From positions 1 to 47,955 of the forward strand of contig JAAYCR010000030.1 in assembly GCA_012729675.1 (NCBI GenBank): DNA of 47,955 bases, given 5' to 3'. The position numbers and the translations under genes were made by a program. Of the stretch, positions 1 to 47,955 are shown piece by piece (within the stretch, counting starts at the first letter, position 1; each line of letters opens with the position of its first letter). Origin of the DNA: Phycisphaerae bacterium. GTDB taxonomy: Bacteria > Planctomycetota > Phycisphaerae > Sedimentisphaerales > Anaerohalosphaeraceae. The notes beneath the pieces were generated by a model that was given only the letters and a program-made list of their open reading frames with translations, was not told where the DNA came from and searched no databases.

Positions 1-120
1 AAAGCAAAACTGGCTACCAGAAAAGCGTATGGCTTTAAGAGCTTCAAAACGCTGGAATTGGCCTTGTATCACAATCTTGGTGCATTACCGGAACCGGTTG
101 AAACCCACAAATTTTTTTGA
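1..120 (+). pseudogene. C-terminal end of an ISL3-like transposase (cut by window edge)
   Basis: Frame 1 is open from the first base to a TGA at 118-120 and encodes 39 residues ending ALPEPVETHKFF. The pattern, a basic GF-SF segment followed by ALYHNLG-LPEP-TH-F, resembles the extreme C-terminus of ISL3-family DDE transposases. Only the tail is in the window, so neither the catalytic residues nor the intactness of the element can be judged. I could not find a convincing terminal inverted repeat in the roughly 115 bp before the next gene. The family call rests on memory of the C-terminal pattern. Confidence 0.5.
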
Positions 121-235
121 AGAGGCTTATTCTTTATACCAAAACTCTTCTATTCGCCAGATGCAACATAACTATTATGGCAATTAATTCAAAAGAAGTC
201 AATGTTTTTTCAATAATGGATATGGCTTACCTAAA

Positions 236-1360
236 TTACCATGTGGCAGTAACTTGTTCGATGGCCGCATCGAGGGCTTGTGCGCGGGTGGGCCACAAGT
301 AGGGTTTGACGGCGGCCAAGCCGCGGTGGGGGCGATTGTGCCACAGGGTGTTTTGTGCGGTGCGAGCAATGAGAGTTTGGAGGGTTTCGGCCAACTGTTT
401 GACGGAGCCATCGTAGAAGAACTCACCGGGCTGGCAGGTTTCGATGTGGGCAAGGATTCCCGGATAGGCCAGCCGTCGCGGCAGGAGCGGATAGGCGCCG
501 GCGGCGATGGCTTCGAGGACGCCGATGCCGAAAAATTCGTGGTTGGCAGTCGAGACGACGATATCGGCCTCGGCCAGCGCGTCGGCATACGCCTGTCGCG
601 AAGACTGGTAGCCCCAGCGGTCGATGCGGTCGGCAAATTGAACTTTGGCCCTCTCAAAGACCGCCGGTGCATCGCGAAACTGCTCGCCGATGACCGACAT
701 ACGAAACTCAAGCCCCGCATTTGCAAGCCGCTCTACGGCCGCGAAAAAATCTTCCGGATTTTTGTCGTGTTCCCATCGCGCCGCCCACAGGATTCGCGGC
801 GGGCCTGGACGACGCTGCAACGGACGAGCAGCGAACAACTCGATGCCGAGCGGCTGAATCGAGATTTTGCCGACCAACGCTTCAAGCTGCTCATTAGGCT
901 TGTAATCGGGCATACGGTTGAAGAGTTTGGCCAGCGCATCCAAAAACTCATCCCGATGAAAGGATGAGTTGAACCAAACCGCATCGGCGGCCAAAGCGGT
1001 CGTAAAATTGGTGATGGCATATTGATAATCCCGCTCGTCTTCCACGCGAACCGGATAGGTCAACTGGTTTTCGTGAAAATATACGACCGTCGGCAACCGA
1101 CGGACGGTTTCTGCGACCAAGCCGCGAAACTCGGCCAAGTTGAGCATATCCGTGCAGAACAGCACATCCCACGACTGCCCTGCCGCAACCTGCCGGTTCA
1201 CCTGCTCGGCCAGCGTGAACGCGCCGTGCCGCATCCGCCACTTCCACTTGTTCGGCGGAAGGGTCAGCACATCCCACTGATGGCGCGACCGGGCGATCCA
1301 GCCGTCCAAAAAGGCCTTATGCGAGCCGCCGTAGTATCCCTCAAGTGTCAGTATTCTCAT
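236..1360 (-). CDS. DUF3524/GTDC1-type glycosyltransferase, tRNA-queuosine alpha-mannosyltransferase-like
   Basis: A 374-residue GT-B glycosyltransferase. It opens with MRILTLEGYYGGSHKAF, the hallmark N-terminus of the DUF3524/GTDC1 family, whose vertebrate member (QTMAN) adds mannose to queuosine in tRNA-Asp. The C-terminal half carries the retaining-glycosyltransferase E-x7-E motif (EFFGIGVLE) and an RILWAARWEHDKNPE segment typical of the hinge and donor-binding region. The frame stays open a further 97 codons upstream, but that part lies over gdx in another frame and is not conserved-looking, so the ATG at 1360 is the start. It follows gdx by 20 bp on the same strand. There is no signal peptide, so it should be cytoplasmic. 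The family is well supported; the tRNA substrate in bacteria is inferred. Confidence 0.85.
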   Translation of the reverse strand: MRILTLEGYYGGSHKAFLDGWIARSRHQWDVLTLPPNKWKWRMRHGAFTLAEQVNRQVAAGQSWDVLFCTDMLNLAEFRGLVAETVRRLPTVVYFHENQLTYPVRVEDERDYQYAITNFTTALAADAVWFNSSFHRDEFLDALAKLFNRMPDYKPNEQLEALVGKISIQPLGIELFAARPLQRRPGPPRILWAARWEHDKNPEDFFAAVERLANAGLEFRMSVIGEQFRDAPAVFERAKVQFADRIDRWGYQSSRQAYADALAEADIVVSTANHEFFGIGVLEAIAAGAYPLLPRRLAYPGILAHIETCQPGEFFYDGSVKQLAETLQTLIARTAQNTLWHNRPHRGLAAVKPYLWPTRAQALDAAIEQVTATW

Positions 1361-1380
1361 GTCGCTGACTCCCGCTCCGT

Positions 1381-1695
1381 TCAGGAAAACACCCTTAACC
1401 CAATAATGCCAACGGTAATCAACCCGATGCACATCACGCGGATCAGGGTCAGCGATTCGCCGAAAAGAAGTGCGCCGCACACGGCGGCGCCGACTATGGC
1501 AATGCCTGTCCAGACCGCATAGGCAGTTCCGATAGGCAGCGTCTTGGCCGCCAACGCCATCAAAACAGTACTCACAAGCATACAGATGCCCGCAACCATA
1601 GTGGGCACGGGGCGCGTGAATCCATCGGTAAATTTCAAGCCCACCGCCCATGCCGCTTCAAAAACAGCGGCCAGCAACAAAACAACCCAAGCCAT
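1381..1695 (-). CDS. gdx: Small multidrug resistance family guanidinium exporter Gdx (SugE type)
   Basis: A 104-residue protein with four predicted membrane helices, the standard SMR length. Glu13 lies in helix 1 (AVFEAAWAVGLK) and is the proton/substrate-coupling residue of the family. The WAVGLK and LPIGTAYAVWTGI motifs match the SugE/Gdx subtype, which exchanges guanidinium for protons, better than the EmrE subtype. The start at 1695 gives the normal SMR N-terminus; the frame extends upstream into the riboswitch and is not used. The leader contains a guanidine-II-like riboswitch and a sigma70 promoter, which independently support the guanidinium assignment. Only 20 bp separate it from the glycosyltransferase downstream, so the two may be cotranscribed. 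Confidence 0.93.
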   Translation of the reverse strand: MAWVVLLLAAVFEAAWAVGLKFTDGFTRPVPTMVAGICMLVSTVLMALAAKTLPIGTAYAVWTGIAIVGAAVCGALLFGESLTLIRVMCIGLITVGIIGLRVFS

Positions 1696-1716
1696 TATGC
1701 AGTTCCGGAATTGAAA

Positions 1717-1766
1717 ACGGGGTCGTCCCCACATAGATAAAAGCAGTATCAGGTCGTCCCGATACG
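1717..1766 (-). promoter_or_regulatory. Guanidine-II (mini-ykkC) riboswitch candidate in the gdx leader
   Basis: On the minus strand the leader holds two consecutive hairpins with identical ACGA loops. The first, at 1764-1747, is TATCGGG-ACGA-CCTGATA with seven pairs including one G-U. The second, at 1730-1719, is GGGG-ACGA-CCCC. A 16-nt linker separates them. Two tandem stems capped by ACGR loops is the defining architecture of the mini-ykkC/guanidine-II class, which controls SugE-type exporters. The second stem ends about 23 nt before the gdx ATG, and the GGAA likely to serve as ribosome-binding site lies between, so control is probably at translation initiation. This was recognised by eye. 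Confidence 0.85.
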
Positions 1767-1776
1767 CTTTGCACGT

Positions 1777-1813
1777 TTGACCGTCCATCCGCAAAGATCG
1801 GACGGACGGTCAA
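1777..1813 (-). promoter_or_regulatory. 37-bp palindrome overlapping the gdx transcription start
   Basis: TTGACCGTCCATCCG (1777-1791) and CGGACGGACGGTCAA (1799-1813) form 15-bp arms around a 7-nt loop, with one mismatch in DNA that becomes a G-U pair in RNA made in the gdx direction. The repeat begins at the downstream edge of the -10 box and covers the expected +1. That placement fits a repressor operator; GACCG half-sites are common for TetR-type regulators. No such regulator is encoded nearby. A leader hairpin is the alternative. Confidence 0.55.
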
Positions 1814-1840
1814 TGTACACAACAGCACTTGTGTTGTCAA
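1812..1840 (-). promoter_or_regulatory. Sigma70-type promoter of gdx
   Basis: On the minus strand TTGACA (1840-1835) is separated by exactly 17 nt from TACATT (1817-1812). The -35 box is perfect and the -10 box matches 4 of 6. Transcription would start near 1805, giving a leader of about 110 nt that contains both ACGA hairpins. Confidence 0.7.
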
Positions 1841-1876
1841 CCCTTTCCTGAAGTGGAAACACTCATGGCCCGGTGT

Positions 1877-2506
1877 TTACTTTGCCCATTTAATAGTGCA
1901 GCCGTAAGGATCGGTTTTGGGCACGGAAACAGGCTTGCCTGCCAGCAGTTCATCAAGGGCCTGTTTGACGTAATTCTTCACATCGTCTTTGTTGCCGCGC
2001 GGATCGTCGTCGATGGCGCCTTGGTAAGCGATATTGCCGGACTTGTCGATGACAACCATGTCAGGCGTGCGGGTGACGCCGTATGCTTTGCCGACTTTGC
2101 CGTCCTGATCATTCAATATAGGATAGGGCAAGCTCCATTTCTCGGCCGCCGCCTTATTCTTGGCGTGGTCAAAATGGCTGGTGCTGTTGATGGCCAGCCA
2201 GACGACGCCCTTGTCAGCGTACGCCTTGGCCAGATCGACCATCGTGGACTTGGTCTCGTGGTGACGCATAACAAACGGGCATTCCGGGTTAACCCATTCC
2301 AATACGACATACTTGCCGCGGTAATCGGCGAGAGTGTGCGTCTTGCCCGCATGGTCAGTCAGTGTGAAATCCGGAGCTTTTTGAGCCGATTCTTCGGCCG
2401 GCTTGTTGGGTTGTTGGGCGTAGGCGGCCGATTCGCGACGACCACAGCCGCTGAGAAGAATGGCTGCTCCGAAAGAAACTAATCCGATTTTAAGTATCGT
2501 GTTCAT
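1877..2506 (-). CDS. AhpC/TSA-like redoxin lipoprotein with a single-Cys active site
   Basis: A 209-residue protein with an N-terminal lipoprotein signal (hydrophobic stretch ending LLSGC, Cys at about residue 20). The thioredoxin-like fold follows: a DFTLTDHAGKTHTLADYRGKYVVLEWVNPECPFVMRH-like region, then GVTRTPDMVVID carrying the cis-proline loop. The usual CxxC is replaced by ECPF, leaving one Cys at the active site, and a second conserved Cys lies near the C-terminus in YGCTIKW. This arrangement is typical of the exported redoxin/thiol-peroxidase-like family. The start at 2506 is preceded by GGGAG, whereas the extra nine codons upstream lack signal character. It probably acts on the outer face of the cell membrane. 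Its substrate is unknown. Confidence 0.8.
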   Translation of the reverse strand: MNTILKIGLVSFGAAILLSGCGRRESAAYAQQPNKPAEESAQKAPDFTLTDHAGKTHTLADYRGKYVVLEWVNPECPFVMRHHETKSTMVDLAKAYADKGVVWLAINSTSHFDHAKNKAAAEKWSLPYPILNDQDGKVGKAYGVTRTPDMVVIDKSGNIAYQGAIDDDPRGNKDDVKNYVKQALDELLAGKPVSVPKTDPYGCTIKWAK

Positions 2507-2705
2507 AGCTCTCCCTTTCTGTTTCATATCCACTTTTTTCTTAATGTTCAGCCTGTCGGATAATACCCCAAAAGCAACCTCAAACCTTGTGATTGCTTAA
2601 TAACAGCTATTAATCACCCGATAACGGGCTGCACAACAGGCTCTTTATTAGGGAATTTACGGAAGAAAAGGATTATTGTTCAATGATAAAGCGGAAACAC
2701 GAACA

Positions 2706-3797
2706 TTACAAATTCGCCAATCGCTGCTGTTTGTCGTGAACCTGGAGGGCTTCGATCAGTTCGTCCATTTCGCCCATGATGATCCGATCCAGACTGTACA
2801 GCGACAGGTTGATGCGATGGTCGGTCAGGCGGTTTTGCGGAAAGTTGTAGGTGCGAATCCGCTGCGAGCGGTCGCCGGAGCCGATCATGGTTTTGCGCGC
2901 CGACGAGCGCTCGGCATTGGCCTTCTGCTGGTAATGCTCGTACAGCCGCGACCGCAAAATACGGTAGGCCTTGGCGCGATTTTTGTGCTGGCTGCGTTCG
3001 TCGCGCATACTGACGACGATGCCGGTGGGTACGTGTTCAAGCCGAATAGCGCTGGCAACCTTGTTGACGTTTTGGCCGCCGGGGCCACCGGCGCAGGAGA
3101 CATTTTCAATCACATCGTCGGGATTGATCTCGACATCAACCTCCTCGGCCTCCGGCAGCACCGCCACGGTGGCCGCCGAAGTATGTACCCGTCCCTGCGA
3201 TTCGGTCTCCGGCACGCGCTGCACGCGATGGCCGCCGCCTTCATAGCCCAGATGCGCCCAGACGCCCGGCCCTTTGATGTTCATAATCACCTCGCGCAGG
3301 CCGCCCATCTCGGTGCCGGCCATCTCCATCACCTCGATCTTCCAGCCCTGTTTTTCCGCAAATCGGGTGTACATATTATGAAGATCGCGAGCAAACAGCC
3401 CCGCCTCGTCACCACCGGTGCCGGGGCGAATCTCCATAATGACCGAATCAATCGCCGCATCGTCGGCCATCACCAGCGTATCCTTGATCTCTTCGATGAG
3501 CCGGTCGGCCGCTTCCGACAGGGTCTCTGCCTCGTCCTCGGCCATCGCCTTCATCTCGGCGTCGGCCCCCGCCTCACGCCCCATCTGACGCGCCTCGTCA
3601 AGCTGCTGGAGGTATTTTTTGTACGTGCGGAATTTGCCGACGATGGGCATCAGCTTGCCCTGCTCACGGCTGAGCGGAATCAGTTTTTTCGGGTCCGAAC
3701 AGTTCGCGGGGTCTTCCAGTTGCTGCGTAATCTCTCGACACCGCGCATCCAGTGTTTCCAGCTTCTCCGTCAACCCTTTCAATACGTCCGTTGCCAT
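2706..3797 (-). CDS. prfA: Peptide chain release factor 1
   Basis: A 363-residue class I release factor. It carries the universal catalytic GGQ (GGPGGQNVNK, where the Gln is normally methylated) and the RF1-type anticodon-like loop P-x-T, here PET in HRVQRVPETESQGR, not the SPF of RF2. It therefore should read UAA and UAG. Domain order is the N-terminal helical domain, then the GTGGDEAG segment and decoding domain, then GGQ domain 3. Length is normal. It follows rpmE on the same strand after 140 bp, a pairing seen in many bacteria. Confidence 0.97.
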   Translation of the reverse strand: MATDVLKGLTEKLETLDARCREITQQLEDPANCSDPKKLIPLSREQGKLMPIVGKFRTYKKYLQQLDEARQMGREAGADAEMKAMAEDEAETLSEAADRLIEEIKDTLVMADDAAIDSVIMEIRPGTGGDEAGLFARDLHNMYTRFAEKQGWKIEVMEMAGTEMGGLREVIMNIKGPGVWAHLGYEGGGHRVQRVPETESQGRVHTSAATVAVLPEAEEVDVEINPDDVIENVSCAGGPGGQNVNKVASAIRLEHVPTGIVVSMRDERSQHKNRAKAYRILRSRLYEHYQQKANAERSSARKTMIGSGDRSQRIRTYNFPQNRLTDHRINLSLYSLDRIIMGEMDELIEALQVHDKQQRLANL

Positions 3798-3831
3798 AAG
3801 GCCTGCCGCTCACAAAATTGGAAAAACGTAA

Positions 3832-3850
3832 CACGGGCATCCTGCCCGTG
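3832..3850. repeat. Perfect hairpin between rpmE and prfA
   Basis: CACGGGCA-TCC-TGCCCGTG is an 8-bp perfect stem with a 3-nt loop. Neither side is followed directly by a T run, so it is not a classic terminator. It resembles the short REP-like palindromes scattered through planctomycete intergenic DNA. Confidence 0.55.
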
Positions 3851-3937
3851 ACAAAAAGACAAAAAAAATACGCTGCCAATCCTTAACCCCGTTAGGTCAA
3901 GACAAACAGCGCATGGTTGTAAACAGTGGATACGTCG

Positions 3938-4159
3938 CTACTTCTTTTTTTGGAAGCTGTAGCCTTCGTTGAATTTTTTCTGGAAGCGTTCGATCCGGCC
4001 GGCGGTATCGACGAATTTCTGCTTGCCCGTAAAGAACGGATGGCACATCGAGCAGATTTCCGCGTGGATTTCCTTGACCGTACTGCGCGTCTCAAAGGCA
4101 TTGCCGCACCCGCAGCGAACCTTCACAACATCATATTTTGGATGAATATCTTTTTTCAT
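3938..4159 (-). CDS. rpmE: 50S ribosomal protein L31, zinc-binding type
   Basis: A 73-residue L31 starting [20 protein letters not shown]. Cys16, Cys18, Cys36 and Cys39 form the zinc site of the C+ type, so this form depends on zinc. The characteristic [21 protein letters not shown] stretch is present. The start at 4159 has CGGAG nearby; six extra upstream codons were rejected because they precede the ribosome-binding site. It is the first gene of a probable rpmE-prfA unit. Confidence 0.97.
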
Positions 4160-4199
4160 AATCAACTCCGGTTTCATTTCTTACAAAGGAAAGCATCAC

Positions 4200-4227
4200 A
4201 TTTTACCATGTTTTCTCCCAAACGCAA
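4200..4227 (-). promoter_or_regulatory. Candidate sigma70 promoter for rpmE-prfA
   Basis: TTGCGT (4227-4222), a 16-nt spacer, then TAAAAT (4205-4200) on the minus strand. The -10 is good and the -35 only half-matches. It would give a leader of about 35 nt. Confidence 0.45.
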
Positions 4228-4376
4228 CCCCTTTTTTCTGAAATTTTTCACACCATACGCCCAAAAACAGTGGCGGAAGGTCTTTTTTTACGTTTTGGCC
4301 ACTAGGGGGCAGGCGCGACCCTGTCGCTTTTGAATAGGGAGGTGTTGTCAACTCGTAACGTTTCGAAGATAGAAGA

Positions 4377-4405
4377 TTGACATCCGGTCAGGTTTCGACT
4401 ATACA
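4377..4405 (+). promoter_or_regulatory. Sigma70 promoter for the arabinofuranosidase gene
   Basis: TTGACA (4377-4382), a 17-nt spacer and TATACA (4400-4405). Both boxes are close to consensus. The leader to the ATG at 4552 is about 140 nt and contains an inverted repeat. Confidence 0.7.
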
Positions 4406-4483
4406 CGTTCTGACGCCAGATAAGTGCGTTTTTGCATTAAGCGAACAAAGGGAGATTCTGGAAAAGTATATATTTTTTGGCCT

Positions 4484-4505
4484 GTTCAAATAATACTGAT
4501 TGAAC
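4484..4505. promoter_or_regulatory. Inverted repeat, possible operator for the GH51 gene
   Basis: GTTCAA (4484-4489) and TTGAAC (4500-4505) are perfect 6-bp arms separated by 10 nt, so their centres are about 16 bp apart. They lie 80 bp downstream of the promoter, where a repressor could block elongation. Confidence 0.35.
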
Positions 4506-4551
4506 GCGTTCCAACAGTGAATCGGAATACAATGTTGAAAGGAAACCTCAA

Positions 4552-6531
4552 ATGCACTACACACACAAAATGATCGTTTCGCTATTAATTGTTGCCGTCA
4601 TCTTAGGTTGTTCCCTGTCCCCGGCGATGGCACAGCAGAGTGCCGTGACAATTGACGCATCAAAAACCAAAGACCCGATATCTCCATACATATACGGACA
4701 ATTTATCGAACATCTCGGCCGCTGTATTTACGGCGGGATCTGGGCGGAAATGCTGGAGGACAGGAAGTTCTATTATCCGATCACAGAGAACTATAATCCC
4801 TATGTTGCGTCAAAAGCCATTCCCGCCGATAGTCAATTTCAGGTCGTCGGGGCTTCGCCGTGGCAAATTATCGGACCTGCTGCTTCAATCACAATGGTTA
4901 AAGAAGATTCCTTTGTGGGAGACCACACTCCGTTAATTAAGGCAGGCGGCGGAATCAGACATCTCGATCTTGGGCTGATTAAAGGAAAAGAATATACCGG
5001 CTATATTTATCTCAAGGCCAGGGACGGCAATCCAAGTGTAACAGTATCGCTGGTATGGGGTGACAACCAGCAGGAGTCAAAGCAGTTCAAGACAATCGAG
5101 AAAGCGTACGTCAAATATCCTTTCCAACTGACCAGCCAAGCGGACACAAACCGCGGCAGACTGGAAATTCGTGTCGAGGGAGGCTCGTGCTTTGTCGGTA
5201 CCGTGTCTATTATGCCCGCGGACAACATCAACGGTATGCGAGCCGATACTCTGGCGTTGATTAAAGAACTCAACGCCACAGTGTATCGCTGGCCGGGAGG
5301 AAATTTCGTAAGCGGTTATGACTGGCGTGACGGCATCGGCAACAGAGATAAGCGCCCGCCGCGAACCAATCCCGCGTGGACCGGGGTTGAGCACAACGAT
5401 TTCGGAATGGATGAGTTTATCCATTTCTGCCGAATCGTGGGAGCTGAGCCGATGATTACCGTCAATACAGGTTTTGGCGACGCTTATTCGGCCTCGGCTC
5501 AACTGGAATATGCCAACAGCCCGACCAATACGAAGATGGGCGCGCTGCGAAAATTAAATGGGTCGGCGCAGCCTTTCGGCGTTCGTTTGTGGTGCGTCGG
5601 AAATGAAATGTGGGGCGACTGGCAGTTGGGCTTTATGAGCCTTGAGGATTATGTCATCAAACATAACTGGGTCGTTGAAAAGATGCGCAACGTAGATCCG
5701 GATATTGTCTGTTTTGCGTCGGGCAATGTCGAAGATGGATGGAGCAAAGGGATGATCCAGGGCTGTGTTGACACGATCGACGTCATCGCAGAGCATTTTT
5801 ACAGTACCCAGACCTGGACGGACGTGACGCGGCATGTTGCTCAAATTAAAGATAAGATTAATGAAATAACCACATATCATCGCACACTTCGCCAAGAGCT
5901 TGATATACTCCAGGGCAGGGATATTGAAGTTGCTCTGACGGAATGGAACTACTGGAACTTCGAACCCGGCGAAGGCGATCAGCTTAAGCCGGCCGATACC
6001 TATTGGTACGGTGAATTGGGAAGACGCTACTTCATGCAGGATGCGCTGGGGATTGCGGCCGGCTTGCATGAATATTACAGGCAATCCGATATTATGCAAC
6101 TTGCCACCTATGCACAGACGGTCAATGTGATTGGCTGCATAAAAACCACGAAAACAGACGCGGCGTTTGCGGCGACGGGGTTGCCTTTGGTATTATACAG
6201 AAAGCATTACGGGACAATCCCGGTTGACGTGACAACCGACAACGCTGCACTGGATATCGCGGCGGCGTGGACGGAAGACAAAAAGGCCCTGACCATCGGC
6301 GTCGTCAATACGACCGACAAGCAACAGCCGATCAGGCTGGATTTGAAAGGGATCAATTTAAACACCACAGGCACCGTCTGGGTGATTGCGCATTCCGATC
6401 CCATGGCCTATAACGAACCCGGCAAACAGCCGAAGATCGAAATTAGAGAAAGTACCGCCAGAAACGTCTCGAACCAACTGACAGTGCCGGGTTACAGTGT
6501 CAGTCTTTATAAGTTTGACGTCCGGAATTGA
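4552..6531 (+). CDS. Exported alpha-L-arabinofuranosidase, glycoside hydrolase family 51
   Basis: A 659-residue GH51 enzyme removing terminal alpha-L-arabinofuranosyl groups from arabinan or arabinoxylan. The N-terminus is a signal peptide; VILGC near residue 20 could be a lipobox, but cleavage after AMA before QQ is also possible. The family signature YGQFIEHLGRCIYGGIWAEMLEDRKF is present, then a carbohydrate-binding-like beta region (about 95-210), then the catalytic barrel. WCVGNEMWGDW places the acid/base at Glu352, and LTEWNYW places the nucleophile at Glu464. A C-terminal beta-sandwich completes the normal architecture. It stands alone behind its own promoter and is not next to other glycoside hydrolases. 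AAAGGAA precedes the ATG. Confidence 0.94.
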   Translation: MHYTHKMIVSLLIVAVILGCSLSPAMAQQSAVTIDASKTKDPISPYIYGQFIEHLGRCIYGGIWAEMLEDRKFYYPITENYNPYVASKAIPADSQFQVVGASPWQIIGPAASITMVKEDSFVGDHTPLIKAGGGIRHLDLGLIKGKEYTGYIYLKARDGNPSVTVSLVWGDNQQESKQFKTIEKAYVKYPFQLTSQADTNRGRLEIRVEGGSCFVGTVSIMPADNINGMRADTLALIKELNATVYRWPGGNFVSGYDWRDGIGNRDKRPPRTNPAWTGVEHNDFGMDEFIHFCRIVGAEPMITVNTGFGDAYSASAQLEYANSPTNTKMGALRKLNGSAQPFGVRLWCVGNEMWGDWQLGFMSLEDYVIKHNWVVEKMRNVDPDIVCFASGNVEDGWSKGMIQGCVDTIDVIAEHFYSTQTWTDVTRHVAQIKDKINEITTYHRTLRQELDILQGRDIEVALTEWNYWNFEPGEGDQLKPADTYWYGELGRRYFMQDALGIAAGLHEYYRQSDIMQLATYAQTVNVIGCIKTTKTDAAFAATGLPLVLYRKHYGTIPVDVTTDNAALDIAAAWTEDKKALTIGVVNTTDKQQPIRLDLKGINLNTTGTVWVIAHSDPMAYNEPGKQPKIEIRESTARNVSNQLTVPGYSVSLYKFDVRN

Positions 6532-6585
6532 CAATCGTAATCGTGATGCAATACGATGACCAGCTTCAATGACAAAGGATGGGCC

Positions 6586-7365
6586 ATGACAACCAAACAA
6601 TGGTATCAAGCCCTCTTCGAAAACTACGGCCGCACGTACGAAAGTGAATGCTATGTTCACGGCACGGTCGGCGAATGCGACTTCATCGAACGCGAACTCG
6701 GCGGCGACACCTCTAAAACCATCCTCGACATCGGATGTGGGACGGGGCGGCACGCCGTCGAGCTGGCCCGCCGCGGCTGGCGCGTTACCGGTATCGATTT
6801 GTCCGAGTCCATGCTGGCTGTGGCCAAAGAAAAAGCCGCCGCGGAAGGTGTAACTATCGATTTTCGTCGCTGCGACGCCCGCGATCTGCCCTTCAAGGGC
6901 GAATTCGACGCCGCCATCATGCTCTGCGAAGGCGCCTTCCCGCTGATGGAAACCGACGAGATGAACTACCAAATCCTCCAAAACGCCGCCCGCGCCCTCA
7001 GGCCGGGCGGCACGTTCATCTTCACCACCCTCAACGGCCTGTTCCCCCTGTTCCACTCCGTCAAGGACTTTCTCAAATCCGCTGCCGCTGAAAACGACGC
7101 CGCAAATAATAGCCCTTCCTTCGGCAGCCACTCCTTCGACCTGATGACCTTCCGCGACCACAGCACCGCGACCTTCACCGACGACGATGGAAACTCAATC
7201 GAGCTGACCTCCAACGAACGCTACTACGTCCCCAGCGAGATCACCTGGCTGCTCAAGAGTCTCGGTTTTTCTCGGATCGACATCTTCGGCGCCAAATTAG
7301 GGGCCTATTCCAGAGACGACAAGCTCACCACCGAAGACTTCGAAATGCTCGTCGTCGCCCGATAG
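6586..7365 (+). CDS. Class I SAM-dependent methyltransferase
   Basis: A 259-residue methyltransferase with a Rossmann-type core. Motif I is ILDIGCGTGRHAVELARRG, motif II is VTGIDLSESMLAVAKEKA, and an acidic post-II segment is CDARDLPFKGEFDAAIML. A long insertion follows motif III (FLKSAAAENDAANNSPS). It lacks a family-specific signature, so the substrate is unknown. The chosen ATG at 6586 has AAAGGA upstream; an ATG ten codons earlier has no ribosome-binding site. It begins 54 bp after the GH51 gene and may be read from the same promoter. Confidence 0.82.
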   Translation: MTTKQWYQALFENYGRTYESECYVHGTVGECDFIERELGGDTSKTILDIGCGTGRHAVELARRGWRVTGIDLSESMLAVAKEKAAAEGVTIDFRRCDARDLPFKGEFDAAIMLCEGAFPLMETDEMNYQILQNAARALRPGGTFIFTTLNGLFPLFHSVKDFLKSAAAENDAANNSPSFGSHSFDLMTFRDHSTATFTDDDGNSIELTSNERYYVPSEITWLLKSLGFSRIDIFGAKLGAYSRDDKLTTEDFEMLVVAR

Positions 7366-7451
7366 CCCGACCGAAAGGCCAAAATAGCTGAGCCTAAAGC
7401 TGGCCATATAAATTTTTGTCTCTGCACCTTAAATTGACGATTGTTTAACGT

Positions 7452-7868
7452 TTATTCTATCAACTCTTCCTTCGGCTTTAAGTACTGACTCGTCGAAGGT
7501 TTTTTGGGGGATGGGTGCTGCTCGTAGATTTTTTTGAGATACCAGACGGTTTTAGCGTTGTGGCCGATCAGTTTGCCCAAGCCAACCAGGAAGATGCCGG
7601 GAAGGATGCCTGCCAGTGACACGCCATTTGACGGCAGTGCCAGCACTACCGAGAGCACAATGAGCAACCAGCCAAGCACAACCAGCCCAAGGCCGTCATC
7701 CGGCGGGTCGTCAATGACCGGGTGGGTACGCGATAGCGTGGCGTGGACGAAATCGGGATTCGCCGTCAGGGTGTGCGGCTGGCCGCAGGCGGGACACGTG
7801 ACCCGATCACCGGCGTGACTGTCCGGCAGTTCGCAGGTGTGTTGACAGTGGGGGCATTGGATCTTCAT
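7452..7868 (-). CDS. Small zinc-ribbon membrane protein, unknown function
   Basis: A 138-residue protein. Residues 1-32 form a zinc ribbon with two Cys pairs (CPHC and CPAC) separated by CELPDSHAGDRVT. Residues about 65-103 contain two hydrophobic segments (LGLVVLGWLLIVLSVVLAL and GILPGIFLVGLGKLIG), then a short basic tail. The ribbon matches those of the two larger membrane proteins at 14056-15911, so this looks like a minimal member of the same style. Function cannot be named. The ribosome-binding site is poor (only a G-rich tract). Confidence 0.65.
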   Translation of the reverse strand: MKIQCPHCQHTCELPDSHAGDRVTCPACGQPHTLTANPDFVHATLSRTHPVIDDPPDDGLGLVVLGWLLIVLSVVLALPSNGVSLAGILPGIFLVGLGKLIGHNAKTVWYLKKIYEQHPSPKKPSTSQYLKPKEELIE

Positions 7869-8174
7869 GGGGGGATTTTACCACAAAGAACCCAGATGTC
7901 ACAATGTTTTTATTTGATTTTGCGGCTCTTCGACGACAATATAAAGGCCAAAGACAAGCCAATAAAATTTAGATGGACAGACACTTTATTTGCTTAGGAT
8001 AAATATAAGTCTTTTTTAAAAAATAACTTACATTCCTCTTGGGCAACCATAATGTGTGATGCAGTGTTCACCCAATTTCCCCGTCTCCCCGCGATTCGGG
8101 GCATTTATGATTGACGGACGGGGGATTTTAGGGTATTTTTATGTCTTTATTCTAACTTTAACTGAGATATCTCT
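7869..8174. other. 306-bp intergenic region upstream of aspS
   Basis: No gene is visible. The left end resembles the ACCACAAAGAACCCAGAT-type intergenic words found elsewhere in the window, and the right end holds the aspS promoter. The rest is AT-rich with no feature I can support. Confidence 0.6.
8111..8139 (+). promoter_or_regulatory. Candidate sigma70 promoter of aspS
   Basis: TTGACG (8111-8116), a 17-nt spacer and TATTTT (8134-8139). The start would fall near 8146, giving a leader of about 30 nt before the ATG at 8175. Confidence 0.5.
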
Positions 8175-9986
8175 ATGCTGAAACGAACAGAATATTGCGG
8201 GCGGCTGCGAACCGACCATATCGGACAAACAGTAGTGCTGAACGGCTGGGTGAACTCCTATCGCGACCACGGGGGGCTTGTTTTTGTGGACTTGCGGGAT
8301 CGGGAAGGCCTGGTGCAGTTGGTCTTCGACCCGGAATCGCATCCCGACGTTCACAAGATCGCCCGCGCGGTGCGGTGCGAGTGGGTCATCGGCGCCAAGG
8401 GGCTGGTGCGGCCGCGCGGCGAGGGGCTGGAAAACCCCCGTCTGGCGACCGGCAAGGTCGAGGTGCTGGTCGAGGCGGTCGAAATCTTCAATGCCTCCAA
8501 GACGCCGCCGTTCGAGGTCGATACCGCCGCCCAGGTCAACGAGGAATTGCGTCTCCAGTACCGCTATATCGATCTGCGGCGGCCCAGTATGCTCAACCGG
8601 CTGGCCGTGCGGCATCGGGTCACCAAGATCGCGCGGGATTATTACGACGCCAACGGTTTTTGGGAGATCGAAACACCCATGCTCGGCAAGAGTACGCCGG
8701 AAGGGGCTCGGGATTTTCTGGTGCCCAGCCGCCTGTACAAGGGGTTGTTCTACGCCCTGCCGCAGTCGCCGCAATTGTTCAAACAGATTCTGATGGTGGC
8801 CAACACCGACCGTTATTTCCAGATCGTACGCTGTTTTCGCGACGAAGACCCGCGGGCGGACCGTCAGGCGGAGTTTACGCAGATCGACGTGGAGATGAGC
8901 TTCGTTCAGGCCGAGGATGTGATGCGGATGAATGAAGGCGTGATTGCCCGCGTTTTCAAGGAAATTCTCGGCGTGGAAGTAACGCTGCCGATTCGCGAAA
9001 TGACCTACCGGCAGGCGATTGACGAGTACGGCATCGACCGGCCCGACCTGCGGTTTGAGATGAAACTCAAGGACATTTCCGATATCGCCCAAGCCAGTCA
9101 GTTTCAGGTCTTCACCGGCACGGTCAAAAAAGGCGGCGTCGTCAAGGGGCTGTGCGCCGTCGGCGGCGGCCTGAAGTATTCCCGCAACGACATCGAAAAA
9201 ACGCTGACACAATACGCCGCCGACTTCGGGGCCAAGGGGCTGGCGTGGTTCAAAGTCGGTCCAAACGACGCCGGCGACGCACTGGAACTCAAGAGCAACA
9301 TCGCCAAGTTCTTCACCGCCGACCAGCAGCAGGACATCATCGGCCGCTTCGGCGCCGCCGACGGCGATCTGATCCTGATGGTCGCCGACAGCGCCGATGT
9401 CGCCAACAAGGCGCTGGCCCCGCTGCGGGTGCGGCTGGGCAAAGAGCTGGGCCTCTACGAGCCGAATCGGCTGGAGTTTGTCTGGGTGATCGATTTTCCG
9501 CTGCTGGAATGGAACAGCGACGAAAAGCGGTTTGACTCGCTGCATCATCCGTTCACCTCGCCGGTGCCGGAAGATTTGCACAAGCTGGAAACCGACCCGG
9601 GCAACATCCGCTCGCAAGCGTATGACCTGGTCGTCAATGGCTCGGAGATCGGCGGCGGCTCGGTGCGTATTCACGACCCGCAGGTGCAGGCCAAAATCTT
9701 CGACCTGCTGAACATCTCGCGTCAGCAGGCGCAGGAGCGGTTCGGATTTTTCCTCAAGGCACTGGAATACGGCACGCCGCCGCACGGGGGCATCGCCTTC
9801 GGCCTGGACCGGCTGGTGATGCTGCTGACCGCGACGGACAACATCCGCGACGTCATCGCGTTTCCAAAGACCCAGCGCGGCCAGTGCCTGCTGACCGAAG
9901 CGCCCTCGGAAGTCGATCAAAAGCAGCTTGACGAATTAAACCTTCGCGTCCAGAAGCACCTGCATCAAATGGAACAGGAACCGTAA
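8175..9986 (+). CDS. aspS: Aspartyl-tRNA synthetase, probably non-discriminating (Asp/Asn)
   Basis: A 603-residue bacterial-type class II synthetase: N-terminal OB-fold anticodon domain, catalytic core with motif 2 (FRDEDPRADRQ-EFTQID), a GAD insertion domain and motif 3 (GIAFGLDRLVMLL). The OB fold reads RDHGGLVFVDLRDR. A His-Gly pair there is associated with enzymes that also charge tRNA-Asn, whereas the E. coli discriminating enzyme has RDLGS. If so, Asn-tRNA would be completed by GatCAB, which is not in this window. The near-invariant Pro of RADRQPEFTQ is Ala here. Length and order are otherwise normal. The enzyme class is certain; the dual specificity is inferred from a single site. Confidence 0.96.
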   Translation: MLKRTEYCGRLRTDHIGQTVVLNGWVNSYRDHGGLVFVDLRDREGLVQLVFDPESHPDVHKIARAVRCEWVIGAKGLVRPRGEGLENPRLATGKVEVLVEAVEIFNASKTPPFEVDTAAQVNEELRLQYRYIDLRRPSMLNRLAVRHRVTKIARDYYDANGFWEIETPMLGKSTPEGARDFLVPSRLYKGLFYALPQSPQLFKQILMVANTDRYFQIVRCFRDEDPRADRQAEFTQIDVEMSFVQAEDVMRMNEGVIARVFKEILGVEVTLPIREMTYRQAIDEYGIDRPDLRFEMKLKDISDIAQASQFQVFTGTVKKGGVVKGLCAVGGGLKYSRNDIEKTLTQYAADFGAKGLAWFKVGPNDAGDALELKSNIAKFFTADQQQDIIGRFGAADGDLILMVADSADVANKALAPLRVRLGKELGLYEPNRLEFVWVIDFPLLEWNSDEKRFDSLHHPFTSPVPEDLHKLETDPGNIRSQAYDLVVNGSEIGGGSVRIHDPQVQAKIFDLLNISRQQAQERFGFFLKALEYGTPPHGGIAFGLDRLVMLLTATDNIRDVIAFPKTQRGQCLLTEAPSEVDQKQLDELNLRVQKHLHQMEQEP

Positions 9987-10090
9987 CACAGGAACCACAG
10001 ATTTCACAGATGACGCAGATTGAGTTTTAAACTTTAACTAAAAACTAAGAACTACGAACTAAGAGCTAAGAATTATCTCTGTGTTCTCTC
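9987..10090. repeat. Word-like intergenic repeat between aspS and the kinase gene
   Basis: The stretch begins with ACCACAGATTTCACAGATG and GCAGATT words, then runs through degenerate copies of AACTAAGAACT (10035-10070), then CTCTGTGTTCTCTC. A similar AACTAAGAACTAAGAAC block with an adjacent CTCTGTGG word recurs at 41425-41500. It is non-coding. Confidence 0.6.
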
Positions 10091-10102
10091 CGGCCAAAAA
10101 AA

Positions 10103-11722
10103 ATGCGCATACGATACCTCAGGTGGATCGAGCCGATTCTGGCCAAGACGCGAGCGAAGCCCCTTTCGCTGGCGGAAAAGTGCCGCCTGCAATTCGGAGC
10201 CGCGGCGCTGTTCAGCCTGACGCTGGCACTGCTGATTCCGTATTTCTGGATGGGCAAACTGACGGAAAAGTCGGCACTGGACGCCGGTCGTGCGGTGGCC
10301 GAAACGGTCTTTGAACGCCATTTTCAGGTAGAAGCTCCGCTGGCGGCCGCACGGCCGCGGCTGACCGAAGACGGCCTGCTCCGTGAGGAAACCGACGCGG
10401 TGGTCGTCTGGAAACGGACGGGCACGGCCATGCCGGAGTTGGAGACCTTTTTAACCCCCTCGCAAAAAGAGCAAATCGAGTATCTTCGTTCCACCCCCGG
10501 CGTCCAGGATGTGGCCTGGATGGAGCAGCGGCCGGGCGGAATACGAAATTTTTATGTGCGGGTGGTGGGGGCCGATGAAAATTGCCTGCGGTGTCATTAT
10601 CCGCAGGGCACGGCCCCCGCCTACAACCTCAATCAGGAAATCGGCGTGCTGGCGGTGCAGACCCCGGCGCGTGAGTTGGGCTGGACGCTGTTTATGAACC
10701 GGCTGTGGATCGTCGTGGCCGGGCTGCTGGCCGCAACGGGAGCGATGGTGGCGTTTTACACGATTACGCAGCGGGTGATCCTGAGGCCGATTCGACAACT
10801 CCGGGCGATGGTCAACAATGTGGCCGAGGGCAACTACGACACCCGCAGCGCCATCCGCACCGGTGACGAATACGAACGGCTCTCGGACGCCTTCAACCAC
10901 ATGCTCGACAACCTGATGGACTCCCAGCACAAACTGGAACGGGCCAACGCGCAGCTTGACGCGAAAATCTCCGAGCTTTCGGGAAAGAATATCGAATTAT
11001 ATAAGGCCAACAAACTCAAGAGCGAGTTTCTGGCCAATATGACGCACGAATTCCGCACACCGCTGAACGCGATTCTCGGATTTGCCGAACTGCTGCGAGA
11101 AAAGCCCGCCGCCGATGCCGAAAAGTCGCGGCGATGGGCGGAAAATATTATTTCCAGCGGGCGGTCGCTGCTGAATATGATCAACGACCTGCTGGATCTG
11201 GCCAAGGCCGAGGCGGGAAAAATGGAATTGCGGGTCGAAAAGACGAGCATCCCGCAGCTGCTGGAAGGGTTGACGGCGTTCTTCTCGCCGCTGACCGAGA
11301 AGAAGATGATCAAGGTGCGCTTGCAGGTGGCCGACACGATCCCGCTGGTGCAGACCGACAGCGCGAAGGTGCAGCAGATATTGTACAACCTGCTGAGCAA
11401 CGCGATTAAGTTCACGCCGGAGCAGGGACGCATCGGCATCAAGGCGGCGATGCTGGATGATGTCACGGTGCGGATAGCGGTAACGGACACCGGGCCGGGC
11501 ATCAGCGAAGAAAATTTGGCAAAGATTTTTGATAAATTCCGCCAACTGGACGGCTCCCTGACGCGAAAAGAACCCGGCACAGGACTGGGGCTGGCGATCT
11601 GCCGCCAGCTTTCCGAACTGTTGGCCGCCAATATCAGCGTAGAAAGCACACTCGGCGAAGGCTCAACATTTTACCTCGACTTGCCCGTCAAACTCGGCCA
11701 GGCCACTGAGACGCAGGCGTAA
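10103..11722 (+). CDS. Membrane sensor histidine kinase with DUF3365-like heme-motif domain
   Basis: A 539-residue sensor kinase. TM1 lies near 33-50, followed by an extracytoplasmic domain (about 51-190) that resembles DUF3365/Tll0287 and contains a CxxCH c-type heme motif (C161-x-x-C164-H165). TM2 lies near 195-215, then a HAMP domain (VILRPIRQLRAMVNNVAEG), a short coiled linker, the HisKA domain with phospho-acceptor His315 (MTHEFRTPLNAILGF), and an HATPase_c domain with N box (LLSNAIKFTP), G1 (DTGPGIS) and G2 (GTGLGLAI). It presumably senses redox state or a gas outside the membrane. No response regulator is adjacent, so it is an orphan. The ribosome-binding site is weak. Confidence 0.9.
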   Translation: MRIRYLRWIEPILAKTRAKPLSLAEKCRLQFGAAALFSLTLALLIPYFWMGKLTEKSALDAGRAVAETVFERHFQVEAPLAAARPRLTEDGLLREETDAVVVWKRTGTAMPELETFLTPSQKEQIEYLRSTPGVQDVAWMEQRPGGIRNFYVRVVGADENCLRCHYPQGTAPAYNLNQEIGVLAVQTPARELGWTLFMNRLWIVVAGLLAATGAMVAFYTITQRVILRPIRQLRAMVNNVAEGNYDTRSAIRTGDEYERLSDAFNHMLDNLMDSQHKLERANAQLDAKISELSGKNIELYKANKLKSEFLANMTHEFRTPLNAILGFAELLREKPAADAEKSRRWAENIISSGRSLLNMINDLLDLAKAEAGKMELRVEKTSIPQLLEGLTAFFSPLTEKKMIKVRLQVADTIPLVQTDSAKVQQILYNLLSNAIKFTPEQGRIGIKAAMLDDVTVRIAVTDTGPGISEENLAKIFDKFRQLDGSLTRKEPGTGLGLAICRQLSELLAANISVESTLGEGSTFYLDLPVKLGQATETQA

Positions 11723-11761
11723 CCCAATGATTGGGACAACGGACGGGACATGATCGTCAAC

Positions 11762-11834
11762 GTAGGGGCAGACCTATGTGTCTGCGCGGAGTCGCGCCTC
11801 GGCGCAGAGGCGAACACACCGGTTCGCCCCTGCA
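11762..11834. repeat. Modular multi-hairpin repeat, copy 1
   Basis: Outer arms GTAGGGGC (11762) and GCCCCTGC (ending about 11833) pair with one G-U. Inside are two hairpins: GCAGAC-CTATGT-GTCTGC, then GGCGAAC-ACACCG-GTTCGCC. A second copy with the two modules in reverse order lies at 34792-34878. It sits between the 3' ends of the kinase gene and the sigma-partner gene. Confidence 0.75.
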
Positions 11835-11874
11835 ACGGCCGCCTCGTCTATTGAGAGTAGCGGTGAGATTCATG

Positions 11875-13080
11875 TTAAGGCATTACGGATTCGGCTTTCG
11901 GTTCGATGGCGACCAAATCTTCATAGGCCATTTCCCTGACGCTCAGGTCGCCGAAGATGACGCGGTAGTGGTGTGCGTCTTTGGGACGATACCAGAAGAT
12001 GGGGGTCGCGGCGTCGCCGAGTTTGACGCCGCTTCCGGCATAGTGCCAACGGCCGTGACCATTGACTTCAAAGAGCGTGATGAACATCATTCCTTTGATA
12101 AAATGCATCCCCATCTGTTCGGCCTCTTTCTCCGGGATGTTCAGGCGGACCACTGCACCCTCAAGCAGCGGAACCTGTTTCATATATTGATCGGTGGTGA
12201 TGCCGTCGGGGAAGCGGCCGTCAAGCAACAGTTCAGCCCAGACTTTCAGACCCGCGATGAAGTCTTCTTCGGTCGCATCGGACAGATCGATGGTGGATTC
12301 CTGAACGGTGTATCCGTCGGGCACGTCCATACTCACAAGTGCGGCTTCGACGGGCACATCGAATCGGAAATTCTTGAGCGTGGTGCGTTGCAGACCCAGC
12401 CCCAGTTCGATGCGCATCGGCAGTGCGGTTTTGGTATCGGCCCAGATAATCACCGATTCGCCGCCGCCACCGAGTTGATAGCCGACGGCGGGTCTGCCGT
12501 CGATCTGTCGTGTGCCGAGGTTGTGGGGGGATAACTCGGAGTTTTCCTGCGTTTTGCGGATGGCGGTGCGGATAAAGTCCAGGAATCCCTGTGTGCCGGC
12601 ATGAAGCGGGCCTCTCATATCCTGATACGAGGCCTTTTGTTGGCTGCTGTCCAGCAGCAGCATATTGGCATTGTCGATATCGATGATCATCGTCATGGTC
12701 GGCATGGTGGAAATGGTCCTGCGGATGCGGCTTTCGACGACGATGTCATGCATCATTGTACCGCCGTCTTCCGGGCCTGTAACAAAGTCATAAATCAGCG
12801 TGCGGGCATTGAGGAGGGGGCCGACAACGTCGGCAAAAGTGGGTGCAACGACATTACATTGCGTTATAATCAGTACTGCGACGGCGACTACGGCCGCGGC
12901 GGCGGCGAATTTGGTGATGGGTTTCATAAACAGTCTCCTGACAAAGGTTGGTTTTGGTTTTTGTGTGGTGTCAGAAGAGGTTTCGAGTCGGCTCATGACG
13001 CTTTGGACAAAGGAGTCGTCGGGGCGGACGGCGCGGGCCAGTTGCTCCAGACGAGTTTCGATGTTTTTTTCGTTCTTCAT
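11875..13080 (-). CDS. Membrane-anchored partner of the adjacent ECF sigma factor (putative anti-sigma factor)
   Basis: A 401-residue protein I do not recognise as a named family. The N-terminus (1-50) is a charged helical region, LEQLARAVRPDDSFVQSVMSRLE. A single membrane helix follows near 57-72 (FAAAAAVVAVAVLIITQ), and the remainder is a large extracytoplasmic beta-rich domain. That is the usual topology of anti-sigma factors paired with planctomycete ECF sigmas, though the Zn-binding HxxxCxxC motif is absent. The ATG lies 4 bp after the sigma stop, and its AAGGAA ribosome-binding site overlaps that stop, so translation is coupled. The outer domain includes an IDGRPAVGYQLGG segment reminiscent of outer-membrane lipoprotein-sorting-like folds. 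The anti-sigma role is inferred from position and topology. Confidence 0.65.
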   Translation of the reverse strand: MKNEKNIETRLEQLARAVRPDDSFVQSVMSRLETSSDTTQKPKPTFVRRLFMKPITKFAAAAAVVAVAVLIITQCNVVAPTFADVVGPLLNARTLIYDFVTGPEDGGTMMHDIVVESRIRRTISTMPTMTMIIDIDNANMLLLDSSQQKASYQDMRGPLHAGTQGFLDFIRTAIRKTQENSELSPHNLGTRQIDGRPAVGYQLGGGGESVIIWADTKTALPMRIELGLGLQRTTLKNFRFDVPVEAALVSMDVPDGYTVQESTIDLSDATEEDFIAGLKVWAELLLDGRFPDGITTDQYMKQVPLLEGAVVRLNIPEKEAEQMGMHFIKGMMFITLFEVNGHGRWHYAGSGVKLGDAATPIFWYRPKDAHHYRVIFGDLSVREMAYEDLVAIEPKAESVMP

Positions 13081-13084
13081 CGGT

Positions 13085-13606
13085 TTATTCCTTTATCTGA
13101 CTTCGCAGTCGCTGATGCGCCCGCGAGAGCTGTTTGGTGACGGTTCCGACGCTGCGGCCGGCGATGACGGCGACCTGACGGACGCTGTGGCCGCCGAAGT
13201 ACCGCAGCAGGACGACCTGCCGCTCGGCCTTGCCCAGCCCCATAACCAGATTGAGTAGCTGCCGGTTGTCGTCGTCCAGTTGTCCGTTGCCCTGATGGGC
13301 GGGCAGGCCGGCGGCGGCATCCAGCGACACATCCGCTTTTTTTCGGTCGGCCATGTCCAGGGCACAGCGGCGAACGATTTTCAACAGCCACGGGCCGAAG
13401 GCGTCCGGTTTGCTCAGCTTCGGCAATTGCCGCCAGGCCCGGACGAAAGCTTCCTGAGCGGCATCCTCGGCGCTGTGATGGCGGCCGAGGACGTGCAGGG
13501 CGGACGCGATGGCCGGGCGCTCGTACCGACGTACCAGCTCGGCAAAGGCGTCTTTTGAGCCGTCTAAAACCTCTTTGACTAACATTGCATCTGACAATAC
13601 TTCCAC
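13085..13606 (-). CDS. RNA polymerase sigma factor, ECF subfamily
   Basis: A 173-residue ECF sigma factor with region 2 (DAFAELVRRYERPAIAS through SAEDAAQEAFVRAWRQL) and region 4 helix-turn-helix (VVLLRYFGGHSVRQVAVIAGRSVGTV). Region 3 is absent, as expected. The start codon is GTG at 13606, supported by GGAGG six nt upstream; a downstream ATG would cut into the N-terminus. It is cotranscribed with the membrane partner that follows at once. The target promoters cannot be told from this window. Confidence 0.92.
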   Translation of the reverse strand: MEVLSDAMLVKEVLDGSKDAFAELVRRYERPAIASALHVLGRHHSAEDAAQEAFVRAWRQLPKLSKPDAFGPWLLKIVRRCALDMADRKKADVSLDAAAGLPAHQGNGQLDDDNRQLLNLVMGLGKAERQVVLLRYFGGHSVRQVAVIAGRSVGTVTKQLSRAHQRLRSQIKE

Positions 13607-14055
13607 CGAAGGCCTCCGGTCGAGGAACAGAAACGTTTCACATCCGTCATTATAGACCGCCCGCCCCCCAAAAATGCGACAAAAAAATATAAAAGCCCGG
13701 CGACAACCGGTTCCTCACTTTTCCCTTTTCCCTTAAGAATTTGCACTACAGCGCAAGTACTGCTGAAAACCGGTGTTAATGACGGCAAAATCAAAGATCA
13801 AAAATTAAAATGCAAAATGACACATTAAAATTCAAAAAGAGGGATTTCTGCCCCAAGACCGGCAGCGGCATCCTGACTCGACAACATCGGGTATCGCCAT
13901 CGGTCTGCTGCGCAGACGCGCTGCCACCCGACGTCCACAGGGCCAACCTTTTTTATTTTTGCTTTTTGATTTTTGATTTAACGGCTTTTATCACATAATG
14001 TTAGAGTAACTTTTAAAAACTCATTTGCGCTGTAGTATTAGGCAGAAGGAAACCG
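13607..14055. other. 449-bp intergenic region containing a palindromic element
   Basis: No credible gene is present. The region upstream of the sigma gene contains AT- and pyrimidine-rich words, and most of the rest is the 292-bp inverted-repeat element at 13745-14036. A short open frame at 13810-13998 lies wholly in that element and is rejected. Confidence 0.75.
13745..14036. repeat. 292-bp nested palindromic element (MITE-like)
   Basis: ACTACAGCGCAA (13745-13756) and TTGCGCTGTAGT (14025-14036) are perfect 12-bp terminal inverted repeats. Inside, AT-rich arms built of ATCAAAAAT words (about 13786-13820 and 13945-13985) are in inverted orientation. At the centre is a GC-rich hairpin, with GTCTGC-TGC-GCAGAC (13903-13917) enclosed by CGGGT (13888) and ACCCG (13926). 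There is no transposase frame inside. Whether a target duplication exists is unclear. Confidence 0.65.
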
Positions 14056-15012
14056 TTATCGGGCTGTCGGGTGATGAGACGAAGACGTAGCCCACAGGCG
14101 GGGATAGACATCGGCGTAATGCAGGCCATACACGCCGATTGTGCGCATCGCATACAAAAACAGCATCGCCCCCGCCAGGCGCAGGGCCAGCCATCCGAGA
14201 CCGGCGGCAAGGGTCATGCCTTCGCGGGTGGCATACGAACCGATGCCCAGCCCAATCAGCGCAAAGGCCGTCAACGTAATCAGTGCGGTCAGCAGGTACG
14301 GGACAAACGTCTTGGCGACGGCCGCGACGATGAGGTCATAGCGGAAGATGCGCCAGATGGGCAGTTCCGTGGCGATCATCGCCAGACTCATCGGCCACAG
14401 CAGCAGGCACACGGCGGCGATAACGTAATAGAACTGTCCGAGTTCTCCGCCCAACGACTCCACCACAGCACTGATAATCGACGCTGGCAGCAGCGCGACG
14501 ACCAGCGACACAAAAAACAGATAACACGACTTGACGGCCAGCCAGAGAAACTCCAGTCCCGCACCGGGTTCGACCGGCGGCAGCGAATTGAGACCCAACT
14601 GTGCGGCGGAGATAATTTCCATTGAATACCACGAAAAGCCGCCAAACGCGATGAACGTCACCCCCCAGCCGACGATCATCAGAAGACGAAATCCCGGAAG
14701 TGTAACCGACAAATCGACATTGCCCAGCAGAAAATGAGCCGTGACCAAAGCGGCACAAAACACAAGGCCGACGGCGCTGTCGGGGCGGGTAAAGGCCTCC
14801 AAGCCTCCCTTGAAGGCGTTGGCATAAAAACCGGGCAGCGGCTCGGCGGCAGCAACCGGACACGGCACGGCGGGCAGGCCGGTCCGTTGCGGGATGACGA
14901 ACCGGGTGTCGCAGTTCAGACAGCGGGCAGTGCGTCCGGCAAAATCGGCCTTAAAGCCGCACACCCGCCCGCAGTGCGGGCAATCGCATTGAATAGCGGT
15001 TTCGGTTGTCAT
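14056..15012 (-). CDS. Zinc-ribbon multi-pass membrane protein, unknown function (paralogue 2)
   Basis: A 318-residue protein. Residues 10-42 form a zinc ribbon (CPHCGRVCGFKADFAGRTARCLNCDTRF). About six hydrophobic segments follow (for example VGLVFCAALVTAHFLLG and TFVPYLLTALITLTAFALIGLGIG). Its ATG overlaps the stop of the upstream gene as ATGA, so the two are translationally coupled. The layout (ribbon, short linker, Phe-rich amphipathic stretch near 60-75, membrane domain) is the same in both, pointing to tandem duplication. I do not recognise the family. The start at 15012 is set by the overlap; four earlier codons lie inside the neighbour. Confidence 0.7.
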   Translation of the reverse strand: MTTETAIQCDCPHCGRVCGFKADFAGRTARCLNCDTRFVIPQRTGLPAVPCPVAAAEPLPGFYANAFKGGLEAFTRPDSAVGLVFCAALVTAHFLLGNVDLSVTLPGFRLLMIVGWGVTFIAFGGFSWYSMEIISAAQLGLNSLPPVEPGAGLEFLWLAVKSCYLFFVSLVVALLPASIISAVVESLGGELGQFYYVIAAVCLLLWPMSLAMIATELPIWRIFRYDLIVAAVAKTFVPYLLTALITLTAFALIGLGIGSYATREGMTLAAGLGWLALRLAGAMLFLYAMRTIGVYGLHYADVYPRLWATSSSHHPTAR

Positions 15013-15911
15013 GGCAGGTAGCACCCGTAATGGCGATAAAACAGCCCGCCCGTGCGAGCGGCGAGAATCATCAGCACCGCGGCCGCGGCGTGCATAACAC
15101 CGTCGCGAAAGAACGTTTCGGGCGGCTCGTTAAACGCATAGAACGACGATTTCCAGAACATCACGGCAACCGCCAGCGTCAAGGCGTACACGGCCAGGTA
15201 CGGCCCAAAGGCCTTGCGGGCGGCGCGGACGATATAATCCAGACGAAAGCTCAGTACAAAATCGCGCGAATAGGCGTAAATCGCCAGCGACAACGGCAAA
15301 AAGAACAGGCCGACCGCCGCGGCGATAACAACGGGCCATCGGGCCTGCATAACGGTTTTGGTGAATAAAAACGCCAGCCCGGCGGGCGCCAGAAATACGG
15401 CCGCCAACACCGCAAAAGTATAGGCCGACACAATACCGTCAAAGAAGCGGTCAACGCAGTTTCCGTCCATATACGGCGGGAGAGGGTCGCTGTGATCGGC
15501 GGCGGATTGAATGATGTTGAAAACGTATCGGCTTTGCGACAGAGCGGTCAATACCGTGACGAAAATGCCGACGGGGACTGGGATGACAAATAAGAAGAAA
15601 GGGATAGGGATGACATAAAAGGGATGCCCGAGGGCAAAACGCAGGACGGACAAAATGATCAGAATTGCGGTTGCCGCCAGACTGTCGGGGCAACACAGGG
15701 CCGCCGGAGTGCCTTTAAACAGGGCCGTCCAGAAGCCCGACCATGGGCCGTCTTCAGACACGGCGGGTTTGAGGACATGCGCGCGCTGACCGGTGCGGGG
15801 AATCAAAAAACAGGTATTGCACTTGGTACAGCGGGCGCGGCGACCGACATGCTGGTCGCCAAAGGCACAAACCTGGCCGCATTTCGGACACTCAAATTCC
15901 ACCGTCGCCAT
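15009..15911 (-). CDS. Zinc-ribbon multi-pass membrane protein, unknown function (paralogue 1)
   Basis: A 300-residue protein with an N-terminal ribbon FECPKCGQVCAFGDQHVGRRARCTKCNTCF (residues 5-34) and a GFWTALFKGTPAALCCPDS stretch that aligns with GFYANAFKGGLEAFTRPDS of the next gene. About six membrane helices follow. It starts 42 bp after the stop... on the same strand... of nothing closer than the PilT-like gene upstream, which ends at 15954. The paired genes may form a complex, but no function can be named. Confidence 0.7.
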   Translation of the reverse strand: MATVEFECPKCGQVCAFGDQHVGRRARCTKCNTCFLIPRTGQRAHVLKPAVSEDGPWSGFWTALFKGTPAALCCPDSLAATAILIILSVLRFALGHPFYVIPIPFFLFVIPVPVGIFVTVLTALSQSRYVFNIIQSAADHSDPLPPYMDGNCVDRFFDGIVSAYTFAVLAAVFLAPAGLAFLFTKTVMQARWPVVIAAAVGLFFLPLSLAIYAYSRDFVLSFRLDYIVRAARKAFGPYLAVYALTLAVAVMFWKSSFYAFNEPPETFFRDGVMHAAAAVLMILAARTGGLFYRHYGCYLP

Positions 15912-15953
15912 AAAACTCTTCTACTGCCTTTTCCCTTTTGCCCTTTTCCTTAT

Positions 15954-17102
15954 CTACTCAACTTCCGGGTCAGTCTTGAGGGCATCCTGGAAGCTCTTCA
16001 TATCGCTGGCCCATTTTTGAGCTTCGAGCAGATCGACCACGCCGCGTTTGACGAGGATCGCCAAGTGCCGCTCGAAGGTGATCATCTTTTCATCCGGCTG
16101 GTTTTTGGTCTTGACCTGCATCTGGGAGTAGATTTGTTCGAGTTTGCCTTTGCGGATGAGATTGGCGACGGCGTAGTTGCTGTTGAGGATTTCCATCGCC
16201 ACGAGGCGACCGTTGCCGTCCTTACGCGGCAGGAGCTTTTGGCAGACGATATACCGCAGGCCCAGCGAAAGCTGGTTGCGCACTTCATCCTGCCGTTCGG
16301 AAGGGAAAAAGTCGAGAATGCGGGTCAGCGTACCCGTCACGTCACGGGTGTGCAGCGTCGAGAAGACCAGGTGGCCAGTCTCAGCGGCGCTGAGCACCAG
16401 CGAGACGGTCTCGGCGTCGCGCATCTCGCCGACAAAGATCACGTCCGGGTCTTCGCGCATCATCGAGCGCAGGCCGTGCGAAAACGTATCGACATCGCGG
16501 CCCAGTTCCCGCTGCGAGATCATCGAATTCCGCTGCGGGTAGATGTATTCGATAGGGTCTTCCAGCGTGATGATGCGGCAGGCACGGTTCTCGTTAATCC
16601 GCTGGATGAGCGAGGCGATGGTCGTGCTTTTGCCGGCGCCGGTGATGCCGGTAAACAAACACAGTCCCTGCTTGCGGCGGACAATGTCCTGCCAGCAGGA
16701 GTTGGGAAAGCCGATCTTTTCCGGCACGGGGATCTCATTGCCCAGCGCCCGAATGGCGGCGGTCAGCCCGTCGTTGTCGAGAAAGGCGTTGATGCGGAAC
16801 TGGAGCGAGCCGTATTTGTAGGAGCAGTCCACCGCGCTGTCGCGTTTGAGGGCGTCGATGTTTTTCGGCCCCAGCAGCGGATAAATCAGCCCCTCGGCCA
16901 CCGGCGCGGTGACGATGCCGCCCTTGAGCCGCACCAGCTCCCCGTCGATGCGATACGCCGGCTGGGTGCCGATCTTGATGTGCAGGTCCGAGACGCGCAT
17001 CGCCCCCATCTTCTCAAAATACGCCAGCATATCCGTAAGGCTCAAAAACGCCCCTTCCCCGGCGGGGTAAATCTTGGCGTCTGCTAACAGCGGCTGTTCC
17101 AT
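15954..17102 (-). CDS. pilT: PilT-like type IV pilus retraction ATPase
   Basis: A 382-residue secretion-superfamily ATPase. It has an N-terminal PAS-like domain ending DLHIKIGTQPAYRIDGEL, Walker A GITGAGKSTT, the Asp box ITLEDPIEY, a Walker B region DVIFVGEMRDAET, and a His box HLVFSTLHT. These identify the PilT/PilB family, and the HIKIG-PAYRIDG region with the absence of a PilB N-terminal domain favours PilT. The C-terminal AIRNLIRE motif of classical PilT appears as the divergent AVANLIRKGK. ATP hydrolysis would drive pilus depolymerisation at the cytoplasmic membrane. No other pilus gene is in the window. The ATG at 17102 has CGAGG upstream, and 25 upstream codons were rejected. Confidence 0.88.
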   Translation of the reverse strand: MEQPLLADAKIYPAGEGAFLSLTDMLAYFEKMGAMRVSDLHIKIGTQPAYRIDGELVRLKGGIVTAPVAEGLIYPLLGPKNIDALKRDSAVDCSYKYGSLQFRINAFLDNDGLTAAIRALGNEIPVPEKIGFPNSCWQDIVRRKQGLCLFTGITGAGKSTTIASLIQRINENRACRIITLEDPIEYIYPQRNSMISQRELGRDVDTFSHGLRSMMREDPDVIFVGEMRDAETVSLVLSAAETGHLVFSTLHTRDVTGTLTRILDFFPSERQDEVRNQLSLGLRYIVCQKLLPRKDGNGRLVAMEILNSNYAVANLIRKGKLEQIYSQMQVKTKNQPDEKMITFERHLAILVKRGVVDLLEAQKWASDMKSFQDALKTDPEVE

Positions 17103-17235
17103 AATACCTCGTTGAAAAATATGATTGTTGTCCGTGTTCACCCTATTGTAACGATTACGGATATAAAAGCAAATCAAAATCCGGCACGAGAAAAAGGCGA
17201 GGGTTTTCCGCTTCGGCTTCGCAGCCTTCTTTCTA

Positions 17236-17877
17236 TTAATCGCGTCCGTTCAAAAACGGGTTATGCCGCTTTTCATTGCGTATGGTGGTGGTCGGCCCGT
17301 GGCCGGGATAGACCCGCGTCTGTTCGGGCAAAATCAGCAGTTTATGCTTGATTCGGTCGATGAGCAATGTATGATCGCCGCCCGGAAAATCTGACCGCCC
17401 TACCGAACCGGCAAACAGCGTATCGCCACTGAACAATATCCCCTCTTCCGAGTGATACAGGCATATTCCACCGGCCGAGTGCCCCGGAGTATAAATCAGT
17501 TCGAAATGCAGACCGGCCGCTGCAAAATAGCGGTCGTCATCAAAAAACATCTCCGCCGGGCGGGTCTGCACCATGACCTCGGCCAGAATTGAAAGATTTT
17601 TCGTCGGACTGGTCAGCATGTCGGCGTCGGCTTTGGCGATGGCAACCCGAACTTTCGGCCAGTGCTGCCGAACCGTTTCGATCCCCCCGATGTGATCGGC
17701 GTGGCCGTGGGTGGCCACAATCATTTCCGGCGTCAACCCGTTGTGCATTAAAAAATGAATCAGCGGTTCCGGATTCAGCCCCGGATCGATCAACAGGCAG
17801 GACGTGGAGATCTCCTCCGCCCGCACGCAATAACAGTTCGCCTGTAAATCTCCTAATACGATTGTATCAATCTTCAT
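17236..17877 (-). CDS. MBL-fold metallo-hydrolase, glyoxalase II-like
   Basis: A 213-residue metallo-beta-lactamase-fold hydrolase. The binuclear metal motif is THGHADHIGG, with further ligands at TPGHSAGG, GDTLFAGSVGR and PGHGPTT. It is shorter than true glyoxalase II, lacking the C-terminal substrate domain, and belongs to the small GloB-like group that may cleave thioesters such as S-lactoylglutathione analogues. CGGAG precedes the ATG. It lies 134 bp upstream of pilT on the same strand, which is probably incidental. Confidence 0.88.
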   Translation of the reverse strand: MKIDTIVLGDLQANCYCVRAEEISTSCLLIDPGLNPEPLIHFLMHNGLTPEMIVATHGHADHIGGIETVRQHWPKVRVAIAKADADMLTSPTKNLSILAEVMVQTRPAEMFFDDDRYFAAAGLHFELIYTPGHSAGGICLYHSEEGILFSGDTLFAGSVGRSDFPGGDHTLLIDRIKHKLLILPEQTRVYPGHGPTTTIRNEKRHNPFLNGRD

Positions 17878-18109
17878 CTATAACTCCGGTTAATCTGACG
17901 TGTTACCCCATACTGTATCAGAAACCGGAGTGCTTGTATAGAGGGTCGTTTGAAAGTCGCCGTCAGCGTTTGAGCCGCTCTTGGATTTGGTCGCTGCAAT
18001 ATGCAATCCGATGACGCAAATCCAACAAATACACCTTCAACTACGTTACCACAGGTAATTCCCCGGCAGGATTATCGCATATCAACTCATCAATCGCCAA
18101 TAAAACGCG

Positions 18110-19483
18110 TTATTTTGCCATTTCAAGAGCGGTTGTGGTAATATAGTATTTCGTAATCATATTGGGAACTTCCCATTCCGGCATCTTCCCTTCTTCCAGA
18201 AAGCGAAGGTACTTTTCCGTCACTTTTGCAAAGTGCGCCTCGTGGCCGATGCGATACCGGTCGGGGATTAAGACGTGCCAACGGTCGCCGTCGCGCAGCA
18301 TCATGACACCGCGATATTCCCGTTGAAGCTCCAAAATCGCCTTATAGAGCGCCGAACCGATCTTGTCCATGTCGGCGCTGTTTACCGGCTTGACGTAGAG
18401 TTCGTGCTTGTACTTCTGATCCGCCCCTTGCTGTATGACGATATCCGACAGGGTGCCGCGCATCAGCGAGAAATGCGTGTCCTCGGCGCCTTCAGGGGCC
18501 TGGTAGTCCCATTGCACCTTGACACGCGCATGGACGCCTTTGATGCGATAATCAATCTGCCCGTTCGCGTAACACGGCAGCACGCCGTCCGCATTCAGTT
18601 GAGTCTGCAGAAAGTCGGGAAAACCGGACATACCCGTCACGCGATCAAATTGCTCCCGCGTCAGCATCGTCGGCCAGCGTTGGGCGCTGAGCATTTGAAT
18701 ATCCTTCGTATAGTCGATAATTTGGTCGGGAAACGCCTCCCACTGAACCAGGTCCACCAAATGGGTCGTGACATCGACAATGCCTTCGCCTTGCTGGGTG
18801 GTGTCAAAGTACCAATCGGGACGGAGCAGCGGCTGGCCGGCGACATATTTACAGAAGTGATGAACGCTCTCTTTGACAATCGCGGGGTTCTCCGCCGTAC
18901 CCGTCTGCAGCGTGCCAAACACATCGGGGTTCTGAGCAAGCGTTCGCTGCAGGATCGCATGGATCAGATAGCGTTCGGTCATAATATCGTACAGCAGCAC
19001 ATTGTTTTGCTCGGCGGCAACGAACGCCTCTTTGAGCAGCTCAAAACCGTCTTTTTCGATGCACATCGGCTTGTCGGAATAGACGTGAATGCCGGCGTCA
19101 ACGAATGTCTTGATGTATTCGGTTTTTTTGCGGTTATTGCCGGACAGCATCACCACATTGCCCTTCCTCTCGGCCATCGCCTTCTGAAGGAAATCGTCGC
19201 CGCGATAGACCTTTGTTTTCCACTGAGTGGGATTTTCGGAACGGGAATTGAACCGATTGATGCGTGCCAAATGGCCTTCTACGTCCGGGCCGGCGGGGGC
19301 ATAGACATACACCGTCGGGTTCAGTGTCGGATACATCTCTTTTTGCACCAGCGCCGCATGAAAATGGCCGGGATCGACGGTTATCAGCGTTACCGGATAG
19401 TCCGTACTTTTTTGCACCGGAAGCGCGCAAGAAGCCGCCAGCAACATCACGGCAACCATACTTATCATAAGCATCATTTTCAT
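18110..19483 (-). CDS. Gfo/Idh/MocA family oxidoreductase, exported lipoprotein
   Basis: A 457-residue protein with a lipoprotein signal (MVAVMLLAASC). The Rossmann-type N-domain has the variant start TLITVDPGHFHAALVQ in place of the classical GxGxxG. DKPMCIEKDGFELLKEA supplies the conserved Lys-Pro of the family, and ERYLIH and VDVTTHLVDLVQW lie in the C-terminal substrate domain. It resembles the group with a putative oxidoreductase C-terminal domain (PF16490). AAGGA precedes the ATG. It is the last gene of the locus with the TRAP transporter, so it may modify a sugar or glycoside at the cell surface. The reaction and cofactor state are unproven. Confidence 0.82.
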   Translation of the reverse strand: MKMMLMISMVAVMLLAASCALPVQKSTDYPVTLITVDPGHFHAALVQKEMYPTLNPTVYVYAPAGPDVEGHLARINRFNSRSENPTQWKTKVYRGDDFLQKAMAERKGNVVMLSGNNRKKTEYIKTFVDAGIHVYSDKPMCIEKDGFELLKEAFVAAEQNNVLLYDIMTERYLIHAILQRTLAQNPDVFGTLQTGTAENPAIVKESVHHFCKYVAGQPLLRPDWYFDTTQQGEGIVDVTTHLVDLVQWEAFPDQIIDYTKDIQMLSAQRWPTMLTREQFDRVTGMSGFPDFLQTQLNADGVLPCYANGQIDYRIKGVHARVKVQWDYQAPEGAEDTHFSLMRGTLSDIVIQQGADQKYKHELYVKPVNSADMDKIGSALYKAILELQREYRGVMMLRDGDRWHVLIPDRYRIGHEAHFAKVTEKYLRFLEEGKMPEWEVPNMITKYYITTTALEMAK

Positions 19484-19537
19484 TGATCAATCCTTTCCTA
19501 AATCATCACGTAAAAGCAGGTTAGCTGTTTCATAAGG

Positions 19538-20839
19538 TTAATTCTCAATCAATCGCAACAAGTTCGGCAACCACATCGACAGCGGCGCCCAGTAGGTAAT
19601 CACCACCAGCGCCGCGATCATCGCCAAAAAGAACGGAATCATCGACGGCAGGACTTTGGCGATGCTGATTTTGCCGATGCCGCAGCCGATAAACAGACAC
19701 GTCCCCACCGGCGGCGTACAGATGCCGATGCACAGGTTGGCGATCAGTATAATGCCGAAGTGGATCGGGTGCATCCCCAGTTCAATCACCACCGGCAGAA
19801 AAATCGGCGTAAAGATCAATACCGCCGGCGTCATATCCATAAACGTCCCGACCGCCAGCAGCAGAGTATTGATGATAATTAAAATGACAATCGGATTGTC
19901 GGAAATGGCCAGCATCGCTGCGCTGACCGATTGCGGGATATTTTCATACGCCAGGATCCAGCTCATCGCCGTACTACACCCGACCAAGAGCATCACCACC
20001 GATGTCGTAATCCCCGCCTGCAGAAGAATTCGCGGCAGATCTTTGATCTTGACTTCCCGATAAATGCACACGGCCAGCAGCAGCGCATACGCCACCGAAA
20101 CCGCCGATGCCTCCGTCGGCGAAAATATCCCCGACAAAATCCCGCCGATGACAATGATGATCAGCAGCAGACTGGGCAGTGCGTCAAAAAAGCTTTTAAA
20201 AATCCGCAGGGTCGATGTTTTTTCCGGCTGTCCGTAGCCGCGTTTAATGCTGATGATGGCACAGGCCAGCATAATCGCAAGCCCGACCAGGATTCCCGGC
20301 AGAATACCCGCCATGAACATCGCCGCCACGGATACATTGCCCGCCACGACCGCATAGACGATCATCACATTGCTGGGTGGGATCAGCAGACCCGTCGTCG
20401 CCGCCGTGGTCGTCACCGCCACGTTGAACGCCCGCGAATAGCCCTGCTTGTTCATTTCCGGGATCATAAACCCACCGACCGACGAGACCGCCGCCGCCGC
20501 CGACCCGGAGATCGAACCGAACATCATACAGGTCAAAACATTGACATAACTCAATCCCCCGATCGCCCAACCGACCGTCGCACTTGCGAAATTGATCAAT
20601 CGGCGTGCCATGCCGCCTTCCCCCATCAATATTCCCGACAGGATAAAAAACGGAATAGCCAACAGCGGAAAACTGGCAATGCCCGAAGCGATGCGCTGCG
20701 AGACCATATAGCTGCTGGTATCGTCACCCAGCGACAGAAATGTCAAAAAGGTGGCGATCCCGATACACACCGCGATCGGCACGTTGATCAGCAGCAGAAT
20801 CACAAAGCTGGAAACCATGATCAATACCTGTGTTTCCAT
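19538..20839 (-). CDS. dctM: TRAP transporter large membrane subunit, DctM type
   Basis: A 433-residue protein with about 12-13 hydrophobic helices. It shows the DctM features FFILSGILMGEGGMARRLINFA near the N-terminus, the GSISGSAAAAVSSVGG region, and the C-terminal NLCIGICTPPVGTCLFIGCGIG. It forms the sodium-coupled transport channel with DctQ. The gene follows dctQ after 3 bp, so they are cotranscribed. Confidence 0.95.
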   Translation of the reverse strand: METQVLIMVSSFVILLLINVPIAVCIGIATFLTFLSLGDDTSSYMVSQRIASGIASFPLLAIPFFILSGILMGEGGMARRLINFASATVGWAIGGLSYVNVLTCMMFGSISGSAAAAVSSVGGFMIPEMNKQGYSRAFNVAVTTTAATTGLLIPPSNVMIVYAVVAGNVSVAAMFMAGILPGILVGLAIMLACAIISIKRGYGQPEKTSTLRIFKSFFDALPSLLLIIIVIGGILSGIFSPTEASAVSVAYALLLAVCIYREVKIKDLPRILLQAGITTSVVMLLVGCSTAMSWILAYENIPQSVSAAMLAISDNPIVILIIINTLLLAVGTFMDMTPAVLIFTPIFLPVVIELGMHPIHFGIILIANLCIGICTPPVGTCLFIGCGIGKISIAKVLPSMIPFFLAMIAALVVITYWAPLSMWLPNLLRLIEN

Positions 20840-20842
20840 GCC

Positions 20843-21421
20843 TTACACCTCCACTTCAGGAATCTCCGGGACAGACTCTTTGCCGGAGATGATTTCGATA
20901 ATGTTTTCAATACAGAACAGCAGAATGAAAAGACCGCTGATCGGAACCGCCAGATACATATAGCCGGCCTTTATCTGCAGGGCAGGCAGGATCACCTGCT
21001 TATCGAACGCTTCGCTGACCAGCATGTAGCCGCCCCCAATCAGGATAACGGCGGCAAAAAATCCGACGATGATGTTGACGACAACATCAACGATTTTCCG
21101 GGCATCAGGATGCAGTTTGCCAACAAAATAATCGACGCCCAGATGCGCCTTGGCGCCGTAGGCCACCGCCGCCCCCAACAGCGACACCCACATCATCAGG
21201 TTGATCGCCACCTCTTCGGTCCACGACGTCTGGCCGCGCGGCAAAAACGACCACGGCTCATACCCGCATTTGATCAGCTTGGCCACCAGTCCGCCGCTGG
21301 CGCGGGACAGAACGCCCCACAACACATCCAGCACCAGCACCGAAAACAGCACGATCACCGTCCACTCCAGCAGCTTGATCATGGCTTTTTTGAGAGTGAT
21401 CAGGGTGTTGACAAGCATCAT
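20843..21421 (-). CDS. dctQ: TRAP transporter small membrane subunit, DctQ type
   Basis: A 192-residue protein with four membrane helices and the DctQ core WTEEVAINLMMWVSLLGAAVAYGAKAHLGVDYF. Its ATG overlaps the dctP stop by four bases (ATGA), ensuring balanced synthesis. It is somewhat longer than the family average because of an extended first loop. Confidence 0.93.
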   Translation of the reverse strand: MMLVNTLITLKKAMIKLLEWTVIVLFSVLVLDVLWGVLSRASGGLVAKLIKCGYEPWSFLPRGQTSWTEEVAINLMMWVSLLGAAVAYGAKAHLGVDYFVGKLHPDARKIVDVVVNIIVGFFAAVILIGGGYMLVSEAFDKQVILPALQIKAGYMYLAVPISGLFILLFCIENIIEIISGKESVPEIPEVEV

Positions 21422-22431
21422 TCAATATCCCGAATTTTCTGGATCAATTCGCCGAGGCGCGTGCCTTCATAACGCTCAATCAGCGGCTGCACCCGTTCGA
21501 CAAACGGGGCTGTATCGGGATAATGCACCTCGACGCCGCGTGCCTGCACTTCTTCCAGCGACCGTTCGGTCTCAATCCGCCATAGTTCGCGTTGATAGAC
21601 GCTCGATTCGTCGGCCGCTTCCTGCAGCCAGACCTGTATCTCTATGGGCAGCGCGTTCCAGATATCGGCATTAATCAGAAGGATGTCGGGAATGCGGGTG
21701 TGTGCATTCATCGAGAAGAACTTGCAGACTTCATAATGTCGGCTGGTATAGAAACTGGGTGGATTGTTCTCAGCGCCATCGACGACGCCCTGCTGGAGCG
21801 ACGTGTAAAGCTCACCCCACGAGATCGGCGTCGGTTCACCGCCCATCACACGAATCATATCCATCGACGTGCGGCTTTCCATCACGCGAATCTTCTGACC
21901 CCGCAAATCGTCCGGCGTCAAAATCGGTCGCGTGGTCGTATAAAAGTTTCGACTTCCCGAATCGTAATAGCACAGCCCGCGATAGCCGGCGGCGTTGCCC
22001 AGCGACAGCATCTCCTGTCCCAGCGGCGAGTGCAGCACCCGCCAAAAATGGTCGTGATCGCGGAAAATATACGGCAGGCTGAACAGCCCCATTTCGGGGA
22101 TAAACGCCTCCATCGCCGCGGCCGAGACCTTGGTGATCGCCAGCGCCCCGCGTCCCAACTGCTCGACATTGTCTCGCTCGGACCCCAGCACGCCGCCGGC
22201 GATGATCTGGATACGGGCCGCCCCGTCGGATTTTTCCGCCAGCCGCTCGGCCATATAGACCATCCCCTGATGCACGGGATGCGACGCATCCAGTCCGTGG
22301 GCCAGACGCAGGGTGATGACACCACTATCGTCGGCAGTAGTATTACGCACATAAAGCGTAAAGCCACCCACAGCGATCATCAGCCCTATCACAACCCCGA
22401 CAAGTAATAACGATATGTCTCGATTTCCCAT
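21418..22431 (-). CDS. dctP: TRAP transporter solute-binding protein, DctP type (possibly uronate)
   Basis: A 337-residue periplasmic binding protein anchored or exported by an N-terminal hydrophobic segment (about 7-27). The DctP core is clear: LRLAHGLDASHPVHQG, LPYIFRDHDHFWRV, GQKIRVMES with the carboxylate-binding Arg, and ISWGELYTSLQQGVVDGAENNP. The Arg with the GAENN motif fits binders of sugar acids such as glucuronate or galacturonate, but the exact ligand is a guess. The surrounding oxidoreductase genes support a carbohydrate-derived acid. It is the second gene of the operon, 67 bp after the fused oxidoreductase. Confidence 0.92.
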   Translation of the reverse strand: MGNRDISLLLVGVVIGLMIAVGGFTLYVRNTTADDSGVITLRLAHGLDASHPVHQGMVYMAERLAEKSDGAARIQIIAGGVLGSERDNVEQLGRGALAITKVSAAAMEAFIPEMGLFSLPYIFRDHDHFWRVLHSPLGQEMLSLGNAAGYRGLCYYDSGSRNFYTTTRPILTPDDLRGQKIRVMESRTSMDMIRVMGGEPTPISWGELYTSLQQGVVDGAENNPPSFYTSRHYEVCKFFSMNAHTRIPDILLINADIWNALPIEIQVWLQEAADESSVYQRELWRIETERSLEEVQARGVEVHYPDTAPFVERVQPLIERYEGTRLGELIQKIRDIE

Positions 22432-22498
22432 ACTCTGTCGTTTATTCCTGACGTCTATTTGAACATAATTGATACATTATCCAACGTCTATGACGCTG

Positions 22499-24976
22499 CT
22501 ATTGCTGCACCGCCATGGCATCCAGATTCGGGCCGGCCCCAACAGCGACCACGCGGACGGCGTTTCGGCCGGTGCGGAAGGTCACGGTCTTATCGACTGT
22601 CTGCCAATTGGTCCAACTTCCGGTACTTGCAAAGGGGATGCGCCCGACGTTTTCGCCGTTGATGAACAGATCGCATGGCCTGTCGTTCTGTGCCGCATAG
22701 CGGAACGTCAGCTTAAACGTACCGCCGGCGTCCGCCAGTACATTATCCCATTCCACGAAGCTGCCCGCCTCGCCGAAATCCACAAAACCCGTTCCCTGAT
22801 AGCCTGCCTGATTGTTGGCGACCTGGGCATCGTTAAGCCGCTGAGCTTGCTCGGCTTCATAAATGGCGCCGTCCATCTTGGAGGGAACGGCCGCAACGGA
22901 ACCGCGTTCGCGGTGCGGGTAATAGAGTTCGCCGCCGACGCCGAGGTCTTTGACGCGGAGGTTGCGGAATTTATAGACCAGATCCCGTTCGCCGTGATGC
23001 TGAATGCCGATATGGCCGGTCAGGTCCATCTCGTCGTGAATATCGGTGGTCAACACTTCGTTGACATAAATCTGAATATGTGACCCGATACAGACGATGC
23101 GGTATTTGTTCCACTGACCCTGCTTGAAGCAGTCGCCCGCGCGGGCACGAAAGGCGGCGATAGAGGCGTCGCGCTCTTCATTCGAGGCGGCACGGTCTTG
23201 ATTCGGCGACACAAACCACTTCCGCCGTTCTTCGTCATACAAACCGCCCGACCACCCGCGGTCGGAAGGATCCACTTCCGCCTGGTAGCCCCAAACACGG
23301 TTTGGAGCCATCTGACTGCGGAACTGGAAGCCGGAGTTGCCCTGTCCGGCAGGCATGAGGATGTCGGCTTCAAAAACAAAATTGGCGAACGTGTCTTTGG
23401 TCATCAAAAACCACTTGGCGCGATCTGTGGTCAGATGGACTTCGTCGCCGACGACTTCAAACCGGCCGAAGTTGTAGGGATTGACCCACTTGCTCATCGT
23501 CCCATCAATCAGATTATCCCACGCTACCGCCTCAGGCTTTTTGATCTGGGCTGCCTTGGACTTGGCCGGCTGGAGGCGGTCGTAGGCATCCCAGCCCCCG
23601 CGGACTTCGGGGCCTTTGAGCATCGCGTTGGCCTCGGCGTGGTTGGTGATCTCCATCCGCTCGGCATCATAGAGCAGCGTACCGCCAAACCGCTGGCCGA
23701 TACAGCCCAGGCACAGCAGTTCCGCCAGAGGCCCGGATATCGCGAAGGGCGAAGTGACCGGCTCGATACCCTGACAGGCATTCATGAAGTTCTGATAATG
23801 GTTGGACAATCTGCCCGGGGAGGCAGGCAGTCTGCCGGCTTGCCGTAGCTCGGCCATCTTCGCATCGGGAATGATACGGTAATTGGCGCCATGGCTTGTT
23901 CCGTGGACGATAAGATCCTCGCAGTACACCAGCGAGCCGACGTTGCCCAGATTGCCGGTCCAGCCGGGCGGCGGGGTCGGGTTGTTGCGCTGGCCGTCGT
24001 ACCAGTTCAGTTCCATCGGCGGTCTGCCGTCGGCGGCCTTGAATTTGAAGGTAATCACCGAGCCTTGCGGATAGAGCAAGTCGCTGGGACCGATCAGCTT
24101 GGTCGTAATCTCGTAGGGCTGGGCCAATTTCAGATAATAGTGATGGAGGGCGTCCATGATGTGCGCGCCCCAGTCGCCCATCGCCCCGCAGCCGAATTCA
24201 TACCAGCAGCGCCAGTTGCCCCCGATGAGTTTTTCACTGTACGGACGGAACGGACGGCGGCACAGCCACAAATCCCAATCGTAGCCGATTGGCGGGACGG
24301 CCTCGGGATAGGTGGAATCGGTCCAGCCGTGCCAACGACGGCTGTTGGTCATCCAAGCGTCAACCTTGCTGACGTTTTTGATCAGTCCCGCTTCCACCCA
24401 TCGGCCGAACTGGATCGTCCCGGAGCCGGAATGGCCCTGATTGCCCATCTGAGTGACAACCTTGCAAGCTGCTGCGGTCCGGGCAAGAAGACGGCTTTCA
24501 TAGACGTTCTGAGCCATGGGTTTTTCGACGAAGACGTGCTTACCCAGCAGCATGGCGTGCATCACCATCGGGAAATGCGCATGGTCGGGCGTGCAGATGA
24601 CGACCGCATCGATCTTGTCATGCAACTGCTCAAGCATTTCGCGGTAATCGCGGAAACAGGGAACATCAGGAAATCCGCGAAGCGTCTCGTTCTGGTTCAG
24701 GAAAGCGACATCGGCAAACGCGACAAATTCGACCTGTGCCGATAGCCGGCGGAATTCTCCAAGCACATCGTTGCCGCGATTAAACACGCCGATAACCGCC
24801 GTGCGGACTTTTTGGCCGCGCGGAATCAGGCGAGGTTCATAAAGCGGCGCGGGGTCTTGACCGGCAAACAACCCCCCTTTGGCAAACATCAGGATCGGCG
24901 GCGTATAGAGGATTGTTTTAAGCATGTTGCGTCGTGATATACCGTTGTTGTCGCGTACGTTTCGCTGTGAAGTCAT
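22499..24976 (-). CDS. Exported Gfo/Idh/MocA oxidoreductase fused to DUF1080 and CBM6/35-like domains
   Basis: An 825-residue three-part protein. The N-terminus carries a twin-arginine-like signal (ISRRNMLKTILY). Residues about 55-450 are a Gfo/Idh/MocA domain with TAVIGVFNRGND (dinucleotide loop), VICTPDHAHF, FVEKPMAQN and GDWGAHIMDALHHY. Residues about 480-690 are a DUF1080 (3-keto-disaccharide hydrolase/LamG-like) domain with GNSGFQFRSQ and GHIGIQHHG. Residues about 705-825 look like a CBM6/CBM35 module (IYEAEQAQRLNDAQV, GFVDFGEAGSFVEW, ending NLDAMAV). Tat export fits a cofactor-loaded oxidoreductase. The combination suggests oxidation of a sugar at C3 followed by cleavage of the keto-glycoside on a bound polymer. 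It is first gene of the TRAP operon. Confidence 0.87.
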   Translation of the reverse strand: MTSQRNVRDNNGISRRNMLKTILYTPPILMFAKGGLFAGQDPAPLYEPRLIPRGQKVRTAVIGVFNRGNDVLGEFRRLSAQVEFVAFADVAFLNQNETLRGFPDVPCFRDYREMLEQLHDKIDAVVICTPDHAHFPMVMHAMLLGKHVFVEKPMAQNVYESRLLARTAAACKVVTQMGNQGHSGSGTIQFGRWVEAGLIKNVSKVDAWMTNSRRWHGWTDSTYPEAVPPIGYDWDLWLCRRPFRPYSEKLIGGNWRCWYEFGCGAMGDWGAHIMDALHHYYLKLAQPYEITTKLIGPSDLLYPQGSVITFKFKAADGRPPMELNWYDGQRNNPTPPPGWTGNLGNVGSLVYCEDLIVHGTSHGANYRIIPDAKMAELRQAGRLPASPGRLSNHYQNFMNACQGIEPVTSPFAISGPLAELLCLGCIGQRFGGTLLYDAERMEITNHAEANAMLKGPEVRGGWDAYDRLQPAKSKAAQIKKPEAVAWDNLIDGTMSKWVNPYNFGRFEVVGDEVHLTTDRAKWFLMTKDTFANFVFEADILMPAGQGNSGFQFRSQMAPNRVWGYQAEVDPSDRGWSGGLYDEERRKWFVSPNQDRAASNEERDASIAAFRARAGDCFKQGQWNKYRIVCIGSHIQIYVNEVLTTDIHDEMDLTGHIGIQHHGERDLVYKFRNLRVKDLGVGGELYYPHRERGSVAAVPSKMDGAIYEAEQAQRLNDAQVANNQAGYQGTGFVDFGEAGSFVEWDNVLADAGGTFKLTFRYAAQNDRPCDLFINGENVGRIPFASTGSWTNWQTVDKTVTFRTGRNAVRVVAVGAGPNLDAMAVQQ

Positions 24977-25075
24977 TTGTGTTCTCCAATAAAATCACTT
25001 TGTTTTGATTTAGGTTTAGAGGTTAATACCGCGACCTCAATTTCAAGCAAGGCAACATGGCCGGATAATCGACCA

Positions 25076-25104
25076 ACACCATGCACAAAATACCACACAC
25101 CATG
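25076..25104. promoter_or_regulatory. 21-bp-spaced direct repeat, candidate AraC-type operator
   Basis: ACACCATG occurs at 25076-25083 and again at 25097-25104, exactly 21 bp apart in the same orientation. Direct half-sites two helical turns apart are what AraC-family dimers bind. The site lies in the divergent region, 100 bp from the oxidoreductase start and 155 bp from the AraC gene. Confidence 0.5.
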
Positions 25105-25258
25105 AGATTATTTCTTACCAGTATTATTGTTAAAATGCAAGAAAAGTTTTGAGAGTTTTTCCCGGCAAGCCCTTCCAGACTTATATAATTACACGGAAAT
25201 ACCTTATTATTAAGAAATATATAGTGTTTTGCCTCCCAGTAGTGTAGAATAGCGACCT

Positions 25259-26164
25259 ATGCATCGATATGTTCGCAATAAGACAGATATCCCGGCCTGC
25301 GGCCTGCTAAGTATTCGCCACAATAAAGATGCGTATTGCCCTGTTGTTCTCCATATCACCGTCGGCCAAGATCGCCCCCTCGGTGACGTGCACACCTTTC
25401 GCGAACATCGACACGCCCTTTACCACATCGTGCTCTATACCGCCGGACGAGGAGCATGCCTGCTGGATGGAAGTGTCCATACAGCAGAGCCGGGGACCGT
25501 CGTCATTGTTTCGCCGGGGCAATCACATGATTTTATCACCCGTTTTGGTACTTCGGTCTATTCGGAATTGACGGTTTCGTTTGAGAACCCCCGGCGTCAG
25601 CCGCTCACGCTGCCCATTGAAAACCTACTGGCGCAGTTGGCCGGGTCCCCTATTCAGATGTCCAACCCGAAGCGCCTTTCGGACGCTGAGGCACACCTGT
25701 TCAACGCGATGCTGACCGAGATTTCAGACATTGCAGGCCTTGAACATACGCTGTCGGAATTTTATCTTCGGTATGCCCTGCTCAGGCTGTTCCATTACAT
25801 CGTGCAGACCTGTGTCCAGCCGACGGCCTCAGGGGCCATCGCCGACGAACGACTGATCCGGGTGCGGCGCTATATCGAGCAGAACTACAATTCACCGATC
25901 ACGATTGAGGAATTGGCACAACTTGCGGGAATGTCAAAAGGATACTTCTTTCGTGCCTTTGGCAAAGCCTTCGACGTCTCCCCGTTGGCCTACCAGAAAC
26001 AACTCCGTCTGGAGGCCGCCCGCACACTCTTGCGCAGCTCGGCACTCCGCTGTTCAGAAATCGCCGTCCGCTGCGGCTACGAAAACATCCACTTCTTTTA
26101 CCGGATATTCAAACAAACGTTCGGCGTCACGCCCACACACTACCGCAAAGACATCACCACTTAA
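25259..26164 (+). CDS. AraC family transcriptional regulator
   Basis: A 301-residue regulator with an N-terminal cupin-like ligand domain (VHTFREHRHALYHIVLYTAGRGACLLDG, residues about 40-110) and a C-terminal double helix-turn-helix (IEELAQLAGMSKGYFFRAFGKAFDVSPLAYQ and SEIAVRCGYENIHFFYRIFKQTFGVTPTHYRK). It is transcribed away from the oxidoreductase/TRAP operon and very probably controls it in response to a sugar. A TATAAT at 25184-25189 and a TAGAAT close to the start are possible -10 boxes, but no good -35 is aligned. Confidence 0.92.
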   Translation: MHRYVRNKTDIPACGLLSIRHNKDAYCPVVLHITVGQDRPLGDVHTFREHRHALYHIVLYTAGRGACLLDGSVHTAEPGTVVIVSPGQSHDFITRFGTSVYSELTVSFENPRRQPLTLPIENLLAQLAGSPIQMSNPKRLSDAEAHLFNAMLTEISDIAGLEHTLSEFYLRYALLRLFHYIVQTCVQPTASGAIADERLIRVRRYIEQNYNSPITIEELAQLAGMSKGYFFRAFGKAFDVSPLAYQKQLRLEAARTLLRSSALRCSEIAVRCGYENIHFFYRIFKQTFGVTPTHYRKDITT

Positions 26165-26322
26165 TGCAACCTCGAAAAGTGGTTCATCCGACGAATACGC
26201 AGCAGCCGTAAAGAGTACGACTTATGGATCACCGAAGTCCTGAAACACAACGAGCTGTTCTGCATCGTTCTCCTGTCAACGGGGTTTTTGCCCGATTCTG
26301 TACGATGCCGAAAAATAATAGC

Positions 26323-26350
26323 TTGACTCTCAATTCTCTTGTTATATGAT
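26323..26350 (+). promoter_or_regulatory. Sigma70 promoter of the isomerase-dhaKL operon
   Basis: TTGACT (26323-26328), a 16-nt spacer and TATGAT (26345-26350), each matching consensus at five of six. The leader to the ATG at 26402 is about 45 nt and includes AGGAT as the ribosome-binding site. Confidence 0.65.
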
Positions 26351-26401
26351 GGATTAATGTTCTATTGAAATATTCTATTTATGATCAGGATATGAGAGCG
26401 T

Positions 26402-26863
26402 ATGAAAATCTGCATTGATTGCGACGACGCAGCTGTTTGCCTCAAGCAAGTTATCTTTGATCACCTCAAGTCCCGGGGAATGGACATCACTGATTTGGAT
26501 TATGCCAAGGACAAAGAGAATCCTTTTTATGGGGAAATTGGCTTCAATCTGGCAAAGGCCATGCAGGCAGGCCTTTATGATCGCGGCATCCTGATCTGCG
26601 GCACGGGCCTGGGTATGGCCATGATTGCCAATAAAGTGGAAGGGGTATTTGCCGGTACCTGTCACGATGTATTTTCCGCCGAACGTCTCAAGAAAAGCAA
26701 CGACGCCAATGTTTTAACCATGGGCGCTCGGGTCATCGGTCCGGAACTGGCCAAGATGATTGTTGACGCCTGGCTGAATTCCGAATTTGCCGGGGGCGGG
26801 TCAACCGCCAAAGTTGACCAGTTAAAAACATTGGAACACCAGTCATTTCACCCGAATAGATAA
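26402..26863 (+). CDS. RpiB/LacAB family sugar-phosphate isomerase
   Basis: A 153-residue RpiB-fold isomerase. ILICGTGLGMAMIANKVEGVFAG supplies the catalytic Cys and phosphate loop, and CHDVFSAERLKKSNDANVLTMGARV is the conserved second half. The usual YPD-A motif of ribose-5-phosphate isomerase B is replaced by FYGEIG, so a different aldose/ketose pair is likely. With dhaK and dhaL next to it, an erythrulose-4-phosphate isomerase-like role is plausible, since DerI/LerI enzymes of tetritol catabolism are RpiB homologues. It is first in its operon, 11 bp before dhaK. Confidence 0.87.
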   Translation: MKICIDCDDAAVCLKQVIFDHLKSRGMDITDLDYAKDKENPFYGEIGFNLAKAMQAGLYDRGILICGTGLGMAMIANKVEGVFAGTCHDVFSAERLKKSNDANVLTMGARVIGPELAKMIVDAWLNSEFAGGGSTAKVDQLKTLEHQSFHPNR

Positions 26864-26874
26864 GGATACATTCT

Positions 26875-27879
26875 ATGCAGAAAGTAATCAATGATCCTTC
26901 CAAAGTCGTCGATGAGATGGTGGAAGGGTATATCAAGGCCCATCCGAATCTCGTCGCCAGAACCCAAAACCCCCGCGTTCTAAAATATGTGAATGCCCCC
27001 ATTGCCAATAAAGTCGGGATTGTCACGGGGGGCGGTTCCGGGCATAAACCGGCGTTTGTGGGATACGTGGGCCGAAACATGGTGGATGCCGTGGCTATGG
27101 GTGAAATCTTCTCATCACCTCCGGCCCAGATGTTCTACGACGCCTTTAAGGCCGCCGACAGCGGCAAGGGCGTGGCCTGTTTGTACGGCAACTATGCCGG
27201 CGACAATATGAATGTCAAGATGGCCATTGAGATGGCTCTGGACGATGATATCGAGGTCAAAACTGTCGTGGCCAACGACGATGTGCCCTCGGCGCCCAAA
27301 GACGCTTTGAACAAACGTCGCGGCGTCGCCGGGGAGATCCTGATGTGGAAAGTCGGCGGAGCAAAAGCCGCGATGGGCGGCACGCTGGATGAGGTCATTG
27401 CCGAAGCACAAAAGGCCATCAGCAATACGCGCAGCATGGGAATCGGTCTCAGTCCCTGCACAATCCCGGAAAAAGGCTCGCCGAATTTTACCATCAAAGC
27501 AGGCACCATGGAGGTCGGCATCGGCCACCACGGAGAATCCGGCCTTGAGGTGTGCCCTTTGGAGACCTCTGCCCAAATGGCCAAACGCATGACTGACATC
27601 ATACTGCCCGATCTGCCCTTTGGCGCAGGAGACGATGTCGTCGTCCTGGTATCCGGACTGGGATCGACGCCGTATATGGAACTGTATATCTTGTTTAATG
27701 ACGTGGAGAAGATTCTGTCGCAACGGGGAATCAACATCTACCACCCCTACGTGGGGCATTACTTTACGTCCCTTGAGATGGCGGGCGTAACGCTGACAAT
27801 CATGAAACTGGACGACAGTCTCAAGGCCTGCATCGACTACGAATGCGATTGTATGGGCTTGCAGCAATTCGGGAGATAA
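26875..27879 (+). CDS. dhaK: Dihydroxyacetone kinase-like DhaK subunit
   Basis: A 334-residue DhaK domain. TGGGSGHKPAFVGYVG is the family signature, and GIGHHGESG contains His219, which aligns with the His that forms a covalent hemiaminal with the ketose. GNYAGDNMNVKMA is also conserved. DhaK holds the short-chain ketose while DhaL supplies the phosphoryl group. Together with dhaL, which starts three bases later, it could phosphorylate dihydroxyacetone or a tetrulose such as erythrulose. No PTS-type DhaM is present here. Confidence 0.93.
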   Translation: MQKVINDPSKVVDEMVEGYIKAHPNLVARTQNPRVLKYVNAPIANKVGIVTGGGSGHKPAFVGYVGRNMVDAVAMGEIFSSPPAQMFYDAFKAADSGKGVACLYGNYAGDNMNVKMAIEMALDDDIEVKTVVANDDVPSAPKDALNKRRGVAGEILMWKVGGAKAAMGGTLDEVIAEAQKAISNTRSMGIGLSPCTIPEKGSPNFTIKAGTMEVGIGHHGESGLEVCPLETSAQMAKRMTDIILPDLPFGAGDDVVVLVSGLGSTPYMELYILFNDVEKILSQRGINIYHPYVGHYFTSLEMAGVTLTIMKLDDSLKACIDYECDCMGLQQFGR

Positions 27880-27882
27880 TCC

Positions 27883-28521
27883 GTGACGTGTGTTTCAATC
27901 CAGGACGGCAGCTTTATCCTGATGCCTTTGATCCGGGCGATTCAGGACAACAAGCAATACCTCAGTGATATTGACGGCTTCATCGGAGACGGCGACCACG
28001 GGATCAATATGAACAAGGGTTTCACCCTCTGCGAAGAACAACTCAAGGCCGAACCGGGGGACCTGTCTCATGGTTTCAAAACGCTGTCCCACATCTTAAT
28101 GTCACAAATCGGCGGATCCATGGGGCCGTTGTACGGGATGTTCTTCAGTGCCATGGCAAAGGCCAGCAAGAATAAAGACACGCTGGACGCGGCAGGTTTC
28201 GGCCAGATGCTCACCGCAGCCAAAGACAAGGTACAGTCCATCAGCGAGGCCCAACCGGGCGATAAGACCCTGCTGGATGTCCTGCTGCCGGCCGAAGAAA
28301 GCTATCGTGCCGCGTTGAATGCCAATGAATCATTTGACAGTTGTCTGGACCGGATGTCCAGTGCCGCCGAACAGGGGCGTGACGCCACCAAAGACATGGT
28401 CGCGAAAGTGGGGCGCTCCAGCCGTCTGGGCGAACGCTCGCGCGGCGTGATCGACGCGGGATCTGCCTCATGCTGCCTGATCCTTCAGGTCATGGCCAAG
28501 GCGATTAAAGATACCATTTAA
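27883..28521 (+). CDS. dhaL: Dihydroxyacetone kinase-like DhaL (nucleotide-binding) subunit
   Basis: A 212-residue DhaL domain with the Mg-nucleotide motif GDGDHGINMNKGF, a QIGGSMGPLYGMFF stretch, and GRSSRLGERSRGVIDAGSASC near the end. The start is GTG at 27883, three bases after the dhaK stop. In PTS systems DhaL keeps ADP and is recharged by DhaM, while in ATP-using kinases the domain exchanges ATP. Without a local dhaM the ATP route is more likely, but a distant dhaM is not excluded. A decayed copy of residues around ASKNKDTLDA is found at 29672-29732. Confidence 0.92.
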   Translation: MTCVSIQDGSFILMPLIRAIQDNKQYLSDIDGFIGDGDHGINMNKGFTLCEEQLKAEPGDLSHGFKTLSHILMSQIGGSMGPLYGMFFSAMAKASKNKDTLDAAGFGQMLTAAKDKVQSISEAQPGDKTLLDVLLPAEESYRAALNANESFDSCLDRMSSAAEQGRDATKDMVAKVGRSSRLGERSRGVIDAGSASCCLILQVMAKAIKDTI

Positions 28522-28544
28522 CCTTTTTTGATAAGGATTTGATT

Positions 28545-29651
28545 ATGGACTTGAACCTATTAAATAAGAATCGTCGTGAATTTCTGAAAACCGGATTGAG
28601 TATGGGGGCCGCTGCGCTGTTTACAACGAGTTCAGCCCGTGCGGCCGGATTCGGTGCATATCCCGGAATGCCCGCAGCCCCCCAGCCGTCTGCCGCTCCG
28701 GCTGCTGCGCCCAGCAGGGTCGCGCTGACCAACGGCGATAGCCGTACAGACAATATCTTCCGGGCACTGAAGTCGCTGGAAAAGGAAATTGCCCAATCCA
28801 TCGGCAATCGCCGGGTGATCATCAAACCCAACAACGTCTCCACAAGCAATCAGCTTGCCTCCACGCACGCCGATGCCCTGATCGGCATTCTCGAGTTCCT
28901 CAAGTCCATCGGAAAACTCGACAATGCCATTATTGCCGAGTCCACTGCCATGGGTTCCGCGATGCAGGGCTTTGAGAACTTCGGCTATATCAAAGTGGCG
29001 GAAAAGTACAAGGTTGAACTGGTGGATATCGATCAGAGTGAATACATAACGATCATGGGGTTCAACCAGTCCGATGCAAGGCCGTATCCGGTGCGTGTTT
29101 CGAGCATGCTGACCAACCAGAGAGACAACTTCATCATTTCGGCGTGCATGCTCAAGACGCACGACCGGGCGGTGGCCACAATGTCCATCAAGAACATTGT
29201 TTTCGGGGCGCCGCTGAAATTGCAGACTCCCGGAAGCCGCGGCTTCGCAAATGACAAAGCCATCCTTCACGGCGGCGGAGCCCACGGCATCAGCATCAAC
29301 CTGGCCATGCTGACGCCCCTTCTGCACCCCTCGCTCGCTGTCATTGACGGATTCGAGGGGATGGAAGGCCGAGGCCCGATCGGCGGCACCCGCGTGGATC
29401 ATCGCGTCTGTGTCGTCAGCACCGATTACCTTGCTGCCGATACCGTCGGGGCACACCTCATGGGCATCGATCCCATGGACATCGGATACCTCAATTATCT
29501 GGCCAGTACAAACGTAGGCCAGACCGATCTGAGTAAAATGGAAATTCTCGGCGAGCCCGTGGAAAAGCTGGCCAAGAAGTACAATCTCGGAGACTCAATA
29601 GAAAGACAGCTCGAGTGGAAGACTCCGGCAAAGGTAACGTTTGCAACATAA
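28545..29651 (+). CDS. Tat-exported DUF362 domain protein
   Basis: A 368-residue protein with a twin-arginine signal (NRREFLKTGLSMGAAALF) and a Pro/Ala-rich linker (residues about 40-60), then a DUF362 domain with RVIIKPNNVSTSN, MLKTHDRAVATMSIKNIVFG and HGGGAHGISINLAML. No Cys-rich ferredoxin module follows. DUF362 proteins have no settled function. AAGGA precedes the ATG at 28545. It is the last gene of the operon before the terminator and may act on the same substrate outside the membrane. Confidence 0.83.
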   Translation: MDLNLLNKNRREFLKTGLSMGAAALFTTSSARAAGFGAYPGMPAAPQPSAAPAAAPSRVALTNGDSRTDNIFRALKSLEKEIAQSIGNRRVIIKPNNVSTSNQLASTHADALIGILEFLKSIGKLDNAIIAESTAMGSAMQGFENFGYIKVAEKYKVELVDIDQSEYITIMGFNQSDARPYPVRVSSMLTNQRDNFIISACMLKTHDRAVATMSIKNIVFGAPLKLQTPGSRGFANDKAILHGGGAHGISINLAMLTPLLHPSLAVIDGFEGMEGRGPIGGTRVDHRVCVVSTDYLAADTVGAHLMGIDPMDIGYLNYLASTNVGQTDLSKMEILGEPVEKLAKKYNLGDSIERQLEWKTPAKVTFAT

Positions 29652-29671
29652 CAGACCGAACTGCCGGTACG

Positions 29672-29732
29672 GCCATAGACAAGACGAGCAAGAATAAAGA
29701 TACCCTGGACGCAATTGGTTCTGGTCAAATAT
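29672..29732 (+). pseudogene. Fossil fragment of a second dhaL
   Basis: This stretch can be read as AIDKTSKNKDTLDAIGSGQIL and aligns without gaps to AMAKASKNKDTLDAAGFGQML of the intact dhaL (around 28150-28210). The nucleotide match is also evident (for example AGCAAGAATAAAGA). It lies just after the DUF362 stop and before the terminator, has no start of its own and cannot encode a domain. A partial duplication or the residue of a lost paralogue would explain it. Confidence 0.75.
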
Positions 29733-29735
29733 TAA

Positions 29736-29769
29736 AAAGCGACCCCGCCCTAAACAACGGGGTCGCTTT
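29736..29769. terminator. Bidirectional rho-independent terminator between convergent operons
   Basis: AAAGCGACCCCG (29736-29747) and CGGGGTCGCTTT (29758-29769) are perfect 12-bp arms around a 10-nt loop. A-rich and T-rich ends lie at the stem bases, so it can serve the dhaKL operon and the opposing dehydrogenase operon. Confidence 0.9.
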
Positions 29770-29809
29770 GTGGAGTGGCCTGTTCAATCGCCGTCCGCGG
29801 CACGGATTG

Positions 29810-30694
29810 TTAAACGGTACCGCGATCAATATTCAGCAGATTTTCCCACATCTGGGTAATGATTTGCTGGGCATAAGGGCCGCGACCTGTTGCACGGGCG
29901 GTCTTGAAGACCTCATCGACGATAGCCGTGACAGGCACCGGCACGTTTTGCGAGCGCGCCAGGGATAATGCGTAGCCGATATCCTTGAAGAGCAGATCAA
30001 TGGTGCCGCCGGGTTTGTAGTTTTGGTCAATGATGCCGGGGGCTGCGACATTTAAAACGGTGGAACCGGCCCAGCCGTCTTTGATGGCTTCATACAGAAC
30101 CTTTGGATCAATGCCGTTTTTCATACCCAGTGCAAAGCTCTCGGCGATGATCGAAAAAGCGGCGCCCACAATCATATTGTTGACCAGCTTGGCGACCCCG
30201 CCGGCGCCGACATCCCCGACACGCACCACGGATTTGGCCATGACATCGAGAACGGGCGTGTACCGCTCAAAAACAGCCGGATCGCCGCCAACCATAAAGG
30301 CCAGTGCCGCATTCCGCGCGCCGCCTTCGCCGCCGCTGACCGGGGCATCCAGGAAATCCACGCCTTTTTCCGCCAAGGATTTGGCAATGGCTCTGGAGAC
30401 CGCAGGTTCGGTCGTGCTGGTATCGATGACGACGCTGCCTTTTTTCAGGACATGAATAAGCCCCCCCGCGCCACAGACCACGTCTTTGACGATCTCAGAC
30501 GTGGGCAACGACAGGACAATGACGTCCGCTGCCTGGCCGACCTGCTGAACGCTTTGCGCCTTTGCCGCCTTTTCCTGCTGTGCGACCTTGTCGGCGTCAA
30601 CGTCGTAAACAGTGACTTCGTATTTGCCGCTCAGGTGACGGGCCATGTGCCCGCCCATGACACCCAGACCAATGAATCCGATTTTTAATGACAT
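29810..30694 (-). CDS. Beta-hydroxyacid dehydrogenase (3-hydroxyisobutyrate / tartronate semialdehyde reductase / threonate dehydrogenase family)
   Basis: A 294-residue NAD(P)-dependent enzyme. IGFIGLGVMGGHMARHL is the dinucleotide loop with the family signature, DAPVSGGEGGARNAALAFMVGG is the substrate loop, and GGVAKLVNNMIVG contains the catalytic Lys. The family covers GarR (tartronate semialdehyde), 3-hydroxyisobutyrate and LtnD (L-threonate) enzymes, and sequence inspection alone does not choose among them. Its operon mates, a GntP permease and an FG-GAP-like protein, favour a sugar-acid substrate. AGGAG lies nine nt before the ATG. Confidence 0.9.
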   Translation of the reverse strand: MSLKIGFIGLGVMGGHMARHLSGKYEVTVYDVDADKVAQQEKAAKAQSVQQVGQAADVIVLSLPTSEIVKDVVCGAGGLIHVLKKGSVVIDTSTTEPAVSRAIAKSLAEKGVDFLDAPVSGGEGGARNAALAFMVGGDPAVFERYTPVLDVMAKSVVRVGDVGAGGVAKLVNNMIVGAAFSIIAESFALGMKNGIDPKVLYEAIKDGWAGSTVLNVAAPGIIDQNYKPGGTIDLLFKDIGYALSLARSQNVPVPVTAIVDEVFKTARATGRGPYAQQIITQMWENLLNIDRGTV

Positions 30695-30711
30695 ATCATA
30701 TCTCTCCTGTT

Positions 30712-31749
30712 TTATTGCTTCGGGATGTACATTGCATATTCTTCGTGACCCGGATTCGAGGTGACCAGGGCCTTGCCGTCCGACGTCCGGATCACGTCCA
30801 TGTTCGTAGTGCCTGAACCGGCGTCAATGACAAATTCTTTCATGACAAAGGGGCTTGCAGAAGTGACTTGATAGCAGACAAGGTTTTTATCATTCGCCCG
30901 GTTGCCCGCGATCACCACGTTTTCACCCCCCAGCTCCCCTGCCCAGAGACCATGCCCAAAGGCAAGACCCGCGGTAAAAATTTGAGTCCAGGTACCCTTG
31001 ATGTTTTTGTAAACCGACATTGCCTTGCCGTGGAAAGGTTCGATCACAACAAGCTCATCCTCGCCGTCCTGATCCAAGTCCGCAGGATATACTTCACTGA
31101 TGGGCTTCTCGATGATGAGCGTGTTTTCCCAAACGGTTGAACCGGGGGTCGGCACCTTCAGTGCAAAAAGCCCTTCGTCTCCGGCGATGAATACACACCG
31201 CTGCCCGGCGAAGCTGCCCACCTGCATACCGTGATTGCGATGAAGGCCTTCCATCACCGGAACCAGTTCCCACGGGCCTTCGAGGTCGTCGGGGACTTTG
31301 GCCGCAGAGGTTATCCCCGGGCGCGACCAGTCGTCCTGAAAATCCTTGCCGCCGCACACTGCGGCCGCAACCAGATAATGGTCGGTTCCATTGCCCACCA
31401 TACAAATGCGATGGACAAACGGCAGGTCCAGAATGCGCTTATGCCGCCACGGTTCGTTCAGCCCATCCACTGCCCAAAACAAATTGATTCCGGCTTTTTC
31501 GGATTTGAAGATGGGGTAAAATTCCGTGATCATTAACAATGCGTCGTCGCGTCCGGGAACTGCGGCAAATCCCATGCACCCCCCCGGTCCCTCAGCCAGA
31601 ATGTGCGGCGTATAATCAGGGGCTGCGAACACCATCGTCGGCCCGTTCGCCTCCGGAGCGGCAATAACCCGATCCTGCCCCAGGATGTTCAAGTGCGTAA
31701 TAAAGTAACCCATCTGCGCGCTGGACAGTCTGCGTTTTGTAAATTCCAT
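30712..31749 (-). CDS. FG-GAP/VCBS-like beta-propeller protein, cytoplasmic, unknown function
   Basis: A 345-residue protein with repeated beta-strand segments and one clear calcium-binding FG-GAP-type motif, PADLDQDGEDELVVIEPF (around residue 220). Other repeats (GLAFGHGLWAGELGGENVVIAGNR, GMQVGSFAGQRCVFIAGDEGLFAL) are degenerate. Most FG-GAP proteins are exported, but this one starts MEFTKRRLSSAQM with no signal peptide. It lies between the dehydrogenase (17 bp) and the permease (34 bp), so it belongs to the pathway; a propeller-type lactonase or isomerase role is possible but unproven. AGGAG precedes the ATG. Confidence 0.7.
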   Translation of the reverse strand: MEFTKRRLSSAQMGYFITHLNILGQDRVIAAPEANGPTMVFAAPDYTPHILAEGPGGCMGFAAVPGRDDALLMITEFYPIFKSEKAGINLFWAVDGLNEPWRHKRILDLPFVHRICMVGNGTDHYLVAAAVCGGKDFQDDWSRPGITSAAKVPDDLEGPWELVPVMEGLHRNHGMQVGSFAGQRCVFIAGDEGLFALKVPTPGSTVWENTLIIEKPISEVYPADLDQDGEDELVVIEPFHGKAMSVYKNIKGTWTQIFTAGLAFGHGLWAGELGGENVVIAGNRANDKNLVCYQVTSASPFVMKEFVIDAGSGTTNMDVIRTSDGKALVTSNPGHEEYAMYIPKQ

Positions 31750-31783
31750 GCTGTAAAACTCCTTATCGTCTTTCTGGTTGATT

Positions 31784-33157
31784 CTATAACACGATTAATC
31801 CGATTATCCAGATGATTGTACAGGCAAATATGCCCATCAAGGTCGTACCGCTGGTCTGGAGTTTGTACCCGGTCTTGACATCCATTCCGGTCATCTGCGT
31901 GACGACCCAGAAAAAGCTGTCATTGGCATGGGACGCAACCATTGAACCGGCGCCAATGGCCAGAACGGCAAGGGCCTTGCCGATATCAGATCCAAGTCCC
32001 ATATCGGCAAGCAAAGGACTCACAATTGAAGCGGTGGTAATCAGTGCAACCGTTGATGATCCCTGTGATGCCCGAAGTATTGCGGAGGCGATAAAAGGCA
32101 GCCATAACCCGAATGATCTGAGTGCGTCGGATTTCATTGCACTGCCAATCACCGTTTTAATTTCGGAATTTCGCAGCACTTCGCCAAACGCACCGCCGGC
32201 GCCGGTGATCATAATAATCATCGCGGCGGCCATCATTCCCTCTCCGACCCACCCGGTTGACGACAGCATTTGTTTGTCGAATTTCTTCGGAAGCGTAATC
32301 GCGATCCCGATACCGATCAGAAGAGCGATAATAGGATGTCCGATAAACATGATGAAATGATAGAAACTGTTTTCTTCCCAGGCAAGGGGCGGCGCACCTT
32401 CGGCTTTGGAAAGAACAGGATAATTCGCAACAGATCTCAAGACGATCAATAAGATCGGGATCAGGATCGGCAGGAACGAACGAAAAGCCGAGGGTGCATT
32501 TTTCAGGTGTGCTGAAAATTGCTCTTCTGTCAATTCCGGATTCGGGTCAATATGGACCCGGCTGGCCACGTTGGATGCCCAGAACCATGCAAATAACAGT
32601 GTGAAAAGCCCCACCGGGATAGACAGTAGAATGACCTTTGCCAGGTCAGCGCCGAGAATGCCGGCAGCGGCAATCGGGCCTGGAGTCGGAGGCACCAGGG
32701 TGTGCGAGACCATGAGTCCAAAAGCCAGGGCGATGGCTGTGGTTGCCAGCGAAAGGCCTGCGCGTTTGGTCAGCGTCTTATTCAAGGGCGATAGAATGAC
32801 AAATCCGGAATCGGCAAAGACCGGAATGGAGACAATAAAACCGATCATGGCCATCGCCGGCGTTACATTCTTTTTGCCGATGACTTTCAAAATACTTTCG
32901 GCCAGTGCATAGACACCGCCGGATTTTTCCAGAAATGTCCCGATAATCGTACCGGCGATGATCACAATGCCGATTTTACCGAGTGTGTCCCCAAATCCCG
33001 CTTCGATAGACGAGATGATTTCGGCCAGCGGCATACGGGAACAGATTCCAAAAAACAGGGCGGCAATCAGCAACGACAGAAAGGCATGGAGATGAAACCG
33101 TGTTGTGGACAACACAATAAAGAGAATACTCAGTAAAAGCAGTCCTACGATCACCAT
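31784..33157 (-). CDS. GntP family sugar-acid:H+ symporter
   Basis: A 457-residue membrane protein with about 12-14 helices. GIVIIAGTIIGTFLEKSGG, SIPVFADSGFVILSPL, LVPPTPGPIAAAGILGAD and the late ASHANDSFFWVV stretch identify the GntP/gluconate permease family. Members carry gluconate, glycerate, threonate and similar acids. With a beta-hydroxyacid dehydrogenase in the operon, a C4-C6 aldonate is expected. GGAG precedes the ATG. Little room remains for a promoter between it and the tRNA terminator 30 bp upstream. Confidence 0.93.
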   Translation of the reverse strand: MVIVGLLLLSILFIVLSTTRFHLHAFLSLLIAALFFGICSRMPLAEIISSIEAGFGDTLGKIGIVIIAGTIIGTFLEKSGGVYALAESILKVIGKKNVTPAMAMIGFIVSIPVFADSGFVILSPLNKTLTKRAGLSLATTAIALAFGLMVSHTLVPPTPGPIAAAGILGADLAKVILLSIPVGLFTLLFAWFWASNVASRVHIDPNPELTEEQFSAHLKNAPSAFRSFLPILIPILLIVLRSVANYPVLSKAEGAPPLAWEENSFYHFIMFIGHPIIALLIGIGIAITLPKKFDKQMLSSTGWVGEGMMAAAMIIMITGAGGAFGEVLRNSEIKTVIGSAMKSDALRSFGLWLPFIASAILRASQGSSTVALITTASIVSPLLADMGLGSDIGKALAVLAIGAGSMVASHANDSFFWVVTQMTGMDVKTGYKLQTSGTTLMGIFACTIIWIIGLIVL

Positions 33158-33187
33158 AATTGAACTCCGATTAGTCGTCGTAAGCGT

Positions 33188-33227
33188 TGAAAAAACAGCA
33201 CGTTAGGCAACTGTTAGCAGGTGCTGT
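33188..33227 (-). terminator. Rho-independent terminator of tRNA-Gly(UCC)
   Basis: On the minus strand ACAGCAC (33227-33221) pairs with GTGCTGT (33201-33195), and the stem is followed at once by TTTTTT. The 19-nt loop is long. It lies 16 bp after the tRNA 3' end. Confidence 0.7.
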
Positions 33228-33242
33228 CCGTTACTGACAAAC

Positions 33243-33313
33243 AGCGGGCGATCGGAATCGAACCGACATGGCCAGCTTGGAAGGCTGGGGCTTTACCATT
33301 AAGCTACGCCCGC
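33243..33313 (-). tRNA. tRNA-Gly (anticodon UCC)
   Basis: A full cloverleaf of 71 nt. Acceptor GCGGGCG pairs with CGCCCGC and is followed by U as discriminator. The anticodon arm CCAGC/GCTGG-type stem holds loop CTTCCAA with anticodon TCC. The T arm contains GGTTCGATTCC. The 3' CCA is not encoded. Confidence 0.95.
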
Positions 33314-33332
33314 GACACACTAAACGCGGGGC

Positions 33333-33361
33333 ATTATAAGGCCCATGAGGGCGGCTGGCAA
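33333..33361 (-). promoter_or_regulatory. Sigma70 promoter of tRNA-Gly(UCC)
   Basis: On the minus strand TTGCCA (33361-33356), a 17-nt spacer and a perfect TATAAT (33338-33333). Transcription would begin near 33327, 14 nt before the mature 5' end. The GC-rich start region is typical of stable-RNA promoters. Confidence 0.8.
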
Positions 33362-33460
33362 GCGTAATTCGAAAAGTTTTTGCTGGCCTGCCGCCCCCCC
33401 GCCTGATACACTAAATCGTTCAAGAAACAGGCGTTTGACCCTTTTCCGGAGACATTGACG

Positions 33461-34756
33461 ATGACGATTGACCGGACGGCCCGACAGGCGTGTCAGGCTT
33501 CGACCGTGCTGGCGGCGGCCTCGGCCGAGCAGAAGAACCAGGCTCTGGCAGCGATTCGTGCCGCCCTGCAGGCGGAGTCGGCGGCCATTATCACGGCCAA
33601 CAAGGCCGATCTGGAGCAGGCACAGCGGGAAAACCTCGCCGCCCCCCTGCTCAAACGGCTCAAATTCGACAAGGCCAAGATCGACGAGGCCTGCGCGGGG
33701 CTGGACAGCCTGATGACGCTGGAAGACCCGGTCGGCAAGACCCTTGCGGCCACAGAACTGGACGCGGGGCTGGAATTGTACAAAGTGACCTGTCCGATCG
33801 GGGTCATCGGCGTGATTTTCGAATCGCGGCCGGATGCCCTGGTGCAGATTTCCTCGCTGTGCCTCAAGAGCGGCAATGCCGTCCTGCTCAAGGGCGGCTC
33901 GGAGGCGGCCCGGACAAACCGGATTCTGGCCGAGACAATCGCGCGGGCGGCCCCGACGGCAGGCCTGCCCGACGGCTGGCTGGGCCATTTGGAGACGCGG
34001 GCGGATGTGGCCAAGATGCTTGAGTTGGATCGGGACATCGACCTGATTATCCCCCGCGGCAGCAATGAATTCGTGCGACATATTATGGATAACACGCGGA
34101 TTCCGGTGATGGGACACGCCGACGGCATCTGTCACGTCTATGTCGATGCGGCGGCGGAGATCGAAATGGCCGTCAATCTGGCGGTCGATTCCAAGTGCCA
34201 ATACGTCGCCGTCTGCAATGCCACCGAGACGCTGCTGGTGCATCAGGACATCGCCGCAACATTTTTGCCCAAACTCAAGACGGCAATGGACGCCAAGGGC
34301 GTCGAACTGCGCGGCTGTGAGCGAACCCGACAGAGTATCGACTGCGCCTGTGCCGACGAGCGGGACTGGAAGACCGAATACCTCGACGCGATTCTGTCGA
34401 TCCGCGTGGTCGATTCGCTGGAAGCGGCGATTGAGCATATCAACACATACGGCTCCGGCCATACCGACGCGATTGTCACCGGCGACCGACAGGCGGCGAT
34501 GCTGTTTATGGATCGTGTCGATGCCGCGGATGTCTTCTGGAACGCCAGCACCCGCTTTGCCGACGGCTTCCGCTTCGGCCTCGGCGCCGAGGTCGGCATC
34601 AGCACCAGCAAAATCCACGCCCGTGGCCCCGTCGGCATGGAAGGCCTGCTCATCTACAAATGGCGGCTCATCGGACAGGGGCACATTGTCGCCGACTACG
34701 CCGCAGGCAATAAAAAATTCAGCCACAAGACATTGAATAAAGCCTATGGCATTTAA
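33461..34756 (+). CDS. proA: Glutamate-5-semialdehyde dehydrogenase (gamma-glutamyl phosphate reductase)
   Basis: A 431-residue enzyme of proline synthesis that reduces gamma-glutamyl phosphate with NADPH. PIGVIGVIFESRPDALVQISSLCLKSGNAVLLKGGSEA is the cofactor-binding region, and YVAVCNATETLLVH contains the catalytic Cys. EVGISTSKIHARGPVG is the conserved C-terminal segment. The ATG at 33461 is preferred; an in-frame TTG two codons earlier has better spacing to CGGAG and cannot be excluded. proB follows after 134 bp that hold a structured repeat. The order proA-proB is the reverse of the common one. Confidence 0.96.
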   Translation: MTIDRTARQACQASTVLAAASAEQKNQALAAIRAALQAESAAIITANKADLEQAQRENLAAPLLKRLKFDKAKIDEACAGLDSLMTLEDPVGKTLAATELDAGLELYKVTCPIGVIGVIFESRPDALVQISSLCLKSGNAVLLKGGSEAARTNRILAETIARAAPTAGLPDGWLGHLETRADVAKMLELDRDIDLIIPRGSNEFVRHIMDNTRIPVMGHADGICHVYVDAAAEIEMAVNLAVDSKCQYVAVCNATETLLVHQDIAATFLPKLKTAMDAKGVELRGCERTRQSIDCACADERDWKTEYLDAILSIRVVDSLEAAIEHINTYGSGHTDAIVTGDRQAAMLFMDRVDAADVFWNASTRFADGFRFGLGAEVGISTSKIHARGPVGMEGLLIYKWRLIGQGHIVADYAAGNKKFSHKTLNKAYGI

Positions 34757-34791
34757 TAATCTGAATGAAATAACGTCGAAGCAGCGGATTT

Positions 34792-34878
34792 GTAGCGGCG
34801 AACCTATGTGTTCGCCCTTCTCCGAAAAACGCCGTTGCGAAACAGGTACAGATTGCAGACACGTTGGTCTGCCCCTAC
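34792..34878. repeat. Modular multi-hairpin repeat, copy 2, in the proB leader
   Basis: Outer arms GTAGCGGC (34792) and GCCCCTAC (34871-34878) enclose GGCGAAC-CTATGT-GTTCGCC, then GCAGAC-ACGTTG-GTCTGC. The same two modules occur at 11762-11834 in the other order. The element ends 12 nt before the proB ATG, so if transcribed it would fold directly in front of the ribosome-binding region. Confidence 0.78.
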
Positions 34879-34890
34879 GGATTAGAGACT

Positions 34891-35991
34891 ATGCGAAACT
34901 TTTCCAAATCCCGTCGTGTCGTCATCAAGATCGGCACCTCAACGCTGAGTACTAACGACGGCGTCAACCCCGCGTATTTCGTAACGCTGGCCGAGCAAGT
35001 CGCCGCGCTGCGCGAATCGGGGCGGCAGGTGGTCATCGTCACCAGCGGAGCCATCGGCATGGGCGCCAAACGCCTCAAGCTGGCCGGGCCGGTCGTGGAC
35101 ATGAAACTCCGTCAGGCCTGCGCCGCCATCGGCCAGCCGCTGCTGATGCACGAATACTATAAGGCCTTCGGCGAATGCGGCCTCATCGTCTCGCAGGTGC
35201 TGCTGACCGCCGAGGTGCTCAGCAAACGCAAGACCTATCTGAACCTACAGAATGCTGTCGAGACGCTGCTGCGGCTGGGCGTCGTGCCGGTCGTCAATGA
35301 AAACGACTGCGTCTCGACCGCCGAGATCGGCACCGCCTTTGGCGATAACGACAAACTCAGCGCCCTGGTTGCCAGCAAGATCGACGCAGACTTGTTGATT
35401 ATGCTGACCGATATTGACGCCCTGTACGACAAAGACCCGCGCCAGTATCCGAACGCCAAACCGATTCGCGTCGTCGAGGATATCACCGCCGACATCGAAA
35501 AGGCGGCGGGCAAAAAGGGAAGTCTCCACTCGACCGGCGGGATGAAGAGCAAACTGGCCGCCGCACAGATCGCGGCCACAGCCGGATGCCGCATCGTCCT
35601 GGCGCACGGCCAGGAACCCGATATCATCACACGCATCATGGCGGGCGAAACCGTCGGAACGCTGTTTATGCCCAAAGGCAAGTTGAGCAACCGCAACCGA
35701 TGGATCCTCAACAGCAAGCCCGAAGGGACGGTGCGTGTCGATGCGGGGGCGCTGGAAGCGCTGCGAAAACGCAAGAGCCTGCTGCCCAAAGGCATCACCG
35801 GCATAGAAGGACATTTTGAGGTCGGCGCGGTAGTGATGATCAACGATGCCGCCAAAGCCGTCGTCAGCCTCAGCGCCGATGAACTGCGTGAATTGGCCGG
35901 CAGACACAGCGCCGAAATCCGCGACCGGCTCGGCCAAGACCGCCGCGACGTGGCCGCCCTGCCGGAAGATATTGTCTTTCTGACCCCCTGA
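34891..35991 (+). CDS. proB: Glutamate 5-kinase with PUA domain
   Basis: A 366-residue kinase. The amino-acid-kinase domain shows VVIKIGTSTLS, VTSGAIGMGAKRL, VVNENDCVS and FGDNDKLSALVA, and LTDIDALYDKDP. The C-terminal PUA domain follows from about residue 275 (GTVRVDAGALEALRKRKSLLPKGI). It phosphorylates glutamate and is normally feedback-inhibited by proline. The start at 34891 begins MRNFSKSRRVVIKIG; an extension of nine codons upstream runs into the repeat and is rejected. Its TGA overlaps a palindrome shared with the convergent phosphofructokinase gene. Confidence 0.96.
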   Translation: MRNFSKSRRVVIKIGTSTLSTNDGVNPAYFVTLAEQVAALRESGRQVVIVTSGAIGMGAKRLKLAGPVVDMKLRQACAAIGQPLLMHEYYKAFGECGLIVSQVLLTAEVLSKRKTYLNLQNAVETLLRLGVVPVVNENDCVSTAEIGTAFGDNDKLSALVASKIDADLLIMLTDIDALYDKDPRQYPNAKPIRVVEDITADIEKAAGKKGSLHSTGGMKSKLAAAQIAATAGCRIVLAHGQEPDIITRIMAGETVGTLFMPKGKLSNRNRWILNSKPEGTVRVDAGALEALRKRKSLLPKGITGIEGHFEVGAVVMINDAAKAVVSLSADELRELAGRHSAEIRDRLGQDRRDVAALPEDIVFLTP

Positions 35992-36004
35992 AAATCTTTT
36001 TCAG
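35988..36004. terminator. Short palindrome spanning both convergent stop codons
   Basis: CTGAAAA-TCT-TTTTCAG is a perfect 7-bp palindrome containing the proB TGA (35989-35991) and, on the other strand, the phosphofructokinase TGA (36003-36001). It is AT-rich and weak, but it could act as a bidirectional end. Confidence 0.4.
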
Positions 36005-37251
36005 AAATTGGGTATCGAATCCCCCAGACACGTGCCGACCAGCCGGGCCGAGGTGATCATCGGGTGATCGGGCGGGACGATTTTGCGTTTTCCGGCGACT
36101 TGATCAAGGGCAATCGGCTTGCAGAGGCCGGAGTCATAACCCACCATTACATTATACTCGCCGCGCGCCAAAAGCTGCACCGCCTTGGTGCCCAGCCGCG
36201 TACAGAGCCAGCGGTCAAACGCGGTGGGCGTGCCGCCGCGCTGCACGTGTCCCAGCGAGGTGACGCGGGCCTCAATGCCTGTTTTTTCCTGCAGCTTGCG
36301 GGCGATCCGGCTGGAAATCGGCTCCTGAATAATCCGAAAAGCGGGCAACTGGCCGGACGTGTCCACTTCAATATATTCGGCATCGAGGTCGATTTCTTCT
36401 TTGAGATGGGCCAGATGTTGCGACAGTGCCGATGTACCGTTTTTGCCCTTCTCATCTTTTTTCTTCTTGTCTTTGGAATTGTCTTTTTTCTTGTCGCCGG
36501 CGGCCTGTTCGGATTTTTGGAGTTCTGCCACCGACGTCGCCCCCTCGGCCACCGCAATGATCGAAAATCGGCTCCCGCTTCGGCGGCGGCGCAACAGATA
36601 TTCGCAAACCACATCCAAATCATAAGGAATTTCAGGAATCAAAATCACATCCGCCCCCCCGGCCAGCCCAGCGCTGAGCGTCAGCCAGCCGGTCTTATGC
36701 CCCATGATCTCGCAGACGATAATCCGGTGATGACTGGTCGCCGTCGTGTGCAGGCGGTCGATGGCCTCGGTCGCAATCTGCATCGCCGTATCATAACCGA
36801 ACGTCACATCCGTGCCCTCAACATCATTGTCGATGGTCTTGGGCAGCGCCATCACATTCACGCCGCCGGCCTGATGCAGCCGCAAAGCATTCTTGAGCGT
36901 CCCGCCCCCGCCCAGACAAACCAGACAATCGATGTGATGCCGCTGGATATTCTCGACCGCCACTTGCGTCATATCGCGAATCTTGCCCCCCATCGGCATC
37001 TTGTGCGGCTTGTCCCGGCTGGTGCCCAAGATCGTGCCGCCGCGTGTCAGAATGCCGCTGACCGTCTTGGCCTCAACGTGGATCGTCCGGTTCTCGACCA
37101 GCCCCCGAAACCCATCCATAATGCCGACGACCGTCATTCCATACTCACTGATCGCGGACTTGGCAACGGCTCGGATGGCGGCATTCAGACCCGGACAATC
37201 GCCCCCGGACGTCAGGATCCCGATACAGCGGGTTTTCGATTCTTGCGGCAT
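36001..37251 (-). CDS. pfkA: 6-phosphofructokinase, PfkA family, with Lys-rich insertion
   Basis: A 416-residue PfkA-superfamily enzyme phosphorylating fructose 6-phosphate. ILTSGGDCPGLNAAIR is the nucleotide region, PKTIDND (137-143) holds the catalytic Asp, and EIMGHKTGWL and PEIPYD bind substrate. The phosphoryl-donor loop is GGGGT (114-118), where E. coli has GGDGS; a Gly at the specificity position suggests ATP, whereas the Lys before TIDND is usual in PPi enzymes but also known in some ATP enzymes. Residues about 246-273 are an insertion rich in Lys and Asp absent from typical PfkA. The donor should be considered unresolved. Confidence 0.88.
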   Translation of the reverse strand: MPQESKTRCIGILTSGGDCPGLNAAIRAVAKSAISEYGMTVVGIMDGFRGLVENRTIHVEAKTVSGILTRGGTILGTSRDKPHKMPMGGKIRDMTQVAVENIQRHHIDCLVCLGGGGTLKNALRLHQAGGVNVMALPKTIDNDVEGTDVTFGYDTAMQIATEAIDRLHTTATSHHRIIVCEIMGHKTGWLTLSAGLAGGADVILIPEIPYDLDVVCEYLLRRRRSGSRFSIIAVAEGATSVAELQKSEQAAGDKKKDNSKDKKKKDEKGKNGTSALSQHLAHLKEEIDLDAEYIEVDTSGQLPAFRIIQEPISSRIARKLQEKTGIEARVTSLGHVQRGGTPTAFDRWLCTRLGTKAVQLLARGEYNVMVGYDSGLCKPIALDQVAGKRKIVPPDHPMITSARLVGTCLGDSIPNF

Positions 37252-37403
37252 TTGATTCTCTCAAATAAAAATGAATTCTCAGTGCCGGTCATCGTACTCG
37301 TTAAAATCAGCCGGTACAAGAGATTTTTGGGTTGCAAAGCGACCGCGGGAATGCACAATATGGGAAAATCGTTACGAAAAAAGCGAAACTCCGAGAAATA
37401 CCG

Positions 37404-38201
37404 ATGCGAATCATAGATTTTCATACTCACGCGTTTCCGGACGCACTGGCCGAGCGGGCGATGCAACAACTGGTCTCCGAGGCCGAAGGCGTGACGGCCT
37501 ACCTGGACGGACGGCTGACCTCGCTGCTGCAGTCAATGGCTGGCAATGACATTGAAACCAGCGTGCTGTGCTGCATTGCGACGCGACCGGAACAGTTTAA
37601 CCCGATCTTCAAGTGGTGCCGGCAGATCGCCGCCGCGCAGATCGTGCCGTTTCCGTCGGTGCACCCCGCCGACCCCGCCGCCGTCGAACGCATCGATCAG
37701 ATTGCGGATGCGGGATTTGTGGGCGTAAAAATGCACCCGTATTATCAGGATTTTAAAATCGACGACCCCACCCTATGGCCGCTTTACAAGGCATTGTGCG
37801 ACCGCGGCCTGATGCTGACCCTGCACACCGGCTTTGACATCGCGTTTGAGCGGACAGAAAAGGCCTCGCCCCGCCAGATCGCGGCGCTGATGGCACAATT
37901 TCCCGATCTGAAGCTAATCACGACGCACTTGGGCGGCTGGCAGCAATGGGACGATGTGGAGCGGTATCTGATCGGCAAGCCCGTGTATATGGAAACCTCG
38001 TGGTCGCTGGAGTACCTCTCGCCCGAACAGGCCCGCCGGATGCTGCTCAACCACCCCGCCGAATACCTGCTCTTCGGCACCGACAGCCCCTGGACCGACC
38101 AAGCCGCCTCCATCCGGGTCCTACAAGCCCTCAACCTGCCCGACCCTCGCCTGCAAAAACTGCTCTACGACAACGCCCGCGGCCTTTTACTGCAAAAATA
38201 A
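37404..38201 (+). CDS. TIM-barrel amidohydrolase (PF04909-like)
   Basis: A 265-residue metal-dependent hydrolase or decarboxylase. DFHTHAFPD near the start, KMHPYYQ, LHTGFD, THLGGW and FGTDSPW are the metal-ligand stations of the amidohydrolase_2 family. The substrate is unknown; members include decarboxylases of aromatic acids and small lactonases. The ATG at 37404 starts right before the HxH motif and has GAGAAA nearby, while 24 upstream codons look non-coding. It is divergent from pfkA and convergent with tig. Confidence 0.85.
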   Translation: MRIIDFHTHAFPDALAERAMQQLVSEAEGVTAYLDGRLTSLLQSMAGNDIETSVLCCIATRPEQFNPIFKWCRQIAAAQIVPFPSVHPADPAAVERIDQIADAGFVGVKMHPYYQDFKIDDPTLWPLYKALCDRGLMLTLHTGFDIAFERTEKASPRQIAALMAQFPDLKLITTHLGGWQQWDDVERYLIGKPVYMETSWSLEYLSPEQARRMLLNHPAEYLLFGTDSPWTDQAASIRVLQALNLPDPRLQKLLYDNARGLLLQK

Positions 38202-38243
38202 CATTATAGACGATCAGCCAAATATGTGTACCGCCGGCTATGC

Positions 38244-38270
38244 CGTCTGGCCGAGAAACCCGGCCAGACG
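38244..38270. terminator. GC-rich hairpin between convergent amidohydrolase and tig genes
   Basis: CGTCTGGCCG and CGGCCAGACG are perfect 10-bp arms around a 7-nt loop in the 89-bp convergent gap. No T run follows on either strand, so it may be a REP-like palindrome or a weak terminator. Confidence 0.45.
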
Positions 38271-38290
38271 CCGTGTCACTGCGATAACGG

Positions 38291-39814
38291 CTATTCGTCT
38301 TTCTTTTTCGTGCGTTTAGCGGCCGTTTTTCGGCGTTCGTCGGCGGCATTGGAGCCCTCCGCATCGCCGCTGTCGGCTTTGGGCGTTTGGGTCTTTTTAG
38401 GCGTCTTGGCCGTCTTTTTGGCGGCGGCCTTTTTGGGTGCGGCCGATTTTGCAGCATCCGGCGCGACATCGGTGACGACGGCCTTTTCGAGAATCTTTTC
38501 GATGCACTTCTGCTCGCGCACCTGAACCATAAACTGGCTCAGCGACCCGTCGCGGGACAGTTCCTCGCGCATCTTTTCAGGCCGACGCCCGCGCGACGCG
38601 GCCACATACGCGATATGGCTGTTGATCTCTTCGTCGGTAACGGACACATCCAGTTTGTCGGCCAGCTTATCCATAATAAAGAACATCTTGAGCTGGTCTT
38701 TGGCTTGCTGTTCGGAGCCGGCGCGAAGCTGATCCATCTGCTCATCGACCTGCTCGCGGGACAGCCCGCGCATCAGCAGGCTGGAGTACTGACGCTGGAG
38801 AATGGACAGCGACTGACTGGCGACGACCGATTCCGGCAGCTCCAGTTCGACTTTGTCGCGAAGGTATGTAAAGACCTGTTCGCTCATGGCGGATCGGGCC
38901 TCACGCTCGGCCTGATGGGTCATCTGTTCGCGAATCATATCTTTCAGATCATTTTCATCAGCGGCGCCGTAGCGGGCCAGAAATTCCTCGTTCAACTCCG
39001 CCGGCTCAAGGACTTTTACTTCCTTGACGGTGATTTCGACCTCGACCTTTTTGCCGCGGTAGTCTTCGTTGTAGAACGTCGGGGGAATCTCGACAGTGGT
39101 CTTGCGGGTGTCGCCGTGTGTGGCGTCCTTGAGAAGCTGGTCAAGGTCCTCGACGGGAATCCCGGCGACAAACCCTGTCTTGCGAACATAGATTTCGATA
39201 TTGTCGCGTTTGTCGCGGTCGGCCTTGCCTTCGGTCACCAAGACAACGTCGGCAATGATTTGGTCATCCAACTCGACAGCCTTCTCACGCGGCGACCAGA
39301 CGCCAGTGCGGCGACGAAGTGCGATCAACTCGGCATCGATAATGTCGTCGGTCACGGCGAAGGTGGGCTTTTCGATGGCGATACCTTCCAGTTCCGGCAA
39401 CTCAAATTCCGGGCGAACCTCGACTTCAAAATCAAACTTCATCGGCCCGGATTCGGGCAGTTCGATCTTTTCGTGGTCGATGTCCGGATCGCCAAGGGTG
39501 TCCAGCTTGCTGTCCTTGATGGCCTCGTCGGCGGCCGAAACCATCAATTCAAGCTTGGACTGCTTGGAAAGATCGGTGCCGAACCGCTTTTCGAGAAGCC
39601 GCATCGGAGCGCGACCCTTGCGAAAACCGGGGACGACGGCCTCTTTTCGGAGTTCCTGGTATTTATTGTCGAGAAATCTCTTTACTTTTTCTTCCGGAAT
39701 CTCGATCTCGATTTTTTTCTTGCACGGCCCGGCATCCGAGATATTTACGATATTCTTGATCTCGTCTTTCGCCTGTTCCGTCTGTTCGTCTATCGTGTTC
39801 TGTTCGTCTGCCAT
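38291..39814 (-). CDS. tig: Trigger factor with Lys/Ala-rich C-terminal tail
   Basis: A 507-residue ribosome-bound chaperone. The ribosome-docking signature GFRKGRAPMRLLEKRFG is present in the N-terminal domain, a PPIase-type middle domain spans about 165-255, and a helical C-terminal domain follows (QVREQKCIEKILEKAVV near 450). After about residue 460 there is a low-complexity tail (PKKAAAKKTAKTPKKTQTPK, then an acidic stretch and KRTKKKDE) not seen in E. coli trigger factor. The ATG at 39814 has AGGAG five nt upstream; 26 further codons upstream are rejected. clpP and clpX, its frequent neighbours, are not in the window. Confidence 0.94.
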   Translation of the reverse strand: MADEQNTIDEQTEQAKDEIKNIVNISDAGPCKKKIEIEIPEEKVKRFLDNKYQELRKEAVVPGFRKGRAPMRLLEKRFGTDLSKQSKLELMVSAADEAIKDSKLDTLGDPDIDHEKIELPESGPMKFDFEVEVRPEFELPELEGIAIEKPTFAVTDDIIDAELIALRRRTGVWSPREKAVELDDQIIADVVLVTEGKADRDKRDNIEIYVRKTGFVAGIPVEDLDQLLKDATHGDTRKTTVEIPPTFYNEDYRGKKVEVEITVKEVKVLEPAELNEEFLARYGAADENDLKDMIREQMTHQAEREARSAMSEQVFTYLRDKVELELPESVVASQSLSILQRQYSSLLMRGLSREQVDEQMDQLRAGSEQQAKDQLKMFFIMDKLADKLDVSVTDEEINSHIAYVAASRGRRPEKMREELSRDGSLSQFMVQVREQKCIEKILEKAVVTDVAPDAAKSAAPKKAAAKKTAKTPKKTQTPKADSGDAEGSNAADERRKTAAKRTKKKDE

Positions 39815-40040
39815 AAGAACTCCTAACGTCTTGTAAAGAATCGATTTAAATAAAAACGGCCGCCGCATCAAAGCGCCAGCCGAAGCATCCAATCAAACCC
39901 GAAGGCTCTTTCAAACGCTTAAGCGACCTGCGCCTGGCTGATACAGCCGATACCTCGCTAAAGCTATGTCCAATTTGTCAAGACTGGGGCGGAAAATCTC
40001 ACGGTGCAATCGCAAAGAAGCTTTGTGCCGCCCCGGCCAC

Positions 40041-40112
40041 AGCGGGTGATCGGACTTGAACCGACGACATTCACGTTGGCAACGTGACGCTCTACCACTG
40101 AGCTACACCCGC
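40041..40112 (-). tRNA. tRNA-Gly (anticodon GCC)
   Basis: A 72-nt cloverleaf. Acceptor GCGGGTG pairs with CACCCGC plus discriminator U. D arm GCTC/GAGC, anticodon stem TCACG/CGTGA with loop TTGCCAA (anticodon GCC), T arm with GGTTCGAATCC. CCA is not encoded. Confidence 0.95.
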
Positions 40113-40123
40113 GGAAAAACCTT

Positions 40124-40151
40124 ACTATAACCCTTTGCCCGCAAAAAGCAA
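40124..40151 (-). promoter_or_regulatory. Sigma70 promoter of tRNA-Gly(GCC)
   Basis: On the minus strand TTGCTT (40151-40146), a 16-nt spacer and TATAGT (40129-40124). The start would be about 5-6 nt before the mature 5' end. Confidence 0.65.
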
Positions 40152-40218
40152 CCCCCCACTCAAAAAAAATTATCCCTTTCGCAAAAAAACGCCGGGAAGG
40201 GTCTGACCATCCGATTTC

Positions 40219-41391
40219 CTATCGTGCGGCGGCCTTGGGCACGAACGGACTCAGTTCCCGCAGGCGATTGATAATGGGACCGATTTTCTCGATCACGAAA
40301 TCCACTTCGGCCTCGGTATTGAAGCGGCTCAGGCTAAAGCGAATCGAGCCGTGGGCGGCAGTGAACGGTACGCCCATCGCCCGCAGCACATGCGACGGCT
40401 CCAGCGAGCCGGACGTGCAGGCCGAGCCGGAACTGGCACAAACGCCGAACTTGTTGAGCATCATCAGGATCGATTCGCCTTCGATGTACTCAAAACTGAT
40501 GTTGGCGGTGTTCGGCAGGCGGTTGTCCACATCGCCGTTGACAAAACAATCCGGACAGGTGCTCAAAATGCCCTGTTCCAGTCGGTCGCGCAGCGCCTTG
40601 ACCCGTGTGTTTTCCTCGTCCAGATGCCGCATCGCCAATTCGCACGCCTTGCCCAGCGCGATGATGCCGGGTACATTTTCCGTGCCGCCGCGGCGCCCCG
40701 ATTCCTGATGGCCGCCGTGCATAAACGTGCCGATCCGCGTGCCCTTGCGGACGTACAGGACGCCGACGCCCTTGGGCGCGTGCAGCTTGTGGCCGGACAG
40801 ACTGAGCAGGTCGATATTGCTGTCACGCAGATTCAGCGGAATCTTGCCGACAACCTGCACCGCGTCGGTATGAAAGACCGCCCCGCGGGCCTTGACCAGT
40901 TCGGCAATCTCATCAACCGAAAAGATCGTGCCGGTCTCGTTATTGGCCCACATCACCGAGACGATGGCCGTGTTGTCATCCACACGAAAGCCGAGCTGGT
41001 CAATGTCCAGCCGCCCGGCTCGGTCCACGCCGATCTCCGAGACGCTGTAGCCGTGCCGTTCCAGATCGCGGCAGGTCGTCAGCACGGCCGGGTGTTCGAC
41101 GCGGGTTGTAACGACCTTGCGCTTTTCAGGAAACATCGTCAGCGTGCCCTTGATCGCGGCGTTGTCGCTTTCGGTGCCGCAACTGGTGAAGATGATCTCT
41201 TCCGGGTGGCAGCCGAGTAATGTCGCGACCTGCTCGCGCGCCCGGGCAATATCGTGCGCCACGTCGCCGCCGAAGGTGTGCATACTCGACGGATTGCCGT
41301 AGCGCTCGTTGAGATACGGCAGCATCGCGGCAACCACTTCATCGGCCACCCGCGTGGTGGCGTTGTTGTCCATATAGATGGCGTTATTCAT
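40219..41391 (-). CDS. nifS: Cysteine desulfurase, NifS type
   Basis: A 390-residue PLP enzyme that releases sulfur from cysteine for Fe-S cluster assembly. YMDNNATTRV is at the N-terminus, SLSGHKLHAPKGVGVLYV holds the PLP Lys, and GVCASSGSACTSGSLEPSHVL holds the mobile catalytic Cys. RGGTENVPGIIALG is also conserved. The motif SSGSACTSG fits the NifS/IscS class. It follows nifU after 108 bp of AT-rich repeat and is last in the sulfur block. Confidence 0.96.
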   Translation of the reverse strand: MNNAIYMDNNATTRVADEVVAAMLPYLNERYGNPSSMHTFGGDVAHDIARAREQVATLLGCHPEEIIFTSCGTESDNAAIKGTLTMFPEKRKVVTTRVEHPAVLTTCRDLERHGYSVSEIGVDRAGRLDIDQLGFRVDDNTAIVSVMWANNETGTIFSVDEIAELVKARGAVFHTDAVQVVGKIPLNLRDSNIDLLSLSGHKLHAPKGVGVLYVRKGTRIGTFMHGGHQESGRRGGTENVPGIIALGKACELAMRHLDEENTRVKALRDRLEQGILSTCPDCFVNGDVDNRLPNTANISFEYIEGESILMMLNKFGVCASSGSACTSGSLEPSHVLRAMGVPFTAAHGSIRFSLSRFNTEAEVDFVIEKIGPIINRLRELSPFVPKAAAR

Positions 41392-41407
41392 AAGACGACT
41401 CCAGCTA

Positions 41408-41499
41408 TTTAAATCACGAAGAGAACTTTGAGTTATTAGTTTTGAGTTTTGAGTTAAACTAAGAACTAAGAACTTTTCTCCGTGTGCTCTGTGGTAAAT
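41408..41499. repeat. Word-like repeat between nifU and nifS
   Basis: Contains TTTTGAGTT words, then AACTAAGAACTAAGAACTT and GTGCTCTGTGG. The first half is roughly the inverse complement of the second, so it can fold. The same words appear downstream of aspS at 9987-10090. Confidence 0.6.
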
Positions 41500-42357
41500 T
41501 TAATCTTTCAATTCTTCTACGGTCAGTGTATCAGAAACAAACTCACGCAGGCGGGCTTCGACCACGTCGCGCATCGTGAACTCGGCCATCTTGCACTGGG
41601 CACACATCCCGCGCAAGGCCACAATCACCTTGTCGCCTTCGATGTCGATCAATTCGATATCGCCGCCGTCGGCCCGCAGGGCGGGGCGAATGTGCTCATT
41701 GATCGTCTGCTGAATGAGCTGAATCTTCTGGATGTTGGTCAGCTTGGCCGGACGCTTCGGCAGCCGGTCGGCCGGTGTAATCTGCTCGCGGGCAAGCGTC
41801 TCGTCGATCAACTCGGCGATGCGCCCTTTACACCCGCCGCAGCCGCCGCCGGCCTTGCAGAAATTCGTCACCTGCTCAACCGTCGTCAGGCTGTTTTCTT
41901 TGACGACCTTGCGAATCTCTTCATCCGTGACGCCAAAACAGGTGCAGACGATAACGCCTTTGTATTTGTCCGGCGCTTTGCCGCCTTTGCGCCGATAGTA
42001 ATCCTCAATCGCCGCTTCGAGCGCTTCCTGCCCCATCACCGAGCAGTGCATCTTCTGATCGGGCAGGCCGCCGAGGCGTTTGACGATGTCCTGATTGGTC
42101 ACGGCCGCGGCCTGTTCCAGCGTCATTCCCTTGATCATCTCGGTCAGTACCGATGACGACGCCACAGCGCTGGCGCAGCCGAACGTCTGGAACTTGACAT
42201 CTGCGATCTTGCCCGCCGCGTCGAGCTTGAACGTCAGTGTCAGGGCGTCGCCGCAGGCCAGTGAGCCGACCTCGCCGATGCCGTCGGCATCGTCCACCCG
42301 CCCGACATTACGCGGGTTGTAAAAATGATCCATTACATTATCGGTATAATCCCACAT
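41500..42357 (-). CDS. nifU: Fe-S cluster scaffold protein NifU, full length
   Basis: A 285-residue three-domain scaffold. An IscU-like domain with Cys ligands (SLACGDALTL, TFGCASAVASSS, HCSVMG) spans about 1-125. A BFD-like [2Fe-2S] domain follows (VCTCFGVTDEEIRK, GGGCGGCKGRI). The C-terminal NifU/Nfu domain has GMCAQCKMAE with the CxxC. Full-length NifU occurs outside nitrogen fixers, including many planctomycetes, as the main Fe-S scaffold. AAGGAA precedes the ATG. No nif structural genes are visible, so general Fe-S assembly is the likely role, partnered by nifS. Confidence 0.96.
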   Translation of the reverse strand: MWDYTDNVMDHFYNPRNVGRVDDADGIGEVGSLACGDALTLTFKLDAAGKIADVKFQTFGCASAVASSSVLTEMIKGMTLEQAAAVTNQDIVKRLGGLPDQKMHCSVMGQEALEAAIEDYYRRKGGKAPDKYKGVIVCTCFGVTDEEIRKVVKENSLTTVEQVTNFCKAGGGCGGCKGRIAELIDETLAREQITPADRLPKRPAKLTNIQKIQLIQQTINEHIRPALRADGGDIELIDIEGDKVIVALRGMCAQCKMAEFTMRDVVEARLREFVSDTLTVEELKD

Positions 42358-42512
42358 ATCCGTTTCCTTAAATTCGAAGCACTAAATCCGAAATCCGAAA
42401 CAATATCAAAATAATAATAGCAAAAATTCAAAACAAATCGTTTGGAACATTTGGATTTTGTTATTTGAATTTGTTTCGTATTTCGATATTCGAATTTCGA
42501 GTTTATATTTTT
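42358..42512. repeat. AT-rich word repeat between metY and nifU
   Basis: 155 bp made of AAATCCGAAATCCGAAAC, TTCAAAACAAAT, TTTGAATTTG and TTCGAATTTCGAG words, with partial inverted symmetry. It is non-coding, and related words occur at 45430-45559. Confidence 0.55.
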
Positions 42513-43808
42513 CTACGCCATTTGGCTGATCGCCAATGCTTGTTCAAAGTCCGCAATAATATCATCAATATGTTCTGTACCCACCGAGACACGCACATAA
42601 TCCGGCGTGACGCCCGCTTGGAGCTGTTCTGCTTCGGTCAACTGCTGGTGCGTGGTGCTGGCCGGGTGAATGACCAGCGTTTTGCTGTCCAGCACATTGG
42701 CCAAATGGCTGGCCAGTTTGACGCTGTCGATAAACTTGACGCCCGCGGCCAGCCCGCCCTTGACGCCGAAGCCCAGGATCGCCCCTTGTCCGGCCGGCAG
42801 AAATTTTTTGGCCAGCGTATAATTCGGATGCGACGGCAGGCCGGGGTAATTGACCCACGACACCGCCGGATGCTTTTCGAGATACTGCGCCAGCTTGAGC
42901 GCGTTTTCGCAGTGGCGCGGAGCACGCAGATGCAGCGTCTCGACCCCCTGTAAGAGCAGAAAGGCATTGAACGGCGACAGACATGCCCCGGTGTCGCGCA
43001 GGATATTCGTGCGAATCTTGATAATATATGCCAATCCGCCCAGCGCCTCAAAATATTTCAGGCCGTGATAGCTGGGGTCCGGCTCGGTCAGCATCGGGAA
43101 CTTGCCGTTGTCCCACGGAAACTTGCCGGAATCAACAACGATGCCGCCGATGCTTGTGCCGTGTCCGCCGATGATCTTGGTGCAGGAATGAACGACAATG
43201 TCAATGCCGTGTTCGATGGGCCGAAACAGCATCGGCGAGGCGACGGTATTGTCGCAGATCAGCGGCACACCGTGGTCGTGAGCGACCTTGGCGATGGCCG
43301 GGTAGTCCAGCACATCGTTTTTCGGATTGCCGATGGTTTCGATATACATCGCCCGCGTAGTGGGGCGCACCGCCTTGGCAAAATTCGCAGGGTTGTTGGG
43401 ATCCACCATCGTCACTTCAACGCCCATCTTCGGCAGCGTATGCGTAAACAGCGTACACGTCCCGCCGTACAGCGAATTGGACGACACCACATGCGACCCT
43501 GCCGGGGCAATATTCAAAATCGACGCCGTGATCGCCGCCATCCCCGAGGCAAAGGCACACGCCCCGATGCCCCCTTCCAGTGCCGAAATCCGCTTTTCCA
43601 GAACGTCCGTCGTCGGGTTCATCAGCCGCGTGTAGATATTGCCGAACTCTTTGAGCGCAAACAAATTCGCCGCATGTTCGCTGTCTTTGAAGACATAGCT
43701 GGTCGTCTGGTAAATCGGCACCGCCCGACTCAGCGTATCCTGATCGACCGTCTGCCCGGCGTGTAACGCCAACGTATCCAGTTTATATTGATCTTCTTTT
43801 TCTGCCAT
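42513..43808 (-). CDS. metY: O-acetylhomoserine/O-acetylserine sulfhydrylase
   Basis: A 431-residue Cys/Met-metabolism PLP enzyme. [10 protein letters not shown] at the N-terminus, the [18 protein letters not shown] stretch, and [18 protein letters not shown] with the PLP Lys are diagnostic of the MetY class, which is longer than MetB. It joins sulfide to O-acetylhomoserine and in some bacteria also uses O-acetylserine. The start is set by AGGAG at 43818-43823: the ATG at 43817 touches it and is too close, while the ATG at 43808 has ten nt. In this block it might cover for the broken cysK. Confidence 0.94.
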
Positions 43809-43853
43809 AGTAGTCATACTCCTTATAGACAAAAGAGGTTCACAATAGTTGAA

Positions 43854-44498
43854 TCAGACATTACAAATCCGCCGTTTCATTTCTAATACACATCCAACGC
43901 CGGGATCGTTTACTGGCTGTTCATATACGTCATCTATAACCAATTCCCCATCTTTCCGCCACTTCCTAAGTGTTCTTTTCCGATAACTTTCCAATTCCAA
44001 CTCCCACTGTTTTGTGCCATCTGGATAAAAAAAGACTTGAACGCCGGTTCCGTCTTTTACAGTCGAAACAACATTGCCCTCAGGATCATAATACATCGCA
44101 TCCTTGACATCCTCCACAAGGTGCAATAATTGTCCGTTGTACTGCGTTTCAACCATACAGTACCCATGACTGGCTATCTGCCCATTATGCATATAGAACG
44201 AATAATATTGATTATAGCCATCTTGTTTATATGCAATAGTGTGTACCAGACCGCCATAGTGATCATAATATACAATGGCATAATATCGCCTGAACAATAC
44301 AAAAACTCCTTCAGTAAAGGGAACTTTCAATCCACGATAAAGCAAAATGGGTCCAGCCGGCGACGGCTCCATTGTATTGATATCAATAAAAAAAGAAGAT
44401 AACTCACTGCCTCCTTTGTACCACAAGGCAAAAAGACTGCCAAAGATTAATATGGCAACAGTTATTAAAATAACAAATATTTTCAACTCTTTACTCAC
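43854..44498 (-). CDS. Hypothetical single-pass membrane protein
   Basis: A 214-residue protein I do not recognise. A membrane helix lies near 5-25 (IFVILITVAILIFGSLFALW), and the rest is an outward-facing beta-rich domain with repeats of Tyr-x-Pro/Gly type (MYYDPEGNVVSTVKDGTGVQVFFYPDGTKQWELE), reminiscent of MORN-like or YD-type short repeats. Composition is more AT-rich than its neighbours, which may mean recent acquisition. The likely start is GTG at 44498, with AAGGGG upstream; an in-frame TTG 14 codons earlier overlaps nadA. It sits between nadA and metY on the same strand. Confidence 0.62.
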   Translation of the reverse strand: MSKELKIFVILITVAILIFGSLFALWYKGGSELSSFFIDINTMEPSPAGPILLYRGLKVPFTEGVFVLFRRYYAIVYYDHYGGLVHTIAYKQDGYNQYYSFYMHNGQIASHGYCMVETQYNGQLLHLVEDVKDAMYYDPEGNVVSTVKDGTGVQVFFYPDGTKQWELELESYRKRTLRKWRKDGELVIDDVYEQPVNDPGVGCVLEMKRRICNV

Positions 44499-44523
44499 AA
44501 AGAGTTTCCCCTTATTGTTATTG

Positions 44524-45429
44524 CTACGGGACGATTTCAATCATTCGCTCCAGCGACAGCCTGGCCTTGGCGGCAATATCCTCCGGCACGGCAATGCGAT
44601 ACTCCATATCCTCCAGCGACCAGAGGATTTTTTCGAGCGAGATTTTTTTCATATTCGGACACACCGCCCGATTGGACACCGGTACGAACTCCCGATCCGG
44701 ATACATTTTTTTCAGCGTATGCACAATGCCGATCTCGGTGGCGATGATAAAGGTCTTGGCGTCGCTTTTGGGGACGAACTTGAGCATCTGGCCGGTGCTG
44801 AGCAACTCGTCGGAAATCGCCCGCACCGCCGGCGTACACTCCGGATGCGCCAGCACGACGGCACCGGGGTGTTCTTTCCGCATTGCCTCAACCGCCTCCG
44901 GTTCAATCCACACATGTGTGGGGCAATACCCCGGCCACAGAATCATTTTGCGGCCGGTGCGTTCCATCACAAACGCACCGAGGTTCTGATCGGGCACAAA
45001 TAGAATTTCGCGGTCTTTGGGCAGCGAAGCGACCAGTTCCACCGCATTGCCGCTGGTGCAGCAATAATCGCTCATCGCCTTGACCTCGGCGGTGGAGTTG
45101 ACATACGTCACCACCAGCGCGTCCGGGTGTTTGGCCTTCATCTCGGCAAGCTGTTCGGCGTTGATCATATCGGCCATCGGGCAGCCGGCCGTCTTTTCCG
45201 GCAGCAGCACAGCCTTGTCCGGCGACAATATCGCCGCCGTCTCGGCCATAAAATGCACCCCGCAAAACACAATCACATCCGCATCGGTCTTGGACGCCTG
45301 AATACTCAACCCCAGCGAATCGCCCGTATAATCGGCGATATCCTGCACCGGTCCGATCTGGTAGTTGTGCGCCAAAATAACGGCGTTGCGGACTGTCTTA
45401 ATCTGCTGTATGCGTTCAATCAATTCCAT
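44524..45429 (-). CDS. nadA: Quinolinate synthase
   Basis: A 301-residue [4Fe-4S] enzyme condensing iminoaspartate with dihydroxyacetone phosphate to quinolinate for NAD. AVILAHNYQIGPVQDIADYTGDS is the N-terminal signature. The three cluster Cys lie in DYCCTSGNAVE, WPGYCPTHVW and NRAVCPNMKKIS. The length matches short NadA forms. The start at 45429 (MELIERIQQIK) is preferred because the longer frame upstream is encoded by an AT-rich repeat. The placement in a block with nifU and nifS suits an Fe-S enzyme. nadB and nadC are not here. Confidence 0.95.
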   Translation of the reverse strand: MELIERIQQIKTVRNAVILAHNYQIGPVQDIADYTGDSLGLSIQASKTDADVIVFCGVHFMAETAAILSPDKAVLLPEKTAGCPMADMINAEQLAEMKAKHPDALVVTYVNSTAEVKAMSDYCCTSGNAVELVASLPKDREILFVPDQNLGAFVMERTGRKMILWPGYCPTHVWIEPEAVEAMRKEHPGAVVLAHPECTPAVRAISDELLSTGQMLKFVPKSDAKTFIIATEIGIVHTLKKMYPDREFVPVSNRAVCPNMKKISLEKILWSLEDMEYRIAVPEDIAAKARLSLERMIEIVP

Positions 45430-45559
45430 CTGAAACCGAACTCGATATTTAAATTCCAATATCTGAAATAGGAATCTGAAATCTGAAATCTGAAATTTCA
45501 AATTTGAGATATGAGATTTGCAATCCATCTCACATCCCACATTTCACATTTTACATTTA
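45430..45559. repeat. AT-rich word repeat between cysE and nadA
   Basis: 130 bp built of AATCTGAAATCTGAAATCTG, TTTCAAATTTGAGATATGAG, and CACATCCCACATTTCACATT words. It creates a spurious 37-codon extension of nadA. Non-coding. Confidence 0.6.
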
Positions 45560-46471
45560 TCATTTCTTGTGCCGATAGACCAAATCCGGCTTGCCGGTCG
45601 TGACAATCGTTCCCGGCGGCACGGAATCGCGTATCCACACGTTGCCGCCGATGACCGAGCCGGCTCCGATGGTGATGTCGCCCAAAATCGTCGCCTCTGC
45701 ATAGATCGTCACGTTGTCTTCAATCGTCGGATGGCGCTTGCGATCACGAATGATCTGGCCGCGCTCGTCCCGCGGAAAGCTCAACGCCCCAAGCGTGACG
45801 CCCTGATAGATCTTGACATAATCACCGATGATCGCCGTTTCGCCGATGACCACACCCGTGCCGTGATCGATAAAGAAATTATGACCGATATGGGCGGCCG
45901 GATGAATATCGATCCCCGTTCGGGAATGGGCAAACTCGCTCATCATCCGCGGGAGCAACGGCACATCCAGATGGTTCAATTCGTGTGCCACCCGATGAAT
46001 CGCAATCGCCGACAGATACGGATAGCTGATAATAATTTCCTCGAACGACTTGGCCGCCGGATCGCCGTCGTATGCCGCCTGCACGTCGCCTTTGAGCGTT
46101 TCACGGATATCCGGAATGCGGCGGAGCAATTCGGACGCATTCTGCTCGGCCAGTGTTCCACAATCACACGTCAGACAGTCCTGCATCCGACACTGATGCC
46201 GCAGCGCCAGTTCAATCTGCTCGGCCAGGTTTCCGTGCAGCGCCGTCAATAAATCGCGTACGGTCGCTGCGACGTTTTCGCGGGTGACCCGGCGTTTGCC
46301 CGTGTAGCCGGGAAACAGCACTTCCAACATCAGACGGATATTCTCAATGACCTTATCCCGCACGGGCAGGTTTTTGACGTCGATAAAGTTGATGCCGGAA
46401 TCACCCTCATACGTGCGGACGATCCGGTCGGTCAGTTGATCAAAATCAGGCTTTTTGGCAGTTTTATCCAT
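45560..46471 (-). CDS. cysE: Serine O-acetyltransferase
   Basis: A 303-residue acetyltransferase making O-acetylserine from serine and acetyl-CoA. A helical N-domain (1-180) precedes a left-handed beta-helix of hexapeptide repeats, with [31 protein letters not shown] holding the catalytic His. [12 protein letters not shown] is the conserved loop. The C-terminus is PDLVYRHKK, lacking the terminal Ile that inserts into CysK in the classical complex. The ATG is two bases after the old cysK stop, so it was coupled to cysK. With cysK broken, the O-acetylserine made here must be used elsewhere. Confidence 0.93.
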
Positions 46472-46473
46472 TT

Positions 46474-47217
46474 TTAATGTACATTCGCATAGAGTTCCGT
46501 AGAGAGATATCGCTCGCCGGTATCGCACATAATAAACACGATGGTCTTGCCTTTATGTTCCGGCCGTCGGGACAGCTAACAAGCCGCCCACGCCGCCGCC
46601 CCGGCCGGTTCAACCGCGACAATTTGGATCGCAGGATTTCTGTCTTTGAGCACCTCGCCACAGCCAGTAATCGTCCCCCCGGTGCCGACTCCTGCGACAA
46701 ACACATCGACCTGCCCGTCCGTGTCATCCCATATCTCAAGGGCGGTCGTCCTGCGATGGGCCTCCGGGTTGGCCGGGTTCTTGAACTGCTGATGCACAAT
46801 CGCGTCGGGTATTTCACGGCTAAGCCGTTCGGCTTCCGCAACCGCGCCGCTCATACCCATCGCCGCCGAGATCAGAACAATCTCGGCGCCAAGCATCTGC
46901 AACAGTTTGCAGCGTTCGGCGCTCATCGATTCCGGCATCGTCAGCACGAGTTTGTACCCACGCCACGCACACACAAACGCCGGCCCGATGCCGGTATTGC
47001 CGCTGGTCGGCTCAATCAAAACCGTCCCTTTGCCGATCAAGCCCTCACGTTCGGCGGCATCGACCATCGACACAGCGATGCGATCTTTCACCGAGCCGCA
47101 GGGATTAAACGACTCCACTTTGGCAAGAACAGTCGTATCGGTGTCAGCCAGACGCCTGAGCCGAACTAAAGGTGTATTCCCGACGGTCGACGTGATATCC
47201 TCGTACACACGCGCCAT
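46474..47217 (-). pseudogene. cysK: Cysteine synthase A, inactivated by internal deletion and nonsense codon
   Basis: The first 205 codons are a normal Cys[24 protein letters not shown] with PLP Lys44, [10 protein letters not shown] and [11 protein letters not shown]. After IQIVAVEPA the frame jumps to GAAAWAAC, which matches the GAA-WAA stretch that normally comes about 60 residues later, so the segment with the substrate loop and the PLP-contacting SSG is lost. A TAG then ends translation at 213 residues (46576). The same frame continues [20 protein letters not shown] and [13 protein letters not shown] to a TAA at 46474, the proper CysK end, two bases before cysE. The remaining product should not be active. 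Confidence 0.88.
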
Positions 47218-47232
47218 CTGCGCACCTTTCGG

Positions 47233-47670
47233 CTATATGTTGTAATGCGCCGCTTTCTTGGGGCGAATGGACTTTTCAACCAGATCGGCCAGAGTGTACG
47301 ACTCCAGCACCCGCGTAATCGAGTCCTGAAGCTCCTGCCAGATCTGCCGCGTCGCACAATCGGTGCATTTCGGACAAAACTCCTGATGCTGCAGGCAGTC
47401 AGCCGGGGTCATTGGCCCTTCGAGCGTCAAAAAGACGTCCCGCAGCGTTATCTCAGCCGGCGGACGCGCCAGCACATAGCCACCACGCGGCCCCCGAATA
47501 CTCCGCACGAGACCGGCGGCCTTGAGCATCGCGATAAGCTGCTCAAGATACTTATTCGAGATATCTTCGCGATCGGCGATGGCCTTAATCTGCATCGGTT
47601 TCTTGCCATATTCCATCGATAATTCGAGCACCGCCCGCATTCCATACCGCGTTCTTGACGACAGTTTCAT
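47233..47670 (-). CDS. Rrf2 family transcriptional regulator
   Basis: A 145-residue winged helix-turn-helix regulator starting MKLSSRTRYGMRAVLEL, with IADREDISNKYLEQLIAMLKAAGLV (recognition helix) and RGPRGGYVLARP (wing). Cys92, Cys99, Cys102 and Cys105 form a cluster like the Fe-S ligands of IscR, though the spacing differs. It may sense Fe-S or cysteine status. It is the first gene before cysK-cysE and probably represses this sulfur block; CymR of Firmicutes, an Rrf2 member, does so with CysK as partner. AGGAG precedes the ATG. Confidence 0.92.
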   Translation of the reverse strand: MKLSSRTRYGMRAVLELSMEYGKKPMQIKAIADREDISNKYLEQLIAMLKAAGLVRSIRGPRGGYVLARPPAEITLRDVFLTLEGPMTPADCLQHQEFCPKCTDCATRQIWQELQDSITRVLESYTLADLVEKSIRPKKAAHYNI

Positions 47671-47685
47671 ACCTGTTTCTCCTAA

Positions 47686-47699
47686 AAACCTATGGGTTT
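47686..47699. promoter_or_regulatory. Small palindrome upstream of the Rrf2 gene
   Basis: AAACC-TATG-GGTTT is a perfect 5-bp inverted repeat about 16 nt before the Rrf2 ATG, next to its ribosome-binding site. It could be an autoregulatory operator, but it does not match the known IscR or CymR boxes that I can recall. Confidence 0.3.
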
Positions 47700-47716
47700 C
47701 AGTAGTTTTTATTTAT

Positions 47717-47744
47717 CCTATAACATTTACAGTCGGTAGTTCAA
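47717..47744 (-). promoter_or_regulatory. Candidate promoter of the Rrf2-cysKE operon
   Basis: On the minus strand TTGAAC (47744-47739), a 16-nt spacer and TATAGG (47722-47717). Each box matches at four of six or so. It is the best pair in the gap. Confidence 0.4.
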
Positions 47745-47854
47745 GTAGTTTATCCATTTTTTAAGAAAATTAATAGTTTTTTGTGATAATATATCATTAA
47801 AATTATCACCAACAAACAGGATTTCTTCCCAGGGCAATCGCATGAAAGTATTTT

Positions 47855-47955
47855 TCATTGATTTTCGTCCTTTTGTGTCGTAAATCCGAGCAGGGTTAGC
47901 ATATAGTTTCTGTCGTATCCGGCTTTGGCGCGTTTGCTTTTGATCCCCAGCTTGC
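47855..47955 (-). CDS. C-terminal end of an unidentified protein (cut by window edge)
   Basis: The frame is open from the window edge to a TGA at 47857-47855 and encodes 32 residues ending MLTLLGFTTQKDENQ, preceded by KLGIKSKRAKAGYDRNY. The mix of basic and hydrophobic residues looks like a real protein end, but I cannot assign a family. About 180 bp separate it from the Rrf2 gene. Confidence 0.4.
   Translation of the reverse strand, partial: KLGIKSKRAKAGYDRNYMLTLLGFTTQKDENQ

Follow-up and report, generated by a model that had tools for sequence, protein, structure and literature searches.

A canonical Guanidine-II riboswitch ahead of a predicted guanidinium exporter gene in a Phycisphaerae genome, probably gained as one segment

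Guanidine is a toxic metabolite, and the gdx pump expels it. The locus described here lies in a 47,955-nt stretch of Phycisphaerae DNA that was analysed as a whole (hereafter the window), and it raises the question of whether two small hairpins in front of a gdx-like gene act as a guanidine sensor, at which level they would control the exporter, and how sensor and exporter came to lie together at this site. We consider it very probable that a canonical Guanidine-II (mini-ykkC) riboswitch controls the translation of gdx, and that gdx encodes a proton-coupled guanidinium exporter; the segment was probably gained as one piece. The features to which the text refers are the following:

1877..2491, minus strand: AhpC/TSA-type redoxin gene, upstream, at the other edge of the segment thought to have been gained
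1812..1840, minus strand: sigma-70-like promoter candidate, TTGACA-17-TACATT (consensus scan, 10/12 matches)
1777..1813, strand not assigned: inverted repeat of 15 nt, 14/15 complementary, with a 7-nt spacer
1765-1746, minus strand: P1 hairpin, GTATCGGGACGACCTGATAC, 8 bp with an ACGA loop (Rfam RF01068 and covariation in 28 aptamers)
1745-1732, minus strand: linker between P1 and P2
1731-1718, minus strand: P2 hairpin, TGGGGACGACCCCG, 5 bp with an ACGA loop (Rfam RF01068 and covariation in 28 aptamers)
1696..1717, minus strand: P2-to-ATG stretch of 22 nt with a weak GGA Shine-Dalgarno candidate (sequence)
1381..1695, minus strand: gdx, predicted SugE-type SMR guanidinium exporter, 104 aa plus stop (family, residues, PDB match)
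236..1360, minus strand: QTMAN-like glycosyltransferase gene (PF12038), separated from the gdx stop by 20 nt and perhaps on the same transcript

The aptamer and the exporter

The initial annotation had placed two ACGA-loop hairpins between promoter-like sequence and gdx, and had labelled them as Guanidine-II RNA. Both hairpins were confirmed at the positions of P1 and P2 listed above, and the label was upheld when the Rfam model was run: positions 1765-1718 of the minus strand scored 46.0 bits with the RF01068 (Guanidine-II) covariance model (gathering score, 32 bits) and matched it over its full length, positions 1-48, with an E-value of 4.5e-6 when the whole window was searched. RF01068 had no other match in the 2.8-Mb genome. 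The two loops share the sequence GGACGACC and lie at -64 and -33 relative to the gdx ATG, which is the geometry of other gdx leaders. The inner four pairs of P1 and the inner four of P2 were kept in 28/28 aptamers, and several P1 and P2 pairs showed two-sided changes across this set; such retention with covariation argues for a functional fold and against two hairpins that arose by chance. In the window aptamer the conserved positions are all intact, P1 shows compensated pairs, and outer P1 pairs occur in AU, UA and CG versions. The aptamer would presumably bind guanidinium, with kissing between its two loops.

Compared with the Guanidine-II RNA of Escherichia coli gdx/sugE (mini-ykkC, RF01068), our element shares the two ACGR-loop hairpins, the full-length model match, and a downstream gdx at canonical spacing with no intervening gene. 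It differs in its P1, which is 8 bp long with extra AAAGC/GCUUU pairing, as well as in its weak Shine-Dalgarno sequence and a linker that lacks a clear anti-Shine-Dalgarno.

The gdx coding part (1695-1384, with the ATG at 1695, 22 nt after P2, and the stop at 1381) specifies a 104-aa product of the SMR family (PF00893, E = 4.3e-24). Its best NCBIfam model was SugE (NF008512) at 114.9 bits, below the equivalog cut-off of 126 bits, and we therefore name the protein Gdx-type from its residues and context rather than as a SugE equivalog. The closest PDB entry was Gdx-Clo (6wk5; E = 1.1e-30), with EmrE far behind (4e-10). Translation and alignment to Gdx-Clo showed that the two proteins, although divergent in sequence, are both SMR members that have E13, W16, S42, Y59, and W62 in common. 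Of these residues, W16 is conserved in Gdx, whereas glycine or alanine is found there in the Qac subtype (PMC7695847). The earlier claim of a SugE-type Gdx is thus backed, as a Gdx assignment, by family, residues, and best structural match. Since both kinds of SMR member have the same fold, the product could in principle be a Qac-type drug pump, but the presence of W16, the ranking of Gdx-Clo far ahead of EmrE, and the guanidine riboswitch linked to the gene make this extremely improbable. With W16 conserved in Gdx and Gdx-Clo as its nearest PDB entry, guanidinium export is the best assignment for the gdx product.

Control of gdx expression

Reviews class Guanidine-II RNAs as translational ON switches (PMC12186494). 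In the E. coli RNA an anti-Shine-Dalgarno has been proposed in the linker (PMC9094411), and a deletion from -30 to -11, which spans P2, was linked with constitutive gdx expression (PMC13064478). In the window, when guanidinium is scarce, P2 and its neighbouring sequence would be available for pairing with the ribosome-binding region or the first part of the gdx coding sequence, and little pump would be translated. Bound guanidinium would let the two ACGA loops kiss, stabilising P1 and P2, so that the gdx start region would be freed and the pump made.

Translational ON control of this kind is the best-supported reading of the window leader, given the analogy to known members, the conserved spacing between P2 and the AUG, and, weakly, the folding results. 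As regards spacing, we measured 19 other Guanidine-II/gdx leaders from Pseudomonadota, Desulfovibrionaceae, and the window's own phylum, and the gap from P2 to the start codon was 19-22 nt in 18 of them (including L102, where the start codon was set one codon earlier by eye, giving 19 nt); the exception was L085, with a gap of 87 nt. The 22 nt of the window fall within this pattern and mark its leader as a canonical member of the Guanidine-II/gdx units. As regards folding, the P1/P2 loop sequence appears able to pair with the first gdx codons. The CUCC/CUUCC-like anti-Shine-Dalgarno found in other leaders is absent from the window linker, and the Shine-Dalgarno sequence is weak (GGA only). In the model, the off state involves pairing to coding sequence, and its stability is only roughly equal to that of the on state. 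The extent to which the downstream sequence competes with P2 was compared with shuffles of that sequence: the window fell in the lowest 9%, and the mean rank was 0.32 over 17 loci, which are not all independent. For this leader, the precise helix of the off state and the sense of the switch are both inferred.

A real aptamer might instead act on transcription, with P2 and the UUUU directly after it serving as an intrinsic terminator. The site is weakly terminator-like because of this U run, and a scan did list P2 with UUUUCAAUU as such, but the stem has just 5-6 pairs followed by four U, and a U run after P2 was seen in no other gdx leader examined. A P2 stabilised by ligand would, moreover, turn the exporter off, which is the wrong sense for detoxification. 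We regard termination as very unlikely at this locus.

Translational control was also weighed against a promoter-based alternative. The TTGACA-17-TACATT promoter of the initial annotation is present as sequence (TTGACA at 1840-1835, 17 nt, and TACATT at 1817-1812 on the minus strand), but it does not exceed chance, with one such site found in 1.4 kb and 1.3 expected from shuffles; the candidate is thus credible by position only.

Between this promoter and the aptamer lies the 15-nt dyad at 1813-1777, which was absent from the initial annotation. No dyad of this kind in the window is longer. It covers the transcription start predicted from the promoter and has no U tract. The genome holds a single copy of the full dyad, which is present in 0/38 other family genomes. 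Possible roles are those of an operator, of a hairpin in the leader, or of a hairpin at which the redoxin transcript ends. A dispersed repeat or MITE was considered and rejected: the full dyad is single-copy, and the half-site matches that we examined had no partner arm.

If the dyad were an operator, the riboswitch might be a transferred relic without control of gdx, whose expression would then depend on the promoter and on a repressor bound to the dyad. This 15-bp dyad, unique and placed over the predicted start, and the weak Shine-Dalgarno sequence would fit such a relic. The intact conserved positions of the aptamer, its compensated P1 pairs, and its canonical spacing to the AUG speak against it. 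Only two TetR_N proteins are encoded in the genome, both outside the window's contig, and the dyad is not repeated elsewhere, which leaves a TetR operator unsupported rather than excluded. Overall, we give the relic very little credence, and translational control by the riboswitch remains our preferred reading.

Origin of the segment and its neighbours

Guanidine-II was detected in only one of 39 family genomes, that of the window. Matches to the window gdx among gdx-like SMR genes were present in four of the 39, the window's included; two of the other three shared 48-49% identity with it, and one was weak. In a congener (G035), the orthologues of redoxin and QTMAN lie side by side, only a few dozen bases apart, with neither gdx nor riboswitch between them. 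Promoter, riboswitch and gdx thus probably entered together, as a single segment, between the genes for redoxin and QTMAN. Its acquisition in the window's lineage is the parsimonious reading; relatives may instead have lost the segment.

In a gdx tree built on 104 columns for 91 rows, which limits its resolution, the closest partner of the window protein was L031, from an acidobacterial MAG (support 95/85), whereas gdx proteins of the window's own family (L120, L121) and of other phylum members were placed elsewhere. No riboswitch was detectable in the leader of L031, and so a joint transfer from the L031 lineage is unsupported. At 56%, the GC content of gdx is unremarkable next to that of its neighbours, which makes composition uninformative on transfer. 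A plasmid origin was considered and set aside, as blastn of the 516-nt segment against plasmids returned only partial matches (67-84%), two of them annotated sugE.

The glycosyltransferase downstream of gdx was identified as QTMAN (PF12038, E = 3e-62). The initial annotation had suggested that it may share the control of gdx. This is possible, since a gene that begins 20 nt past gdx on the same strand is likely to be reached by read-through, but the sharing looks incidental. QTMAN is present in 22/39 family genomes, with no adjacent gdx in the relatives examined, and no QTMAN match was obtained at any other gdx or riboswitch locus fetched, so that shared control is probably a by-product of the landing site. 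We also considered a cassette controlled twice, by a DNA-binding repressor at the dyad and by the translational riboswitch, that moved as a self-contained promoter-operator-riboswitch-exporter unit and now also drives the tRNA-queuosine mannosyltransferase gene; this we judge unlikely. With regard to guanidine degradation, DUF1989 (carboxyguanidine deaminase family) was not found in the window's genome. PADLOC returned no match.

The sensor-exporter device itself is already well known, and the window unit is a canonical member: it adds one more well-formed example of a guanidine-response unit and leaves knowledge of the riboswitch class unchanged. The new point is the probable joint gain of sensor and exporter at an identifiable site, of which this is a fairly clean case.

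Guanidine-II elements in the phylum and beyond

The expectation that this locus would extend the distribution of the class was not borne out, as about 20 of 392 evenly drawn phylum genomes already carry convincing Guanidine-II elements (loci judged by reading). RF01068 matches were found in 26 of the 392 genomes, 21 of them above the cut-off. The convincing set comprised nine genomes with a downstream gdx (the window's included), one with a PACE-type exporter, and ten of family f16 with import or degradation genes (Pfam was run on f16 representatives, and the others were judged by eye). Six matches near the cut-off (L021, L022, L023, L024, L025, and L026) look like chance, in GC-rich coding or tandem-repeat sequence; among these, L022 scored 32.1 bits and thus lies above the gathering score. 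A partial literature search found no work on Guanidine-II together with planctomycetes. The phylum assignment has indirect support from PF07596, a family typical of planctomycetes, which was present in 9/13 genomes searched and 0/14 controls, although it is absent from the window's genome.

The PACE-type case (L019, in genome G189 of the same phylum) has a Guanidine-II element of 35.2 bits located 19 nt before the exporter gene, which belongs to the chlorhexidine efflux family (PF05232, E = 3e-49). In a congener of G189 (G425), an element that scores under the threshold (L156) precedes an ordinary gdx. The literature search made on this point yielded no paper that links guanidine riboswitches with PACE.

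Nine Rhizobium gdx leaders (L033, L039, L043, L044, L047, L056, L057, L058, and L065) have two loops, with AGACGACT near -70 and GGACGGCC near -32, and score under the Rfam cut-off. They probably represent Guanidine-II elements so divergent that the model does not detect them.

In family f16, Guanidine-II elements occur as pairs in opposite directions, about 160-430 bp apart (L002, L003, L005, L008, L010, L017, L018, L027, and L029). The pairs adjoin genes for substrate-binding proteins (NMT1-like) or of the creatininase family, and DUF1989 genes follow single elements at L012 and L016. The f16 arrangement looks like divergent guanidine uptake/degradation.
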